64,000 bases of DNA from Prochlorococcus sp. AG-347-I19 (GTDB lineage Bacteria; Cyanobacteriota; Cyanobacteriia; PCC-6307; Cyanobiaceae). The position numbers were made by a program, and so were the translations under genes. This document shows positions 1 to 64,000 of this stretch, piece by piece. The first letter of the stretch is position 1. Each line of letters opens with the position of its first letter. Under the pieces are notes generated by a model. The model saw only the letters and a list, made by a program, of their open reading frames with translations, had not been told where the DNA came from and did no database searches. The DNA is taken from NCBI GenBank assembly GCA_003279105.1, contig QCBO01000003.1, positions 1 through 64,000 of the forward strand. Reading direction: 5' to 3'.

Positions 1-564
1 TATTCTACTTCCAAATCTAGAACTTATTTTTTTTTGGTTTACTGCTGAAATAATCTCAGGATTAAGATTAAGAAAATCATCAATCCATAAATTATCTATT
101 ACATCTTTATAAAAATTATCTATATTATTTTCAATGCATGGATCTTGAGTTACCCCTATTTCAATACTATATTCATCAATAATATTTTTGCAAAAAGCAT
201 GGAATGTAGTTACTTGTAATTTATAAATTTGATTAACAAAATTATCAATTTCGGATATAGTTTTTTCCTTAGATTTTTCGTTCTCTTTAAACTTTAGATA
301 CCAATCCTTAAGGGTATTATCAATCTTACTTTCATTATGATTTTGCAAAAATAATTTTAAATCCTGAAATCTCAAAAATATTTTATCTCGTAATTCAGAA
401 CACGTATTTTTTGTAAAACTTAATAAGAGTATCTCATCTGGTTTAATTTTTTTCTCCAAAACATTTCTTAAAACTAAATGAGCTAAAGTGAAACTTTTGC
501 CAGTTCCTGCGCTTGCTTCTACTAATTTAAATTTATTATCTAATTTAATTTGATTTATATCCAT
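1..564 (-). CDS. recB: RecB-like exonuclease V beta subunit, N-terminal part (runs off window edge)
   Basis: Reverse-strand translation MDINQIKLDNKFKLVEASAGTGKSFTLAHLVLRN... has the UvrD-type Walker A (EASAGTGKS); adjacent to recC. Confidence 0.85.
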   Translation of the reverse strand, partial: MDINQIKLDNKFKLVEASAGTGKSFTLAHLVLRNVLEKKIKPDEILLLSFTKNTCSELRDKIFLRFQDLKLFLQNHNESKIDNTLKDWYLKFKENEKSKEKTISEIDNFVNQIYKLQVTTFHAFCKNIIDEYSIEIGVTQDPCIENNIDNFYKDVIDNLWIDDFLNLNPEIISAVNQKKISSRFGSRI

Positions 565-576
565 ATCTTTATAACA

Positions 577-1050
577 TTAATAATTAACCTTATTTTTATA
601 AAGTAAGTAATTCTTAAATTTATTTTTTAAATATTGCTCTTCTAAAGCAATCTTAAATTTAATTATTAAAATTAAACTTGTTGATAAAAATAAATAATAA
701 AAAGATAACTTTGTTATAAAAACGCCAAAGGAAATAAATATTAAAGAATAGTACATTGGATGTCGCGTAAATCGATAAATACCCTTAGTAACAAGATTGC
801 TATTTTTTAAAGGTCTTGGGAAAGGGGATAAATTTCTTCCTAAGTCTTTAATTGCAACTAACAATATTATGAAAGCAATTATGATAATTAAAAAACCCAC
901 AAAATAAGAAAAAGGAGTTACTTTAATTATTTGTTTTTCTGGAATAAATTCCCATTTAAAAAAATGGAGACTAATAATAAAGAACTGTAAAAAAACAAGA
1001 ATTATTTCATAAGAAGCATTTAAAAAAATTTTTAACTGAAATTTAGTCAT
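577..1050 (-). CDS. Isoprenylcysteine carboxyl methyltransferase-like / phospholipid methyltransferase membrane protein
   Basis: ORF; multi-TM; GIYRFTRHPMYYSLIF motif typical of ICMT/PEMT family. Confidence 0.65.
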   Translation of the reverse strand: MTKFQLKIFLNASYEIILVFLQFFIISLHFFKWEFIPEKQIIKVTPFSYFVGFLIIIIAFIILLVAIKDLGRNLSPFPRPLKNSNLVTKGIYRFTRHPMYYSLIFISFGVFITKLSFYYLFLSTSLILIIKFKIALEEQYLKNKFKNYLLYKNKVNY

Positions 1051-1053
1051 TAT

Positions 1054-4000
1054 TTATTTATTTAATGCTTCAATAAGAGGACCATATAATCTAAATGATA
1101 ATTTATCAAAATTAATATTTCCTAGAAAGAAGTCTGGTTCTTTTTTATTTCCAAAACATAATTTCATTTCGATATTATCTCTTTCTCCTTTAGAAAAAGT
1201 TTTATTACCAATCCATCTATCGGTAAAAGCTTTTTTCTCATTTTTTGATTTTAATTTTGCTTCTACATATTTAAAAGCACTTTCTGGAGGCAGAGGAAAA
1301 CATTTTTCAGAATAATTTTTAAAAATATTTATATATTCCTCTAAAATTAAATTCGACTCAATTGCTCCAGGGGTTTGAATAATTTGCGATTTATAATTAT
1401 TTTCTGTTCTAAAAATTACTTTAGTCTTTTTTATATTCTTCTTTAAAGAAGAAATGAAGAGTGATTTTATCCAAGCCTCTATCAAACGACTTAAACTTAA
1501 TTTCGCATGAATCAATTCAATTACTGTGTCATCAGCCATGAAATATTCTTCTTTATTTGCATTTGATTTAACATAAATTCTATTTATATTATTATGTTGA
1601 CTCAAACTTTTAGATAGACTTTCTAATAAATCTTTGATTTCTTTTTCCTTTATAAAAATACTATTTTTGGGAATAATAATCCCATTTTTAACCAATTGAT
1701 CATTAATGTTTAAATTTTTTAAATCATCAATAATATTATGGTTATCAATTTGTAACTCCTGGATAATTTTTGTAATTAGTTGCGATTTCTCCAGATTACT
1801 TACATACTCCTCATCTGGATGATGAATAAATATTTCCTTGGGAGAAATATTTTTTTTAATTAACCAATATTTTTGTGGCGTCTTGAACCAATAAATTAGT
1901 TCTGATAATTTGTAATTTTTAATATCAGATTTTTTTTCAATCCAATCTATATCTTCTACTAAAGAATAATTACTTTTAATTATTTCAGGGCTATCAATAT
2001 CAATTATTTCTTTTTTATTTAAATCAGAATCTTTTATTATTTGTTCTCTTTTACCTTGTTTTAAAAAACTATCAAAAAAAGAAATTAACTCTTTTATAGG
2101 AAATGAAACATCTAATTTTTTATTGTTTTTATCATTCTTTACCCAAGAAACTATAAATTTATCTCTACAAGCAATTAACAATTCAAGAAATAAATATTTC
2201 TCTCTTTCAAAAACTGATGGATCGCCAAGGTGATATTTATTATTTAATAAATTAATATTTTCATTCTTTGATAATTTTGGATAATAAGCACTGTTCATGT
2301 TTATTAAGAAGATAACCTTATGTGGTATTTGCCTTGCATTCTCAATATCACTTACAAGGATCTTGTTGATACGTGATTTGCTTTGATATTTAGCTTCATT
2401 TATGCAAGAAATTAATATCTCTCTAAAAACATTTAACAAAATAAGATCATCAGGAATTAAATGTATTGAATGTTTATCAAGAATTCTATTTATTTCACTA
2501 ATTTCTAAATAAAAATTTCCATTAGAATCAGCAATACTTTTTAATATAAACTTTATCTTTTCAATCCAACATGAGTAAGAAAAAGATCCCCTTAGCAAAT
2601 TAATATATTTTTTAAAATCAAGTAATAATTCAACCCATTTATTCAAATCCAAATTTAAATGTTTCAAACTAAAGGGTTTTAAATTAAGATTACTTAAATT
2701 TTCTTCTTCGTCATAAATTAAGCCTAAAGTAATTCTATTAATGCACCACTCTAGAGTATTTTTTTCTTCCCCTAACCTTTCATTAGCATCTAATCCCCAA
2801 TGAAAACCAACTTGTGTAAGTAAGAAAATAATTTCATCCTTCTCCGTAATATCAAAATCAAAAATGTTCTGAGTTTCTTTTTTAGAAAGCATATAATCTA
2901 TTTTTTCAAGTGTAATTTTCTCATTTGCTATTTCAGTGATGTCAATTAAAAATTTATAAATGTCTGGAGAATCATAATTATCATCATCAATAAAAAAATA
3001 AGGTATCTTTGCACCATTAATTAACTCATTATTGAAGATATACTTTAGATAAGGTTTAATTTGATTAGTTTGTGGAGATAAAATAGCAATATCACTATAT
3101 TTAATACTCTCGCAAGAATTTATTATTTCTACAATCTTATTTCTTATATACTCTAATTGACTATTCTGATTAAAATGCTCACAAAGTAATATTGAATCAT
3201 CCCTTTCATTTACAATAAAATCATTGCTATTATTATCAATTAGTCTTTTTTGGATTTGATTAAGAAGAGGAATATCTTTATTCTCTTGAAAATTAGTTGT
3301 TGGATCAATATATATTAAATTATTTTTTAAATTTATACCTTCTTTATAAATATTTTCCTCAATTAATTTCTGAAAGTTTGCTCCAAATTTGCCAAATATT
3401 TTCTCTATATTTGTATTATTTGAATTCGATTTACTTTTAAAATTATCAAATTCCAACTCACCTTCAATAAAATTTATTCTATTCCATAAATCATCTCCTG
3501 CAGATAATAAATATAAATTTACCTTAGTAAATTTTGAAAGTTCTGAATAAAAGTTAATATGTAGTTTAGATAAGTTATTATCAGAAATAATATAAATTTG
3601 ATTTGGCATTTGTAATTGAAAGTTTTTAACTTTTGTCAAATGCTTTATTAATTTAATCATGTATAAACATGCAGGCTTTTCAGATATCTTTTTCTCTAAT
3701 AATTTATATAAAATAGGCTGCCAAAATTGATCTGAATTTAAATTTTTAAATAGATTAGGCGAATTAATTTCATATCTATTCCATTCAGCAATCATTTCAG
3801 GTCTAAAAATTAGATAATCAATGAAATTATTCGCGATCTTTTTTGTCAGGTTATATAGGTCTCCATCAATTGTTTTTTCATTATCCAAATATTTATTAAT
3901 CCAATTTTTAAGCGGAAATGATTCTTTAAAGCTATTTAATTCTTCTAATGAATCAATAATGCCCCACTTAATTGACTCAAAATTCCATAAACCCATATCT

Positions 4001-4236
4001 ATGCCGGGGAAAAAATTTGTCAATAATGATTCCGTGAAATTTGATATTGTCTTAAATTCATAGAGAGCACTTATTTTGTTTTTTATAGTTATTTGTTCAT
4101 TTAACCAGTTCCCCAAAAAATAATTAGGAACAGCTATTTCTAAGTTTTCAGTTATGAGAGGTGGACATATTTTTAATTCTTCGGCCAAAAGCTCAATAAT
4201 CACTTCAATTTTGTTTGACTTATATAGATTGAGCAA
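1054..4236 (-). CDS. recC: Exodeoxyribonuclease V gamma subunit (RecC)
   Basis: 1060-aa ORF next to recB; LAILSPQTNQIKPYLKYIF-type RecC region. Confidence 0.85.
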   Translation of the reverse strand: MLNLYKSNKIEVIIELLAEELKICPPLITENLEIAVPNYFLGNWLNEQITIKNKISALYEFKTISNFTESLLTNFFPGIDMGLWNFESIKWGIIDSLEELNSFKESFPLKNWINKYLDNEKTIDGDLYNLTKKIANNFIDYLIFRPEMIAEWNRYEINSPNLFKNLNSDQFWQPILYKLLEKKISEKPACLYMIKLIKHLTKVKNFQLQMPNQIYIISDNNLSKLHINFYSELSKFTKVNLYLLSAGDDLWNRINFIEGELEFDNFKSKSNSNNTNIEKIFGKFGANFQKLIEENIYKEGINLKNNLIYIDPTTNFQENKDIPLLNQIQKRLIDNNSNDFIVNERDDSILLCEHFNQNSQLEYIRNKIVEIINSCESIKYSDIAILSPQTNQIKPYLKYIFNNELINGAKIPYFFIDDDNYDSPDIYKFLIDITEIANEKITLEKIDYMLSKKETQNIFDFDITEKDEIIFLLTQVGFHWGLDANERLGEEKNTLEWCINRITLGLIYDEEENLSNLNLKPFSLKHLNLDLNKWVELLLDFKKYINLLRGSFSYSCWIEKIKFILKSIADSNGNFYLEISEINRILDKHSIHLIPDDLILLNVFREILISCINEAKYQSKSRINKILVSDIENARQIPHKVIFLINMNSAYYPKLSKNENINLLNNKYHLGDPSVFEREKYLFLELLIACRDKFIVSWVKNDKNNKKLDVSFPIKELISFFDSFLKQGKREQIIKDSDLNKKEIIDIDSPEIIKSNYSLVEDIDWIEKKSDIKNYKLSELIYWFKTPQKYWLIKKNISPKEIFIHHPDEEYVSNLEKSQLITKIIQELQIDNHNIIDDLKNLNINDQLVKNGIIIPKNSIFIKEKEIKDLLESLSKSLSQHNNINRIYVKSNANKEEYFMADDTVIELIHAKLSLSRLIEAWIKSLFISSLKKNIKKTKVIFRTENNYKSQIIQTPGAIESNLILEEYINIFKNYSEKCFPLPPESAFKYVEAKLKSKNEKKAFTDRWIGNKTFSKGERDNIEMKLCFGNKKEPDFFLGNINFDKLSFRLYGPLIEALNK

Positions 4237-4253
4237 TTTACTGGTTGGTTATA

Positions 4254-4571
4254 TTACTCAACTTTAAATGGATCAGTTATTTCTGCATTAGGAAATTCGA
4301 ATTCCCCAACAGCAACAAACTCTAACCGCAGCTTTAAGAAAGTTATAAATTTTTTATCCGTCGATAAAATAGCAGCTGGAGGTGATGGAATCTTTGCTTT
4401 TAGATCAACAAATTGGGTGGTTTGCAAAAATGATGGATTTTTTAAAAGCCAAAAATCTATTTCTTTATTATTTTCTTTATAGTTCCTCATCCTTTCTTTC
4501 AAAATCTCCTCAATTGGTTCTTCAACAGTTAAAAACTTTTGACTTGCCGCTACGAAAAAATATGTTGTCAT
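4254..4571 (-). CDS. ycf54: Ycf54 family protein (Mg-protoporphyrin IX monomethyl ester cyclase accessory subunit)
   Basis: MTTYFFVAASQKFLTVEEPIEEILKERMRNYKE... matches recalled Ycf54/DUF2488 pattern. Confidence 0.85.
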   Translation of the reverse strand: MTTYFFVAASQKFLTVEEPIEEILKERMRNYKENNKEIDFWLLKNPSFLQTTQFVDLKAKIPSPPAAILSTDKKFITFLKLRLEFVAVGEFEFPNAEITDPFKVE

Positions 4572-4579
4572 TTTGAAAT

Positions 4580-5296
4580 TTAATTTGATGTAATAAGGGA
4601 CTTCATTTCACGTACAGACTTTTCCAATCCTATCGCTAAAGCCCTTGCAACAATACTATGACCTATATTTAACTCGTTCATATTGTTAATTGATGCAATT
4701 TTTTTAACATTATTGTAGTTAAGGCCATGACCAGCATTAACAACTAACCCTAGGTCATTTGCTAAATGTGTAGACTCTATAATCCTTTGAAGTTCTTTAT
4801 ATTGTTCAGATCCTGATAGTTCAGCATATTTTCCAGTATGTAATTCTATAAAATCAAAACCTATCTCTTTGGAATAATTTATCTGTTCTCCAAGAGGATC
4901 AATAAATGCACTTACTTCTATATTTAAATCCCTTAAATTCCCAACAAAATTCTTAAGGTATTGGACATTACTTTTTAAATTCAACCCGCCTTCAGTAGTA
5001 ACTTCCTCTCTTTTCTCGGGGACAAGCGTTACATAATCGGGAAGAATTTTTTTGGCAATTTCTAACATTTCTTCTGTAGCAGCCATTTCTAAATTGAGTT
5101 TTGTTTTTATAGTCTCTTTCAAAAGGAATACGTCTCTATCCTGTATATGTCTTCTATCTTCTCTTAGATGTACTGTTATAGAGTCAGCCCCTCCTAATTC
5201 AGCTAAAAAAGCAAATTGCACAGGATCAGGCTCGACAGTTTTCCTCGCTTGCCTTACATTTGCAATATGGTCAATGTTTACTCCTAAAGTAGCCAT
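4580..5296 (-). CDS. pdxJ: Pyridoxine 5'-phosphate synthase
   Basis: MATLGVNIDHIANVRQARKTVEPDPVQFA...; start placed at this Met rather than the 356-aa ORF start. Confidence 0.93.
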   Translation of the reverse strand: MATLGVNIDHIANVRQARKTVEPDPVQFAFLAELGGADSITVHLREDRRHIQDRDVFLLKETIKTKLNLEMAATEEMLEIAKKILPDYVTLVPEKREEVTTEGGLNLKSNVQYLKNFVGNLRDLNIEVSAFIDPLGEQINYSKEIGFDFIELHTGKYAELSGSEQYKELQRIIESTHLANDLGLVVNAGHGLNYNNVKKIASINNMNELNIGHSIVARALAIGLEKSVREMKSLITSN

Positions 5297-5396
5297 AATT
5301 TTGAAAATTTTAGTTTCTAGACAATCTCGTAACCGCCCAATAATAGCTAATAAAAAAAGGCAAACACTTAAATTATTAATATACAGTAAATAGAAC

Positions 5397-6071
5397 TTGA
5401 AGAAGAATTCCTTAAATATTTGGCGTAAAATCAATCCTGTGTTGGGATTTATTGCAATGTTCGTTACCCAGGACGTTGTTTTGAGATTCTTTTTTAGAAA
5501 AAAGAAAATATTAAAAAATGGTTTTTCGATTCCCGTAAATTCCTCTATCATTTTGGCTCCAACCCATAGATCAAGATGGGACGGCATAATACTCACAATG
5601 GCAATGGGTAGAAGGGTAACAAAAAAGGATTGTAGATTTATGGTTACCAAATCCGAAATGAGAGGGATACAAGGTTGGTTTTTAAAAAGACTTGGATGTT
5701 TTTCGATAAATCAATTATCGCCATCTCTCTCAGCATTAAGATATGCCATTGATCTTATAGAAAAAGGAGAACAACTAGTTGTTTTCCCCGAAGGAAAGAT
5801 TAATAAATATGGAAAAAAATTAGTTCTCAAAGAAGGATTGTATAGATTAGCCAGACTGGCTACCAAAAAAACAACTTCTATTATTATTATTCCAATTGGA
5901 ATTGCTTACAGCAAAATACCTCCGAACTTTAGGGGCGAATTTTGTTTATCCTTTGGAAAACCAATACCAATTAATGATTACTCAAACCTTACTATCAAAG
6001 ACTTCAATAAATTTCTAAATGAAAAAATGACTCAAGAGGAAGAAAAAGCATTAAAAAGTTTAGGTAGATGA
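5397..6071 (+). CDS. 1-acyl-sn-glycerol-3-phosphate acyltransferase (PlsC-like)
   Basis: ORF with THRSRWDG (HX4D variant) and VVFPEGK motifs; TTG start. Confidence 0.85.
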   Translation: MKKNSLNIWRKINPVLGFIAMFVTQDVVLRFFFRKKKILKNGFSIPVNSSIILAPTHRSRWDGIILTMAMGRRVTKKDCRFMVTKSEMRGIQGWFLKRLGCFSINQLSPSLSALRYAIDLIEKGEQLVVFPEGKINKYGKKLVLKEGLYRLARLATKKTTSIIIIPIGIAYSKIPPNFRGEFCLSFGKPIPINDYSNLTIKDFNKFLNEKMTQEEEKALKSLGR

Positions 6072-6102
6072 ATCTGCAATAAGTTACTATGAATTTTAAT
6101 AA

Positions 6103-6630
6103 ATGAATAAGAAAATGAAACTCTTAAAATTAATCCCAATTTTATTTATATTTTTTGGATATGTTCCTTACAAAAATGAAGTTCATGCAGAAATAAGGAA
6201 TCCAGAAGAATTCAGAGTACTTTCAAATGAGGGTAAAAAGCTTTCTATCGCAAACGTAGAATATTTCATAAAAGAGGGTGATAAATATATTAATACCGGG
6301 GATTTCGAAAAAGCCAAGGATTTTTATCTAGACGCTAGAAAATTGGCAAAGCAACTTGCCTCTTTTTATTCTGATCTAAATTCATCCTTCAAAGGAATTG
6401 ATGCGAGAATACCAAATGAAATGCAAAGGAAAGGTAAGCAAACATTACAAATTTTGGCAGAATCAAATGAGAGATTAGCCTCTATGTATATAAAAACTGA
6501 AAAGCCTGAGGTTGCAGTACCCTTACTTGTTGAAACAATTAGAATAATGTCACCTAGTAGTCCAGAAGGTAAAGAAGCTTATGAAAAATTGATCCAACTA
6601 GGATTTGTTGAAACAAAATACAAAGGTTAA
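6103..6630 (+). CDS. Conserved secreted/TPR-like hypothetical protein
   Basis: ORF with N-terminal signal-like hydrophobic segment and helical repeats. Confidence 0.7.
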   Translation: MNKKMKLLKLIPILFIFFGYVPYKNEVHAEIRNPEEFRVLSNEGKKLSIANVEYFIKEGDKYINTGDFEKAKDFYLDARKLAKQLASFYSDLNSSFKGIDARIPNEMQRKGKQTLQILAESNERLASMYIKTEKPEVAVPLLVETIRIMSPSSPEGKEAYEKLIQLGFVETKYKG

Positions 6631-6642
6631 TTAAAATTTATT

Positions 6643-6873
6643 ATGATTACGAAAAAAGAAGTTGTTAAATTAATCACTAAAAAAATTCCAAGTTCCCAGG
6701 TTTTTGTTGAAAACCTCAAGGGAAATGATCATTTACAAGTAACTGTAATTGCATCTGAATTCAATGGATTATCATTAGTTAAACAACATCAGCTAGTATA
6801 TTCTGCTTTGAAGGAAGAATTAGCTTCAGAGGCTATCCATGCACTGGCTTTGAAAACAGAAACTCCAAATTGA
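6643..6873 (+). CDS. bolA: BolA family protein
   Basis: 76-aa ORF, LVKQHQLVYSAL...IHALALKT motif; adjacent to monothiol glutaredoxin. Confidence 0.9.
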   Translation: MITKKEVVKLITKKIPSSQVFVENLKGNDHLQVTVIASEFNGLSLVKQHQLVYSALKEELASEAIHALALKTETPN

Positions 6874-6876
6874 ATT

Positions 6877-7200
6877 ATGGACAACCTAACAAAAGATAAA
6901 ATACAAAAACTGATTGACTCAAATCCAGTGATGGTTTTCATGAAGGGAACAAAATTAATGCCTCAATGCGGTTTTTCCAACAATGTAGTTCAAATACTAA
7001 ATTCCCTAGGGGTAGAATTTGGTACATTTGATGTTTTAAGTGATTTCGCTATACGAGAAGGTATCAAAGAATATTCAGATTGGCCAACAATTCCTCAAGT
7101 TTACTTAAAAGGAGAATTTCTTGGAGGATCAGACATTCTTATTGAAATGTACAACTCTGGATCTCTTAAAGAAAAAATAGAAATTGAATTAGCGTCTTAA
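6877..7200 (+). CDS. grxD: Monothiol glutaredoxin (Grx4 type)
   Basis: [41 protein letters not shown]. Confidence 0.95.
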
Positions 7201-7248
7201 GATAATTAGTGAGTATAAATACTGTATTAATTAATAAAAATTAATATT

Positions 7249-7518
7249 TTAAATCATTTTTTTATCAAAAAACCCTTTATTTCCATCTCCATCTGGATCA
7301 ATAAAACTTGACGGATCTAAAATCCATCTTTCAATTAATCTTTCTAATTTCTCTTGATCCTTTTGCTCTAAACTACTGCAATTCCTTAATGCTTGGAGAT
7401 AACCATCACTATATAATTTAAGATCAGATGGTGTATGAAAACGTGTAACTAAGTCTTGGCAACTATCGCAAATTGACTGAAAATGACGAATTGCTTTGGG
7501 GTTTTCAAATGATGTCAT
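7249..7518 (-). CDS. Conserved cyanobacterial hypothetical protein
   Basis: ORF, 89 aa. Confidence 0.7.
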   Translation of the reverse strand: MTSFENPKAIRHFQSICDSCQDLVTRFHTPSDLKLYSDGYLQALRNCSSLEQKDQEKLERLIERWILDPSSFIDPDGDGNKGFFDKKMI

Positions 7519-7604
7519 AATTCGATAAATTCTGATTTTTATTTTGCATTTGTTATACCTTATTAGAGACGATCAAAAATTGCCTGGCCAAACAGTAATT
7601 AAGA

Positions 7605-8342
7605 ATGCAATCAACTGAGCAAATCTTAGCTTCAACTCCTGGCAGTTCACAATTGCCTACGAGCTCTCAAACTCCTTCAAGAGTTCTAGTTGTTGAACCT
7701 CACCCCACACTTAGAACAGTCCTTGTGCAAAGGCTTCGCCAAGATGGCCATTTAGCTGCAGCAGTTGGCACAGCTGCAGAAGCTATTGACTTATGCAGAG
7801 AACAATCACCTGACTTATTAGTTAGCGCAGAAATCCTCGAGCAGAATACTGCAATGAGACTTGCCCAACAACTTGGGTCTTCAGTCATAGTTTTAACGGC
7901 AAGATCAGGTGTTGAAGCATTAGTAAATCTATTAGATGAAGGGGCGGATGATGTTCTCAGAAAACCTTTTGGACTCGAAGAGCTTGCAGCAAGATGCAGA
8001 ACACTTTTAAAAAGGGGAAGGATAGGATTACAAGAAAAAGTTGAGGTTGGTCCCTTAGAGGTTCATCTTCTTTTAAGACAAGTTACTCTAAGCGAGAAGC
8101 CCGTAGAACTAAGTCCTAGGGAGTTCGCACTGCTATGCGCTCTTTTAATGCCACCAGGAATGGTTAGAAGTCGTCAAGAGCTCTTAAGGATGGCCTGGCC
8201 GCCCTTCAGTGGTGGCCCTAGGTCTGTAGATACACAGGTATTAACTTTACGGAGGAAATTAGAACAGGCTGGATTAGGCGAAGGCGGGGGAATAACCACT
8301 GTTAGGCAACAAGGTTATAGATTCAGTATTGATAATATTTAA
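7605..8342 (+). CDS. OmpR-family response regulator with degenerate receiver domain
   Basis: Receiver-like N-terminus plus winged-helix C-terminus (SRQELLRMAWPP...VDTQVLTLRRKLE); phosphoacceptor Asp position is Ala. Confidence 0.9.
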   Translation: MQSTEQILASTPGSSQLPTSSQTPSRVLVVEPHPTLRTVLVQRLRQDGHLAAAVGTAAEAIDLCREQSPDLLVSAEILEQNTAMRLAQQLGSSVIVLTARSGVEALVNLLDEGADDVLRKPFGLEELAARCRTLLKRGRIGLQEKVEVGPLEVHLLLRQVTLSEKPVELSPREFALLCALLMPPGMVRSRQELLRMAWPPFSGGPRSVDTQVLTLRRKLEQAGLGEGGGITTVRQQGYRFSIDNI

Positions 8343-8845
8343 TTTAGAAAAGCAAAAAGTTCACCAATAATCATAAAAACTGATATTAATGTCAGTAATT
8401 TATATGTCCATAGTGGTGATATGTGAGATATTTCCTTAATAGCAATACCAGTATTACTGCAAACAATTAATAATAATTTTTCAAAGTTTTCAACTCGTTG
8501 TGGAACAAGAAAATTATCTCCTTGAAAAGTATTAAAGTAATAAACTTTACTACCCTGACTGGTTGGCAAAGATTTAATTGATTTAATATCTTTCCAAGAT
8601 ATCTCCCAATTTTTTTTTCCTAAGAATTTAGAAATAAAGCTGCTTTTGTATGAAATTTTATTACTGCAAGTTTCTACATAATCACTCGTAATATTATTTA
8701 TAAAATAAAGTCCCAAGGTAAAAATAATAATAGAGGGGATTTTTAATTTTTCAATTGAAATAAATGGCAAAGGAATTGTAAGAGCTAAATAAAGAGAAAT
8801 TAACGAGCTTTTTACAAAAAAAAGAGTTTTAAACTTTTCTATCAT
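8339..8845 (-). CDS. Hypothetical membrane protein (PH-like domain possible)
   Basis: ORF with TM segments, 168 aa. Confidence 0.65.
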   Translation of the reverse strand: MIEKFKTLFFVKSSLISLYLALTIPLPFISIEKLKIPSIIIFTLGLYFINNITSDYVETCSNKISYKSSFISKFLGKKNWEISWKDIKSIKSLPTSQGSKVYYFNTFQGDNFLVPQRVENFEKLLLIVCSNTGIAIKEISHISPLWTYKLLTLISVFMIIGELFAFLN

Positions 8846-8860
8846 TTCAGAAAAATCCTT

Positions 8861-10405
8861 TTAGTCGGGCAATTTAAAACTGTTAATGTTTAACTTTGCA
8901 CCTATTTTGTGAGCGCATGCGTATCCACTAAAAGCAACTGCATTAAGGCCTTGACCAGGGAAGCATGAATCCCCTACACAATAAAGGTTTTGAATTTTTG
9001 TAGTGTTGAAAGGCATTGGCAAAAGTCCAAGCAATTTTTTACTGGGAATTGGCCCATAACTACCTTCATATCTTCCAAGAAACTTTTTATGAGTTTTAGG
9101 AGTACCAATTTCTTTGTGATCAATATTTTGTTCAAGATTAGGAAGAATAGTTGATATTTTTTCAACAAGAAAAGAAAAATATTTTTCTTTCTTTTGCAAA
9201 TATTCTTTCCTTGATAGGCCTGCCCATTCACTTATCGATGAAGGAGTAAATGCATGTATGATATGTTTACCTTCTGGAGCCAAAGACGAGTCAAGCAAAG
9301 TAGGTATAGAAACAAAAATAACTCCCTTTTCACTTTCTAATTCATCCCAATTTTCAACGATTATGTGATGACAATTAAAATTATCGGATATTAGATTTTT
9401 CTCTACTCCAAGGTGAATCGAAACAAAAGAAGGTGAGGGTTTATAAGTTTCTGACCACTTATATTCACTTTTTGGGACGTTTTTACTAGAAATTAATCCT
9501 TTAGTCTTATCTTTTAATCCAAATGTATCCCATCTAGTGGAGTTAGATACAATAATATTTGAATATATCTCTTCACCATTTGAGAGCTTAACTCCTACAG
9601 CCTTCTCATCCTTTAAGAGGATTTCAGTCACATTGGCTTTATATCTAACTTTTCCTCCTAATTTTTCAATTCCAGAAACAAACTTCTCTGCTATCCTTCC
9701 AACTCCCCCTTTTGGATAATTTATCCCCCCGGCATGCCTATCTGTAAATACCATTCCCGCATTAATCATAGGGGTTTTTAGAGCTGGCATTACAGACCAA
9801 CAAAAACATTCAATATCGATAAATTTTAAAAGTTCAGGATCTTTTATAAACTTTCTCGCAACATCTCCTGCATTTGCAGGTAACCATCTAGCTAATCCTA
9901 AACAGGATATTGGAGATTTAAAGAAAACTTTAAAAAGATAACTTGGATCCTCAATTGATAAAAGAGGCATTGAATCTAAACATTTAAATACACTTGCACA
10001 AGTATCATAGAATTTCTTGATACCTTTTTTTTCGTTGGGGAAACTAGCTGATAATTTGCTTATAAATTGCTCATAATTTTTATCTACAGAAATATTAAAG
10101 TTATGTGGTAAGTGATATTCAAGTTGAACAGGATCGGGAATAGTTTCACATTTTTCATTCACATCTTTCAAAGCACGAGTTAATAAATTGGTATAGCCTT
10201 TTTTTCCAAATCCAAAAATCATTGAAGCCCCTACATCAAAGGTATAGCCTTTTCTCTTAAAAGAGCCTCCACTTCCGCCTGGAATAACATATTTTTCAAG
10301 AACTAATACTCGTGCCCCCTTAGCTGCTAATTGTGATGCTGTTACTAAACCTCCAATTCCTGAGCCAATAATAATTGCATCGAAGTTTTCCTTATTTAAT
10401 TCCAT
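8861..10405 (-). CDS. crtH: Carotenoid (prolycopene) isomerase
   Basis: FAD-binding IIIGSGIGGLVTASQLAAKGARVLVLEKYVIPGGSGGSF; CRTISO-like full-length ORF. Confidence 0.9.
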   Translation of the reverse strand: MELNKENFDAIIIGSGIGGLVTASQLAAKGARVLVLEKYVIPGGSGGSFKRKGYTFDVGASMIFGFGKKGYTNLLTRALKDVNEKCETIPDPVQLEYHLPHNFNISVDKNYEQFISKLSASFPNEKKGIKKFYDTCASVFKCLDSMPLLSIEDPSYLFKVFFKSPISCLGLARWLPANAGDVARKFIKDPELLKFIDIECFCWSVMPALKTPMINAGMVFTDRHAGGINYPKGGVGRIAEKFVSGIEKLGGKVRYKANVTEILLKDEKAVGVKLSNGEEIYSNIIVSNSTRWDTFGLKDKTKGLISSKNVPKSEYKWSETYKPSPSFVSIHLGVEKNLISDNFNCHHIIVENWDELESEKGVIFVSIPTLLDSSLAPEGKHIIHAFTPSSISEWAGLSRKEYLQKKEKYFSFLVEKISTILPNLEQNIDHKEIGTPKTHKKFLGRYEGSYGPIPSKKLLGLLPMPFNTTKIQNLYCVGDSCFPGQGLNAVAFSGYACAHKIGAKLNINSFKLPD

Positions 10406-10429
10406 TTTTTGGATCTTTGATAATTCATT

Positions 10430-11842
10430 TTAGTAAATTTTGCTAAGTAAGTAGTCCTTATCAAAACAAGAATCTAATTTATTTTTAAAGTCATTCAAGG
10501 CTTCTGTAGATCTTTCTTGATAAGCTTTGTACCTTAATCTTTTATCTTTTATTCTTTTAGTTAGTTCTGGAACCAAACCAAATGAAGCAGGCATTGGTTG
10601 GAATTTATTCTTTTTCTGATTAGATAATATTTGATTTTTGTTACTGATATAATTCATTAGAGAACCGATCATTGATTGCTCAGGAAAACATACTGGTTTT
10701 TTACCCTTAGCTAATAAAGATGCATTTATTCCTGCAAGCAAGCCCCCTGCTGCTGCGGCTGCATAACCTTCCGTCCCTGTTATTTGACCCGCAGCAAAAA
10801 GGTTTTCTCTTTTCATAAATTGCAATGTCGGTAAAAGTAATTTTGGAGATTCTAAAAAAGTATTTCTATGCATTACTCCAAAACGTACAAACTCAGCCTT
10901 TTCTAAACCAGGAATCAACCTAAATATTCTTTTTTGCTCAGGCCATTTGAGGTTAGTTTGAAAACCTACCATATTTAGCAATTTTCCTTCTAAATCTTCT
11001 TTCCTTAATTGGACAACTGCATGAGGTCGCTTTTTTAATCTATTTTCCCTATCAAATAAATCTCCCCATTTTGGATTCCACAAACCAATAGATTTCAATG
11101 GTCCGTACCTCATTGTATCAACTCCTCTTCTAGCAATTTCTTCAATTGGCAAGCAAGCTTCAAAGAAATTAGCTGATTCTTTCTCAAAGTCTTTTAAATT
11201 AGCTTGCTCCCCTTTTATTAGTTCATTTCTGAAATGGATGTAATCATTTTTATCCATAGGACAATTAAAATATGCCGGATCTCCTTTGTCGTACCTACTA
11301 GCTTTAAATACGATATCTTGATCAATAGTATCTCCATATATAATTGGACTAGCGGCATCAAAAAAATGACAAGCATCGATACCTGTAAAAGCTTGAATTT
11401 TATAGAACAATTCATCAGCAGTTAATGGACCTGTTGCGAGTATCGTTATATTTTCTTTGCTTGGGAGATCCAATTGTTCAAATTTCTTAATTTCAATTAA
11501 AGGATGATTAGATAGAGTATCAGTTAAAGCGATACTAAATTTTGATCTATCAACCGCTAAAGCGCCTCCAGCTGGTACAGCAAATTTGTCTGCTGTTTGA
11601 ACTATCAATGATTTAAAAATTCTAAGTTCTTTTTGCAATAAACCTGCAGCTCTATCAGGACTTAAAGCTCCAAAACTATTACTACAAACCAATTCTCCAA
11701 ATTCGCCAGTATGATGAGCTGGAGTTGATTTGTTAGGTCTCATTTCAACTAGTTTTACTGGTACACCAAAATTTGCTATTTGCCAAGCAGCTTCTGATCC
11801 TGCAAGACCAGCACCAATAACTATTACTTCTTTATCTACCAA
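10430..11842 (-). CDS. trmFO: Methylenetetrahydrofolate--tRNA-(uracil-5-)-methyltransferase
   Basis: [16 protein letters not shown]...[25 protein letters not shown]. Confidence 0.95.
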
Positions 11843-11848
11843 ATTGGA

Positions 11849-11965
11849 TTAATCCTTACCCAAAAAGTCCCTATTGAATTGCTCTCTTGCCGGTTTTTGT
11901 ATATTGAATATAACCCAAGCTAAGGCCGCGATAATGGGGGCAAAAACTACGATTGTTCTAAGCAT
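11849..11965 (-). CDS. psbY: Photosystem II protein PsbY
   Basis: Own translation: [38 protein letters not shown], PsbY-like. Confidence 0.8.
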
Positions 11966-12142
11966 TTTAGAAATCCTATTGTTAATTAAATCATTTTAAC
12001 TTTTAACTGTAATTTTAGAGAGAAATTTTAATTTTTTATTTTATAAGTTAAGAATTGTTTTTCTATTGTTCAACTTGAGATAAAAAGTTGTTTTTTTCAC
12101 CTTAAAAAGGGATAATTCCATATGTACTCAATTTTACAAAAT

Positions 12143-12214
12143 GGGTCGCTAGCTCAGCGGTAGAGCATCCGGCTTTTAACCGGCTGGTCCTGAGTTCGAA
12201 TCTCAGGCGACCCA
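12143..12214 (+). tRNA. tRNA-Lys (anticodon TTT)
   Basis: Full cloverleaf: gggtcgc/gcgaccc acceptor, cttttaa anticodon loop, ttcgaat T loop. Confidence 0.97.
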
Positions 12215-12488
12215 CTTTTAATTGAGTACACCTTCTTAAAATGAAAGACAATAGATCCAAAATTTCAAATAAAGGTATCTTCCTAATTGTGTAGCTTTAA
12301 ATTTCTTCTTTCAATTCTTAAGCGTCATGGGGGGGGGGATTATTACTTTATACATTTTTGTAGCAATTCTGTACAAATTAGGCATTTTTTTAAAAAAATC
12401 ATCAAATTACTCAAAAAAACTAAAAATTACTTTACAAAGCTTCATAAATCCTGTTACAATAATTTATATAATTAACTAATTTTTTATC

Positions 12489-12596
12489 ATGACTCCTGAA
12501 GCAGAACGTTTTAACGGTTGGGCAGCAATGTTAGGTTTCGTTGCAGCAGTTGGTGCATATGTAACTACTGGACAAATCATTCCTGGCTGGTTTTAA
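12489..12596 (+). CDS. hli: High-light-inducible protein (short form)
   Basis: Own translation: MTPEAERFNGWAAMLGFVAAVGAYVTTGQIIPGWF. Confidence 0.92.
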   Translation: MTPEAERFNGWAAMLGFVAAVGAYVTTGQIIPGWF

Positions 12597-12889
12597 ATTT
12601 CATTCACAGCGAATTTAAATACATTACAAGCATCAATTACCTAATCTAATTGATTTAAAAAATATCCTCAAATGTTTGGATTTTAAGTATTTAACTTATA
12701 ATCCAACTTTTGAGTTTTTTTTTGAAATTATTTTATAACCAAAATTATTAGCCAAAAGCCTAAATATCCATCGGAAGGATAATCATAATAGGTGTCCTAA
12801 CAATAATAAATCACCATTTTGTTCGATATGTATTTCTAGTTTTCTTAAAGAAGCGCCATTGAACAAATTTTTTCTCTAAATTTAATAGT

Positions 12890-13018
12890 TCAAAGTTTCT
12901 TTTTATCTATATTATCCAAGCATGTAGAACATAATAAGTGGCCTTTTTTTCTCCAAAATGTTTTTGTTGATCTTTCTATATCTTTTCTACATATTAAACA
13001 TTTAAAAATTGGAGACAT
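12890..13018 (-). CDS. Small zinc-ribbon-like protein (CxxC...CxxC), 42 aa
   Basis: Own translation: MSPIFKCLICRKDIERSTKTFWRKKGHLLCSTCLDNIDKKKL. Confidence 0.55.
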   Translation of the reverse strand: MSPIFKCLICRKDIERSTKTFWRKKGHLLCSTCLDNIDKKKL

Positions 13019-13177
13019 TCAAATCATCATTCAGAATAAGAGTTTTCCTTCTGATTATTAAAATAGAAGATAACTAAACACATAATAATAAAATTAATTT
13101 ACAGAGCCTATTAATTTAAAAACTTTTTATTTTATATGGTAAAAAAGTTAATTAATTTTAGAAATTTCCAAAAAAAA

Positions 13178-13203
13178 AAAGATCTGCTATAAAGCAGATC
13201 TTT
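13178..13203 (-). terminator. Hairpin downstream of porin 1
   Basis: aaagatctgc-tataaa-gcagatcttt perfect stem, T-run on minus strand. Confidence 0.8.
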
Positions 13204-13233
13204 CTTTGTGTGTAGTTTTTTCTAATTAAGTAA

Positions 13234-14367
13234 TTAGAAAGAGAATGAAGTTTTAACAGCTATTCCTGTTAGATCATCACCATCTGTCTCTTGGATAAAG
13301 ATACCAGGTTGAATAGTCATGGCATCATTTACTGGATAAGTGTAAGACGCTTCATATACAAGATACTCAGTTACAGAGTCAGCATAAAGTTGATCAGTTG
13401 CTGCAGCAATGTTTACTGAACCAGGGCCAACTTCTGGGAAAGATAAACCAAAGAAGTAACCAGATTTTTCAGTAGTTCCGTCATCTGAAGTTTCGAAACC
13501 AACGCTTAAGCTTGCTAAATCAAAGGTGTAGTAACCGTTAACACCCCAGAATGATGTTGAATCAGTGCCTTCTCCCATATCATCAGATACGTATGCAACT
13601 GCTACTCCGTAATCATCTGTTGAATAAGCAGCATTAATACCGAATGCATCAGCATTATCACCTAGGATTTCACTTTGTCCGGATGTTATTCCACCAGCTA
13701 GTGAGAATCCAGAATCAAATGCATAACCTAAAGCTGCAGTAACACCTTTACCACTTGCACCCATAGAGTTACCAGTACCACAGTCATCTGGTGTCATATC
13801 AGTGAATGAACTATAAGTACAAGCTCCTGTAAAAGCAGTACTTAGGTCAGTTGAATCACCAACAACCATTGTTGCTCCACCAACAGGGAATGAATAAGTA
13901 ACACCATCAACAGTTAGGCTAGTTCCAGTGTCGAAACCCATTTTTCCACCCATAGTGGATGCTGTTGCACTACCGTTATCAATAGCTATATCTAGTGAAT
14001 CTTCACCTGTGAAACTTGTTGATAAACCGATGTTGAATTGGAAATCGAAACTTGTTGACTCTAGAGAATCAGTTCCAACGTCTCCAGCACCATCTACAGC
14101 ACCTAAAACAGTGTCAACGCTAAATGATGCAGTAGTTGTTTCTGAGAAACCAATATCAGAGCTTCCACTATCAACTAGACCTTCTCCGCCAGCAATTAAA
14201 GGGTTATACTTTGGTTCATCATTTTCAAATGCATTAGCGAGATCTAACTGATCTGGATTAGAGTATTTTGAGATATCGTTTAAGCTTGCTTCGCCAGCAG
14301 ACACAGAAAATGGGGCTAATAGCCCAATCGTTGCTGGTGCTACTAACAAGCTCTTAAAAAGCTTCAT
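13234..14367 (-). CDS. Som-type outer-membrane porin, copy 1 (chimeric N-terminus)
   Basis: Signal peptide MKLFKSLLVAPATIGLLAP; beta-barrel-like sequence ending in F; about 300 C-terminal aa identical to 16458..17549. Confidence 0.9.
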   Translation of the reverse strand: MKLFKSLLVAPATIGLLAPFSVSAGEASLNDISKYSNPDQLDLANAFENDEPKYNPLIAGGEGLVDSGSSDIGFSETTTASFSVDTVLGAVDGAGDVGTDSLESTSFDFQFNIGLSTSFTGEDSLDIAIDNGSATASTMGGKMGFDTGTSLTVDGVTYSFPVGGATMVVGDSTDLSTAFTGACTYSSFTDMTPDDCGTGNSMGASGKGVTAALGYAFDSGFSLAGGITSGQSEILGDNADAFGINAAYSTDDYGVAVAYVSDDMGEGTDSTSFWGVNGYYTFDLASLSVGFETSDDGTTEKSGYFFGLSFPEVGPGSVNIAAATDQLYADSVTEYLVYEASYTYPVNDAMTIQPGIFIQETDGDDLTGIAVKTSFSF

Positions 14368-14372
14368 AAAAA

Positions 14373-14382
14373 TTCCTCACAC
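14373..14382 (-). promoter_or_regulatory. Yfr1-complementary GTGTGAGGAA in porin 1 5'UTR/RBS
   Basis: Minus-strand GTGTGAGGAA just upstream of the ATG; complementary to the conserved Yfr1 core (UCCUCACAC). Confidence 0.65.
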
Positions 14383-14470
14383 AATTTAAGGTATTTTAAA
14401 GGTAATGCATTTGCCTAGAATTAACAACCACCAGTAGACAAAATTCGAGCTGGCCTTTATTTAGAAACAA

Positions 14471-16318
14471 TTAGCTATATGAAATCTTATCTCCAAGGAT
14501 TTTATTGGTTTTAATAATTTCAATTGAAGGTTCCAAAAGTTCTTTATATTCTTTCCAGATTCCTATGGAAGAGGAATAAAATTTCTTTCTTATTTGAGCG
14601 CTACTTGCAGTGTGTACATTTCTTTTGTTTTGATGGGGTGAAAGATATTTTTCGTCCCAATCCCAATCAAGCCAATTTATTATCCCAGGTATAACATCAT
14701 TAGGATTTTCAATTAAGTCCTCATAGTAATAATCATAAATATTTTCACCATATTTGATTTTATATTCCTCTATGGTTTCAAAATAGTGCACATATAAACT
14801 TGAAATATCAGTCAAAGAGAAAGAGAAAGTCTGTTTTAAGAAGTTTGCTCTGTATATTGATAAAATATTATCAAGAGGATTTCTTATGCAATTAATTATT
14901 TTTGCTTTAGGGAAAAAATTAGAAATAACAGCACAGTACATATAATTAAATAAACTTTTGTCGGTGTAAATGGTAGATGATTGGAATTGATTTATAACTT
15001 TTTTTTTGTATAAGACATAAACATCCTCAAAATTTTCAGCTTCCTTTATGGACTCCTCTAAAAAATTAACCTCACCCATATCAGTTACTTCAGGATTTAA
15101 ACTCAATATATTTTCCAGTAAAGTGCTCCCTGACCTTGGCATTCCAACAATGAATATATAATTAGAAGAATTCTTGAAATGTTTATTTTTTGAATTTTTA
15201 ATTTTTAGTGATCTATAAAATTCAGTATGTTTTATCTTCAAACTTAAATCAGATTTTTTATACTTCATACTTTCTTCGTTTGCAATTTTAAGATATCTTG
15301 CACTTTCTTTAAATTTTCCTTCTTTATGTAGCAAATTTGAGATTGCAAAAGCTGCGTAGATTTTTGAGTTTGGATTGAGATCCTCTAGTTTTGTATTTAA
15401 TAAAAAATTCAATTCATTTCTATGATTCTTAAAATCATAAATCTCAGACAATTCATAAAAACTATTGAAATCAAATTTATTTCTCGAAATAATTAATAAG
15501 TTAGTCTCAATAGCAAGTTCAAGCTGTCCTGAATTTCTATAGAAACTTGATAAATTCTTATAAAAAGGCATGAAATTAGGCGATAGATTTAATCCCTTTT
15601 TTAGTATTTGTATACTTTTAGTTAATTGATTCATATCGCTATAAACAATACTCAGATTTAAATACGCCAATTCAAATCCCGGATATTTTTTGATTAATTT
15701 TAAAAGAAGAATTTCTGCTTCTTCATACTTCCTTTTTTTTAAGAATGCATCTGCCAGGAGAATATTTATTCTTATTTCTTTATTTTTATCATTTTTAATT
15801 CTATTATTGTTATTTAGATCCTCCAAGATATATAAAGCCTTATCAATATTTAACTTATTGATGTAAATCTCAGACTTTAGTAGTTTATAAATATCATTAT
15901 TTGTCGATAATTTAATAGCTTTATCTATATAAACTAATGCATAATCTAAGTTTCTCGAAGCAAAGTACAAAAGAGCCAAATTATAAAGTAAATCTCCATG
16001 ATTAGGATCAATTTTTTTTGCCTTTAGAAGTACTTTTTCTGCGTCCTTGAAATTATTCTCAATCTTCAATATTTCGGCTAATAAAATATAAGGTTTAATT
16101 GATGATGGGAATTTACTAATTAAATTGAGAAATACTCTTTTTGCTAAATTAAAATTTTTTAAATCTCTACAAAATAAACCATAAGCATAGAGTAAATCAA
16201 AAGAATCATTATTTGATTTTAATAACACTTGATATAACTGATTTGCCTCTAAAGAATTTCCTGCTTTTTGTTTTATTTTTGCTTCTTCAATTTTTTTTAA
16301 TAAATCAATTTTTTTCAA
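14471..16318 (-). CDS. TPR-repeat protein with C-terminal sulfotransferase domain
   Basis: N-terminal TPR array; IFIVGMPRSGSTLLENILSLNPEV PAPS-binding loop. Confidence 0.88.
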   Translation of the reverse strand: MKKIDLLKKIEEAKIKQKAGNSLEANQLYQVLLKSNNDSFDLLYAYGLFCRDLKNFNLAKRVFLNLISKFPSSIKPYILLAEILKIENNFKDAEKVLLKAKKIDPNHGDLLYNLALLYFASRNLDYALVYIDKAIKLSTNNDIYKLLKSEIYINKLNIDKALYILEDLNNNNRIKNDKNKEIRINILLADAFLKKRKYEEAEILLLKLIKKYPGFELAYLNLSIVYSDMNQLTKSIQILKKGLNLSPNFMPFYKNLSSFYRNSGQLELAIETNLLIISRNKFDFNSFYELSEIYDFKNHRNELNFLLNTKLEDLNPNSKIYAAFAISNLLHKEGKFKESARYLKIANEESMKYKKSDLSLKIKHTEFYRSLKIKNSKNKHFKNSSNYIFIVGMPRSGSTLLENILSLNPEVTDMGEVNFLEESIKEAENFEDVYVLYKKKVINQFQSSTIYTDKSLFNYMYCAVISNFFPKAKIINCIRNPLDNILSIYRANFLKQTFSFSLTDISSLYVHYFETIEEYKIKYGENIYDYYYEDLIENPNDVIPGIINWLDWDWDEKYLSPHQNKRNVHTASSAQIRKKFYSSSIGIWKEYKELLEPSIEIIKTNKILGDKISYS

Positions 16319-16401
16319 TATATTTAATTTATTTTTCTTTCATTATAGTTTCTTAAAGTGTTAAATAAAAAAGTTAATTAATTTTAGAAATTTCCAAAAA
16401 A

Positions 16402-16427
16402 AAAGATCTGCTATAAAGCAGATCTTT
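16402..16427 (-). terminator. Hairpin downstream of porin 2 (same as porin 1)
   Basis: aaagatctgc-tataaa-gcagatcttt. Confidence 0.8.
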
Positions 16428-16457
16428 CTTTGTGTGTAGTTTTTTCTAATTAAGTAA

Positions 16458-17549
16458 TTAGAAAGAGAATGAAGTTTTAACAGCTATTCCTGTTAGATCA
16501 TCACCATCTGTCTCTTGGATAAAGATACCAGGTTGAATAGTCATGGCATCATTTACTGGATAAGTGTAAGACGCTTCATATACAAGATACTCAGTTACAG
16601 AGTCAGCATAAAGTTGATCAGTTGCTGCAGCAATGTTTACTGAACCAGGGCCAACTTCTGGGAAAGATAAACCAAAGAAGTAACCAGATTTTTCAGTAGT
16701 TCCGTCATCTGAAGTTTCGAAACCAACGCTTAAGCTTGCTAAATCAAAGGTGTAGTAACCGTTAACACCCCAGAATGATGTTGAATCAGTGCCTTCTCCC
16801 ATATCATCAGATACGTATGCAACTGCTACTCCGTAATCATCTGTTGAATAAGCAGCATTAATACCGAATGCATCAGCATTATCACCTAGGATTTCACTTT
16901 GTCCGGATGTTATTCCACCAGCTAGTGAGAATCCAGAATCAAATGCATAACCTAAAGCTGCAGTAACACCTTTACCACTTGCACCCATAGAGTTACCAGT
17001 ACCACAGTCATCTGGTGTCATATCAGTGAATGAACTATAAGTACAAGCTCCTGTAAAAGCAGTACTTAGGTCAGTTGAATCACCAACAACCATTGTTGCT
17101 CCACCAACAGGGAATGAATAAGTAACACCATCAACAGTTAGGCTAGTTCCAGTGTCGAAACCCATTTTTCCACCCATAGTGGATGCTGTTGCACTACCGT
17201 TATCAATAGCTATATCTAGTGAATCTTCACCTGTGAAACTTGTTGATAAACCGATGTTGAATTGGAAATCGAAACTTGTTGACTCTAGAGAATCAGTTCC
17301 AACGTCTCCAGCACCATCTACAGCACCTAAAACAGTGTCAACGCTAAATGATGCAGTAGTTGTTTCTGAGAAACTACCAGCTTCAAAGTTGTTTAGCCTA
17401 GCTTCTAGACCGTCTACACGGCTATTTGTAACTGCAATTTCTTCTGCAGCATTGAAGTCATTAATAGTGACTTCATTCGCAGTCGCTGCAATAGGGGCTA
17501 AAAGTCCTAATGTTGCAGGAGCTACGAGTAAGCTCTTAAAAAGCTTCAT
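16458..17549 (-). CDS. Som-type outer-membrane porin, copy 2
   Basis: Start at MKLFKSLLVAPATLGLLAP (ORF track extends upstream); C-terminal part identical to copy 1. Confidence 0.9.
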   Translation of the reverse strand: MKLFKSLLVAPATLGLLAPIAATANEVTINDFNAAEEIAVTNSRVDGLEARLNNFEAGSFSETTTASFSVDTVLGAVDGAGDVGTDSLESTSFDFQFNIGLSTSFTGEDSLDIAIDNGSATASTMGGKMGFDTGTSLTVDGVTYSFPVGGATMVVGDSTDLSTAFTGACTYSSFTDMTPDDCGTGNSMGASGKGVTAALGYAFDSGFSLAGGITSGQSEILGDNADAFGINAAYSTDDYGVAVAYVSDDMGEGTDSTSFWGVNGYYTFDLASLSVGFETSDDGTTEKSGYFFGLSFPEVGPGSVNIAAATDQLYADSVTEYLVYEASYTYPVNDAMTIQPGIFIQETDGDDLTGIAVKTSFSF

Positions 17550-17553
17550 AAAT

Positions 17554-17563
17554 TTCCTCACAC
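17554..17563 (-). promoter_or_regulatory. Yfr1-complementary GTGTGAGGAA in porin 2 5'UTR/RBS
   Basis: Minus-strand GTGTGAGGAAATTTATG. Confidence 0.65.
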
Positions 17564-17730
17564 GAAATTTAAAGTACACCTCAAGATAGTGTATTTGGGT
17601 ATACAAAATCAAGTGTTAACGGATACATTTTTGAATAATATGTGCCACTTTTTAAAGTTATACAATCAGTTAAAGTTTATGTAGGTGGTGTATTCGTTTT
17701 GAATTTTTACTAAATTGTTGATTTCAAAAT

Positions 17731-17895
17731 TTATATTTTTTTGGAAATTTTAAAAGAAACTTTCTCAGTTTTGTATTTTTTCTTCTTTTTATTATCAACT
17801 GCGTCTACATACCATCCAGAAGCTAGTCTAGTGTCAATTTCCTCGTAGCTTTCTTTTTGATTTAACTTACTTAGGGATTTCTTTTTATAATCCAT
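17731..17895 (-). CDS. Small basic hypothetical protein, 54 aa
   Basis: Own translation: MDYKKKSLSKLNQKESYEEIDTRLASGWYVDAVDNKKKKKYKTEKVSFKISKKI. Confidence 0.55.
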   Translation of the reverse strand: MDYKKKSLSKLNQKESYEEIDTRLASGWYVDAVDNKKKKKYKTEKVSFKISKKI

Positions 17896-18120
17896 AACTG
17901 TAATATATTTACTTTAATAAAAAAAATATAGCATTTAAATATAATTTGAGCAGTAAATTAGTTAAGTTAAAAATATTAATAGGATTTAAATAAATTATTT
18001 TCTTTTGGGTTTTACTTATCTGAAATCTTTAGAAAAAAGAAAAAAAACTTTTTTTCCCCTCAACAAAAAAAATTAATAGTTATATTTTATTAAATTTAAA
18101 CCTGAGGAGCACAAGGTCAA

Positions 18121-18225
18121 ATGACTCATCTTAATATCATAGTGAATTCTTTACCCAGAGACTTATTGGAATTCGTTTTTTTTCTTGCAGTTGGTTTTAC
18201 AGCCGGATCAGTTGGAATCATTTAA
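18121..18225 (+). CDS. Small single-TM protein, 34 aa
   Basis: Own translation: MTHLNIIVNSLPRDLLEFVFFLAVGFTAGSVGII; preceded by gaggag RBS-like sequence. Confidence 0.5.
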   Translation: MTHLNIIVNSLPRDLLEFVFFLAVGFTAGSVGII

Positions 18226-18330
18226 ATTAAACAATTAAATTTTTAATTCCTTTGGAAAATAACCATAATTTATTAACAAAAATATTAAGAACTTATTAAC
18301 TCTCTATTCCTAAAATATTCTTTCTGTTTT

Positions 18331-18843
18331 TCAAAGAGAAACGACTGACTCAACGGGAAATCCAAGTGTTGATCTACCTTTTAAATTGGTCAATTCAATA
18401 ACAGTTATTAAACCTATTATTTCCTTCCCTTGATCTTTAAGTAGCTTTGATACACAATTAACCGTTCCCCCTGTAGCTAACAAGTCATCGACGATTACGA
18501 ATGAGTTGAATTTTTTCAGGGCACTAATTTGTATTGAAAGAGAATTTTTTCCATATTCCAAATCATATTCTCTTGTAGATAAATTTCCTGGTAGTTTTCC
18601 CGGTTTTCGTGCAACAATCATGGGTTTAGATGATTCTAGAGCAACTGCAGAACCAAAAATAAATCCCCTCGCATCTATGGAAATTATTGCTTCAGCGTCT
18701 TTTAAAATTTGATATGAAGACATTTTTAGAATAAGATCCTGAAAAATATCTGGATATTGAAGAATTTCTAGAACGTCCTTAAAATAAATACCTTTTTTTG
18801 GAAAATCCTTATAAGTGCGAATCAAATCTTCTAATTTTTTCAT
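18331..18843 (-). CDS. apt: Adenine phosphoribosyltransferase
   Basis: MKKLEDLIRTYKDFPKKGIYFKDVL...VIVDDLLATGGT PRPP motif. Confidence 0.92.
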   Translation of the reverse strand: MKKLEDLIRTYKDFPKKGIYFKDVLEILQYPDIFQDLILKMSSYQILKDAEAIISIDARGFIFGSAVALESSKPMIVARKPGKLPGNLSTREYDLEYGKNSLSIQISALKKFNSFVIVDDLLATGGTVNCVSKLLKDQGKEIIGLITVIELTNLKGRSTLGFPVESVVSL

Positions 18844-19112
18844 ACTTCTATGTCTCGAAAGCGATGCAGATAGATAACCTTGTGGAATTAAATTTATATT
18901 ATAGATATTTTGCAAATAAAAAAAATTTCAAAGCCAATTTTTAAGTAATATGATTTCTTGTTTTGACTAACAAATTTATAAGATTTATGAAACTTTTTTA
19001 TCCTGAAAAATTAATAAATAAAATCATTTTTTAGCCTTAAAAGTCATTTTTTTTAAAATATTATGTAATTTGGTCTTTTATAGATGACTTTTATGAACTA
19101 AAATCTAAAGAA

Positions 19113-19189
19113 CGGGGCGTGGCGCAGCTTGGTAGCGCGGGTGCTTTGGGAGCACTAGGTCGCAGGTTCGAATCCTGTCGCCCCGACCA
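19113..19189 (+). tRNA. tRNA-Pro (anticodon TGG) with encoded CCA
   Basis: cggggcg/cgccccg acceptor; tttggga anticodon loop; ttcgaat T loop; gacca 3' end. Confidence 0.95.
19141..19186 (+). repeat. att-like direct repeat A (3' 46 bp of tRNA-Pro)
   Basis: gtgctttgggagcactaggtcgcaggttcgaatcctgtcgccccga; identical to 20412..20457. Confidence 0.9.
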
Positions 19190-19210
19190 TTTAAAAACCA
19201 AGTTATACTA

Positions 19211-19236
19211 GCGAGTTTCCCAGACTCGCTTTTTTA
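19211..19236 (+). terminator. Rho-independent terminator after tRNA-Pro
   Basis: gcgagt-ttcccag-actcgc followed by T run. Confidence 0.85.
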
Positions 19237-19326
19237 TTGGATAAATCTGTCCATAGTCAAAATGGACAAATTATGGACAAAATAATCTCTTCAATTAAAG
19301 TAAAATATTGATAAAAAATTTTTCTT

Positions 19327-20238
19327 ATGAATTTTTTTAAGAAATTAAATGAAAAAAGAAAAGAACGAAATCTCGAAATAGAAGAAAAGAATAAGGAACT
19401 TCTTAGAAAAAGGGAAGAGAGATTTAAAGAGGAAACTTTAAAAAGAAAAGAAAGAGAAAAAGAAATTGAAAATAAAAAAAAGGAACAGGCCGATAATTGG
19501 GAAGATTTTCTTCTAAGTCGCTATAGAGAACATAGATTTGTCTTATATGAAGAATGGAACAATTCATATACCGTTGATCAATATGGCAATGAAGATAGTA
19601 ATTTCTTTGATCAAGAAGAACTTTATAGTTTGAATTTATATGAGATAGATCAAGATATCAGAGGATTTAACAGTGGATATAATTATTTCTTCAAAAGTGT
19701 AATTATGAGGGATATCAGTCCTTCAGATTTCATGACTGGATGGAACAGCTATCTAAGAATTTATAATCCTAAAGACGATGAAGGAGATGATGCCTGTTGG
19801 CAAATGATCGTAACCCAATTATTAATAAAAGTCCTTCAAGAAACTATCCCAGAAGTTTCTGCAAAAGAAGAAGAACGAATTAATGCAGGATTTAGCGAGG
19901 ATATGAGTGGAGAAGATTATGAGGTGTACTGTGGAAATATCCTCGAAATTGCAGGGTGGGTTGTTGAACAAACATCTAAAACCAATGATCAAGGTGTCGA
20001 TTTAATTGCCGCAATAGATGACTTAAAAGTATGTATTCAATGCAAAAGATATACAAATCCTGTAGGGAATAAAGCAGTTCAAGAAATAATTGCAGGTCAA
20101 CAATTTTATGGAGGAACTCATGCAGTAGTTGTATCTAATGCTGGTTTCACAAAATCAGCACAAACTCTTGCTTCAAAAACAGGAGTAATCTTAATAAGTG
20201 ATGAGGAGTTAGAAAATTTAGAAGACTACGTTTATTGA
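19327..20238 (+). CDS. Mrr-like restriction endonuclease-fold protein with N-terminal coiled coil
   Basis: MSGEDYEVYCGNILEIAGW...NDQGVDLIAAIDDLKVCIQCKRYTNPVGNKAVQEI resembles Mrr_cat (GVDL...QCKRY). Confidence 0.85.
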   Translation: MNFFKKLNEKRKERNLEIEEKNKELLRKREERFKEETLKRKEREKEIENKKKEQADNWEDFLLSRYREHRFVLYEEWNNSYTVDQYGNEDSNFFDQEELYSLNLYEIDQDIRGFNSGYNYFFKSVIMRDISPSDFMTGWNSYLRIYNPKDDEGDDACWQMIVTQLLIKVLQETIPEVSAKEEERINAGFSEDMSGEDYEVYCGNILEIAGWVVEQTSKTNDQGVDLIAAIDDLKVCIQCKRYTNPVGNKAVQEIIAGQQFYGGTHAVVVSNAGFTKSAQTLASKTGVILISDEELENLEDYVY

Positions 20239-20411
20239 TTGATAATTGCTCGAAATTTAGTTTTATAAAAAGAGTGATAAAGCTGTAGCTAATTATGAAA
20301 AAATGGACAAATTATGGACAAATGTTGCTTTATTTCACTGGACAAATAACGCAGAACTAAGCAAAAAAATAGGTATAGCTTGAAAACCTAGTGCTTCACT
20401 AGAGCTATTAA

Positions 20412-20457
20412 GTGCTTTGGGAGCACTAGGTCGCAGGTTCGAATCCTGTCGCCCCGA
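20412..20457 (+). repeat. att-like direct repeat B (partial tRNA-Pro)
   Basis: 46/46 identity to tRNA-Pro 3' half. Confidence 0.9.
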
Positions 20458-20704
20458 TCAGTTATAGCTCTAAGTCTCAGCTAATAATAAATTTAACCTT
20501 AAAAAGTAGAGTGCCCAAAAAGTGTCCAAAACTTTTAATTTCATCTTTTTAACAAAATCAATTTAAAGCAAATCAAGATTTATTTTTTATATCTAGCCTT
20601 ATTTTTCTAAACAGGCAATTATTAAAAATATCTCTTACGAGGTCTTCTAAAAAATTGGCAGTTTTAATGAAATTTGCTTTTATAAGTGTAGGGTTATTTT
20701 TATT

Positions 20705-20830
20705 ATGCAAATCTCATTTTTTGCAAAAGTAGTTTTGTTTTTAACTCTTTATTGTATTTCTGATTTATCAATTAAAAATAATATTTTGAGAAAAGTAATG
20801 AATAGAGCTAATAGAGCTAAAAAAATTTAA
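20705..20830 (+). CDS. Small hypothetical protein, 41 aa
   Basis: Own translation: MQISFFAKVVLFLTLYCISDLSIKNNILRKVMNRANRAKKI. Confidence 0.45.
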   Translation: MQISFFAKVVLFLTLYCISDLSIKNNILRKVMNRANRAKKI

Positions 20831-20842
20831 ACTTCCCACTTA

Positions 20843-20956
20843 ATGGAATTTTTAACTAATTTTTGGAATAATCAACCCACTACAGTTATGGGAATCGGTG
20901 TAGCAATATTTGTATTATTAGGCATTTACATATCTTTACTCCAGACATATCAATAA
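20843..20956 (+). CDS. Small single-TM protein, 37 aa
   Basis: Own translation: MEFLTNFWNNQPTTVMGIGVAIFVLLGIYISLLQTYQ. Confidence 0.5.
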   Translation: MEFLTNFWNNQPTTVMGIGVAIFVLLGIYISLLQTYQ

Positions 20957-20961
20957 ATTAG

Positions 20962-21276
20962 TTAATTATTTTTTTTAATTTTTTCTAGATTCCATTTATC
21001 AAATAGTAATTTCATTTCTCTTTCGTAGTATCTTACTTTCTTTGCAAAAGGTATTTGTTGAATAATTATCCCAAAGGGAAATTTAAAAAAAGAAGAGACA
21101 TAAACAATATAAAACTCGACAAATGAAGGTTTTGGCGGGAGAGGTAAATTTTTTATATAAGCCCAATCAATACAAGGTTTTAGTTGCTTATCACTAGCGA
21201 AAATATTTTTTTTACATCTCCACCAAGAGAATAGATAAATGCAAATAAAAATCGGTAACGGAAGAAGTCGCAACAT
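20962..21276 (-). CDS. Hypothetical protein, 104 aa
   Basis: ORF with hydrophobic N-terminus. Confidence 0.6.
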   Translation of the reverse strand: MLRLLPLPIFICIYLFSWWRCKKNIFASDKQLKPCIDWAYIKNLPLPPKPSFVEFYIVYVSSFFKFPFGIIIQQIPFAKKVRYYEREMKLLFDKWNLEKIKKNN

Positions 21277-21360
21277 TAATTAAAAGGAATTTCTTCAAGA
21301 GTTGTTGATTCAGGATAACCTAGCCTTAATTTAACTGCGGCGCAAGTAATAAGCGTTTCA

Positions 21361-21642
21361 TTAACAATATAAAGCTACTGTTTGATCTAAATCTGCACAA
21401 GGTTCAATAGTAAATTCCAATAATTCTCTCCAAGGACTCCACTGTTTCCAAATAATTTCTAGAGAATCAGCATCTACAACAGAGTAACCATTACCATGTT
21501 GAGGTAAGAAAATCCAAGATTTAACATCATAACCCTCTGGTCTATTTTGTGGCCCTCCTTTGTCGTACCATTCCTTTAGCATTTTTGCTCCTTTATCTTG
21601 GGCATTTGCATCAGTAAATTTATAAGAAATTAGAAACAACAT
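21361..21642 (-). CDS. DUF3303-like protein
   Basis: ORF; similar layout to 26868..27179 (Gly/Trp-rich, YSVVDADSLEIIWKQWSPW). Confidence 0.65.
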   Translation of the reverse strand: MLFLISYKFTDANAQDKGAKMLKEWYDKGGPQNRPEGYDVKSWIFLPQHGNGYSVVDADSLEIIWKQWSPWRELLEFTIEPCADLDQTVALYC

Positions 21643-21807
21643 AAATAAGAAAAGAGTAATTTATCCCTCTATGTTAGATCGACTGACAATTAAAAACTAC
21701 ATAGAATAAGTGCCCAAGATCCAAGATATAAGTCTGAATTAGACCATACTTTTTCAAATAAAGTCCCTATAGCCAGGTAAGTCTCAGTTATATATTAAAA
21801 ACTTCGG

Positions 21808-21853
21808 GTACTTTGGGAGCAATAGGTCGCAGGTTCGAATCCTGTCGCGCCGA
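21808..21853 (+). repeat. att-like direct repeat C (diverged partial tRNA-Pro)
   Basis: 43/46 identity to tRNA-Pro 3' half. Confidence 0.85.
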
Positions 21854-22303
21854 CTTGCTTTTCAGCGGTTTTCTAATTTGACTTAGGAAAAAACTAGGGA
21901 AAATGATCTCCTTTTTAGGAGATCTTCTTGCGGCTTTTCCATATAGTTTATAGAAATTTATTAAATTTTTTAGGATATAAACTTGCCTTATATATAGGTA
22001 GAGTTGGTTGCTATCCTCATTGGACAATGGCTACTAAGTATTGAAGGAATTTTTAATCGATCTTTGGCAGAATCATCACGAGACATATCATGCAGCTTAT
22101 GGCATAGGTGAAGTAATAGTTATTTTGGTAATTTATAATCGCTTACTCAAAAAATATCAGTAACAAGAAACCCTTCCAGAAATTCCAACTACTAAAAGGG
22201 TTATTAAATCGACTCGTGACTATATAGAATCAATTTATGTCTTTCAGCAAATGTAGCTTTTGATGACGAGGTTTGGCCTTAATTAATTTGTAGCAATAAT
22301 TTT

Positions 22304-22519
22304 CTAAACTCCTGCTATTTTTTGTTCCGCCAGTCGTTTTTTTAGAATTGAATAATTTTGTGAAGCCCATTTTCGAGAAATATCTAATTCAGCATCTAAC
22401 AACTTTTGAAGTGATTTGATGATTTTTAATACTTCTGCGAAGCCTAGATAAATTATTACCAGCACCTTAGTTATGTTTACTGCAACAGCCACTAACTTTT
22501 CAATTCTTTGATCTTGCAT
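22304..22519 (-). CDS. Hypothetical protein, 71 aa
   Basis: ORF only. Confidence 0.4.
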   Translation of the reverse strand: MQDQRIEKLVAVAVNITKVLVIIYLGFAEVLKIIKSLQKLLDAELDISRKWASQNYSILKKRLAEQKIAGV

Positions 22520-22926
22520 TGGAACTTAATGAAGCCTACTAAAATTATCAGACGTAAGAAATTATGCAAATGTTTTTTCAAATAAAAAATCACTTTTTAA
22601 AAAACTGATTTTCTTCTGGCTACAACCCCTTCAGATAGACCAGCTTTTAAAACCTTATGGAGCAATATGTCAACTTTAGAGAAAATTTAAGGAAAATTTA
22701 GGGAAAAATCCATTAAGTATTAGAAAGTCATATAAGGTTTTAGAAGAAAAAAGTTCTTATAACTGTAGATATAGGGTCTTCTGACTTATTGATTTGGAAG
22801 CACTAGGTGGATTTATTCCTACCAAATTGCCTGAAAAAGATAAAAAGATTTGTTTGATGCAATACTTTTTTAACCTATTAAGACTTTTTTTTTTTTAAGA
22901 TATTTAAGAAATGAACTTTTAATAAA

Positions 22927-23181
22927 ATGAGTAAATTTAAAGATAACTTTTCGAGCGAAAGCTTTTACCCGGATAGTAATTATTATCTTGACCAGGAGAA
23001 TTCTCCCAAAGATGACCCAAATACAAAAGATCAAAAATCCAATATGGGGGTAAATTTTGAATGGCCAAATTCCTATTGGTTTATTGCTGAAAGAACAAAT
23101 GGAAGGCTCGCAATGATAGGTTTCATGGCTGTCATTATTAACTACACCTTATTCGGATGGATAGCTTATCCAATCCTTTAA
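22927..23181 (+). CDS. hli: High-light-inducible/LHC-like protein, long form
   Basis: C-terminal WFIAERTNGRLAMIGFMAVIINYTLFGWI. Confidence 0.85.
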   Translation: MSKFKDNFSSESFYPDSNYYLDQENSPKDDPNTKDQKSNMGVNFEWPNSYWFIAERTNGRLAMIGFMAVIINYTLFGWIAYPIL

Positions 23182-23409
23182 ATGAGTAATTCTAATTTTG
23201 ACAAAAATGGTGTAGATAATTCTGGAACACATTGGCTTCAATATGCTGCGTTTGTAGTCACTGCATTTGCTATTTATTTTGGCTGGGCATTTTTCAATGA
23301 TGCTAATTTCCACCATTTTGCCATAAAAATATTCAAATTCTGGAATTGTAATGGGTATAACCCATTAGGTTATTGCGTGATGCGTTGGAAAGTAGACTTT
23401 TATCCTTAA
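23182..23409 (+). CDS. Hypothetical single-TM protein, directly abutting hli
   Basis: ATG immediately follows the hli stop codon; C-terminal part may be altered. Confidence 0.5.
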   Translation: MSNSNFDKNGVDNSGTHWLQYAAFVVTAFAIYFGWAFFNDANFHHFAIKIFKFWNCNGYNPLGYCVMRWKVDFYP

Positions 23410-23561
23410 AAAGTAATGGATAGGTCTTATTGTTTCGTTAATTCAAATAGATTAAGGATAAAAGGTTTATATAAAATACAAAAAATAAAGATCGATTTTT
23501 AAATATATTTTTGTTAATTCTGGAAAGGTCACTTCTCCATGGGGCAAAAGATACACTTGTC

Positions 23562-23672
23562 ATGACAACCAGAAAAGAATTAAAGAAAGAACCAGCTAGA
23601 GAAGAATGGAAAAAATTAATTGCTCAGGGTTGGAGAAGAACCGAGGAAGATTGGATAAAAAAAGAAAGTTAG
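23562..23672 (+). CDS. Short DUF1651-like protein or fragment, 36 aa
   Basis: Own translation: MTTRKELKKEPAREEWKKLIAQGWRRTEEDWIKKES. Confidence 0.5.
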   Translation: MTTRKELKKEPAREEWKKLIAQGWRRTEEDWIKKES

Positions 23673-23843
23673 GGCTGTTATTCTTACAGACGATTAAATA
23701 ATACTCAATTACTAACAAATGGCGATTCAAGTAGTAAGCGTTTCATATTAATTAAATGATTTCTACCAAAGTCGAAAAGTATAAATCTTGCATTTTTGCT
23801 AACCAATTTACCTTAACTTCCAAATTACTTTATTGGTTTTTGA

Positions 23844-24566
23844 TTAGTCATATGTTTTTGAGGAGTTTTCGAGTAATCTGTTTAATTCTAAGAGTTCTTC
23901 TTTACTAAGTTCTCTATATTTTCCTTTTGGCACGTCTAACTTAACATTCATAATTCTTACACGCTTTAATGAGCTTACTCTATATCCTAAGGCCTCACAC
24001 ATTCTTCTAATTTGACGGTTAAGTCCCTGTGTGAGGATTATTTTAAAATTTCTTGGACCTAATTGTTTTACAAAACAATTTTTAGTTATTGTGTCTAATA
24101 TTTCAACTCCATTACTCATACTTTGAATAAAGTCGCTATTAATAGGACGATTAACTTTTACAATATATTCTTTTTCATGATTATTTCTTGCCCTGAGTAT
24201 TTTATTTACGATGTCTCCATCATTAGTTAAGAAAATCAATCCCTCACTGAGCTTATCTAATCTTCCGATGGGGAAAATTCTTTTGGGATATTTAATGAAA
24301 TCTATTACATTATTGGGTTCTACTTTTCTATCTGTTGTGCAAACAATTCCTACAGGTTTATTAAAGGCTAAGTATATGTTTTTTTGTCTCTTTGATTTTT
24401 CTATTTTTTGACCTTTAACTTCAACTTGGTCACTATCTTCTACTTTAGTTCCAATTTCTGGAATTTTGCCATTAATAGTTACCTTTCCTTCTAGGATTAA
24501 TTTATCTGCTTCTCTTCTAGAACAATAACCGACTTCACTTAAATATTTATTTATTCTGGTAGCCAT
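23844..24566 (-). CDS. rluF: 23S rRNA pseudouridine synthase, RluF-like
   Basis: S4 domain + IGRLDKLSEGLIFLTNDG + GLNRQIRRMCEALGY. Confidence 0.88.
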   Translation of the reverse strand: MATRINKYLSEVGYCSRREADKLILEGKVTINGKIPEIGTKVEDSDQVEVKGQKIEKSKRQKNIYLAFNKPVGIVCTTDRKVEPNNVIDFIKYPKRIFPIGRLDKLSEGLIFLTNDGDIVNKILRARNNHEKEYIVKVNRPINSDFIQSMSNGVEILDTITKNCFVKQLGPRNFKIILTQGLNRQIRRMCEALGYRVSSLKRVRIMNVKLDVPKGKYRELSKEELLELNRLLENSSKTYD

Positions 24567-24715
24567 TTTGGATGTTTGATTTTTATCTGCACTAAAAAAA
24601 TAATTTACTAATCTCTTAATATTTTAGTTCGGGTGTCAATTTTACTTAATATTCTCATTATTGAATTTCAAATTATTTTATCAGTAATTTATACCTTACA
24701 GATCTAACTCTCTTT

Positions 24716-24961
24716 TTAATTCCAATTTTTTTCAATTTTCCTCCATCCCTTAGCAAGTAATCTTTCATAAATTTCTCTAGCTAAGTCTATTTCAACAGAA
24801 ACTGTATTTGTCATTACTGGTGGTTTGTTTCCTAATCCCCCTACTATTTTTCCAGTATCTATAAACATATATTCAAAAACTCCATCAATACTCTTATCGT
24901 TTTTCATAAATCTTTTAACTTCTGATCTATTTAAATTAATCAACCAATAAGATTTAGCCAT
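24716..24961 (-). CDS. DUF1651-like protein
   Basis: C-terminal AREIYERLLAKGWRKIEKNW motif. Confidence 0.65.
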   Translation of the reverse strand: MAKSYWLINLNRSEVKRFMKNDKSIDGVFEYMFIDTGKIVGGLGNKPPVMTNTVSVEIDLAREIYERLLAKGWRKIEKNWN

Positions 24962-24993
24962 TAATCTAACCTTGGAATTAGTAAGTTTTCCAT

Positions 24994-25632
24994 TTAAAAC
25001 AAAGTCATTTGATCAGTTTCTTCTTTCTTTACATTCTCTACTAGCCAACCATCAGGGGACCAACTCATCATGATTGCAGATAATCCTCTTAATTCATCTG
25101 CATCTTTAACTTGCTCTGTCCATTGTTCCTCATATCCATTAGGAACGATCACAGGCATACGGTGATGTAAAGGTTTAATTAAATCATTTGGTTCAGTTGT
25201 TAAAACGCAGCAACTCTCAAGTTCTGCTCCGTCTGGTGAAGTCCACTTACTCCAAATTCCGCCCAACCAAAAAGTCTCATAATTCGATTTTCGAACACGA
25301 TATTTTTTTTCAAAAAAACCGCTCGCAGGTAATAGGCACCTTTTATGTTTCCAACTTCCACTAAATAATTTTTTTTCTTCTACGGTTTCTGACCTTGCAT
25401 TAAATGGTCTTGGTCTCTCTTTATCAAATGGATCTCTGGCCCAAGGAGAAATAAAGCCCCATGTCATAAAAGTAGTTTTAATTCTTCCCTCGTTTTTAAT
25501 TACAAGAACAGGATCATTAGGTCTTATTAGACTTTGAGTATCATATTTAGAATCAAGTCCAATTGGATAGTCTTGTTTCAAAACCTTTGGCAACTTCTCA
25601 AATTTAGTTTTCAGCTCAAATCTTCCGCACAT
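24994..25632 (-). CDS. yedK: SOS response-associated peptidase (SRAP/YedK/HMCES family)
   Basis: MCGRFEL catalytic Cys2; FNARSETV; RCLLPASGFFE; HHRMPVI. Confidence 0.93.
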   Translation of the reverse strand: MCGRFELKTKFEKLPKVLKQDYPIGLDSKYDTQSLIRPNDPVLVIKNEGRIKTTFMTWGFISPWARDPFDKERPRPFNARSETVEEKKLFSGSWKHKRCLLPASGFFEKKYRVRKSNYETFWLGGIWSKWTSPDGAELESCCVLTTEPNDLIKPLHHRMPVIVPNGYEEQWTEQVKDADELRGLSAIMMSWSPDGWLVENVKKEETDQMTLF

Positions 25633-25819
25633 TGATTTTTAAAATATTCTTAAAACTCACTAAAAAAACAGTAAATTTACCTTATTTTAGATCTACTTTC
25701 AATTTTCTCAAATAAATAATAATTTTTTGATCGTAAAAATTTTTTTGCAAATAATTAAAAGAAAATATAGATATTGAAAAGCTTCCTCAAATTTAATTTG
25801 AATGTTTCAAACTTGAATT

Positions 25820-25966
25820 ATGACAGATCCTATTCTTTATTTATCTATGTTGTTAGGACTTGGAGGAGTTTATGTATTAATCTCTTCCTTCCATGATGAT
25901 GACGATGGTGATGATGATGGAGAAAAATATATTTATAATCTAGAACAAACTTATTTAGCAAGATAG
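25820..25966 (+). CDS. Small single-TM protein with Asp-rich stretch, 48 aa
   Basis: Own translation: MTDPILYLSMLLGLGGVYVLISSFHDDDDGDDDGEKYIYNLEQTYLAR. Confidence 0.5.
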   Translation: MTDPILYLSMLLGLGGVYVLISSFHDDDDGDDDGEKYIYNLEQTYLAR

Positions 25967-26209
25967 TTGATTTGTTTAAAAAACATTATATAAGAAAGTT
26001 TCTTTCAAAAAATAGGCTTTCACTGAAAATAGTTTTATGGGAGTAACGGAAATATTGACTTTCTTTTCAAAATTTACCTCATTATATTTATTTTTAAATT
26101 ACGTTGTTGGTCCTCTATCCGTATATGTTTGTGCCTTAAACCGTACATTTTTATTAGTCGATCAATAAGCATGTCTAGTTAGAACTTAGTGGTAACAGAA
26201 ATAAATTAA

Positions 26210-26395
26210 ATGCCTTCAACACCAATAAAATCTTGTAACAAATATGTGTTGAGTTACAAAGATTCAACAAATAAGACACATGAAGTTGGCTTCTATGCGC
26301 GCGATGCATACGATTGCCTAATGCTTGCGAGAGAATTCAACACTTACGTACATGACAATCCAGGATCTGTAATCAGAATCCAACAAAAATTTTGA
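26210..26395 (+). CDS. Hypothetical protein, 61 aa
   Basis: ORF, good start context. Confidence 0.6.
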   Translation: MPSTPIKSCNKYVLSYKDSTNKTHEVGFYARDAYDCLMLAREFNTYVHDNPGSVIRIQQKF

Positions 26396-26406
26396 GGAAA
26401 TTAATT

Positions 26407-26571
26407 ATGAATTTTAAAAAATCACCATTCGCAATTCAAGATAAAAATGCAAGAGATATTGATAATGCAAAGGATTATCCAACAATTGCAGATTTAATAA
26501 GAGAACAGAAAGTTCCTCAAGATCACGCGAATACAGTTCACCATCGTAGAGATTTAGACTCTCTTGGTTAG
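26407..26571 (+). CDS. Hypothetical protein, 54 aa
   Basis: Own translation: MNFKKSPFAIQDKNARDIDNAKDYPTIADLIREQKVPQDHANTVHHRRDLDSLG. Confidence 0.55.
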   Translation: MNFKKSPFAIQDKNARDIDNAKDYPTIADLIREQKVPQDHANTVHHRRDLDSLG

Positions 26572-26639
26572 TTTACGTGAATGGCTATTTATTAATTTTT
26601 AAAAATTAACGATCATGTTGAATCCCACTTACGATTCAT

Positions 26640-26807
26640 TCATAAGATAATATTTTCTTCCTCAAGTTTTTTTTTAAGCTCTAATGGCATATATGCAATA
26701 TCTTTCTTTATTGCATTAATGGCATCTCTATACTTTTCAGGTTCAGCTAAAAGCATCATTATTAAATTGTATTGACTTTCAATTTCTTCAGAAGAAAATT
26801 TTCCCAT
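26640..26807 (-). CDS. Hypothetical protein, 55 aa
   Basis: Own translation: MGKFSSEEIESQYNLIMMLLAEPEKYRDAINAIKKDIAYMPLELKKKLEEENIIL. Confidence 0.5.
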   Translation of the reverse strand: MGKFSSEEIESQYNLIMMLLAEPEKYRDAINAIKKDIAYMPLELKKKLEEENIIL

Positions 26808-26867
26808 AAAAAATAGCTACTACCCTTTTTATTTTAGATCAACAGTAAACACCCAAAAGTTAAAGTA

Positions 26868-27179
26868 TTAGTTCGAGGCTGCTGCTATTTCTTTATGGAC
26901 GGAAAGAAATTCTTTATCTGTTAGAACTGGTGTAACTTCAATGTCTACGCCAAAATTATCGACCCAGATACTACTCCATTTCCAAATGTTCTGATGGTTT
27001 GAAGATTCAACTATTGCCCAACCATTAGCTCCCTCAGGATTTACTACTCGATTAAGGACTTTAAACCCATCAAATTCATCACCTTCGCACCCTCCTTCCA
27101 CAAAACCCGCAAAAGCTTCGGCGCCTTGCATATGACTTTCTTGATCTGGAAATTGCCAATGTACTATGTAAGTCTGCAT
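26868..27179 (-). CDS. DUF3303-like protein
   Basis: MQTYIVHWQFPDQESHMQGAEAFAGFVEGG...NGWAIVES. Confidence 0.7.
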   Translation of the reverse strand: MQTYIVHWQFPDQESHMQGAEAFAGFVEGGCEGDEFDGFKVLNRVVNPEGANGWAIVESSNHQNIWKWSSIWVDNFGVDIEVTPVLTDKEFLSVHKEIAAASN

Positions 27180-27410
27180 GAATAAAATTATTTTTATAAC
27201 TATTTTTAATTATTAATTATCGAATTTAAAAATTAAATAAAAAGTCTTTAAACACTAATTTGAAAGACACTAGCATAGAAAGAAAAAATAGCAAAAAAAA
27301 AGACTCTTACGAGCCTAGGTGATGGGGACTCCTATAATGACAAATTAAACAGAAACAAACAACCCCATCAATAGGTAATTTTTAATACTTACAAACACCA
27401 TATGTAGTGC

Positions 27411-27485
27411 TAAGATTTTAAAAAGGGCTGGGTGATGGGGATTATCCCGCTTTTTAATTAGGGCGAAGCTAACGCCCTTTTTTTT
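27411..27485 (+). ncRNA. Candidate small RNA: -10-like TAAGAT, structured body, terminator
   Basis: taagat box, GGGTGATGGGGATTATCCC, gggcg-aagctaa-cgccc + T9. Confidence 0.4.
27461..27485 (+). terminator. Rho-independent terminator
   Basis: gggcgaagctaacgccctttttttt, immediately before ORF 27486. Confidence 0.75.
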
Positions 27486-27728
27486 ATGGAAAAATTTACT
27501 TTAATCAATAAAGCCAAATCGAGGATTAAAGTATTTGAACCTTTTGAAGATAGTTCTAAGAACTCTTCTATGATTAATGCAATTTTAATCTCTTATGGTT
27601 GCGTTTTTAAGCGATCAAGTAAGCCAGTTATGAAAGGCTCTAGGGTTGAATCTATCGAAGAAGCGAGAAACGAATATAAAAAACTTTTAGAGGAAGGGTG
27701 GGAAAAAACTTTTAGATTCAATAGTTAA
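27486..27728 (+). CDS. DUF1651-like protein
   Basis: C-terminal ARNEYKKLLEEGWEKTF motif. Confidence 0.65.
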   Translation: MEKFTLINKAKSRIKVFEPFEDSSKNSSMINAILISYGCVFKRSSKPVMKGSRVESIEEARNEYKKLLEEGWEKTFRFNS

Positions 27729-27814
27729 AAAAAAACGGTGAATAGGTACTTTACCTAAAATTTGACATTATTAAAAATTAATTGCTAGATAAGCTTCAGA
27801 ATTGAAGATTAGAC

Positions 27815-27982
27815 ATGAAAAATGACACTTATTCAAATATTAAAGATTCAGATGCTTTGGAAAGTTTTTTTGACTGTATCACTTCTTGTAGCACCAATAG
27901 TGAAGGAGTAGATTGCTCAACAGCATGTTATATGAAACATTTAGAACCAAACAATATCGATTACCCTTTAAAATTTTCATAA
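27815..27982 (+). CDS. Small twin-CX3C protein, 55 aa
   Basis: Own translation: MKNDTYSNIKDSDALESFFDCITSCSTNSEGVDCSTACYMKHLEPNNIDYPLKFS. Confidence 0.6.
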   Translation: MKNDTYSNIKDSDALESFFDCITSCSTNSEGVDCSTACYMKHLEPNNIDYPLKFS

Positions 27983-28015
27983 GCAAAGCTTATTGATAAT
28001 TGTTATATTTGATTG

Positions 28016-28129
28016 ATGTTATTCCCACCTCCTCAAGTTATTTTTGGTCTATTGCTTTTATCTATAGCAGTAGTTCTAATTTGGGATATTAGATACAATC
28101 CTTTTGGAAAAGACGAAGACGGAATTTAA
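28016..28129 (+). CDS. Small single-TM protein, 37 aa
   Basis: Own translation: MLFPPPQVIFGLLLLSIAVVLIWDIRYNPFGKDEDGI. Confidence 0.5.
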   Translation: MLFPPPQVIFGLLLLSIAVVLIWDIRYNPFGKDEDGI

Positions 28130-28428
28130 TCTTCAACTAGGAAGCTGATTTGTGGGTGGTGCGTGAAATTGTCTTTTCTTTCTTTTGAGTCTTTTGTAAG
28201 CGACTAAAGAGCCCAATAATAACAATGTAATAGCTATTGAGTTAATCATACCGAATAGTTTTATATATATAAAAACAAATATGTTCTAAATATCAATAAA
28301 TAAAGTTAGTTTTTCAAAAATTTATTAATTATGTACTAATTTTTAATATTTAGATTTTTTCATTAGGTACCTAAAATAACCAAGAGAAATTACTTATCTG
28401 ACCAAAAGTAATTGCTCTACAATAAGAA

Positions 28429-28533
28429 TCACTTTTTCTTATTTCTCATTTGATATTGTAGAACAGCTTTTAGGTGTTGTACTTCTTTTTCTAAAGTCAC
28501 AATTCTTTTTTCTAGTTCTTCATTAGTTGCCAT
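28429..28533 (-). CDS. Small coiled-coil protein, 34 aa
   Basis: Own translation: MATNEELEKRIVTLEKEVQHLKAVLQYQMRNKKK. Confidence 0.5.
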   Translation of the reverse strand: MATNEELEKRIVTLEKEVQHLKAVLQYQMRNKKK

Positions 28534-28677
28534 ATTTTTAAAAGATAAATTCCTTAATATTTATACTATTAAAAAAGCGACTTGTTACTCATGGTAAATG
28601 TCTAAGAGTAATAGAACCTATTGATGTGCATAATCTCTCTAGATAAATTATGCAGAGTATAAATTTAGGGGTAATTT

Positions 28678-28821
28678 ATGAGTGGAGATTATGAGACACT
28701 AGAAATAAATCAACCTAAAATTACATATTTTCAGGAAAGATCCGAAAATAATACAGAATGGTTAGATGAATTAATCAACCAAATTGAAAATATGAAAAAC
28801 AATATATCCAATTCTGCTTAA
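28678..28821 (+). CDS. Small hypothetical protein, 47 aa
   Basis: Own translation: MSGDYETLEINQPKITYFQERSENNTEWLDELINQIENMKNNISNSA; stop overlaps next start. Confidence 0.55.
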   Translation: MSGDYETLEINQPKITYFQERSENNTEWLDELINQIENMKNNISNSA

Positions 28822-28937
28822 TGACAGAAAAAGAGCTGAAGGAATTAGAGAAATTTGCAAAAGAAAATGGATACAATGACGAGCTAAAAGATATATATTT
28901 AAGGGAAATTATTGACAGAAATAAAGAATACGAATGA
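28821..28937 (+). CDS. Small hypothetical protein, 38 aa
   Basis: Own translation: MTEKELKELEKFAKENGYNDELKDIYLREIIDRNKEYE; overlaps neighbours on both sides. Confidence 0.55.
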   Translation: MTEKELKELEKFAKENGYNDELKDIYLREIIDRNKEYE

Positions 28938-29164
28938 GATCCAATTTTCGACCAAATATTAGACTAGCTACAAACATTCTTTTAGTTATTGGTACTTTTG
29001 CTATTGCTTTAAAAATTGCTCCAATAGCAGAGGTATATAAGGAAAAAAATTTATGTATTAAATATCTAAAACATCAAATAGATCGAGACAAACTTATCAA
29101 AAGACTGAAAATAGTTAAACAAGCAAATCCATCCAGTATTTGTGATTCTATCCTTAAAAGTTAA
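28934..29164 (+). CDS. Hypothetical single-TM protein, 76 aa
   Basis: ORF; ATGA overlap with upstream gene. Confidence 0.6.
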   Translation: MRSNFRPNIRLATNILLVIGTFAIALKIAPIAEVYKEKNLCIKYLKHQIDRDKLIKRLKIVKQANPSSICDSILKS

Positions 29165-29171
29165 AAATAAA

Positions 29172-29619
29172 GTCTAAGTCATTTACCCCCTTAATTGCAG
29201 TCTTTGGTACTTCATTTCTGATAACCATTTCATTGCTTAAAAGTTTTTGCAAATTTTTTGGGGATATCAATTTGTCTTTTAGCGATGCTCAAGCTAACCG
29301 ATACTGAAGCTTTTGGAACAATTTATAAGAAATATGATTTAATATCTTCTAAATTTAATGGCTGGATATATATTTATTCTTTTTGCGAATTATTAATTGG
29401 AATAAGTTTTCTTAATTCTTCTCCACCCTCTTTAATTATTTTTATTGCCTTAATTTTAGGTATTTTGGTATGATTTCAGTATTTAAGGCTGTTTATTTGG
29501 ATAAATTAAAATTAAATTGTGCATGTATTGGTGGATAGGCAAAAACTCCTTTGGGAATTATAAGTTTTATTGAAAATCTTTTAATGGCAATTATGAGTGT
29601 CTTGATTTTAATAAAATAG
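29172..29619 (+). pseudogene. Degraded MauE/DoxX-like membrane protein
   Basis: Family-like segments lie in different frames: KSFTPLIAVFGTSFLITISLL / MLKLTDTEAFGTIYKKYDLISSKFNGWIYIYSFCELLIG / SVFKAVYLDKLKLNCACIGG(stop)AKTPLGIISFIENLLMAIMSV. Confidence 0.65.
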
Positions 29620-29680
29620 CGATTTAATAAATTTTCATTTATGTTTAATTTAAATATTAAATTTAATCGTCGTTATTAGT

Positions 29681-30199
29681 ATGGCATTTAATAAAATATT
29701 TATGAAAAGAGGATTTTTAAATTATCTAATTTTTTCTGTAATTCTTTTTACAAATATAATTGATCCAAATAAGAGTATTGCTTTAACTCAAAAAAATATA
29801 GATATCTCAAAAGTTGTTTCTTACAGATCGGCATCGTGTGGTTGTTGCAAAAAATGGATAAATCATTTAAGAGATAATGGATTAGAAGTTGTTGATAATA
29901 TAGTTGAGGATGCTTCAGTAATTAAAAACCAATATCAAATTCCCAATAACCTGAGATCATGTCACTCTGCTCAAATAGCTAACTATAGGATTGAAGGACA
30001 TGTCCCGATTGAATCAATCAACAAACTTTTTAGAGAAAAACCAAATATCAATGGGATAGCTGTTCCAGGCATGCCTTTTGGCTCTCCAGGGATGGAAATT
30101 CATTCTCCCGACTCGCACTCTCATGATTATGAGAACTACAAAGTAGTTTCATTTAGTAAAACTGGCAAAACAAAAATATTTCATAAAATCTCTCCTTAA
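29681..30199 (+). CDS. DUF411 metal-binding protein (copper-associated family)
   Basis: SASCGCCKKWINHLRDNGLEV...LRSCHSAQIANYRIEGHVP...GIAVPGMPFGSPGME. Confidence 0.88.
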   Translation: MAFNKIFMKRGFLNYLIFSVILFTNIIDPNKSIALTQKNIDISKVVSYRSASCGCCKKWINHLRDNGLEVVDNIVEDASVIKNQYQIPNNLRSCHSAQIANYRIEGHVPIESINKLFREKPNINGIAVPGMPFGSPGMEIHSPDSHSHDYENYKVVSFSKTGKTKIFHKISP

Positions 30200-30220
30200 T
30201 ACAAATACTTATTTGAAATA

Positions 30221-30442
30221 ATGCTTATTTTTCTTAGAAATTTTAAATTTTTTATTTTATTATTTTCCTTATCTCTAAATTTCAATAGTTATTCTCATGC
30301 ACATATGAGGGGTACATTTATTTCTGAAGAGGACGCCAAAAATAGATCTTTAGAACTTGGTTGCGAAGGAATACATAAGAATCAAGATAGATGGATGCCT
30401 TGCAAAAACGAAAAAGAATTACATATCTATTTGAGAAAATAA
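30221..30442 (+). CDS. Small secreted protein, DUF3721-like
   Basis: Signal peptide then FISEEDAKNRSLELGCEGIHKNQDRWMPCKNEKELHIYLRK. Confidence 0.7.
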   Translation: MLIFLRNFKFFILLFSLSLNFNSYSHAHMRGTFISEEDAKNRSLELGCEGIHKNQDRWMPCKNEKELHIYLRK

Positions 30443-30703
30443 ATGGAAAAATTAAAAACAAATCAAAGAAAAATTCACAGGAAAATAACCGCAATTTCAG
30501 CAATTCCCTTACTAATTACTATTGTATCTGGGACTATTTATAGTATTCTTCAACCATTAGGATTAGATGCTTTTTGGTTAATAAAATGGCATACGGGTAA
30601 TTTTGGCATTATTAATTTGCAACCTTTTTACTCGATATTTCTTGGTATAGCTTCAATAATATCAATAATATCTGGCGTTAAACTATTACAAAAAAAATCT
30701 TAG
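30443..30703 (+). CDS. PepSY-associated TM-like membrane protein
   Basis: RKIHRKITAISAIPLLITIVSGTIYSILQ...WLIKWHTGNF resembles PepSY-TM helices. Confidence 0.65.
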   Translation: MEKLKTNQRKIHRKITAISAIPLLITIVSGTIYSILQPLGLDAFWLIKWHTGNFGIINLQPFYSIFLGIASIISIISGVKLLQKKS

Positions 30704-30731
30704 ATATATTCTAAGCCAAGTCAAAATCTTA

Positions 30732-30929
30732 CTAATTAATACTATTTTCGCCTCCACTTACTAAGAAAATTATCGCTCCTAGTGCCATTGTTGCTACACC
30801 CATGTAAGGGTATTTCTTAATTCTTGATTTAGTAATTGGAAGCCATGAAAAGTATCTATCAGATTTATTTAACTCATTTTTTTGTCTAGGTGGCAATCCT
30901 AATTCTTCTCTTCTTTTAGCTTCGCCCAT
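30732..30929 (-). CDS. DUF2839-like small membrane protein
   Basis: MGEAKRREELGLPPRQK N-terminus. Confidence 0.75.
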   Translation of the reverse strand: MGEAKRREELGLPPRQKNELNKSDRYFSWLPITKSRIKKYPYMGVATMALGAIIFLVSGGENSIN

Positions 30930-31338
30930 AATCTTAAATATGTTTATGTATCAATATTAAAAATTATGTTCTAAACCTGCGAGTTAAATTTTATTAAAAA
31001 CAAAGGTCCTTTATAGATAAACAAATTATTTAAAATTTATTTAGCCTTCTTTAAATATAGATTCTTTGTATTTGCCTGATCTGATGTAAATAACAAAATC
31101 AAGATAGTTCCAACTAGAAATGAAAAAATCATTGTCAAACCAACAACTTCAACCATTTCACTAGGCAGATAATTTAGAAACATTAATAAATAGATCTCAT
31201 ATCTTAAACTTAGCAATTGTATTTTTTATGTAAAGTAAGTATTCCTCCTTAAATTTCGAAAAGAACTTTCTGAGACTTTTTAATCTTTAATTATTTTTAT
31301 TTGCGTGATAAATCTAGTTCTAGCCGATCACAATTTTC

Positions 31339-31629
31339 TTACTTAGCTATTCCTATTTTCTTAAGCAATTTCAGGTAAGGCAAGGCCCAATTACCAAAGG
31401 TAAAAGAGATTGTCGTATTTTTTGTGGTTGGTAATAATGTTCTAGAACGTGAAGAGGCTAATTTAGAAAATATCTTAATAGTCTCTGCTTCTAGATTATC
31501 AATATACATTTTTTTTTGAACACCTCTATCTTTCTTTTGGGGCAAATAATTTTCTATTAACCATAAAACTTGATCTAAATTTAATTTATTAGGTGAGGTT
31601 TTAATTTGTTTATTTTTCTTTTTAATCAT
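31339..31629 (-). CDS. Hypothetical protein, 96 aa
   Basis: ORF. Confidence 0.55.
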   Translation of the reverse strand: MIKKKNKQIKTSPNKLNLDQVLWLIENYLPQKKDRGVQKKMYIDNLEAETIKIFSKLASSRSRTLLPTTKNTTISFTFGNWALPYLKLLKKIGIAK

Positions 31630-31767
31630 TTTTATTTACCTCTTAATTACTGAATTAAATTTGCCATTTATATAAATTAAATCAATAGTAAAAGCATAGA
31701 AATTATGTTCTTTTTAATAATCCATAATCGAAAAAATAAATTAATTATTACGTTGTTTTTTATAAAT

Positions 31768-31797
31768 AAAAAAAGAGAGGGATTAACCCCCCTCTTG
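31768..31797 (-). terminator. Rho-independent terminator for 31821..31991
   Basis: Minus strand aagaggggggttaatccctctcttttttt. Confidence 0.7.
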
Positions 31798-31820
31798 ATT
31801 GATCAGTTTCAAAAAAGAAT

Positions 31821-31991
31821 TTAATTATTTGAGTCTTTCAATTTCATTTCTTTTTGTGTTTTGCTGATTCTTTCTTCAAAGACGGATCTTCTGTATGGAG
31901 TAACTTCTCCACTTTTAGTTGCCAAAAGTTGGGCTTCACATAGCCTATTGGCTCTTTTGATTTTTTCTCTTATTTGTAAGAGGTTATTCAT
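31821..31991 (-). CDS. Small hypothetical protein, 56 aa
   Basis: Own translation: MNNLLQIREKIKRANRLCEAQLLATKSGEVTPYRRSVFEERISKTQKEMKLKDSNN. Confidence 0.6.
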   Translation of the reverse strand: MNNLLQIREKIKRANRLCEAQLLATKSGEVTPYRRSVFEERISKTQKEMKLKDSNN

Positions 31992-32180
31992 GGTATTTTG
32001 CAGTTAATGAGAATCCCGTTCCCTACTCCCATTTCATGCGTCCAGAGATATAAACTTGGATGAACGTTAATGAACGATAACATCTTCAGAAAAATTCCGC
32101 GAGAGGAATTTTTACTAATTTTTCTCAAAAAATTTACTTTTCATAAATAGTATAAATAAGCTTTTTTTATAATACTTAAA

Positions 32181-32456
32181 TTAAGATAAGAAAATTGTTT
32201 GCGACCCATCATTATTATCATGAATCATTATTTTTTTATTTGGGAATATATCTGATAATATTCTTTTCAAATTTGAATTATCTGAAGGAATTATATTACT
32301 CATATTTTTTGAATTAATTTTCCAATTTTCATCTACGAATAGTTCTTTATCATCACCTTTTTTATTCTCAAGTGATGTCTTATTTAGAATCTTAAGTAAC
32401 AGTTCTGAATCATATTCTTTAAATTCTTCAGGGCTATCTTTTAAATTTTCAATCAT
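32181..32456 (-). CDS. Hypothetical protein, 91 aa
   Basis: ORF. Confidence 0.5.
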   Translation of the reverse strand: MIENLKDSPEEFKEYDSELLLKILNKTSLENKKGDDKELFVDENWKINSKNMSNIIPSDNSNLKRILSDIFPNKKIMIHDNNDGSQTIFLS

Positions 32457-32678
32457 TATTTAAAAATCTAATGTTTCTAAATCTTGCATGAGAATTTTGA
32501 AGAATACAAGGTATTAATTACCTAAAAAATTCTCTCAAGATAAAAAATTCGGATTCTATTATAATTTTCTTTAGAAAATTTAATTCCAAAATAGTCAAAG
32601 AATGATATTTAAAAAGATTAATTAATCATTTACACAATTTATTTACTTGTTAAGTTGCAATTAAGGGATTCAAAAAAA

Positions 32679-32810
32679 ATGCCAAGAGTAATTAACAAGA
32701 AAATAAGACTTTTAAGATGGTTAAACTCAGGCATGATAATACCATTTATCATTATGGCTGCATCCTCATCAATCATTCTTTATGGTGTTTTATTTATCCT
32801 AATAAAATAG
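32679..32810 (+). CDS. Small single-TM protein, 43 aa
   Basis: Own translation: MPRVINKKIRLLRWLNSGMIIPFIIMAASSSIILYGVLFILIK. Confidence 0.5.
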   Translation: MPRVINKKIRLLRWLNSGMIIPFIIMAASSSIILYGVLFILIK

Positions 32811-32819
32811 TTTTCTAAC

Positions 32820-32954
32820 TTAAGCAGCTAAGTTTTCCTCAGATTTAGACATTATAATTGCAGCTTTTTTTAATAAACTAACTACTTCTTTTCTTCCAAC
32901 TGCATTATCAGCTTGACGCATTATTTCAGCATATTTTTTATTGATTTTTTTCAT
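32820..32954 (-). CDS. Small hypothetical protein, 44 aa
   Basis: Own translation: MKKINKKYAEIMRQADNAVGRKEVVSLLKKAAIIMSKSEENLAA. Confidence 0.5.
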   Translation of the reverse strand: MKKINKKYAEIMRQADNAVGRKEVVSLLKKAAIIMSKSEENLAA

Positions 32955-33135
32955 AAATAGTTTTAATTTAATCTAAAATTACAGCACCTCAAGATGGTGT
33001 CAATCGTAAATAATTATCATCTATTATTTTTTCATCATTCATTACACATTTATTTTTGATAATTTACTATCTTTAAAAAATTTTTAAACAATGGTTACAA
33101 AGAGTCATCAATATCAAAATTCACAATCCTAATAA

Positions 33136-33351
33136 TTAAGCAAAATTAAAGGATTTGAAAACATAAAATAAACTTCCGATTAGGATAACTATGGCAGCTC
33201 CATAAAAGAGAAAAGGGATAATTGGATATTTATATAGTGTAGACCTAACTTTTTGCTGTATGGCTTTTTTATCGAGTTGGGGCAACTTTATGTCTTCATT
33301 TTTTTCTCTAGGCGGAATACCTAAATTTTTTCTTCTCTTTGCCTCTCCCAT
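33136..33351 (-). CDS. DUF2839-like small membrane protein (second copy)
   Basis: MGEAKRRKNLGIPPREK N-terminus; start set at this Met. Confidence 0.75.
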   Translation of the reverse strand: MGEAKRRKNLGIPPREKNEDIKLPQLDKKAIQQKVRSTLYKYPIIPFLFYGAAIVILIGSLFYVFKSFNFA

Positions 33352-33353
33352 AA

Positions 33354-33590
33354 TTAATACTGAGGTATGCCCATACATTTTAAATAATTGTTATCAGCTA
33401 AATCTAAAATTTGATTCCATTCTTCTTGAGATGTTTCCAAATGATTTTTAAAATCTTTTTCAAATTTAAGAATGCATCTTTTTTCTATATTTTCTGGAGA
33501 ATTATAATTTCTTAAAAAATTAATACTCAAATAGGATAATGATAAAAAAACTATAATTACTTTAGCAATTCTAAAACGATTCATATCCAA
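33354..33590 (-). CDS. Hypothetical signal/TM protein, 78 aa
   Basis: ORF with N-terminal hydrophobic segment. Confidence 0.5.
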   Translation of the reverse strand: MDMNRFRIAKVIIVFLSLSYLSINFLRNYNSPENIEKRCILKFEKDFKNHLETSQEEWNQILDLADNNYLKCMGIPQY

Positions 33591-33855
33591 GATGATTCTT
33601 CCATACTTGAGAAATCAACTTTGTGACTTTTTATCCATTCACTATTTGCTCGAACAAACTTTTGAATATTTCCCTCTGGAGCCTGATGTATACAAATTAC
33701 TTTTTTAGGATCATCTTTACTGAATCCTCTAAATAGTGGTTTAATATCAAATTCAGAATGTCTTAGATCTGCTTCTTTACTATCAAAAATTTTAACCCAT
33801 TCTTCAAATGTACTTTCAATTTTAAAAGAAATTACGGTTGTTATTTTCCTAGACA
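33581..33855 (-). CDS. DUF3764-like protein
   Basis: MSRKITTVISFKIESTFEEWVKIFDSKEADLRHSEFDIKPLFRGFSKDDPKKVICIHQAPEGN. Confidence 0.7.
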
Positions 33856-34056
33856 TTAAAGAATAAGATATTTTTTTTATATTAAAAGGTATGTCAAATA
33901 TTCTCAATTATTTGAATCATCTAATTTTAAAAACAAAATAACTCTAAGATAAAAAAATTTTATCTTAATCTTTTAAGTAATTTTCAATAGAACTTTTAAA
34001 GAAAAATAATATATTTGTAGTCATCCTAAAAATTAAAGATTTGATCTTAGAAATAC

Positions 34057-34479
34057 TTAATGAAAAGGTGTAGTGTTATTAATAGGAGCTATTAATAGGA
34101 TTTCAAAAACTATTCCAGTTATGGCAATTGGTAAAACCCAAATACCAATAAATCTATGATCAAAAAATCTCAAATGATCTTCACCCTTAAAAACATTCCT
34201 CAAAGCAGTAAATAGTGTTTCCGGTTGTTTATATGATGGACCATATTCAGAGGGAGAATATGGTTTAACAAAAGCGGATGAGGATGAAAACTTTGCAAAC
34301 TTTCTAATGAAATAAATTGGCAAAACCCATATAGCAACAAATCTTCCTCCTAACCATTGCCTAGCATTAGGTAGGGCATACTCCTTTATAGATTTATTCT
34401 CTGGCATCCCAGATTCTAAATCTCTATAAATATTTTCAAAAGTATCTTTTTTATTTAATTCATTAATCATTAAATTCAC
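34057..34479 (-). CDS. Membrane protein with duplicated RF[VI]xIWVLPI motif
   Basis: GGRFVAIWVLPIYFI and DHRFIGIWVLPIAIT in one 140-aa ORF. Confidence 0.6.
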   Translation of the reverse strand: MNLMINELNKKDTFENIYRDLESGMPENKSIKEYALPNARQWLGGRFVAIWVLPIYFIRKFAKFSSSSAFVKPYSPSEYGPSYKQPETLFTALRNVFKGEDHLRFFDHRFIGIWVLPIAITGIVFEILLIAPINNTTPFH

Positions 34480-34587
34480 CTATAGATGAGATAAATTCTC
34501 TAAAATTTAAATATTTAATAAAAATATTCCTAACTACTAAAATAACTAAAACGCAGTTAAGAATATTTTTTTTGGCTAGGTTCATAA

Positions 34588-34617
34588 AGACGGATTGTAA
34601 ACCGTTGCAGATGCGCC
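34588..34617 (+). other. tRNA-Tyr-like anticodon-arm fragment
   Basis: agacggattgtaaaccgttgcagatgcgcc resembles the tRNA-Tyr (GTA) anticodon/variable region. Confidence 0.35.
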
Positions 34618-34761
34618 AAATATCTACATATTCTTTATAAATAAAAAACTATTTTTTTAAAAGTAAATAATATACAAATACATAGATATTTTTTAATTGA
34701 AAGAGTTTATTTTTGATACTGAACTTTAACCTTATATTATTTTCTTTTCTAAAAATATTTA

Positions 34762-34800
34762 AACCTCATTTTCTAAGATTGCAAAAAAGAAAATGAGGTT
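34762..34800. repeat. Long perfect hairpin (13-bp stem, 13-nt loop)
   Basis: aacctcattttct ... agaaaatgaggtt. Confidence 0.75.
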
Positions 34801-35084
34801 AAAGGGAGGTTCTCATTAAAAACCGTACTTATCAAAGCTATCGGCTAGTAGATTGCCCTAATATCTACTTTTATATTTATATAATGATTTTCTTAATTTA
34901 GAAAGATTAATTTTATACAAATAAGTGTTTTATATTTTATGTAATTTTTATTTAGGAAAAGCTAATTAATACACTTACTATTCTTATTGAAAGATGAAAA
35001 AAAGCGTAAAGAGAAATTGCAAAAAATAAATACTGTTCTATTGGAATCATGACAATTTAATAAATAAAAATAAATGAATTTAAT

Positions 35085-35273
35085 TTAATTTTTAGTTAAA
35101 AAGATATTTTCCAAAATATAACGTTGCTCTGCTGATTGATTTTTTAAAGTCATTTTTTTTGGCAAATTATCTTCAGGCAATTTAAAAGCGCCCCATTTTC
35201 TGAGCCAAAATAAGGTATAGAAAAAGGCAATTACGAAGGGGGCTCCAACAATAACAAATCTTATATCCATCAA
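35085..35273 (-). CDS. Small TM protein similar to the N-terminus of 35283..35579
   Basis: MMDIRFVIVGAPFVIAFFYTLFWLRKWGAFKLPEDNLPKK vs [39 protein letters not shown]. Confidence 0.6.
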   Translation of the reverse strand: MMDIRFVIVGAPFVIAFFYTLFWLRKWGAFKLPEDNLPKKMTLKNQSAEQRYILENIFLTKN

Positions 35274-35282
35274 AATACCTAA

Positions 35283-35579
35283 TTAATAAGATTTGAACTG
35301 CATTGCCAAAATTGCGCCTAGAAAGAAAACAGTTGGAATTCCTAAAGCGTTTACAGCTGCAGTTCTTACTGTAAACACAGGATAACCTTCTGCTGGTCTG
35401 CCTGAATCAGGAATTAGTGCAGAATCTTCCCATACTTGATAGTTTTTGAAAGGAGCAACTCCCTTCTTTGGTAGTCCAAGTGGTGTCAATCTAAATACAT
35501 CCCATCTACCTAACCAAAAAACTGTAAATATCCATGAAAATACTATTGGTGTAATAACAAGAAAAACTCTAAAATCCAT
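35283..35579 (-). CDS. Two-TM protein with C-terminal cytochrome b559 beta (PsbF)-like domain lacking the heme His
   Basis: C-terminus [30 protein letters not shown] vs PsbF [30 protein letters not shown]. Confidence 0.75.
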
Positions 35580-35805
35580 TTTTATAAAGTAATAATAAAT
35601 TTGGTAATTATTTTGACCTTTTTAAATTAATAATTGATCAAATCATTAACTTATATTTATACAAAAACACTTAATAACATTATTTTTAATCATTAATCAC
35701 AACTAATTATGATTAATTGATTTTTTTTAAGTATATTTTTTAAATAAAAATATTTGAATATTTAGTTTGATGTAGATTTAATTTAATTAAAAAATTAAAA
35801 AAAAT

Positions 35806-36171
35806 ATGGAAAATTTTAGATTTTTACTTTTTGGAATCGCAGGTGTAAGCGTTGTTTTTTGGGTTGCAGTTATAACATTGTGGCATACTTATATGTTCCC
35901 AAAATTCTTTAATGAAGATAAAGGTTTAAATTCAGTTATCAATCAAGAATTGAATGTCTCAACCGAACCCATTTTAGGCAGCTTGGTTAAAAGTAGCAAT
36001 TTCAAAAGTAGGGATAAATATTCAATGAAAAATTTAGTTGTTGCAGATTTTTCATCAAGCAATAATTTCACATTAAATAAACTCTATACAACCGTAATGA
36101 TTGGAGTAACATTGGTAAGTTTTATATTTCTTACTTATGGATTAAGTAGCTCTATTACAGCGATTAGTTAA
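35806..36171 (+). CDS. Hypothetical two-TM protein, 121 aa
   Basis: ORF. Confidence 0.6.
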   Translation: MENFRFLLFGIAGVSVVFWVAVITLWHTYMFPKFFNEDKGLNSVINQELNVSTEPILGSLVKSSNFKSRDKYSMKNLVVADFSSSNNFTLNKLYTTVMIGVTLVSFIFLTYGLSSSITAIS

Positions 36172-36255
36172 ATGGATTCTATATATGTAATTGTTTTCTT
36201 AATTTGCTTCCTTTATTTTATTTTCGACTCTTTAAAAAATACAGGTATCAAATAA
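36172..36255 (+). CDS. Tiny membrane peptide, 27 aa
   Basis: Own translation: MDSIYVIVFLICFLYFIFDSLKNTGIK; ATG immediately follows the upstream stop. Confidence 0.35.
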   Translation: MDSIYVIVFLICFLYFIFDSLKNTGIK

Positions 36256-36635
36256 ATTGCTAATGCTTTTCACCCTTCAATAAAATTTTTCTCCTTATAT
36301 AAAAAAAAACTAATGTAGTTATTATCATCACCGGGGGATGAAATGAGATTGAATTAAGATATTCATAATAACTAAAGTTTTCCAAATCCTTAAAAAGAAA
36401 CTCTAAAAACTATATCCTTTTTCCCAATCTCAAATTGATATAAATAAATCATTGTCATGTATAAAATGTTTATTTAATTTATATATTTATTTAAAGTTTT
36501 TAGTAAATAAATATTTTTAAATAGGTTGATAATCTAATCCTTCTCTTAAAAAAACTCAAAGTAAGTAAAAACCAATTAGTAAATAATTCTCTAACCGGGT
36601 TTATAATTTTTTAATCTATTAGTTACAATAATCAA

Positions 36636-36833
36636 ATGATTAGTTCTGTTAATTTAAAAGATTTGCCTATTCAAGATTTGGTTGTCTCAGGGTTAATAAT
36701 ATTTATTATGTCGACAATTTTTGCCAATATTTATGACCCATTAATAGGAATAACTTATGCATTTGGTAATATACTCACTCTTTCTTTTTTGAGTTGGTTA
36801 TACAAAGAGACTTGGAGTGATCCAAGGAAGTAA
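36636..36833 (+). CDS. Hypothetical membrane protein, 65 aa
   Basis: ORF. Confidence 0.6.
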   Translation: MISSVNLKDLPIQDLVVSGLIIFIMSTIFANIYDPLIGITYAFGNILTLSFLSWLYKETWSDPRK

Positions 36834-36864
36834 ATCTAATTAAGACAAAAGATAAATAAAAAAA

Positions 36865-36978
36865 CTACTTCTGAATTTTAAATTTTGAAGAATACTTTAA
36901 ATTAACAATATACGTTGCAAGAAGAGAAAGTATCAAAAAAAATAATAAGCTTTCCAAGGTAGATTGGGGCATAACCAT
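36865..36978 (-). CDS. Small single-TM protein, 37 aa
   Basis: Own translation: MVMPQSTLESLLFFLILSLLATYIVNLKYSSKFKIQK. Confidence 0.4.
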   Translation of the reverse strand: MVMPQSTLESLLFFLILSLLATYIVNLKYSSKFKIQK

Positions 36979-37108
36979 GAGTAGTACCAAAATATGATAT
37001 ATCTTTAAAGAAACGAATTCTGAAAATAAATCAACCCTTTCATTATTTTTTATTCTTAAACTTATAAATTTAATTTGTCTTATAAAATTTCTGTGTATTA
37101 GGTTGAAT

Positions 37109-37465
37109 TTAATTTAAAAAATATTTTTCTGCCCTCCTAAAGGCTTTTATTGCTCCTTTATAATCAAGACTTTTTAATTTTTCCTTACTTTTTTGTTCCA
37201 GCATTTTTACTATTTTATTTCTCTTTATTTTATCAATTTTCAGCTTATGATCAAATATAAGATCAAATTTTGAGGAATACAATCTAGATAATTCTTCTCT
37301 ATATTTTTCAATAATTTTTTCATCACAAGATTTGGATTTCAGTATTGCATTAGCCTTCATTTTGTCATCTATTGCCCCTTTAAAGTTTCCTAGCTTGAAT
37401 TTCTTTTCACTTGATCTAGTTAGTTTAATAATATTTCCTAGTATCAATACATTAGAATCTTTCAT
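37109..37465 (-). CDS. Helical hypothetical protein, 118 aa
   Basis: ORF. Confidence 0.55.
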   Translation of the reverse strand: MKDSNVLILGNIIKLTRSSEKKFKLGNFKGAIDDKMKANAILKSKSCDEKIIEKYREELSRLYSSKFDLIFDHKLKIDKIKRNKIVKMLEQKSKEKLKSLDYKGAIKAFRRAEKYFLN

Positions 37466-37543
37466 TTATTTATCTGACCCTAGTTCAATGCTATCAGAAT
37501 AGAGAAAAAACAACTTATTTTTAATACTCAAATAATTAAATAA

Positions 37544-37870
37544 TTAACCAATAACAAGTCCTTTTTCAAGAAGTAAATCGAAAACCTCCACACTTTTCGT
37601 TTTCCCAAATTTGGGGGGCTTATGTAAATCTAATATTTCAGCAAGGCACATAATCCAATAAGTATCTTTTTTTAAATTTAGACCTTCGCAAATATGGGTG
37701 GGGGCCGATTTAAAACAGCCAAAATCTGTTGATATATTAATGTTCATTATTTGAGTTTCAAGTTCCAGACTTAAAAGTTCTATTTCTTGCTCAGAAAGGG
37801 ATGTCCCAAAAGAATATGATTCAATTAAAAGTTGATAATTCATAAAAGATTTATTTTTCAAGAAATCCAT
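37544..37870 (-). CDS. Hypothetical protein, same apparent family as 55854..56144
   Basis: LNLKKDTYWIMCLAEILDLHKPPKFGKTKSVEVFDLLL. Confidence 0.55.
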   Translation of the reverse strand: MDFLKNKSFMNYQLLIESYSFGTSLSEQEIELLSLELETQIMNINISTDFGCFKSAPTHICEGLNLKKDTYWIMCLAEILDLHKPPKFGKTKSVEVFDLLLEKGLVIG

Positions 37871-38139
37871 CGAGTTATTTTTGTACCCGCATAAATATGC
37901 CCTGAAGCTTCAACAATAGGTTTTGTTTCAGGATTCATAAAAATATTGTATAGAACATTTTCTGGTCCTTGAAAAATTACAGTTGCTCTTTGAGGATCAT
38001 CTAATGATTTACCAATATAAAATGTTTTAACTCCCATTTCTTTAAACATCGACTGCTGTTCCTCAGCATGCATATGAGATTCATATTGTTCGAACGTATT
38101 ACTTAGTTGAAAATCTAGAATAGTCTTTTCAATGGTCAT
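37858..38139 (-). CDS. DUF3764-like protein
   Basis: SNTFEQYESHMHAEEQQSMFKEMGVKTFYIGKSLDDPQRATVIFQGPEN. Confidence 0.75.
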   Translation of the reverse strand: MTIEKTILDFQLSNTFEQYESHMHAEEQQSMFKEMGVKTFYIGKSLDDPQRATVIFQGPENVLYNIFMNPETKPIVEASGHIYAGTKITRWIS

Positions 38140-38279
38140 AGCAGTAATTAAGATGTTTTTTTGATTTTAAATCTTTTTGCAAAAAAAATAATTCAATAAA
38201 GATTAGTTTTTATTAAGCAATGTATTAACTAATTTTTATTTATAGGTTATAAATCAACTATAAAAAACAGATTTTAATT

Positions 38280-39623
38280 TTGGACTCAAAAATTTCTCCA
38301 AGAGAACAATGGACTAGTAAGTTGGGATTCATTCTTGCAGCTGCTGGTAGCGCAGTAGGTCTTGGTAACCTTTGGGGTTTCGCCTACAGAGCCTCTCAAG
38401 GTGGAGGTGCTGCTTTTGTACTTTTATACATACTAATAGTTTTAATTGTATGCCTTCCGGTATTTGTTGCTGAAATGGCTTTAGGAAGAAACGCTACTGC
38501 CAGCACATTGCTTGCACCAGTAAAGTTAGCTGGAAAAAATTGGTATCCATTAGGAGTTCTTTTCTTTATAGCTCCCTTGGGAATAGCATCATATTATTCA
38601 GTCATAATGGGGTGGACCGCAGATACCTTGTTCCATTCATTATTTTTTGGATTACCAAAAAATTTAAGTGAAGCAGAAGCTTTCTTTGGCTCAATTAGTA
38701 GTGGTAGCAGTGTTTTATTGGGGCACCTATTAAGTCTTGTTCTTACAGCCATAATAGTTTCATCAGGGATAAAAAAAGGAATCGAAAAGGTGACAAGATT
38801 CTTTATGCCTATACTTTTTATAATTCTTCTATCGCTAGCAATATGGGCCACTTCACTTTCGGACGCATGGGAAGGATACAAAACATTTTTGTTTAAGTTT
38901 GACTTTGATGAATTGAGGAACCCTCAAACAATAAGAAATGCTTTTACACAAGCTTTCTTTTCTTTAAGTTTAGGAATTGGAGTTATGGTGACTTATGCTT
39001 CCTATTTAAATAAAAAGAGTAATCTTCCAAAACTAAGTTTTGGAGTTGCATCATTGGATACTTTGGTGGGTCTTATGGCAGGACTTATTACTTTTCCTAT
39101 TGTTTTAACATTTGGTTTAAGTGATGCTATTTCTGAATCAACAGTTGGTGCATTATTTATATCAATTCCTACGGGCCTTGGTTCATATGGAGCAGTTGGA
39201 AGAATTGTAGCTGTTGCATTTTTTGCACTAGCTTATATAGCAGCAATAACTTCCTCTGTTTCATTATTGGAAGTTCCAGTATCCTCTTTAATGGATAAAT
39301 TTGGTTTTAAAAGAGAAAAATCTGTTTGGCTAATAACTCTTTTCCTATTCTTAGCAGGCATTCCTTCTGCATTGAACTTAAACATTCTTGGAACTATTGA
39401 TTCGATTTTTGGTGGCGTATTACTTATCTTTGGTGGATTCTTGGTTACTTTCTTTATGGGATGGGTAGTACCTGGAAAGTTTAATGAAGAACTTAGTGAT
39501 TCAAAAGTTGGAATCAAAACGACACGTTATTTGAAATTCATGACAAGATGGGTTGCGCCCCCAATTATTGGTTTTGGACTATTTATTAGTGTGTTTGATT
39601 TGCTCAAAGGCTGGGTAAGTTAG
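38280..39623 (+). CDS. Sodium-dependent transporter, SNF/NSS family
   Basis: EQWTSKLGFILAAAGSAVGLGNLWGFAYRASQGGGAAFVLLYI signature. Confidence 0.93.
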   Translation: MDSKISPREQWTSKLGFILAAAGSAVGLGNLWGFAYRASQGGGAAFVLLYILIVLIVCLPVFVAEMALGRNATASTLLAPVKLAGKNWYPLGVLFFIAPLGIASYYSVIMGWTADTLFHSLFFGLPKNLSEAEAFFGSISSGSSVLLGHLLSLVLTAIIVSSGIKKGIEKVTRFFMPILFIILLSLAIWATSLSDAWEGYKTFLFKFDFDELRNPQTIRNAFTQAFFSLSLGIGVMVTYASYLNKKSNLPKLSFGVASLDTLVGLMAGLITFPIVLTFGLSDAISESTVGALFISIPTGLGSYGAVGRIVAVAFFALAYIAAITSSVSLLEVPVSSLMDKFGFKREKSVWLITLFLFLAGIPSALNLNILGTIDSIFGGVLLIFGGFLVTFFMGWVVPGKFNEELSDSKVGIKTTRYLKFMTRWVAPPIIGFGLFISVFDLLKGWVS

Positions 39624-39970
39624 AAAATTTTCACAAGAAATATAGTGAGGAAATAAAGGGGGGTGGTATAAGCCGATCAACCAATTAAATTGAGAAGCTT
39701 TTTCGCATTATTTTTGAGCAAGCTCAAAAAAATGGTTATTAATTAAAAAATTTATATGAAGACTAAGTGCTTTGTTTTATCTTTAATAGTCTAAACATTT
39801 TTCTCAAGAAAATGTTTTACTGCGAAACCTTTTTTGGTAAATATTAAATTTTAACTTCTATTTAATCTCAAACTTATCGGCAAAAAACCATCCCTAATAG
39901 AATCTATATAAAATATATAAAGGTATTTAATTTTAAGAAATTAGAAAGCCTTCAAGAATAGATAACAAAT

Positions 39971-41677
39971 TTGATGTCAACCAAATCTAATTCTTTAAAA
40001 GGAAAGCTTACAGAAAATTTTTCTGAATTTTCTCTACTATCTGACTATTCTTTTATGAATTCTCTTAAAGCAGATCCTAAATCAACAAAAGATGGAAATG
40101 ATCATAAGCCGCGTTCAGTATATTCAGGTCATTACGTACCAGTTGTTCCAACTGCTATTCCAGATCCAGAATATATTTCCCATAGCAACAAACTTTTTCA
40201 AGAACTAAGGCTAAGCTCAGATCTTACTAAAGACCAAAATTTTTGTCGTTTTTTCTCAGGGGATATTTCTGTTGCTAAATATCCAATGAGTCCTGTTGGT
40301 TGGGCAACAGGTTATGCATTATCAATTTACGGGACTGAATATATCCAGCAATGTCCTTTTGGAACTGGCAATGGTTATGGCGATGGTAGAGCAATTTCTG
40401 TTTTTGAAGGTTTATTCAATGGTAGAAGAATGGAAATGCAACTTAAAGGAGGAGGTCCAACTCCCTATTGTCGTGGAGCAGATGGTAGAGCTGTCTTAAG
40501 GTCTAGCGTACGAGAATTTCTCGCACAGGAATTAATGAATGCCTTGGAAATCCCTACCTCAAGATCTTTAACACTTTATGTCTCACGTTCAGAAATAGTT
40601 AGAAGACCTTGGTATTCCAAAGGGTCCAGATATTTTGAACCTGATATCATGATTGATAATCAAGCGGCAATTACTACAAGAGTCGCTCCATCTTTTTTAC
40701 GAGTAGGCCAGATTGAACTATTTGCAAGACGAGTTCGTAATAATGCGCATGATGAGGCCCTCAATGAACTAAAGATGATAGTTCAACATCTAATTGATAG
40801 AAATTATAAAGATGAAATTGAATATGAGATTTCAACTGAAAGTAAAGTAATAAAACTGGCTACTTTATACAGATCAAGACTTATATCACTTATAGCCAAC
40901 TGGATGAGAGTTGGTTATTGCCAGGGTAATTTCAATAGCGATAATTGTGCTGCTGGAGGTTATACATTGGATTATGGCCCCTTTGGATTCTGTGAATTAT
41001 TTGATCCAAGATTTCAGCCATGGACAGGTGGAGGTGAACATTTCTCATTTTTTAACCAGCCTTCTGCAGCGGCAATCAACTTTAAAACATTCTGTTCATC
41101 TCTTAGTCCGTTACTTTCACAAAGAAAACAAGATCAAGAAAAGTTAGATCAAATCGAAAAAGACTTTTCTGAATTAATGAATAAAGAATTGATGAAAATG
41201 TGGGCAAACAAGCTTGGTTTAGAACATTACAACGAAACTCTAATAAATGAATTTTTTAATCTCATGGTCATTTCAAAAGCAGACTATACAATTTTGTTCC
41301 GTAAACTGTCTGAAATACCTGATAACTTAGATTCTTTAAAAGACTGTTTCTATTTACCAATTAATGACGAGCTCAATAATAGGTGGGAAGTATGGCTTGA
41401 AAACTGGCAATCAGTCTTGAAGAAAGAGGGAAATATTAAAGCGAAATCGGCATCAATGAAATCCCTTAATCCAGTCTATACTTGGCGCGAATGGATGGTC
41501 GTTCCCGCATATGAAGAAGCTGAAAAGGGAAATTACAAAAAAATAAAAGAGTTACAGAATGTCTTTAGCAATCCATATGTAGAACAACCCTCAGAAATAG
41601 ATCAAAAATATAATCGACTAAAGCCAAGCCAGTATTTTAACTACGGAGGAGTATCTCATTACAGTTGTTCTTCATAA
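39971..41677 (+). CDS. selO: SelO/YdiU family pseudokinase (protein AMPylase)
   Basis: QLKGGGPTPYCRGADGRAVLRSSVREFLAQE; RVAPSFLRVGQIELFA; GYCQGNFNSDN. Confidence 0.88.
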   Translation: MMSTKSNSLKGKLTENFSEFSLLSDYSFMNSLKADPKSTKDGNDHKPRSVYSGHYVPVVPTAIPDPEYISHSNKLFQELRLSSDLTKDQNFCRFFSGDISVAKYPMSPVGWATGYALSIYGTEYIQQCPFGTGNGYGDGRAISVFEGLFNGRRMEMQLKGGGPTPYCRGADGRAVLRSSVREFLAQELMNALEIPTSRSLTLYVSRSEIVRRPWYSKGSRYFEPDIMIDNQAAITTRVAPSFLRVGQIELFARRVRNNAHDEALNELKMIVQHLIDRNYKDEIEYEISTESKVIKLATLYRSRLISLIANWMRVGYCQGNFNSDNCAAGGYTLDYGPFGFCELFDPRFQPWTGGGEHFSFFNQPSAAAINFKTFCSSLSPLLSQRKQDQEKLDQIEKDFSELMNKELMKMWANKLGLEHYNETLINEFFNLMVISKADYTILFRKLSEIPDNLDSLKDCFYLPINDELNNRWEVWLENWQSVLKKEGNIKAKSASMKSLNPVYTWREWMVVPAYEEAEKGNYKKIKELQNVFSNPYVEQPSEIDQKYNRLKPSQYFNYGGVSHYSCSS

Positions 41678-41719
41678 AAGTTCAATCATCATACTGATAG
41701 AACAACTTTGAGAAAAATC

Positions 41720-42160
41720 TTATTTATTTATGGCCGTAGGCATTCCAACTACTGATACAACTCCCACATGAAGTATGGCCGGCCTCTTTCCAACATTTTT
41801 CACATAGTGTGGGGCCCCATTATTACTCTCAATAAATGCATCACCCGCTTTAAAGAAATTAATTTCTTCACCCCTCACATGCTTTAATCTTCCTCTGGTG
41901 ACATGAATCAACATTGGGGAAGGATGAGTATGAATTGGAGTTTTCAACCCAACTGGAATTTTTACTTTTAGGAGTCTTAATTCAGGCTTACCCTCGAGAT
42001 AATTAAAATTTTTACCACTTAGTCCTTTTGAACTTTGAATAATAGGTATAACTTCGATCTTTTCTTCAGCAAGAGAAGGTTGTGTTAAAGATAAAGTCCC
42101 AATAAAAAGGAAACAAAATGGAATAAATGTTTTTATTTTCATTAGATATTTGAGTTTCAC
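41720..42160 (-). CDS. Secreted cupin-domain protein
   Basis: Signal peptide; KIPVGLKTPIHTHPSPMLIHVTRGRLKHV...GDAFIE. Confidence 0.85.
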   Translation of the reverse strand: MKLKYLMKIKTFIPFCFLFIGTLSLTQPSLAEEKIEVIPIIQSSKGLSGKNFNYLEGKPELRLLKVKIPVGLKTPIHTHPSPMLIHVTRGRLKHVRGEEINFFKAGDAFIESNNGAPHYVKNVGKRPAILHVGVVSVVGMPTAINK

Positions 42161-42199
42161 TAACTAATAATAGGTATTTTGCAAAAATAATAAACTAAT

Positions 42200-42361
42200 T
42201 TATTTTTTATATAACTTTTCTAATTGCTTAATTTCCTCTCTTAAATCCTTACCTCTCTTATTTAATTTATTATTTTTAATAACTATTGGGATAATCCACC
42301 AGGCTTGAAGACCTAAAAAGATAAATACTAGGATCAATAATTCAAAAGTACCAGACTGCAT
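42200..42361 (-). CDS. Small TM/coiled-coil protein, 53 aa
   Basis: Own translation: MQSGTFELLILVFIFLGLQAWWIIPIVIKNNKLNKRGKDLREEIKQLEKLYKK. Confidence 0.55.
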   Translation of the reverse strand: MQSGTFELLILVFIFLGLQAWWIIPIVIKNNKLNKRGKDLREEIKQLEKLYKK

Positions 42362-42434
42362 TTGATAAATAACCCTTCTTTGTTAATAACATTATTCTAA
42401 AAGTTATTAATAATTCATGAGATTTGGAATTTTT

Positions 42435-42617
42435 CTAGGCTGCCTCTAATTCAATATTAAGTTCAATTCCCTTTGAAATGATTGCTTTTTTAAATTCAAT
42501 AAGTTTGGAAATTATTCTTTGCTTCTCAGGATCAGTTTTGTGAATATCATCTAAAACTTCCTGCATTGCAAGTGTTACTTTTTGTAGTTTGATTTCTAGA
42601 TCTTCCCTGTAATTCAT
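42435..42617 (-). CDS. Hypothetical helical protein, 60 aa
   Basis: ORF. Confidence 0.6.
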   Translation of the reverse strand: MNYREDLEIKLQKVTLAMQEVLDDIHKTDPEKQRIISKLIEFKKAIISKGIELNIELEAA

Positions 42618-42691
42618 AAGCTTAAAGAAATTATCTTATTTATTAAAAAACAAAATAATTATTAGTAAATAAGTACTTAACCTTAAAAGGA

Positions 42692-42718
42692 TTGACAGCA
42701 AAACAAGGAGAATATAAT
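42692..42718 (+). promoter_or_regulatory. Candidate sigma70-type promoter for 42767..43036
   Basis: TTGACA-15 nt-TATAAT. Confidence 0.5.
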
Positions 42719-42766
42719 TTATAGTACAAACGTATTAATAGTCAGCCAGTCGATTAAAGGTAAAGT

Positions 42767-43036
42767 ATGGATCCTAAGTACTCATTTGGTTGTAGCACTA
42801 GCAAACCCAACGGATGCCTACTAAATCCCGAAGGCAGCAGAATCATCTTTTTCGAAGAATGCAAAAATTCTCCTAAACCTAATTTAAAAATTTATACTCA
42901 TCTTTTCTACACAAATCACCTTGGAGAACCTGGAGGGTACAAATCCTCTGAAAAACTCAACATAGATTCAGCCTGGGAAAAATGGCACGAACTGCACCAA
43001 AAAGGATGGACAGAAGTATCTCATAATTACGGATAA
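42767..43036 (+). CDS. DUF1651-like protein
   Basis: AWEKWHELHQKGWTEVSHNY C-terminal motif. Confidence 0.65.
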   Translation: MDPKYSFGCSTSKPNGCLLNPEGSRIIFFEECKNSPKPNLKIYTHLFYTNHLGEPGGYKSSEKLNIDSAWEKWHELHQKGWTEVSHNYG

Positions 43037-43196
43037 GTGATCCGGCCAAGAAAGAGACTTTATTTTTATGAGCTTAAGAATTTCTTAAAATATGGAATTC
43101 GTTGTTAAAAATAAATAATCAATATTTATTGACATTTGTATATGAGGAAACATTAAATTGTCTAAAATCTCATAAGAATAAAAGAATAAAATTAAT

Positions 43197-44720
43197 ATGC
43201 AATATTATTTAAATGATAAAAAATTAAATAAGATTGAAAAGCAAAAGGCGGAGAAAGATGGTCTGAAAATTTTTGAAGAGTTAGATGATTACGCTCTTAA
43301 AGGGTGGGAAGAGATGGATGAAGTAGATTTGCAAATGCGCTTAAAGTGGTATGGCCTTTTTTGGAGACCAAAAACTCCTGGAAGATTTATGATGAGGCTT
43401 AGAGTTCCCAATGGAATTCTGAACTCTAATCAGTTGAGAGTAATCGCGTCAATAGTCGCTAGATATGGAGAAGACGGTTCTGCAGATATAACAACTAGGC
43501 AAAATATTCAATTAAGGGGGGTTTTGATAAATGATCTACCAGATATTATTAATAGACTTAGGGAGGTTCATATTACATCCGTTCAGTCTGGAATGGATAA
43601 TCCAAGGAATGTTACTGGCAATCCAATAGCAGGAATTGATCCTGAAGAAATTATAGATACAAGAAAATATACTTCTGAATTAGAAAATTACTTAACAAAT
43701 TCTGGTAATGGCAACCCCGAATTCTCGAATTTACCAAGGAAGTGGAATACTGCAGTTGCAGGAGCAAAAGATAATTTTCTTCTACATAATGATCTTATCT
43801 TTCATCCTGTTTTTAAAAATGGAATATTAGGCTTTGGTGTCTGGGTAGGAGGAATTTTATCAGCAACTTTGAATGCTTATGCTATACCTCTAGATGTCTG
43901 GGTAGAAGAAAAAGATATATGCAAAATAACTGGGATTATTTGTTCCCTTTGGCGAGATAATGGAGATAGATTTCTAAGAAATAAAGGAAGATTTAGATAT
44001 TATTTGAACTCTATAGGTATCGAAAAATTTAGAGAACTTGTGGAAGAAAAATTTGGAACATTGTCGAACGATCCAGGCTCAATTTTCAACGAAAAACAAA
44101 GAAGTTTATTTGGGATTAATAAACAAAAACAAAACAATCTTTACTTTGCTGGATTACATATTCCTGTAGGAAGATTATGTGTAGAAGACATACAAGAAAT
44201 TGCAAGACTAAGTGAAAAATATGGAACAAGTGAAGTAAGACTTACCGAAGATCAAAATCTAATTATTGTTGGCCTAAAAGATAATATTTTAGAAGAATTT
44301 GGTGATGAAGAAATTATTAATAAATTCAAATTAAATCCATCCCATTTTTCAGCAAGTACCGTTTCATGTACAGGGAGTAGTTATTGTAGCTTTGCTCTTG
44401 CAAATACCAAAGATATAGCAAGGAATATTTCTGAAAAATTAGATCGAGAACTTGAATTATCAGAGGAGGTTAAAATCCATTGGACAGGTTGTCCAAATAA
44501 TTGTGGACAAGCTCATATGGGTGGTATTGGCATGACTGGTACAAAGGTAAAAAAAGAGGGAGGTGGAACTGAGGATGGATATAATGTCAGTATTGGAGGG
44601 AGACAAGATCACCTGCAAACCTTAGGCGAAACCGAATTTAAAAAAGTTAGTAAACATGAAATTTATAATTTACTCAAAGAAATTTTAATCAACAAGTTTA
44701 ATGCAAAGTTAAAAACCTAA
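43197..44720 (+). CDS. nirA: Ferredoxin-nitrite reductase
   Basis: TTRQNIQLRGV; SCTGSSYCSFALANTK; HWTGCPNNCGQAHMGGIGMTG siroheme/4Fe-4S motifs. Confidence 0.95.
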   Translation: MQYYLNDKKLNKIEKQKAEKDGLKIFEELDDYALKGWEEMDEVDLQMRLKWYGLFWRPKTPGRFMMRLRVPNGILNSNQLRVIASIVARYGEDGSADITTRQNIQLRGVLINDLPDIINRLREVHITSVQSGMDNPRNVTGNPIAGIDPEEIIDTRKYTSELENYLTNSGNGNPEFSNLPRKWNTAVAGAKDNFLLHNDLIFHPVFKNGILGFGVWVGGILSATLNAYAIPLDVWVEEKDICKITGIICSLWRDNGDRFLRNKGRFRYYLNSIGIEKFRELVEEKFGTLSNDPGSIFNEKQRSLFGINKQKQNNLYFAGLHIPVGRLCVEDIQEIARLSEKYGTSEVRLTEDQNLIIVGLKDNILEEFGDEEIINKFKLNPSHFSASTVSCTGSSYCSFALANTKDIARNISEKLDRELELSEEVKIHWTGCPNNCGQAHMGGIGMTGTKVKKEGGGTEDGYNVSIGGRQDHLQTLGETEFKKVSKHEIYNLLKEILINKFNAKLKT

Positions 44721-44730
44721 AAATATATTA

Positions 44731-45459
44731 ATGAGCAAAAGTGAAACTAAAATATTAGAAGTTTTAAATGGATTAGGTTCAAAAAAATTAGATCTTGATA
44801 TTCTTTTTTCCTACTATTCATTGGAATTATCTTTTGAGATTCGTAAAGTTATAGCGGAAAAGATAGGAATGCAAGAAAGGAAAGGATATTTTTTACTGGA
44901 AAAGATGATAAAAAAATTTGGACTTAAAGTTGAATTTATTGAGGCCCTTAAATTAACAAATGAAAAAAATGCAAAAGATCTTTTACTAAAAAATCTTTAT
45001 CAAAATAATAAGTTAAATATTCATATAATTAATGCTTTAGAGCCCTGGGGAGGAGAAATCGAACTTAAATTAATTAGAGAAATATTCGATATTTGCGAAA
45101 CAGATTTTTGGATTGCAGGCCTTAATATTCTTCATTTCAAAGCTCATCAATTAGCTGATGAAATATTATTATCTTTTATTGATCAAATAAAAATTTACGA
45201 TGATTTCAAAATCAACTATAAGATAATATCCATTTTAAAAAGAAGAGAAAGCGAAATAGTTTGTAAATTGCTCTATAAATATTCTTTAAATAAAGAATTA
45301 GAAATCGCTAAATATGCAATTTTTTCTTTAGGGAGCATTTGGAATGATAATAGTTTTGAACAATTATCAAAATTAGAAAATGAGATAAAAGATCCTTCTC
45401 TACTTAAATGCATAAAAAATCAAAAATTGATCTCAAATCAATTTCTTATAAATAAATAA
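44731..45459 (+). CDS. HEAT-repeat-like protein downstream of nirA (nirX-like by position)
   Basis: Helical repeat ORF 10 bp after nirA; same strand. Confidence 0.65.
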   Translation: MSKSETKILEVLNGLGSKKLDLDILFSYYSLELSFEIRKVIAEKIGMQERKGYFLLEKMIKKFGLKVEFIEALKLTNEKNAKDLLLKNLYQNNKLNIHIINALEPWGGEIELKLIREIFDICETDFWIAGLNILHFKAHQLADEILLSFIDQIKIYDDFKINYKIISILKRRESEIVCKLLYKYSLNKELEIAKYAIFSLGSIWNDNSFEQLSKLENEIKDPSLLKCIKNQKLISNQFLINK

Positions 45460-45468
45460 ACTAGAGAA

Positions 45469-45963
45469 TTATTTTTTTAACTTATCAATGAGATTTATTA
45501 AATTACAAGGTTTTGTATTTTGATTAAGTTGATAAGAAATTATATCTTGCCAACCTGTCATCACAGCATCCTTAGATCCAGGCAAAATGAATAAAAACTT
45601 ACCATTTGCAGACCCCGCAATACACCTACTTTGTAAAGTACTAGTTCCTATCTTTTTAAATGATAAAAATCTAAAAGTCTCTCCAAAACCATCAATCTCT
45701 TTATCTAATAAAGGTCTAATAGCCTCAGGAGTAACATCCCTAACTGTAATTCCTGTACCACCTGTAGTAATAATCACATCAATATTTGGATCTGAGATCC
45801 AATCGCTTGTATATTTTCTAATTAAATAAATATCATCTTTGCAAATTATCTTATCAACGACATTGTGTCCTGATCTCTCAGCCTCTTGAAGGAGATAATT
45901 TCCACTCTCATCATTTTTTGTGTTACGAGTATCAGAAACAGTAAGCAAAGCTATAGAAACCAC
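45469..45963 (-). CDS. moaB: Molybdenum cofactor biosynthesis protein MoaB
   Basis: IALLTVSDTRNTKNDESGNYL...DVIITTGGTGITVRDVTPEA. Confidence 0.92.
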   Translation of the reverse strand: MVSIALLTVSDTRNTKNDESGNYLLQEAERSGHNVVDKIICKDDIYLIRKYTSDWISDPNIDVIITTGGTGITVRDVTPEAIRPLLDKEIDGFGETFRFLSFKKIGTSTLQSRCIAGSANGKFLFILPGSKDAVMTGWQDIISYQLNQNTKPCNLINLIDKLKK

Positions 45964-45998
45964 TTAAAATTAAACCAATAGTTACTAGATCACTATAG

Positions 45999-46250
45999 AT
46001 GGAAAGTGAAAAATCTAACAAAATTAAGGTGGTTTTATTATCTAGTATTGCTGAAGATCTAGGATGGAATGAAAAATTTCTTACAATTGAAGGGTCTCAA
46101 ATGAAGGTTTTTTCTGTATGGAATTTAATTAATTCTAATTTACCGCAAGATAATATTATCGTTTCTATTAATCAAGAAATTACAGATATGGATGCGATGA
46201 TTAATCCCGATGATGAGGTGGCATTTATGCCAATTTTTACCGGTGGATAA
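45999..46250 (+). CDS. moaD: Molybdopterin synthase small subunit MoaD
   Basis: ThiS/MoaD-like with C-terminal GG (PIFTGG). Confidence 0.88.
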   Translation: MESEKSNKIKVVLLSSIAEDLGWNEKFLTIEGSQMKVFSVWNLINSNLPQDNIIVSINQEITDMDAMINPDDEVAFMPIFTGG

Positions 46251-46695
46251 TTTAAAAATAAAATTTAAAATTCTAGAAGAGACTTTTAATCCTTATAAAG
46301 AATTCGAACTTTGGGAAAAGGTAAATAAAAATTCAGCAAACTCATTTTTTATTGGGAGAGTAAGGCCCTTTGATCAATTTGGAAATGATTTAAAGAAACT
46401 AGAAATCGTTCACTATAAAGGAATGACCGAAAATTATATTAAAAGATATTTAATGAAAATTTCTGAAAAACAGGATGATTTATCTATTTTTCTCTTGCAC
46501 AGGATAGGTTTCATTTACCCTAACGAGCCTATTATTTTAATAGCAGTAAGTGCTGATCATAGAGGCATTGCAAATAAATATCTCCAAGAAATACTTGAAT
46601 TTACAAAATACAAAGTTCCTTTTTGGAAAAAAGAATGGACTTTCAAAGGATCCTCATGGGTAAAAAAGAATACTGACTTAGGATTTAGATTATAA
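46243..46695 (+). CDS. moaE: Molybdopterin synthase catalytic subunit MoaE
   Basis: GTG start proposed overlapping moaD stop; HRIGFIYPNEPIILIAVSADHRG; KVPFWKKEW. Confidence 0.88.
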   Translation: MDNLKIKFKILEETFNPYKEFELWEKVNKNSANSFFIGRVRPFDQFGNDLKKLEIVHYKGMTENYIKRYLMKISEKQDDLSIFLLHRIGFIYPNEPIILIAVSADHRGIANKYLQEILEFTKYKVPFWKKEWTFKGSSWVKKNTDLGFRL

Positions 46696-47952
46696 AAAAT
46701 TATTTTTTAAAAGTTGTGCCCATAATAAATTTCCTTTTTGACAAAAATCAATTTCAGAAGGTATTTCTATTAATAAATCTGAATTAGATATTGAACTAAT
46801 CTTTGATGAGGATTGTTCTTCAGAAATATCTGCAATTAATTCACCTTCTTCATTAACGATAAGTTTTCCTCTAAGCAATTCAGGTCTCCCTTTTCTTCTT
46901 TTTAAATCAGAATTCAACTTAACCTTAATCCTAAGAGGGAATTCAATATTAGTAATTCCTTCAAGTTTCTGAAGTGCGGGCCAAACAAGTTGGATAAAAG
47001 TAATAGCTGCTGAAACGGGATTCCCTGGTAATCCAAAATAAGGAATTTTTTTATTTATCAATCCAAAAGCAAAGGGTTTTCCTGGCTTTAAAAATAGTTT
47101 CCAAAATTTAATCTCTCCTATCTCGTTAATAATATCTTTTAAAAAATCTTTTTTACCCACTGATATTCCACCAACTGAAATAACTACATCATTAAATTCA
47201 GAAATATTTCTAAGAGAATTTTTAATACTTTGATAATTATCTTTTTCTATATGAATTTCATTAATTTCAAATCCAAGATTTTTTGCGATTGATTTTATCA
47301 AAATACTATTACTTTCCCATATTTCTCCTTTCTTTCTTGCAGATCCTGATTTGATAAGTTCATCTCCAGTAATTAGTAAACCTAATTTAGAAAATTTACT
47401 AACTTTTATAGTTTTTATCCCACAACTTGCTAATTTACTTAAAATCCCAGGTGTAATCTTTACCCCTTTCTTGATTAATATTTCACCTTTAAATACTTGA
47501 TCATTTTTTCCTCTAATCCAAGAGTTATTAGATGATGTTTCTTTTTTAACAATATACTCATTTCCGTTTAAAAATTCTAAAGAAACTTGTTCTTGAGGTA
47601 TCACAGAAACACAATTATCTGGGACAAATGAACCTGTGCTAATAGTTACAGCTTCACCTTTTTTAAGAAGATCATTAAATGGTTTTCCGGGGAAAGACTC
47701 TCCGACAATTTTCCATTTATTTCCTTTGGTTGATTCTCCTAAAGCATATCCATCCATAACTGATGATCTATAACCTGGTATATCTTCCTCAGATAAGATT
47801 TCCTCCATAGAAACTTTTCCAAGTGCTTCGTCTAAATTGATCTCTTCCTTATGTAAAATTGCATTATTCACTATTAAAGTATCTATCTCTTCTAAGATTT
47901 TTTTAATAGCATCGTTTAAATAAAGACCCTGATTATTGATATCAATTCCCAT
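46690..47952 (-). CDS. moeA: Molybdopterin molybdenumtransferase MoeA
   Basis: DIPGYRSSVMDGYAL; ISVGGISVGKKDF; PYFGLPGNPVSA. Confidence 0.93.
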   Translation of the reverse strand: MGIDINNQGLYLNDAIKKILEEIDTLIVNNAILHKEEINLDEALGKVSMEEILSEEDIPGYRSSVMDGYALGESTKGNKWKIVGESFPGKPFNDLLKKGEAVTISTGSFVPDNCVSVIPQEQVSLEFLNGNEYIVKKETSSNNSWIRGKNDQVFKGEILIKKGVKITPGILSKLASCGIKTIKVSKFSKLGLLITGDELIKSGSARKKGEIWESNSILIKSIAKNLGFEINEIHIEKDNYQSIKNSLRNISEFNDVVISVGGISVGKKDFLKDIINEIGEIKFWKLFLKPGKPFAFGLINKKIPYFGLPGNPVSAAITFIQLVWPALQKLEGITNIEFPLRIKVKLNSDLKRRKGRPELLRGKLIVNEEGELIADISEEQSSSKISSISNSDLLIEIPSEIDFCQKGNLLWAQLLKNNFL

Positions 47953-47964
47953 TATTTTGAGTAC

Positions 47965-48450
47965 TTAACTTCTTTTTAGTATTCCATTTTTACCACCTTT
48001 TTTTTCTAAAAGGCGAATATTATCAATAGTCATAAAAGGATCTAAAGCTTTAAGCATGTCATATAGAGTGAGAAGGCCAATTGAAACTGATGTAAGAGCC
48101 TCCATCTCAACACCTGTTTTAGAATGAGATTTGCAAAAAGCAATAATTTTAATTGCTTTCATTGATTCACAAATTTCAAAATCAATTGTGATTTTATTCA
48201 ATGATAAATTATGACAGAGAGGAATAAGTTCGGAGGTTTTTTTTGCACCATTTATTGCAGAAAATCTAGCCGCTGCAAAAATATCACCTTTTTTAATTTT
48301 TTCATTTTTTATTTTTTCTAATATTTCTTTGTTTAAATTAATATATCCTTCTGCTAAAGCCTCTCTTTTAGTTTCTACTTTGTCTGAAATATCAACTATG
48401 TTCATTTCTCCCCTTTCATTAATATGAGTTAAAGATTTATCCATATCCAT
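47965..48450 (-). CDS. moaC: Cyclic pyranopterin monophosphate synthase MoaC
   Basis: LTHINERGEMNIVDISDKVETKREA; LIPLCHNL; KTGVEMEALTSVS. Confidence 0.95.
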   Translation of the reverse strand: MDMDKSLTHINERGEMNIVDISDKVETKREALAEGYINLNKEILEKIKNEKIKKGDIFAAARFSAINGAKKTSELIPLCHNLSLNKITIDFEICESMKAIKIIAFCKSHSKTGVEMEALTSVSIGLLTLYDMLKALDPFMTIDNIRLLEKKGGKNGILKRS

Positions 48451-48551
48451 TTAGCAATTTATTCAATAATACAAAAAATAAAATTTTTTATAAAGCTAAT
48501 ATCAATTTTTTATACTTAGCATTAATTTATTAATAAAATATCAATTTAATT

Positions 48552-49013
48552 TTGGTTAACAGTCAATCAAATCATTATTTTAATTTCGAGGATGATTTTA
48601 TTAAAGACTTAAGATGCATTCCTTTATGTGTAAGAAGGAAACTTGATTTAATTGGAATAAAATTAAAACTTACTCATTGGCAAGATTTTAATTTAATTGA
48701 AAAAAATAAGATAGTAGATTGGCCAGATTCAAAATACGATCTCATTGATTTAAAAACTTTTTTAAAAGAAATTACATCTAATTCAAAATATGGAGAAGCA
48801 AAAGAAATAGAAATTTCAATTAATCAACCTTGGCAAAATAAAAATAAAGTTCCTGACCAAGTTTTAAAATCGGCACTAGCAAGAGGAATTAATATTTCAG
48901 TTGAAAAATGGAGAAATTTAAACGAATTAGATAGATTTGCTTTTTGCAAGTTAGTTAGACCAAGTCATGAACACAACAATTTGGATAGAGCATTTGATGA
49001 GATTCTGAAATAA
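48552..49013 (+). CDS. narM: Nitrate reductase associated protein (NarM-like)
   Basis: FNFEDDFIKDLRCIPLCVRRKLDLIGIKLKL; adjacent to narB; TTG start. Confidence 0.82.
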   Translation: MVNSQSNHYFNFEDDFIKDLRCIPLCVRRKLDLIGIKLKLTHWQDFNLIEKNKIVDWPDSKYDLIDLKTFLKEITSNSKYGEAKEIEISINQPWQNKNKVPDQVLKSALARGINISVEKWRNLNELDRFAFCKLVRPSHEHNNLDRAFDEILK

Positions 49014-49022
49014 GATTATTGC

Positions 49023-51134
49023 CTAGTTTGGAACAATTATTACTGAGCATGCTTTTAATTCCGGTTGTTTTGATATCGGGCATGACTTTTCATGCATCAA
49101 AGAGTTTACTTCACACATATTTTTTTGACTAAAACCCCAATGCATTGGTAAAAAAACTGTACCTGCTTTAATTTTGTCAGTAATCTGAACTTTTGCTTGG
49201 ACTTCCCCCCTTTTGGATTTAATTTTTACTATTTCATCATTTTTGATTTTTAAAGATAAAGCATCTTTAGAATTAATTTCCAATAACGGTTCTGGATTCT
49301 TTTTTGTAAGTTTTTGAACTTTAGAAGTTCTTGTCATTGTATGCCATTGACTTAGATATCTTCCAATTGTCAAAATTAGTGGGTACTCATCTGAAGGGGG
49401 TTCAGCCAACCCTATAGGATCATCGATACAAAAATTTGCTTTGCCAGTCTCAGTTGGGAAATAACCATCTTCATATAATCTTTTTGAAGATGTACTAGGT
49501 ACGCTGCCGTTAGGATAAGGCCATTGTTGAGGACCATGATTTTTTAATAATTGATATGATAACCCGCTCATATCGCATAATCTTTTTGTAGTCGTTTTTA
49601 AAAATTCGTCATAAACTTCCGATGAAGATTCATATTCAAATTGTTTGAAATAACCTATTTTCTGTCCTAATTCAGCAAATATTTGCCAATCTGGTTTTGA
49701 ATTTTTATACGATTCTCTGAAAGATGGGCAAAGAGTTACTCTTCTTTCTGAATTTGTCATAACACCATCTTTTTCGCTCCATTGAGCTGCGGGCAATACT
49801 AGATGAGCATATTTAATTGATTCACTTTGTTCATAAGATTCATTGAGGATAATTAAAGGACATTTTAAAAGTGCTTTTTTTACAAAGTTTAAATTAGGCA
49901 TGCTAACCAAAGGGTTCGTAGCTGCAATCCACCAAATTTTCACAGATCCTTTTTTTATAGCTTCTATTTGTTCAAATGCAGATAGACCCTGTTTTGCAGA
50001 TATCTTTCCCTCAGGGAACCCCCATATTTTTTCAATTTCATTCCTATCTATTTTATTTTTTACAAACCTATATCCTGGAAGAAGGTGCGATAGTCCTCCT
50101 GCTTCTCTCCCACCCATAGCGTTTGGTTGGCCAGTTAAGGAAAAAGGACCAGAACCTTCTTTGCCTATTTGGCCGGTCATTAGATGAAGATTTATTAGCC
50201 CATTTACTGCTGCTGTACCCTCTTGCCTTTGATTCAAACCCATCGACCAAAGACTTAAAACATTTTTGCTTTCTCCCCATAATTTTGCAATATCAATAAT
50301 TGTTTTCTCGGATATATTGCAAATTTCACTTATTTTTTTTAAATCCCATTTTTGTATATGTTTTACAAAATCAAAATAGCTTTCGGTCGACTTATCAATG
50401 AAATTTTGATCAGTTAATTGATTCTTATAAAGATAATTCGCAATCCCAATAAATAAAAATAGATCTGTTCCAGAAGAAATTTGTAAGTAAAAATCTGCTA
50501 TGGATGAGGTTTCAGTTTCTCTTGGATCAATTACTATTACTTTTAAATTATCATTTACGTTTCTTTTACGTTTTTTAATTCGATCAAAAAGAACGGGATG
50601 ACATTCTGCTGTATTTGTCCCTATTAATAAAATTAAAGAGCAATGATCAATATCTTCGTAACAACAAGGTGGGCCATCAGAGCCAAAACTTCTGTTATAT
50701 CCAGCTACTGCTGAGCTCATACATAGTCTTGAATTAGCATCAAAATTATTTGTGCCTATTGCTCCCTTGAGAAGCTTTTGGGCTACGTAATAATCTTCAG
50801 TATGAAATTGACCTGAGCCATACATAGCTATTGAATCAGGTCCATAATTTTTTATAGAACTCAAAATATTCTCTTTCAAAATTTCGTATGATTCATCCCA
50901 GGAAATTTCTTTAAATTCTTCATTTAAATTTTCCCTATAGAGTGGTTCTTTTAATCTCCCGTCTTTTAAAGTCTCACATACTGTTGCTCCTTTTATGCAC
51001 AATTTACCATGAGTTGAAGGACTATCCCTATCTCCACTTACTAACCATTTATCATCAGAAACCGAACTATTAGGCTTCATTTTTAAACCACAGCCAACAC
51101 CGCAATATGGGCATTGACTTTTAGTAAAATTCAT
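49023..51134 (-). CDS. narB: Ferredoxin-dependent assimilatory nitrate reductase
   Basis: CPYCGVGCGLKM [4Fe-4S]; GTNTAECHPVLFDRI; MTGQIGKEGSGPFSLTGQPNAMGGREAG. Confidence 0.95.
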   Translation of the reverse strand: MNFTKSQCPYCGVGCGLKMKPNSSVSDDKWLVSGDRDSPSTHGKLCIKGATVCETLKDGRLKEPLYRENLNEEFKEISWDESYEILKENILSSIKNYGPDSIAMYGSGQFHTEDYYVAQKLLKGAIGTNNFDANSRLCMSSAVAGYNRSFGSDGPPCCYEDIDHCSLILLIGTNTAECHPVLFDRIKKRKRNVNDNLKVIVIDPRETETSSIADFYLQISSGTDLFLFIGIANYLYKNQLTDQNFIDKSTESYFDFVKHIQKWDLKKISEICNISEKTIIDIAKLWGESKNVLSLWSMGLNQRQEGTAAVNGLINLHLMTGQIGKEGSGPFSLTGQPNAMGGREAGGLSHLLPGYRFVKNKIDRNEIEKIWGFPEGKISAKQGLSAFEQIEAIKKGSVKIWWIAATNPLVSMPNLNFVKKALLKCPLIILNESYEQSESIKYAHLVLPAAQWSEKDGVMTNSERRVTLCPSFRESYKNSKPDWQIFAELGQKIGYFKQFEYESSSEVYDEFLKTTTKRLCDMSGLSYQLLKNHGPQQWPYPNGSVPSTSSKRLYEDGYFPTETGKANFCIDDPIGLAEPPSDEYPLILTIGRYLSQWHTMTRTSKVQKLTKKNPEPLLEINSKDALSLKIKNDEIVKIKSKRGEVQAKVQITDKIKAGTVFLPMHWGFSQKNMCEVNSLMHEKSCPISKQPELKACSVIIVPN

Positions 51135-51169
51135 AAAATTTCTTTTATAAATATCTAAAAAGTTATTGG

Positions 51170-52723
51170 TTAAACATAATTTTCAGCTTTTTCGCCTTCA
51201 TAAGCATCCGCGAATGATCCTTGAGGTTCCTTTAAAAAGAAATAACAGAAGAATCCAACTATTAATCCTGCTATACCTAAAACTTGGAAGAAGGCACTAT
51301 TTGAAGCAGCAATTATTTCTGGAGAAGGATCTTTACCACCACCCATCCATAAAGGTAAAAGGCTATAAATATTTAGATAAGTTACCGCACCAACATTTCC
51401 ATAAGCCCCAACCAATCCAGCTATTTGTCCTGTTACTCTTTTTTTAACTAAGGGAACTAAAGCAAAAGTTGAACCTTCTCCTGATTGTACAAAAAATGAA
51501 CAAAGCATCGTTAAAAATACAGCCATAAGAATTCCCGCTGATCCTGTAAAAGTTCCAGGTTTTATTAAAGACATCAATAGATATCCAAACCCTAATCCCA
51601 TAGTTAGGAATCCCATTGTATTTTTTCTATTGCCTGTTCTGTCAGATATCAATCCTCCTGCAGGTCTAGCTATTAAATTCACAAATGCATAACATGATGC
51701 AAGAATTCCGGCTACAGCTTTAGGTAAATCAAATGTAAATTCAAAGAAACTAGGAAGCATTGAAACTACTGCCAATTCTGATCCAAAATTTACGATATAA
51801 GTTAATTCCAAGATCGCTACTTGTTTGAATTCATATCTATCTTCTTTAGGGTAAATTTTAGTACCATTTAATAATTCAATATTAGTTCTTATAATTCCCC
51901 AAGTTTGGAAAATAAACCAAGCTAAAACTGCGATTAAGGCTATTGGATAAGTAGATGAAGTAAGGAAACCTACTTTTTGAAGTCTCCAACATAGGACTGA
52001 AAGAATTGCTGCGAATGGGACATTCATTCCAATTAAACCCCAGAAATCTCTTATACTCGTTACTTCTAAACCAGCTGTTTTTGCAGGCCTTTGATAAGGT
52101 TTTCCTGGAGGTGTATCAGTCACACTAAAGAAATAAATAATTCCATAAACGAAAGAAATAATTCCTGTAAGAGCAATAGCTCCCCTCCAATTAAGTACAG
52201 CTCCAGTAGGCAACTCAAACCCTCCTGAAAAAGACAAGAATCCAGCTACGGCAACAAGAGAAAGAGCAGAAAAAGCAGATCCAAAATTTCCCCATCCTCC
52301 ATATATTCCCTCAGCCAAACCAATTTCTTTCGGTGGGAACCACTCAGAGACCATTCTTATTCCGATAACAAAACCTGCTCCTACTATTGATAAAAGCAAT
52401 CTCGCAATAACAAGTTGATTGAAGTCTTGAGCACTAGCAAATAATAAACACGGCACGACAGAAAATATCAAAATTGTTGAGTAAGTTTTTCTTGGGCCGA
52501 ATTTATCCAATAACATTCCAATCAAAACTCTTGCAGGGATAGTCAAAGCGACATTACATATTGCTACTGTTCTAATTTGAGCAACAGATAAACCTAAATC
52601 GGATTTAACAGTAGTTGCAAGAGGTGCAAGGTTAAACCAAACAACAAAAGTAAGGAAAAAGGCAAACCAGGTAAGGTGAAGAGTTCTATACCTGCCATTT
52701 AAAGACCAAACGTCACTTAACAT
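51170..52723 (-). CDS. napA: MFS nitrate/nitrite transporter (NrtP/NapA type)
   Basis: MFS nitrate-porter features: MVSEWFPPKEIGLAEGIYGGWGNFGSA; gene order with narB. Confidence 0.92.
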   Translation of the reverse strand: MLSDVWSLNGRYRTLHLTWFAFFLTFVVWFNLAPLATTVKSDLGLSVAQIRTVAICNVALTIPARVLIGMLLDKFGPRKTYSTILIFSVVPCLLFASAQDFNQLVIARLLLSIVGAGFVIGIRMVSEWFPPKEIGLAEGIYGGWGNFGSAFSALSLVAVAGFLSFSGGFELPTGAVLNWRGAIALTGIISFVYGIIYFFSVTDTPPGKPYQRPAKTAGLEVTSIRDFWGLIGMNVPFAAILSVLCWRLQKVGFLTSSTYPIALIAVLAWFIFQTWGIIRTNIELLNGTKIYPKEDRYEFKQVAILELTYIVNFGSELAVVSMLPSFFEFTFDLPKAVAGILASCYAFVNLIARPAGGLISDRTGNRKNTMGFLTMGLGFGYLLMSLIKPGTFTGSAGILMAVFLTMLCSFFVQSGEGSTFALVPLVKKRVTGQIAGLVGAYGNVGAVTYLNIYSLLPLWMGGGKDPSPEIIAASNSAFFQVLGIAGLIVGFFCYFFLKEPQGSFADAYEGEKAENYV

Positions 52724-52893
52724 GAAAATTTTTCGAGATTAATTTTAAGCAATTTATATTTCGATCAATGCATTTATTTGTATTATTTAATACGAAATCT
52801 AGTTTTTAAGAAATGCAACTTTTTTAAAAGGCTAGAATTAATAGTCAGCACTAATAAAATCAAAATTGGGGAAAATTAGTAATCTGATTATTG

Positions 52894-52907
52894 GTATTAA
52901 CCGATAC
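52894..52907. promoter_or_regulatory. NtcA-type binding site GTAN8TAC
   Basis: GTATTAACCGATAC in the napA/mobA divergent intergenic region. Confidence 0.7.
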
Positions 52908-52940
52908 ATAAAGTACTCGTGGAAAAATATTGCCTAAGTT

Positions 52941-53546
52941 ATGGAAATAAAACTTAAAAAATTTAAAGCATTCATTTTGGCTGGAGGCAAGAGTTCAAGG
53001 ATGGGATCTGATAAAGCATTAATTAAACATCATGAAGGAGGTAATTGGCTGACTCACAAAATAAAAATACTAAATAACCTTAATTTAGAGACTTTTGTAA
53101 TAACAAATTATACTTCTCATTTAAAGGAAGTTGATAAAAGCAATAATGTTGAGTTTATTTCAGATGCCCAACCCTTTGATGGACCATTAACTTGTATAGA
53201 ACAAATTTTTTCATCTTTTAAAAAAACTACTAAAAATATCCTTATTGTCCCAGTCGATATGCCTAATTTGGATACAAAATTAATTTATTCACTTTTTAAA
53301 TCATGGGAAGAAAATCAAAATTTTGCGTTAATATCCCATGATGGAATTTTTGCACAACCATTATTCGGAATTTATCCCATCAATGAAGAAAATCATTTTA
53401 AATTAAAAAAAAAGTTATCCTCTGGGAAGAAAAATTTTCTCGGATGGGTTGATCAAATTCCACATAAATATTTCTATGCAAAAAATGGAGATTTAATTAA
53501 TATAAATTCCAAGAGAGAATTCTTAAATATGAATAATGGGATTTAA
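52941..53546 (+). CDS. mobA: Molybdenum cofactor guanylyltransferase MobA
   Basis: AFILAGGKSSRMGSDKALI; VPVDMPNLD. Confidence 0.92.
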   Translation: MEIKLKKFKAFILAGGKSSRMGSDKALIKHHEGGNWLTHKIKILNNLNLETFVITNYTSHLKEVDKSNNVEFISDAQPFDGPLTCIEQIFSSFKKTTKNILIVPVDMPNLDTKLIYSLFKSWEENQNFALISHDGIFAQPLFGIYPINEENHFKLKKKLSSGKKNFLGWVDQIPHKYFYAKNGDLININSKREFLNMNNGI

Positions 53547-54597
53547 GCAATTGGAGGACAATAGAAAAAGAAAGTTAAAAGTTTTAAGGATATCTCTTAA
53601 ACAAAATTGCAATTTTTCGTGTATTTACTGTAAGCCTGAGAACTATAGTTTGGATGTTTTAAATATTGAACAATTTAAAAAGTTAATTTTAGTCAGTTGC
53701 CGATTAGGGGTAAATTCTTTAAGAATCACTGGAGGAGAACCTTTATTGAGTTCTCAATTAGATGAACTTCTTTATGAAATTAAATCGCAAAGATTAGAAG
53801 AATCAAATCCAGTAGCTAATTTACAGGATATTTCTCTAACCACAAATGGATATTTGCTCTCTAAGAAAAAAGCTAATGAGCTTTTTAAAAATGGTTTAGA
53901 TCGCATAACAGTAAGTTTAGATGCGATTGATCCTGATATTTTTTCAAACATGATTGGAGAGGAAAATAAAATTATTGGCAAAGAAAAATTATTTACTGTC
54001 CTTGAAGGAATAGATCATGCAATTAATGCTGGATTTAATCCAAAGGCGGGGAAATTAAAAATAAATGCAGTTATAAAAAAAGAGATTAATGATAATCAAA
54101 TTTTTGAATTAGTTGATTTTGCAAAAAAAAGGTCTATAGAAATTCGTTTCATTGAGTATATGGACGTAGGGATATCTAATAATTGGCAGCCATCAGATGT
54201 TTTTTTCTCTGAAAGAATTATTAGGCTACTAAAGAAGAAACATCGATTAAAAGACTACGGAAGAAAGGAGGGGCAAACCGCTAATAGATGGTACATGAGT
54301 GATTCAAATAGTTTTGTAAGTACAATCTCTTCAATAAGTAATCCTTTTTGTTCAGACTGTAATAGATTGCGGATAACTAGCGATGGTTATGCTTATACAT
54401 GTCTTTTTTCTAATGAAGGTATAAATCTAAACCCATGGTTGTCTCTACCAATTAATCTCCATGAATTGGAAAATAAAATCAAGAGCATTTGGGAAGCTAG
54501 AGAAGATAACTATAGTGAAGATCGATTTAAAGTATTAGAGAAAACAACTGAAAAAAATCAAAAAATTCATCCATCAATGTCATATCTTGGGGGATAA
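53536..54597 (+). CDS. moaA: GTP 3',8-cyclase MoaA (radical SAM)
   Basis: CNFSCIYCKPE; LRITGGEPLL; NPFCSDCNRLRITSDG. Confidence 0.95.
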   Translation: MGFKQLEDNRKRKLKVLRISLKQNCNFSCIYCKPENYSLDVLNIEQFKKLILVSCRLGVNSLRITGGEPLLSSQLDELLYEIKSQRLEESNPVANLQDISLTTNGYLLSKKKANELFKNGLDRITVSLDAIDPDIFSNMIGEENKIIGKEKLFTVLEGIDHAINAGFNPKAGKLKINAVIKKEINDNQIFELVDFAKKRSIEIRFIEYMDVGISNNWQPSDVFFSERIIRLLKKKHRLKDYGRKEGQTANRWYMSDSNSFVSTISSISNPFCSDCNRLRITSDGYAYTCLFSNEGINLNPWLSLPINLHELENKIKSIWEAREDNYSEDRFKVLEKTTEKNQKIHPSMSYLGG

Positions 54598-54672
54598 AAA
54601 ATTATTTAGTATAAATAACAACATCATATATTCTTAATTCGAGGGAAATTAACCTCAAATTTATATTCTTGG

Positions 54673-54813
54673 ATGCGTTTAGCGATCTTACTTGGTTTTA
54701 TTTTAGGGGTAACTCACGGAACTCTTGTTTCCGAAAGTTATTCTGCAAACAATTATGAAAATAATCAATTATTTTTTACTCAAAAAAATTCAAATATATT
54801 TTCTTCACTTTAA
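54673..54813 (+). CDS. Small secreted-like peptide, 46 aa
   Basis: Own translation: MRLAILLGFILGVTHGTLVSESYSANNYENNQLFFTQKNSNIFSSL. Confidence 0.45.
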   Translation: MRLAILLGFILGVTHGTLVSESYSANNYENNQLFFTQKNSNIFSSL

Positions 54814-54891
54814 AATTTAATTTCTTATTTTTTATAAGTTTTTGTATTGCTATTAACATCTTGTAAACTAAATTATACTTATAGTTAAAAT

Positions 54892-54905
54892 GTAGCGTAG
54901 ACTAC
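54892..54905. promoter_or_regulatory. NtcA-type palindrome GTAN8TAC near predicted TSS
   Basis: tGTAgcgtagacTACa, just downstream of TATAGT (54880-54885). Confidence 0.5.
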
Positions 54906-54910
54906 ATAAA

Positions 54911-54957
54911 CGTTCATCTCGTTTTACGAGCCGCATTAAGATTGAAGCCAAGGAACG
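54911..54957 (+). ncRNA. Candidate glutamine riboswitch (Downstream-peptide motif-like)
   Basis: CGTTC...GAACG outer pairing, CTCGT-TTT-ACGAG inner hairpin, CCGCATTAAGATTGAAGCCAAG conserved-like core. Confidence 0.65.
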
Positions 54958-54973
54958 GGGACTTCAGTCAAAA

Positions 54974-55306
54974 ATGAAATTTAGTCACATAACTATTATG
55001 TCTAATAACGTATCTACCTCAGTAAGTAGTAACAATATTACTGCTGTATTTGCAGGTTTTCTGGGAGCATTTATTGTTGGTTCTCTTGGAGTCCAACTTG
55101 TAAGAACCCAAAAGCCTTCTTTTCAATCTCAACCATTGAAAGTTCAACCAGTTATCGCTCATCAATCAACTTTATGGGCAGCTTTAGGAGAACAAGATAC
55201 TCCTATAGTTAAAAATAAAGTTTCTAATGCAAAAACTACAGGAGTTGTCCCTGTTATAGGTTCTGAAGCAACTCTTTGGGCTCCTCTAGGTTTAGGTAAT
55301 TATTAA
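54974..55306 (+). CDS. Small membrane protein with tandem TLWAxLG motif, downstream of riboswitch candidate
   Basis: ORF; alternative start at 54998 (MSNNVST...). Confidence 0.7.
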   Translation: MKFSHITIMSNNVSTSVSSNNITAVFAGFLGAFIVGSLGVQLVRTQKPSFQSQPLKVQPVIAHQSTLWAALGEQDTPIVKNKVSNAKTTGVVPVIGSEATLWAPLGLGNY

Positions 55307-55321
55307 ATTAGGTCTTTTAAT

Positions 55322-55352
55322 AAAAAAAGGGGGTTTTTAACCCCCTTTTTTT
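55322..55352 (+). terminator. Rho-independent terminator
   Basis: aaaaaaagggggtttttaacccccttttttt. Confidence 0.85.
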
Positions 55353-55602
55353 ATTAATTGCATTAAAGGATGATTGAAAATTTTCAATCCAATAAATGGA
55401 TAACTAATAATTAAATCAGAGTTTGAAAACAATGTAATCGTAGATACCAACAACTTTTTTATTAATTGATTATAAATAAAAAACAAGAGTTAACCGGTTC
55501 AAATTTGTTGACTCTGAGGTTTTAACCGTTGACTCCTTATCTACTTCTAGTTGTGACTCGCTAGTTTCAAGATTCAAAAACGGTATTTATTTACCTTAAA
55601 TT

Positions 55603-55740
55603 ATGGAAAAAAAAATCGCAAAGAAATACGCCGATCTTATAGTCGAGGCTAATAATTCAACTGGCAGAAAAGAAACTTTGTCATTGATTAAACAAGCAAC
55701 AAAATTAAAAACCAAACTTGATCAATACGAAATGATGTAG
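55603..55740 (+). CDS. Small hypothetical protein, 45 aa
   Basis: Own translation: MEKKIAKKYADLIVEANNSTGRKETLSLIKQATKLKTKLDQYEMM. Confidence 0.5.
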   Translation: MEKKIAKKYADLIVEANNSTGRKETLSLIKQATKLKTKLDQYEMM

Positions 55741-55853
55741 TCTCTTAAAATCTACAGGATATTCAAGATGAGGTAGAAACTAGTTCCTTTTTTTTTATCC
55801 TGCTATAAAAAATACTAAGATATTATTTAACTTCTCTGCTTTAATAAAATATC

Positions 55854-56144
55854 GTGGAATTAACTGAGCTAATTAAGGATTACGTTGCTACTGAATTATT
55901 ATCAAGTATTGAAATTGATTTTCTTGAAGGAGAATTATGGGAAACCACACAACATATTGCAGAAATAAATACAGTTATCAAAGCTCCAAAGAATATATGC
56001 AAAAAATTGGGACTAGATGAAAAATCTTGCTGGCAATTATGTTGTGCTGCCGTTCTTGACTCCTCAAGACCATTAAAAAATGGACAAAATAGAGTAGATG
56101 ATTTTAAAAAATTAATTAATCGATATGAAATCAGCTATATATAA
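55854..56144 (+). CDS. Hypothetical protein, same apparent family as 37544..37870
   Basis: LGLDEKSCWQLCCAAVLDSSRPLKNGQNRVDDFKKLI. Confidence 0.6.
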   Translation: MELTELIKDYVATELLSSIEIDFLEGELWETTQHIAEINTVIKAPKNICKKLGLDEKSCWQLCCAAVLDSSRPLKNGQNRVDDFKKLINRYEISYI

Positions 56145-56156
56145 ACTATAGACTAA

Positions 56157-56453
56157 ATGATACGGTTACTTATTGCATCAATTCTTTTTTTTGCTCCACT
56201 AGGAGGTTTTGCTGATGAAAAGCAAAGAGAAATTGAGAATGAAGCTATAAATCTTGTTATTAAAAAATATGGAAAAGGCTTAGAAAATAGATTAAAAGGA
56301 ACGGGAGTAACTCCCAGTTATCGAAGTTGGTATGAAAATGATTGTTTTGTAAGTATTGCAGCAGGTACATACCAAAAAGATACTTGGTCGGCAATGAAGT
56401 GGTTTAGCGTTAATGTCTGTTCTGAATCAGCTGAAATAATGGAAAGTGAATGA
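56157..56453 (+). CDS. Hypothetical secreted protein, 98 aa
   Basis: ORF with signal peptide. Confidence 0.6.
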   Translation: MIRLLIASILFFAPLGGFADEKQREIENEAINLVIKKYGKGLENRLKGTGVTPSYRSWYENDCFVSIAAGTYQKDTWSAMKWFSVNVCSESAEIMESE

Positions 56454-57187
56454 AGGAAATAAAACGCCTATTAGTTTTGCAGCATTTAGAAATAGAGGGG
56501 CCTGGTCTTTTTGGACAATTTGCTAAAGAAAGAGATTTAAAAATAGAAATTATTCGTTTAGATAATAAAAATGCTCTACCGCAAACAAAAAAAGGTGACT
56601 TAATTTTAATTATGGGTGGACCAATGGGTGTTAAGGATATTGGAAGCTTAAAATATCCATGGCTTAAGTTAGAAAGAGATTTTATAAAAAAAGAATTAGA
56701 AAATGAGAGACCTATAGTCGGTGTTTGCTTAGGTGCTCAGTTGCTTGCGAGTGCTGCTGGGGGAGATGTAGAAATTCTTAAATATGGATCACCTCCAAAA
56801 GCATTACCAGAAATTGGATGGTCTCAAATTTTTATAGACAAATCGAATAAAGACTTTAAAGCACTATTTGAAGACCCTTTTCATGTACTACATTGGCATG
56901 GAGATAGGATTTTATTACCTAATAAAGCAGTACTCATTGCTAGTAGTGCACGTTGTAAGGAACAGTTTTTTAGGATTGGTAATTTTGCTTACGGATTACA
57001 ATTTCATATAGAGACAACTGGGGGAATGATAAATAACTGGATTAAAGAAGATAAAGAGTTTGTCCTTAAAGGATTAGGCTTAAATGGTCAGGAAATTTTA
57101 AAAGAAGAGAACAAAAAATATATTGATAAAACTTTTTCAAAAAGAAAGCTTCTAATAAGTAAATTATTTGAATTATTAGATAATTAA
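56450..57187 (+). CDS. Class I glutamine amidotransferase (GuaA-type GATase-like)
   Basis: VGVCLGAQLLASAAGG nucleophile elbow; LQFHIET. Confidence 0.88.
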   Translation: MKEIKRLLVLQHLEIEGPGLFGQFAKERDLKIEIIRLDNKNALPQTKKGDLILIMGGPMGVKDIGSLKYPWLKLERDFIKKELENERPIVGVCLGAQLLASAAGGDVEILKYGSPPKALPEIGWSQIFIDKSNKDFKALFEDPFHVLHWHGDRILLPNKAVLIASSARCKEQFFRIGNFAYGLQFHIETTGGMINNWIKEDKEFVLKGLGLNGQEILKEENKKYIDKTFSKRKLLISKLFELLDN

Positions 57188-57210
57188 AAAGGGCATAATC
57201 CAGTAAAAAA

Positions 57211-57226
57211 GGGCTTGATGAAGCCC
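57211..57226 (-). terminator. Terminator for minus-strand hli
   Basis: gggctt-catc-aagccc then T6 on the minus strand. Confidence 0.7.
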
Positions 57227-57251
57227 TGAAAAAATTTAAAAAGGATTTTTA

Positions 57252-57380
57252 TTAGAAAATACCTGGAAGAATTTGACCAGTAAAATAGTAGGCTCCTACA
57301 AGAGCAAACATTCCAAGCATTGCTGCTTTACCATTAAGCTTTTCAGCTTTTTCGGTCATGATTTTTTTTGCGAATTCCAT
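57252..57380 (-). CDS. hli: High-light-inducible protein
   Basis: Own translation: MEFAKKIMTEKAEKLNGKAAMLGMFALVGAYYFTGQILPGIF. Confidence 0.92.
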   Translation of the reverse strand: MEFAKKIMTEKAEKLNGKAAMLGMFALVGAYYFTGQILPGIF

Positions 57381-57684
57381 AATAAAGTGAAATAAATTAT
57401 ATATAAAAACTAATTATTCAAATTTCAGAATGATGTAGTTTTTTCTACCAAATTGATATCTTTCTGAAGATTTAAAAATAAATACTTAAACAACAAATTG
57501 AAATCTCAATAGTTTTCGAGCCAATCTGTAAAGCGTAGCAAGCCTAAAAAACAGCTATTTAAAAGCTTATGTTACGTATATGTAACAATTATGTAGTAAA
57601 TATCTTGAAAATAACTTAATTTTGGCTTAATGCTTTACATTTATTAATAGTAGTGTTACATTTATTAACAATTACACAACTTCA

Positions 57685-57891
57685 ATGGCAAATTCAAACG
57701 TTACTACTGAATCAGGTGGCAGACAGAATATGTTTCCTACTGAGACACGTCCTTATATAGATGAGTCCGTTTCATACGACAGCTACCCACAAAATGCAGA
57801 AAAAGTTAATGGCCGTTGGGCAATGATTGGCCTTGTTGCTTTAGTAGGTGCTTACGTCTCAACTGGACAAATTATTCCTGGCATTTTTTAA
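57685..57891 (+). CDS. hli: High-light-inducible protein
   Basis: AEKVNGRWAMIGLVALVGAYVSTGQIIPGIF. Confidence 0.95.
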   Translation: MANSNVTTESGGRQNMFPTETRPYIDESVSYDSYPQNAEKVNGRWAMIGLVALVGAYVSTGQIIPGIF

Positions 57892-58151
57892 TGAGTCCAC
57901 TTTCAGGTTTTTTAGCCGTAACTGTATTCATTACAGCCGTACTCGTTGCTTATTTAACCAAGCAATTTCAAAACGAAAATTTAAACTATTCATCTTCTAA
58001 TCAAATGAAAAACTCAAATCCAAAAGTCAAAACAATTGAAAAGGAAAAAGTTGTTGCTGAAACTCTTAACGGCAGATTCGCAATGCTTGGATTAATTGCT
58101 GCTCTTGGAGCATACCTAACAACAGGTCAAATAATTCCTGGTTTCGTTTAA
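57891..58151 (+). CDS. hli: High-light-inducible protein with extra N-terminal TM
   Basis: Start at MSPLSGFLAVTV (1-nt overlap with upstream hli stop); AETLNGRFAMLGLIAALGAYLTTGQIIPGFV. Confidence 0.93.
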   Translation: MSPLSGFLAVTVFITAVLVAYLTKQFQNENLNYSSSNQMKNSNPKVKTIEKEKVVAETLNGRFAMLGLIAALGAYLTTGQIIPGFV

Positions 58152-58186
58152 AAACCAACTTTTTTACAATTCTACAAATCAGAAAA

Positions 58187-58315
58187 ATGGAAAACTCAAA
58201 AACAACTTATTGGCAAAACGCTGAAAGAACTAATGGAAGAATGGCAATGATGGGTTTATTTGCTTTAGTTGTAAATTATGGCTTATTCGGCTGGATAATC
58301 CCTGGAATTTTTTAA
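58187..58315 (+). CDS. hli: High-light-inducible protein
   Basis: Own translation: MENSKTTYWQNAERTNGRMAMMGLFALVVNYGLFGWIIPGIF. Confidence 0.93.
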   Translation: MENSKTTYWQNAERTNGRMAMMGLFALVVNYGLFGWIIPGIF

Positions 58316-58316
58316 A

Positions 58317-58496
58317 ATGAATTTAGGCTTACTTTTTCTAAAAGTTAACACTTTGGGAGTTATAACTCTTTCTGAACTTGATTGGATAACTATCCATCAA
58401 TCTGAATTTTCAAGGTTAGATATGGCTTTAGTTATTAAGATCGGCCGTCTTATGGATTCTGGGGTAATAGAAATTGATAATAGATTGCCTGTTTAA
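58317..58496 (+). CDS. Small hypothetical protein in hli operon, 59 aa
   Basis: Own translation: MNLGLLFLKVNTLGVITLSELDWITIHQSEFSRLDMALVIKIGRLMDSGVIEIDNRLPV. Confidence 0.75.
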   Translation: MNLGLLFLKVNTLGVITLSELDWITIHQSEFSRLDMALVIKIGRLMDSGVIEIDNRLPV

Positions 58497-58525
58497 TTTT
58501 AATTTTTAAAAAATGATCGTCATGA

Positions 58526-58561
58526 GTGTTTGTCAATAGGGATACTGACAAGCACTTTTTT
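58526..58561 (+). terminator. Terminator of hli operon
   Basis: gtgtttgtca-atagggatac-tgacaagcac-tttttt. Confidence 0.85.
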
Positions 58562-58711
58562 ATGATAAAAAAATATTTGTAAAAAAAAGAGATTGTTTTT
58601 AGCTAAGAAACAAACTCTCAATTACCTAATTCTTACATGAAAATTTCAAGTAAGCTTTCAGATCTTAACTGATTTTTTTTTATAGTAAATCCGTAAAAAT
58701 GCTTTTGTAAT

Positions 58712-58927
58712 TTATCTTTTTAAACCACCTCTTTTTATCCAAAGGAACCATGTAACCCAAATAGGAGGGAGGAATCTTATTAAAAAAGAAATTTTATACA
58801 TATAAAATGGGGCATTTTCACTTTGAAATAAATTCATCAAAAAGGAAGATATAGTTACCCAAAGTAAAATTATTAATATATTTGCTCCCAACAAAGCGAA
58901 CTTATTTTGTTTGAATATTTTTGGCAT
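58712..58927 (-). CDS. Small membrane protein, 71 aa
   Basis: ORF. Confidence 0.6.
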   Translation of the reverse strand: MPKIFKQNKFALLGANILIILLWVTISSFLMNLFQSENAPFYMYKISFLIRFLPPIWVTWFLWIKRGGLKR

Positions 58928-58980
58928 AAGTTTTTTTTATTCTTAATTTTAAATAACCTTGGGAAGTAAATTATACATTT

Positions 58981-59232
58981 TCAAAAAAACTTTAAATTTA
59001 AGATCCATATCCAAATAAAAAAAATACTAAACTTTAATCCCTCTCCAAATAATATTCCGAAAGTAATAGGAGGCGAAAATATTAAAAAAAGAATAGAGAA
59101 TAAACTAAATAAAGCAAATGATCCTCTTAAAAAATAATTCTTTCTTTTTGTTCTTCTTAGATTTTTTAAGGTATTCCACTCCCATTGAATAAGCCTGTAG
59201 AACTTTTCTGATAATAAAAATAAATACTTCAT
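58981..59232 (-). CDS. Small membrane protein, 83 aa
   Basis: ORF. Confidence 0.5.
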   Translation of the reverse strand: MKYLFLLSEKFYRLIQWEWNTLKNLRRTKRKNYFLRGSFALFSLFSILFLIFSPPITFGILFGEGLKFSIFFIWIWILNLKFF

Positions 59233-59290
59233 TAATATTATTAATTTCTATCGGCTTTTCTTATTTATAAAATTAATTTCACCTGTTAGC

Positions 59291-59570
59291 AATAAACCTT
59301 ATCCCCTTCTTCAGAAAGATAGTAAATTTTATTTTCTGAACTTACGAAGAAAGTTAATCCCTTATATTGTGATCTTTTAAATTTATCTAATCTAAGTTTG
59401 TGTAAATCCCAATTATCAGTACTTATGTCAGGATTAAATTCTTGTTCTTTTAAGAAAGGTACATAAGTTGGACTAATTGTTGTTTTTTGGGCTAACCCTC
59501 TATTTCGTTTTGAATAAAAAAGTAATAAAAAAAAAGTACAAAAAAAAGAATTAATAATATATTTTTCATT
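59291..59570 (-). pseudogene. Signal-anchor hypothetical protein interrupted by a homopolymer frameshift
   Basis: MKNILLILFFVLFF then, one frame off, LLFYSKRNRGLAQKTTISPTYVPFLKEQEFNPDISTDNWDLHKLRLDKFKRSQYKGLTFFVSSENKIYYLSEEGDKVYC. Confidence 0.55.
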
Positions 59571-59729
59571 GTCATTTTTCTAATTTGAAAAAACTTTATT
59601 TGGAGAATCAAGAACTTTTCACAATAAATTTCTTAGTAAGTAAAAAATCCTATTTTTATATTCTTGTATTTTTGAATACTTATCAAGGGGTTACCTAAAT
59701 CAGATTATAGGATTAGTCGCATTTTCAAC

Positions 59730-59873
59730 ATGACTCAAAATTCCATGAATACTCCTTATGCAAAAAGAGTAGCTGAAAAATTTAGAGAGGCTCAAAACTA
59801 TTTAAAAACTAATGGTTTTAGTAGATCAACTAAACATTTACTGGAAGATATTGAAAATTCTGTTGAAAAATAA
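59730..59873 (+). CDS. Small hypothetical protein, 47 aa
   Basis: Own translation: MTQNSMNTPYAKRVAEKFREAQNYLKTNGFSRSTKHLLEDIENSVEK. Confidence 0.55.
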   Translation: MTQNSMNTPYAKRVAEKFREAQNYLKTNGFSRSTKHLLEDIENSVEK

Positions 59874-60031
59874 TGCCAATACCTCCTCACTTACCACAAC
59901 TACAATATGGCTACGATGATGGCTTTACAACCATTGTTTTTGGGTTAATAGGAAGTTGCTTTGGATGTATCTTAATTTTATTAATTTCATTTTTTGAATT
60001 TAAATTCAAAAAGCAAAATAGTAAGCCTTAA
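59873..60031 (+). CDS. Small single-TM protein, 52 aa
   Basis: Own translation: MPIPPHLPQLQYGYDDGFTTIVFGLIGSCFGCILILLISFFEFKFKKQNSKP; TAATG overlap with upstream gene. Confidence 0.55.
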   Translation: MPIPPHLPQLQYGYDDGFTTIVFGLIGSCFGCILILLISFFEFKFKKQNSKP

Positions 60032-60039
60032 GAGACTTA

Positions 60040-61131
60040 CTAAACGTTAAATAAGAACTCCATTACATCACCTTCGTTAACAATATATTCCTTACCTTCA
60101 CTTCTTAAAAGACCTTTAGTTTTTGCATTGGCAATTGAACCTGAATCAATTAAATTTTGATACGAAATAGTCTGAGCTCTTATAAATCCTTTTTCAAAAT
60201 CAGTATGAATTACTCCTGCTGCCTGTGGCGCAGTCATCCCATCTTTTATTGTCCAAGCTTTTGTCTCCTTTTCTCCGGTAGTGAAATAAGTTTTTAATCC
60301 CAATAATTTATATGTTGATCTAATTAATGAACTTAATCCCCCTTCTTCTACTCCTAAGCCAATAAGGTAGTCTTTTTTATCTTCTGGTTCTAACTCTATT
60401 AATTCAGATTCGACTTGCGCTGATATTTTTATACATTCTGTATTTTCATTGCTTGCAAAACTCTGAACTGTTGATGAAAAATCATTACCTTCTGCTAAAT
60501 CATTTTCATTCAAATTAGTGGCGTAAATAATTGGTTTAGCAGTAAGGAAGCCTAATTGCTTAATTATTAAATTTTCTTCTTCATTCAAAGATATTGATCT
60601 AACTGAAAGGCCTTTCTCTAGCTCTTCTTCAATTTTTTCTAGTAAGGTATCTTCTTTAGCTGCCTCTTTACTAGTTCTAACCTGTTTTTTAATTCTTTCT
60701 CTTCTTTTTTGGAGTTGAGATAAATCAGCTAAATTCAATTCTAGATTAATTATCTCAATATCATCCAGGGGATCTACCTTCCCAGAAACATGAATTACAT
60801 CACTATCTTCAAAGCACCTTACAACATGAACTATTGCATCAACTTCCCTAATATTTGATAAAAATTTATTTCCCAAACCTTCGCCTTTACTAGCTCCTTT
60901 TACTAGTCCTGCGATATCTACAAATTCAATTTTTGTTGGGATAATATTTTGGCTAGAACTTAAATTACCTAACTCTTGCAACCTTTGATCTGGGACTGAG
61001 ACTATGCCTTTATTAGGTTCTATAGTACAAAAGGGAAAATTAGCCGCTTGGGCCTTAGCATTTTCTACAAGTGCATTAAATAGAGTTGATTTTCCAACAT
61101 TTGGTAATCCAATAATACCTGCTTTTAACAT
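60040..61131 (-). CDS. ychF: Redox-regulated ATPase/GTPase YchF
   Basis: MLKAGIIGLPNVGKSTLFNALVENAKAQAANFPFCTIEPN. Confidence 0.95.
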   Translation of the reverse strand: MLKAGIIGLPNVGKSTLFNALVENAKAQAANFPFCTIEPNKGIVSVPDQRLQELGNLSSSQNIIPTKIEFVDIAGLVKGASKGEGLGNKFLSNIREVDAIVHVVRCFEDSDVIHVSGKVDPLDDIEIINLELNLADLSQLQKRRERIKKQVRTSKEAAKEDTLLEKIEEELEKGLSVRSISLNEEENLIIKQLGFLTAKPIIYATNLNENDLAEGNDFSSTVQSFASNENTECIKISAQVESELIELEPEDKKDYLIGLGVEEGGLSSLIRSTYKLLGLKTYFTTGEKETKAWTIKDGMTAPQAAGVIHTDFEKGFIRAQTISYQNLIDSGSIANAKTKGLLRSEGKEYIVNEGDVMEFLFNV

Positions 61132-61275
61132 TTGAAAAAACTTATGGAAAAATTATCAAGAAAACATCTTCTAGTAATATAGTATTTACTTAACCAATCT
61201 TGGATAAGTTAATTATAATCGACTTGATTATTTATTTAGTTCCTAAATATTCTCTAATTCTGCTTTTAAAAAAAA

Positions 61276-62337
61276 ATGTTTGATTTAATAAAAAAAAATA
61301 TAAATCTAAGAAGTGGAATTATATTGCTTTCTCTAGCTATATTTTTCGTTTTTTTAACCAATTCCTTCAAGAAAAATAAGTCAAAAGATATTTCTGATTT
61401 TGTAGTTCAAGTTGAAAAAGGAATCCTCTCAGATTCAATTAATACTAGTGGTGAAGTAAAAGCAATAAGGACAAGCAATATTGGGCCTCGGAAGCAAGGC
61501 GTAATAAAAGAAATCAAAGTAGATGAGGGCGATCTTGTAAAAAAAGATCAGGTTTTAGCTTCTCTTGATGATGAAGATTTTATCTATAAAATTGAAGAAC
61601 TTGAATTAAATGTAGATAAACAAAAATCTGAATTTTTAAGAAGAGAATATTTATATCAAGAAGGCGCAGTAAGTAAAGAAGACTATGAAAATTATAAAAA
61701 TAACTACAACATTAGTAGTGCAAAACTTAATGATGCAAAAGCTGAAAAAAGTTTCTATCTAATTAAAGCTCCTTATGGAGGAAAGATAACTGCAAAATAT
61801 GCTGAGATAGGATCTTATGTCACGCCAAGTACAAACTTAAGTTCAGACCCTAAAACCAAAAACTTTATTTTTGAACTATCAGAGGGCCTAGAAATTGTTG
61901 CTAAAGTTCCTGAAAGTGACATTGGCAGAATAAAAATAGGTCAAGAAGCCTCAGTAAGAATTGAGGCTTATCCCTCAAAAAAATATACTGCCATAGTTAA
62001 AAAAATAGCTACAAGAGCTGTAAAAGATAATAATGTAACCTCATTCGAAGTAACTTTAAATTTCAAAGATATTTCTGAAGAAATTAAAATTGGAATGACT
62101 GCAGATCTTGAATTTAGAGTCGAAGGTAATGAAGAAAAAATCTTAGTACCAACAGTTTCTATTGTCACTGAAAAAGGTGAAAAGGGAATTTTGAAAGTTG
62201 ACAAAAACAATTCTCCCAAATTTGAAAAAATCGAAATTGGTATTAGTAGTGGAAATAAAACTTCAGTAATTGATGGATTAGAACCTGGAGAGCAAATCTT
62301 TATTGATATTCCACCTTGGGCTAAGAAGAAAAAATGA
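61276..62337 (+). CDS. HlyD-family membrane fusion / efflux adaptor protein
   Basis: N-terminal TM; biotinyl-lipoyl-like GVIKEIKVDEGDLVKKDQVLASLD. Confidence 0.85.
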   Translation: MFDLIKKNINLRSGIILLSLAIFFVFLTNSFKKNKSKDISDFVVQVEKGILSDSINTSGEVKAIRTSNIGPRKQGVIKEIKVDEGDLVKKDQVLASLDDEDFIYKIEELELNVDKQKSEFLRREYLYQEGAVSKEDYENYKNNYNISSAKLNDAKAEKSFYLIKAPYGGKITAKYAEIGSYVTPSTNLSSDPKTKNFIFELSEGLEIVAKVPESDIGRIKIGQEASVRIEAYPSKKYTAIVKKIATRAVKDNNVTSFEVTLNFKDISEEIKIGMTADLEFRVEGNEEKILVPTVSIVTEKGEKGILKVDKNNSPKFEKIEIGISSGNKTSVIDGLEPGEQIFIDIPPWAKKKK

Positions 62338-64000
62338 GTTTAAAATCTGAAAACTCTAAAAAACCAATTTTACTTTTAGTCGATGGCCACTCACTTGCTT
62401 TTAGAAGCTTCTATGCATTTAGCAAGGGGATTGATGGAGGTTTAACTACCAAAGAGGGATTTCCAACAAGTGTCACTTATGGATTTCTAAAAAGCCTTCT
62501 GGATAATTGTAAAAATGTTAGTCCTGAGGGTGTTTGTATTACGTTTGATACCGAAAAACCTACTTTTAGACATGAATTAGATCCAAATTATAAGGCCAAT
62601 AGAGATGTAGCACCAGATGTTTTTTTTCAGGATATTGAACAACTAGAAATCATTTTAGAAGAAAGCCTTAATTTACCAATTTTTAAATCTCCAGGATACG
62701 AAGCAGATGATCTCCTAGGCACAATTGCAAATGATGCTTCTTCTAAAGGATGGTGCGTGAATATTCTTTCTGGAGATAGGGACTTATTTCAATTAGTAGA
62801 TGATCAAAAAGATATTTATGTACTTTATATGGGTGGTGGTCCATATGCGAAAAGTGGAAATCCAACTCTTATGAATGAAAATAGAGTAAAAGAAAAATTA
62901 GGTGTTGCGCCAGAAAGAGTAGTTGATCTCAAAGCCCTTACTGGTGATAGTTCTGATAATATTCCAGGTATTAAAGGAGTAGGGCCAAAAACTGCAATTA
63001 ATCTACTAAAAGAGAACGATACGCTTGATGGAATCTATCAGGCTTTGGACAAGATTCAGCAGAACAACGATAAGAAATATAAAGGATTCATCAAAGGTTC
63101 AGTTATAGAAAAGCTCAGAAACGATAAACATAATGCTTTTCTTTCCAGGCACTTAGCAAAAATAAATACTGAGGTACCTTTAATTTTAAGTAACGGTTAT
63201 GAATTAAAAAATATAAATCAAGAACTACTTTCAGAGTCACTAAAAAAATTAGAACTATCAACACTACTTAGACAAATTGATATTTTCAATTCAACTTTCA
63301 GCAAAGGTGGTTTTGACAAGAATAATGTAGCTAAAGAGAAGGAAAAGGCACCAAAAGTCGCAGGCAATAATGAATTAGAAAATAGTGAAAATAAAATTCC
63401 TAAAATCAACGTAACTGTTGTAAATGATTTCGAATTACTTGATAAATTAATTCAAAGATTAGACAAGACTAATCAAATAGTTTCTTTAGATACAGAGACC
63501 AATAGTTTGAATCCAATCGATGCAGAACTTGTTGGGATAGGGTTATGTCTTGGAGAAGAAAATGATGATTTATTTTATATACCTCTTGGTCATCAAACAA
63601 AAAAGGAGGGCCCCAATCAATTATCAATTGAAGATGTTTTTTCAAAGCTAAGAAATTGGATAGAAGATCCAAAAAAAGAAAAGGCACTCCAAAATTCTAA
63701 ATTTGATAGGCAAATATTTTTTAATCATGGACTTGATCTTAAAGGCGTAACCTTTGACACCTTGTTAGCAGACTACCTTCTTAATAATCAGGAGAAACAT
63801 GGGTTAGGTGAAATTAGTTTTAGATTATTTGGATTTAAGCCTCCTTCATTTAAGGAGACAGTTGGGAAAAATAAAGACTTTTCATTTGTTGATATTGATG
63901 AAGCAAGTATTTACTGCGGTTATGATGTATTTCTAACTTTTAAGATTGTCAAAATTTTTAAAGAAAGTTTTTCAAAGGAAAAAGATGAATTAATCAAATT
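62334..64000 (+). CDS. polA: DNA polymerase I, N-terminal part (runs off window)
   Basis: Own translation: MSLKSENSKKPILLLVDGHSLAFRSFYAFS...; GDSSDNIPGIKGVGPKTA; exonuclease-like VSLDTETNSLNP. Confidence 0.93.
   Translation, partial: MSLKSENSKKPILLLVDGHSLAFRSFYAFSKGIDGGLTTKEGFPTSVTYGFLKSLLDNCKNVSPEGVCITFDTEKPTFRHELDPNYKANRDVAPDVFFQDIEQLEIILEESLNLPIFKSPGYEADDLLGTIANDASSKGWCVNILSGDRDLFQLVDDQKDIYVLYMGGGPYAKSGNPTLMNENRVKEKLGVAPERVVDLKALTGDSSDNIPGIKGVGPKTAINLLKENDTLDGIYQALDKIQQNNDKKYKGFIKGSVIEKLRNDKHNAFLSRHLAKINTEVPLILSNGYELKNINQELLSESLKKLELSTLLRQIDIFNSTFSKGGFDKNNVAKEKEKAPKVAGNNELENSENKIPKINVTVVNDFELLDKLIQRLDKTNQIVSLDTETNSLNPIDAELVGIGLCLGEENDDLFYIPLGHQTKKEGPNQLSIEDVFSKLRNWIEDPKKEKALQNSKFDRQIFFNHGLDLKGVTFDTLLADYLLNNQEKHGLGEISFRLFGFKPPSFKETVGKNKDFSFVDIDEASIYCGYDVFLTFKIVKIFKESFSKEKDELIK

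Follow-up and report, generated by a model that had tools for sequence, protein, structure and literature searches.

The riboswitch identified in this study belongs to the Glutamine-II class and is the putative control element of a small membrane protein gene that closes the nitrate cluster of Prochlorococcus sp. AG-347-I19. It lies at 54908-54967 on the forward strand of the window (the whole stretch of 64,000 nucleotides that was analysed), and is preceded by a 14 bp palindrome at the predicted start of transcription, which is a probable NtcA operator and/or 5' hairpin. The riboswitch class is known already, and its target and architecture here appear to be undescribed in the literature searched. 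The arrangement as a whole can be read, with the balance of probability modestly in favour, as a double gate by which nitrogen status would control a small membrane protein, itself a candidate brake on nitrate use.

A cmscan search against all Rfam families matched 54908-54967 at full length to the Glutamine-II aptamer (RF01704, earlier called Downstream-peptide), at 64.9 bits (gathering score 33) and an E-value of 2e-13, whereas the glnA model (Glutamine-I, RF01739) scored 21.3 bits at the same place, under its cut-off of 35. The earlier note, made from the letters of the DNA, had proposed an architecture of the glnA or Downstream-peptide type; with both covariance models run, the strong Downstream-peptide match bears out the glutamine riboswitch, and the glnA-type identity was dropped. 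The inner hairpin of that proposal, CTCGT/ACGAG, can be read at 54918-54922/54926-54930. The pairing of CGTTC (54911-54915) with GAACG (54953-54957) also stands, although not as the outer stem it was taken for: a P3 hairpin, GATTGAAG ... CTTCAGTC, had been overlooked at 54940-54969 (strands 54940-54947/54962-54969), and its presence makes the CGTTC/GAACG helix a pseudoknot.

Pairing was assessed in an alignment of four HL and two LLI sequences together with one paralogue from the same genome. Standard pairs occupied 97.4% of pair cells, palindrome stem included, compared with 28-40% in a control in which the partners were slid out of register, and three pairs had changed on both sides, two pairs of P3 being altered in this way. 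The pseudoknot is invariant across the alignment and is therefore uninformative in this test. Alignment to the crystallised Glutamine-II RNA, in which the ligand site is formed from C1, G2, G18, C19, C39 and G40, showed that all of these contacts are kept, as is A33:G42. Judged from these features of its sequence, the segment is a genuine Glutamine-II class riboswitch. Glutamine binding has been shown for the class, and ON switching for a Prochlorococcus type 2 riboswitch; by analogy, the RNA at 54908-54967 would itself bind glutamine.

The genome (1.46 Mb, 26 contigs) contains four Glutamine-II riboswitches, two of them within the window; of 200 genomes from the genus, 195 have at least one. 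The second copy in the window, at 32007-32069 on the reverse strand, precedes a 56-aa ORF and is an exact match to the Prochlorococcus RS01 RNA that was crystallised, so that the class can be regarded as known and structurally understood, and the riboswitch described here as a further member of it. Weinberg et al. observed that Glutamine-II leaders stand before short ORFs of unassigned function, and the nitrate-cluster gene may be among those ORFs.

The promoter has a -10 box, TATAGT, at 54880-54885, which is invariant in the aligned HL loci; an alternative, TATACT, varies. The palindrome GTAGCGTAGACTAC, a perfect GTAN8TAC, occupies 54892-54905 (predicted +1 to +14), and extends to TGTAGCGTAGACTACA at 54891-54906. 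Both elements are where the earlier note had placed them, and its proposal that the palindrome overlaps the likely transcription start is also consistent with the data: from the -10 spacing, transcription would start at G54892, within the palindrome, which agrees with the mapped start of Yfr6, the 33-aa Downstream-peptide locus of MED4. Yfr6 starts at a G after a TATA element and its ORF begins at nt 97; in the orthologue from the present genome the ORF begins at about nt 98 if the first G of the palindrome is taken as +1. The level of Yfr6 drops upon nitrogen depletion. Similarly, Weinberg et al. placed the transcription start about 20 nt before the motif, and the predicted distance from start to aptamer here is 19 nt (14 + 5).

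The association between palindrome and aptamer extends well beyond this locus. The window holds a single TGTAGN6CTACA where 0.02 would be expected, and three of the 11 GTAGN6CTAC sites in the genome each precede a different one of its four Glutamine-II aptamers by 5 nt, the copy at 32007-32069 being the sole one with no GTAN8TAC palindrome. Among 164 distinct Glutamine-II leaders from loci in many genera of the family, GTAN8TAC lies 3-9 nt upstream of the aptamer in 157, compared with 0.66 in shuffled sequences. When 151 leaders were aligned on the palindrome, a TATAAT logo appeared that ends 6 nt before it, and the palindrome therefore begins at the expected +1. This near-universal +1 palindrome unites observations on the NtcA motif and on the glutamine riboswitch into one recurrent regulatory module.

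That the palindrome is an NtcA site is rather probable on the sequence pattern, and repression by NtcA is the best reading of it. For nirP1, repression by NtcA from a site that overlaps the start is established, NtcA is reported to repress gifA/gifB, and, according to a review, PMM1846, another gene with a type 2 riboswitch, has an NtcA motif upstream. The GTA and TAC elements are invariant across the 157 leaders, as those of an NtcA site would be; two leaders depart from this, GCAGC-AACC-GCTGC (L252) and GTGGC-AACC-GCTAC (L177), which have lost GTA/TAC and kept the pairing. These departures would better fit a palindrome that acts purely as RNA, as a 5'-terminal hairpin protecting the riboswitch leader or helping it to fold, and so would the exact coincidence of the palindrome with the predicted +1, a folding energy of -3 to -6 kcal/mol, changes at pair 4 that are always two-sided, and a symmetry that ends at +1, given that the T at -1 is 85% conserved and its partner base is not. 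Against this, the HL stem here is merely 4 bp, and the closing pair is the RNA-incompatible CA at nine distinct sites compared with the RNA-compatible (wobble) TG at six. As DNA, CA and TG are mirror images, and with CA as common as TG, selection for RNA pairing is not apparent at that position. A purely RNA role is considered rather unlikely; both the operator and the hairpin role may act together, with NtcA repression remaining the favoured reading.

Activation of the gene by NtcA was rejected as a candidate, as the palindrome lies at +1 and therefore cannot be a -41.5 activator site, and there is no N22-TAN3T after it. Two more GTAN8TAC sites, at 52780-52793 and 52894-52907 in the napA-mobA intergenic region, probably serve NtcA in activating the nitrate operons.

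The controlled ORF (54974-55306, forward strand) encodes 110 aa from the ATG at 54974 or 102 aa from the ATG at 54998. The shorter form is the more likely, since LLI homologues start at the codon equivalent to ATG 54998 and the codons between the two vary mostly non-synonymously among HL genomes. In HL genomes an inverted repeat, ACATAA-CTA-TTATGT (54988-55000), spans the second ATG and may hide the start codon. Masking of the start at 54974 by UUCAU/AUGAA pairing, seen in one fold, was dropped owing to its absence in the paralogue and at LLI loci. Hydropathy predicts a single N-terminal membrane helix at about residues 20-45, followed by a short tail with TLWxxLG repeats (TLWAALG and TLWAPLG); the protein has two Trp and no Cys. 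A short form, in which one LW motif is present, occurs in several clades of non-marine type. A terminator, AAAAAAAGGGGG-TTTTTAA-CCCCCTTTTTTT, can be read from the sequence at 55322-55353 on the same strand, and is absent from the terminator scan listing.

The protein matched no Pfam family at an E-value of 1 and none above cut-off in Pfam and NCBIfam together. DUF4278 in particular gave no match here (the paralogue at L003 does match it), and NirP1, PirN (DUF1830) and IF17 were dropped as identities for lack of family matches. No homologue was found outside the picocyanobacteria among 294 genomes sampled across the phylum. A phage origin of the gene was also rejected, no DNA match being present in the phage collection.

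The earlier note placed the gene next to the nitrate island; it in fact lies within it, as the last gene of a cluster with the order NirA-Moa-NarM-NarB-NapA-MobA-MoaA, of which NarB and NapA (reverse strand) and MobA and MoaA (forward strand) occupy 49023-54597. Between MoaA and the riboswitch gene is an unannotated ORF of 46 aa, MRLAILLGFILGVTHG... (54673-54813, forward strand), which is conserved with the nitrate cluster and is the gene's upstream partner: a small ORF of the MR(L/F)A type stands upstream of the homologue in 13 of 13 loci, including LLI, Synechococcus and short-form clades. With mobA-moaA and this ORF on the same strand as the gene, and no strong terminator found between the moaA side and the gene in the terminator scan, the gene might also be transcribed from the moaA operon, leaving the riboswitch promoter with little physiological effect. 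However, a separate promoter, palindrome and aptamer are conserved in the HL and LLI clades, and read-through RNA would carry the aptamer too, making this explanation improbable.

The gene is tied to nitrate use in the genus and in the family. Among Prochlorococcus genomes at least 90% complete, tallied from genome listings, all 17 that have narB carry it at full length and none of the 49 lacking narB does (Fisher 4e-16), 3 of those 49 carrying fragments. Conservation among HL genomes alone would be weak evidence because these are close relatives; the family-wide test does not depend on it. There, a profile search found homologues in 83 of 300 genomes, all 83 with narB, and in 0 of 123 narB-negative genomes, and in all 20 loci across the family the homologue is part of the nitrate cluster, close to NarB and NapA. 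NapA was found in 24 of 24 carriers tested and in 9 of 56 narB genomes that lack the gene (p about 2e-13), so that the distribution of the gene tracks the MFS permease, not nitrate reductase. When the DNA beside the permease was searched in the nine exceptions, no homologue was detected in eight, and in the ninth the contig ends there.

In the three fragment-bearing genomes and three other narB-negative ones, a 3' piece of the gene alone is present at high identity, fused to unrelated upstream DNA and with no riboswitch; on their sequence, these fragments are scars of nitrate-island loss. In most of the loci L079-L084, the 3' fragment is joined to a MEPKYSFGC.../MDPKYSFGC... gene that resembles the ORF at 42767 of the window.

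The riboswitch before this gene is restricted to HL and LLI Prochlorococcus, where the promoter, palindrome and Glutamine-II aptamer are placed between the upstream small ORF and the gene; the aptamer was found in 41 of 42 HL genomes and at all four LLI loci checked. In marine Synechococcus the gene directly follows the small ORF, MRFAISLGMLLGMSHGW..., with no nearby Glutamine-II hit at cut-off, and the switch is thus not essential to the function of the gene. The HL exception, AG-388-D03, has the gene elsewhere, with no nitrate genes within 6 kb and no riboswitch; its copy has a different leader, AACTTTC...GGGGAAGTT, where the riboswitch would be. By motif, YRG/DUF4278-like peptides lie downstream of 131 of the 164 leaders and the nitrate-cluster protein downstream of 23. 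The simplest reading of the switch's origin at this gene, going by these sequences, would be that a complete operator-aptamer leader, of the kind usual before YRG/DUF4278-like peptides, was captured. In the LLI nitrate cluster (positions 1250-1528 of L128, and other loci), the riboswitch gene is directly preceded by a small ORF that contains two DUF4278-like motifs. In several marine Synechococcus genomes (L188-L192), a Glutamine-II riboswitch with a YRG-repeat peptide is found some 11-18 kb away from the nitrate-cluster gene and shares its strand.

Under the double-gate model, NtcA on the palindrome would block the promoter at low nitrogen and high 2-oxoglutarate; when glutamine is plentiful, the pseudoknot would close and translation would be turned on, as others have shown for the class. 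Both gates point in the same direction, such that the protein would be made only under nitrogen sufficiency. The earlier note had arrived at the same expectation, which agrees by analogy with the behaviour of the Prochlorococcus type 2 riboswitch and with the over-start repression of nirP1. Counted against the model are the Synechococcus copies with no switch, the eight NapA genomes with no homologue, the AG-388-D03 copy, and the two leaders (L252, L177) that give up GTA/TAC yet still pair.

What such a protein would do is best explained, by analogy with NrtC/PII, as braking nitrate import, given a membrane protein made under nitrogen sufficiency and tied to the permease. Its target would be the MFS nitrate permease NapA or NapA's partners, a tentative assignment that falls somewhat short of even probability. 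NrtP of one cyanobacterium, as cited in PMC4390861, was reported to lack post-translational regulation, which speaks against a brake. A further step, which we regard as speculative, would make the protein a dedicated picocyanobacterial inhibitor of NapA, controlled in Prochlorococcus by an NtcA operator and a Glutamine-II riboswitch, so that glutamine would shut off import through RNA rather than through PII and NrtC. Alternatively, the protein may help NapA-type nitrate assimilation as an assembly or coupling factor, its level being higher when nitrogen metabolism is brisk. The strict tie to NapA and narB fits a helper, as do the decay of the gene once the nitrate island is lost and the unswitched Synechococcus copies. 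However, a helper needed for nitrate use would be expected to be induced under nitrogen limitation, like napA/narB, and an NtcA site over the start combined with a glutamine ON switch would give the opposite. A helper role is judged rather unlikely, and the brake on import is the preferred reading.

The element resembles other Glutamine-II leaders in its covariance model match, pseudoknot, ligand contacts and place before a short ORF; it differs from them in its target, which has no DUF4278 match and is a membrane protein encoded in the nitrate cluster. The arrangement recalls gifB/IF17 of Synechocystis, a small regulator made at nitrogen excess through NtcA and a glutamine riboswitch, but the riboswitch class and the protein are others, and here the nitrate system, not glutamine synthetase, is the probable partner. 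NirP1, the nitrite reductase inhibitor, is likewise a small nitrate-assimilation protein repressed by NtcA at its start site. It is defined by an invariant Cys and three Trp and is absent from Prochlorococcus, some strains of which excrete nitrite; the present protein, with no Cys, two Trp and a membrane helix, falls outside that definition. The present protein would do what the regulatory domain of NrtC does, with PII, at the ABC nitrate transporter, namely shut off uptake in the presence of ammonium; it differs in being a separate small protein that accompanies an MFS permease, and narB genomes without the gene mostly lack NapA.

Marine picocyanobacteria use NapA and have no NrtC/PII handle by which to shut off nitrate uptake; one review calls the regulation of GS in these organisms unclear. 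In the literature searched, which was covered in part, no paper was found that names the gene or mentions it as part of nitrate assimilation. A riboswitch-controlled, NapA-linked small protein is a concrete candidate for the uptake shut-off. Elsewhere in the window, Rfam matches were recorded on the reverse strand to Yfr13 (22183-22280) and Yfr19 (58574-58655).
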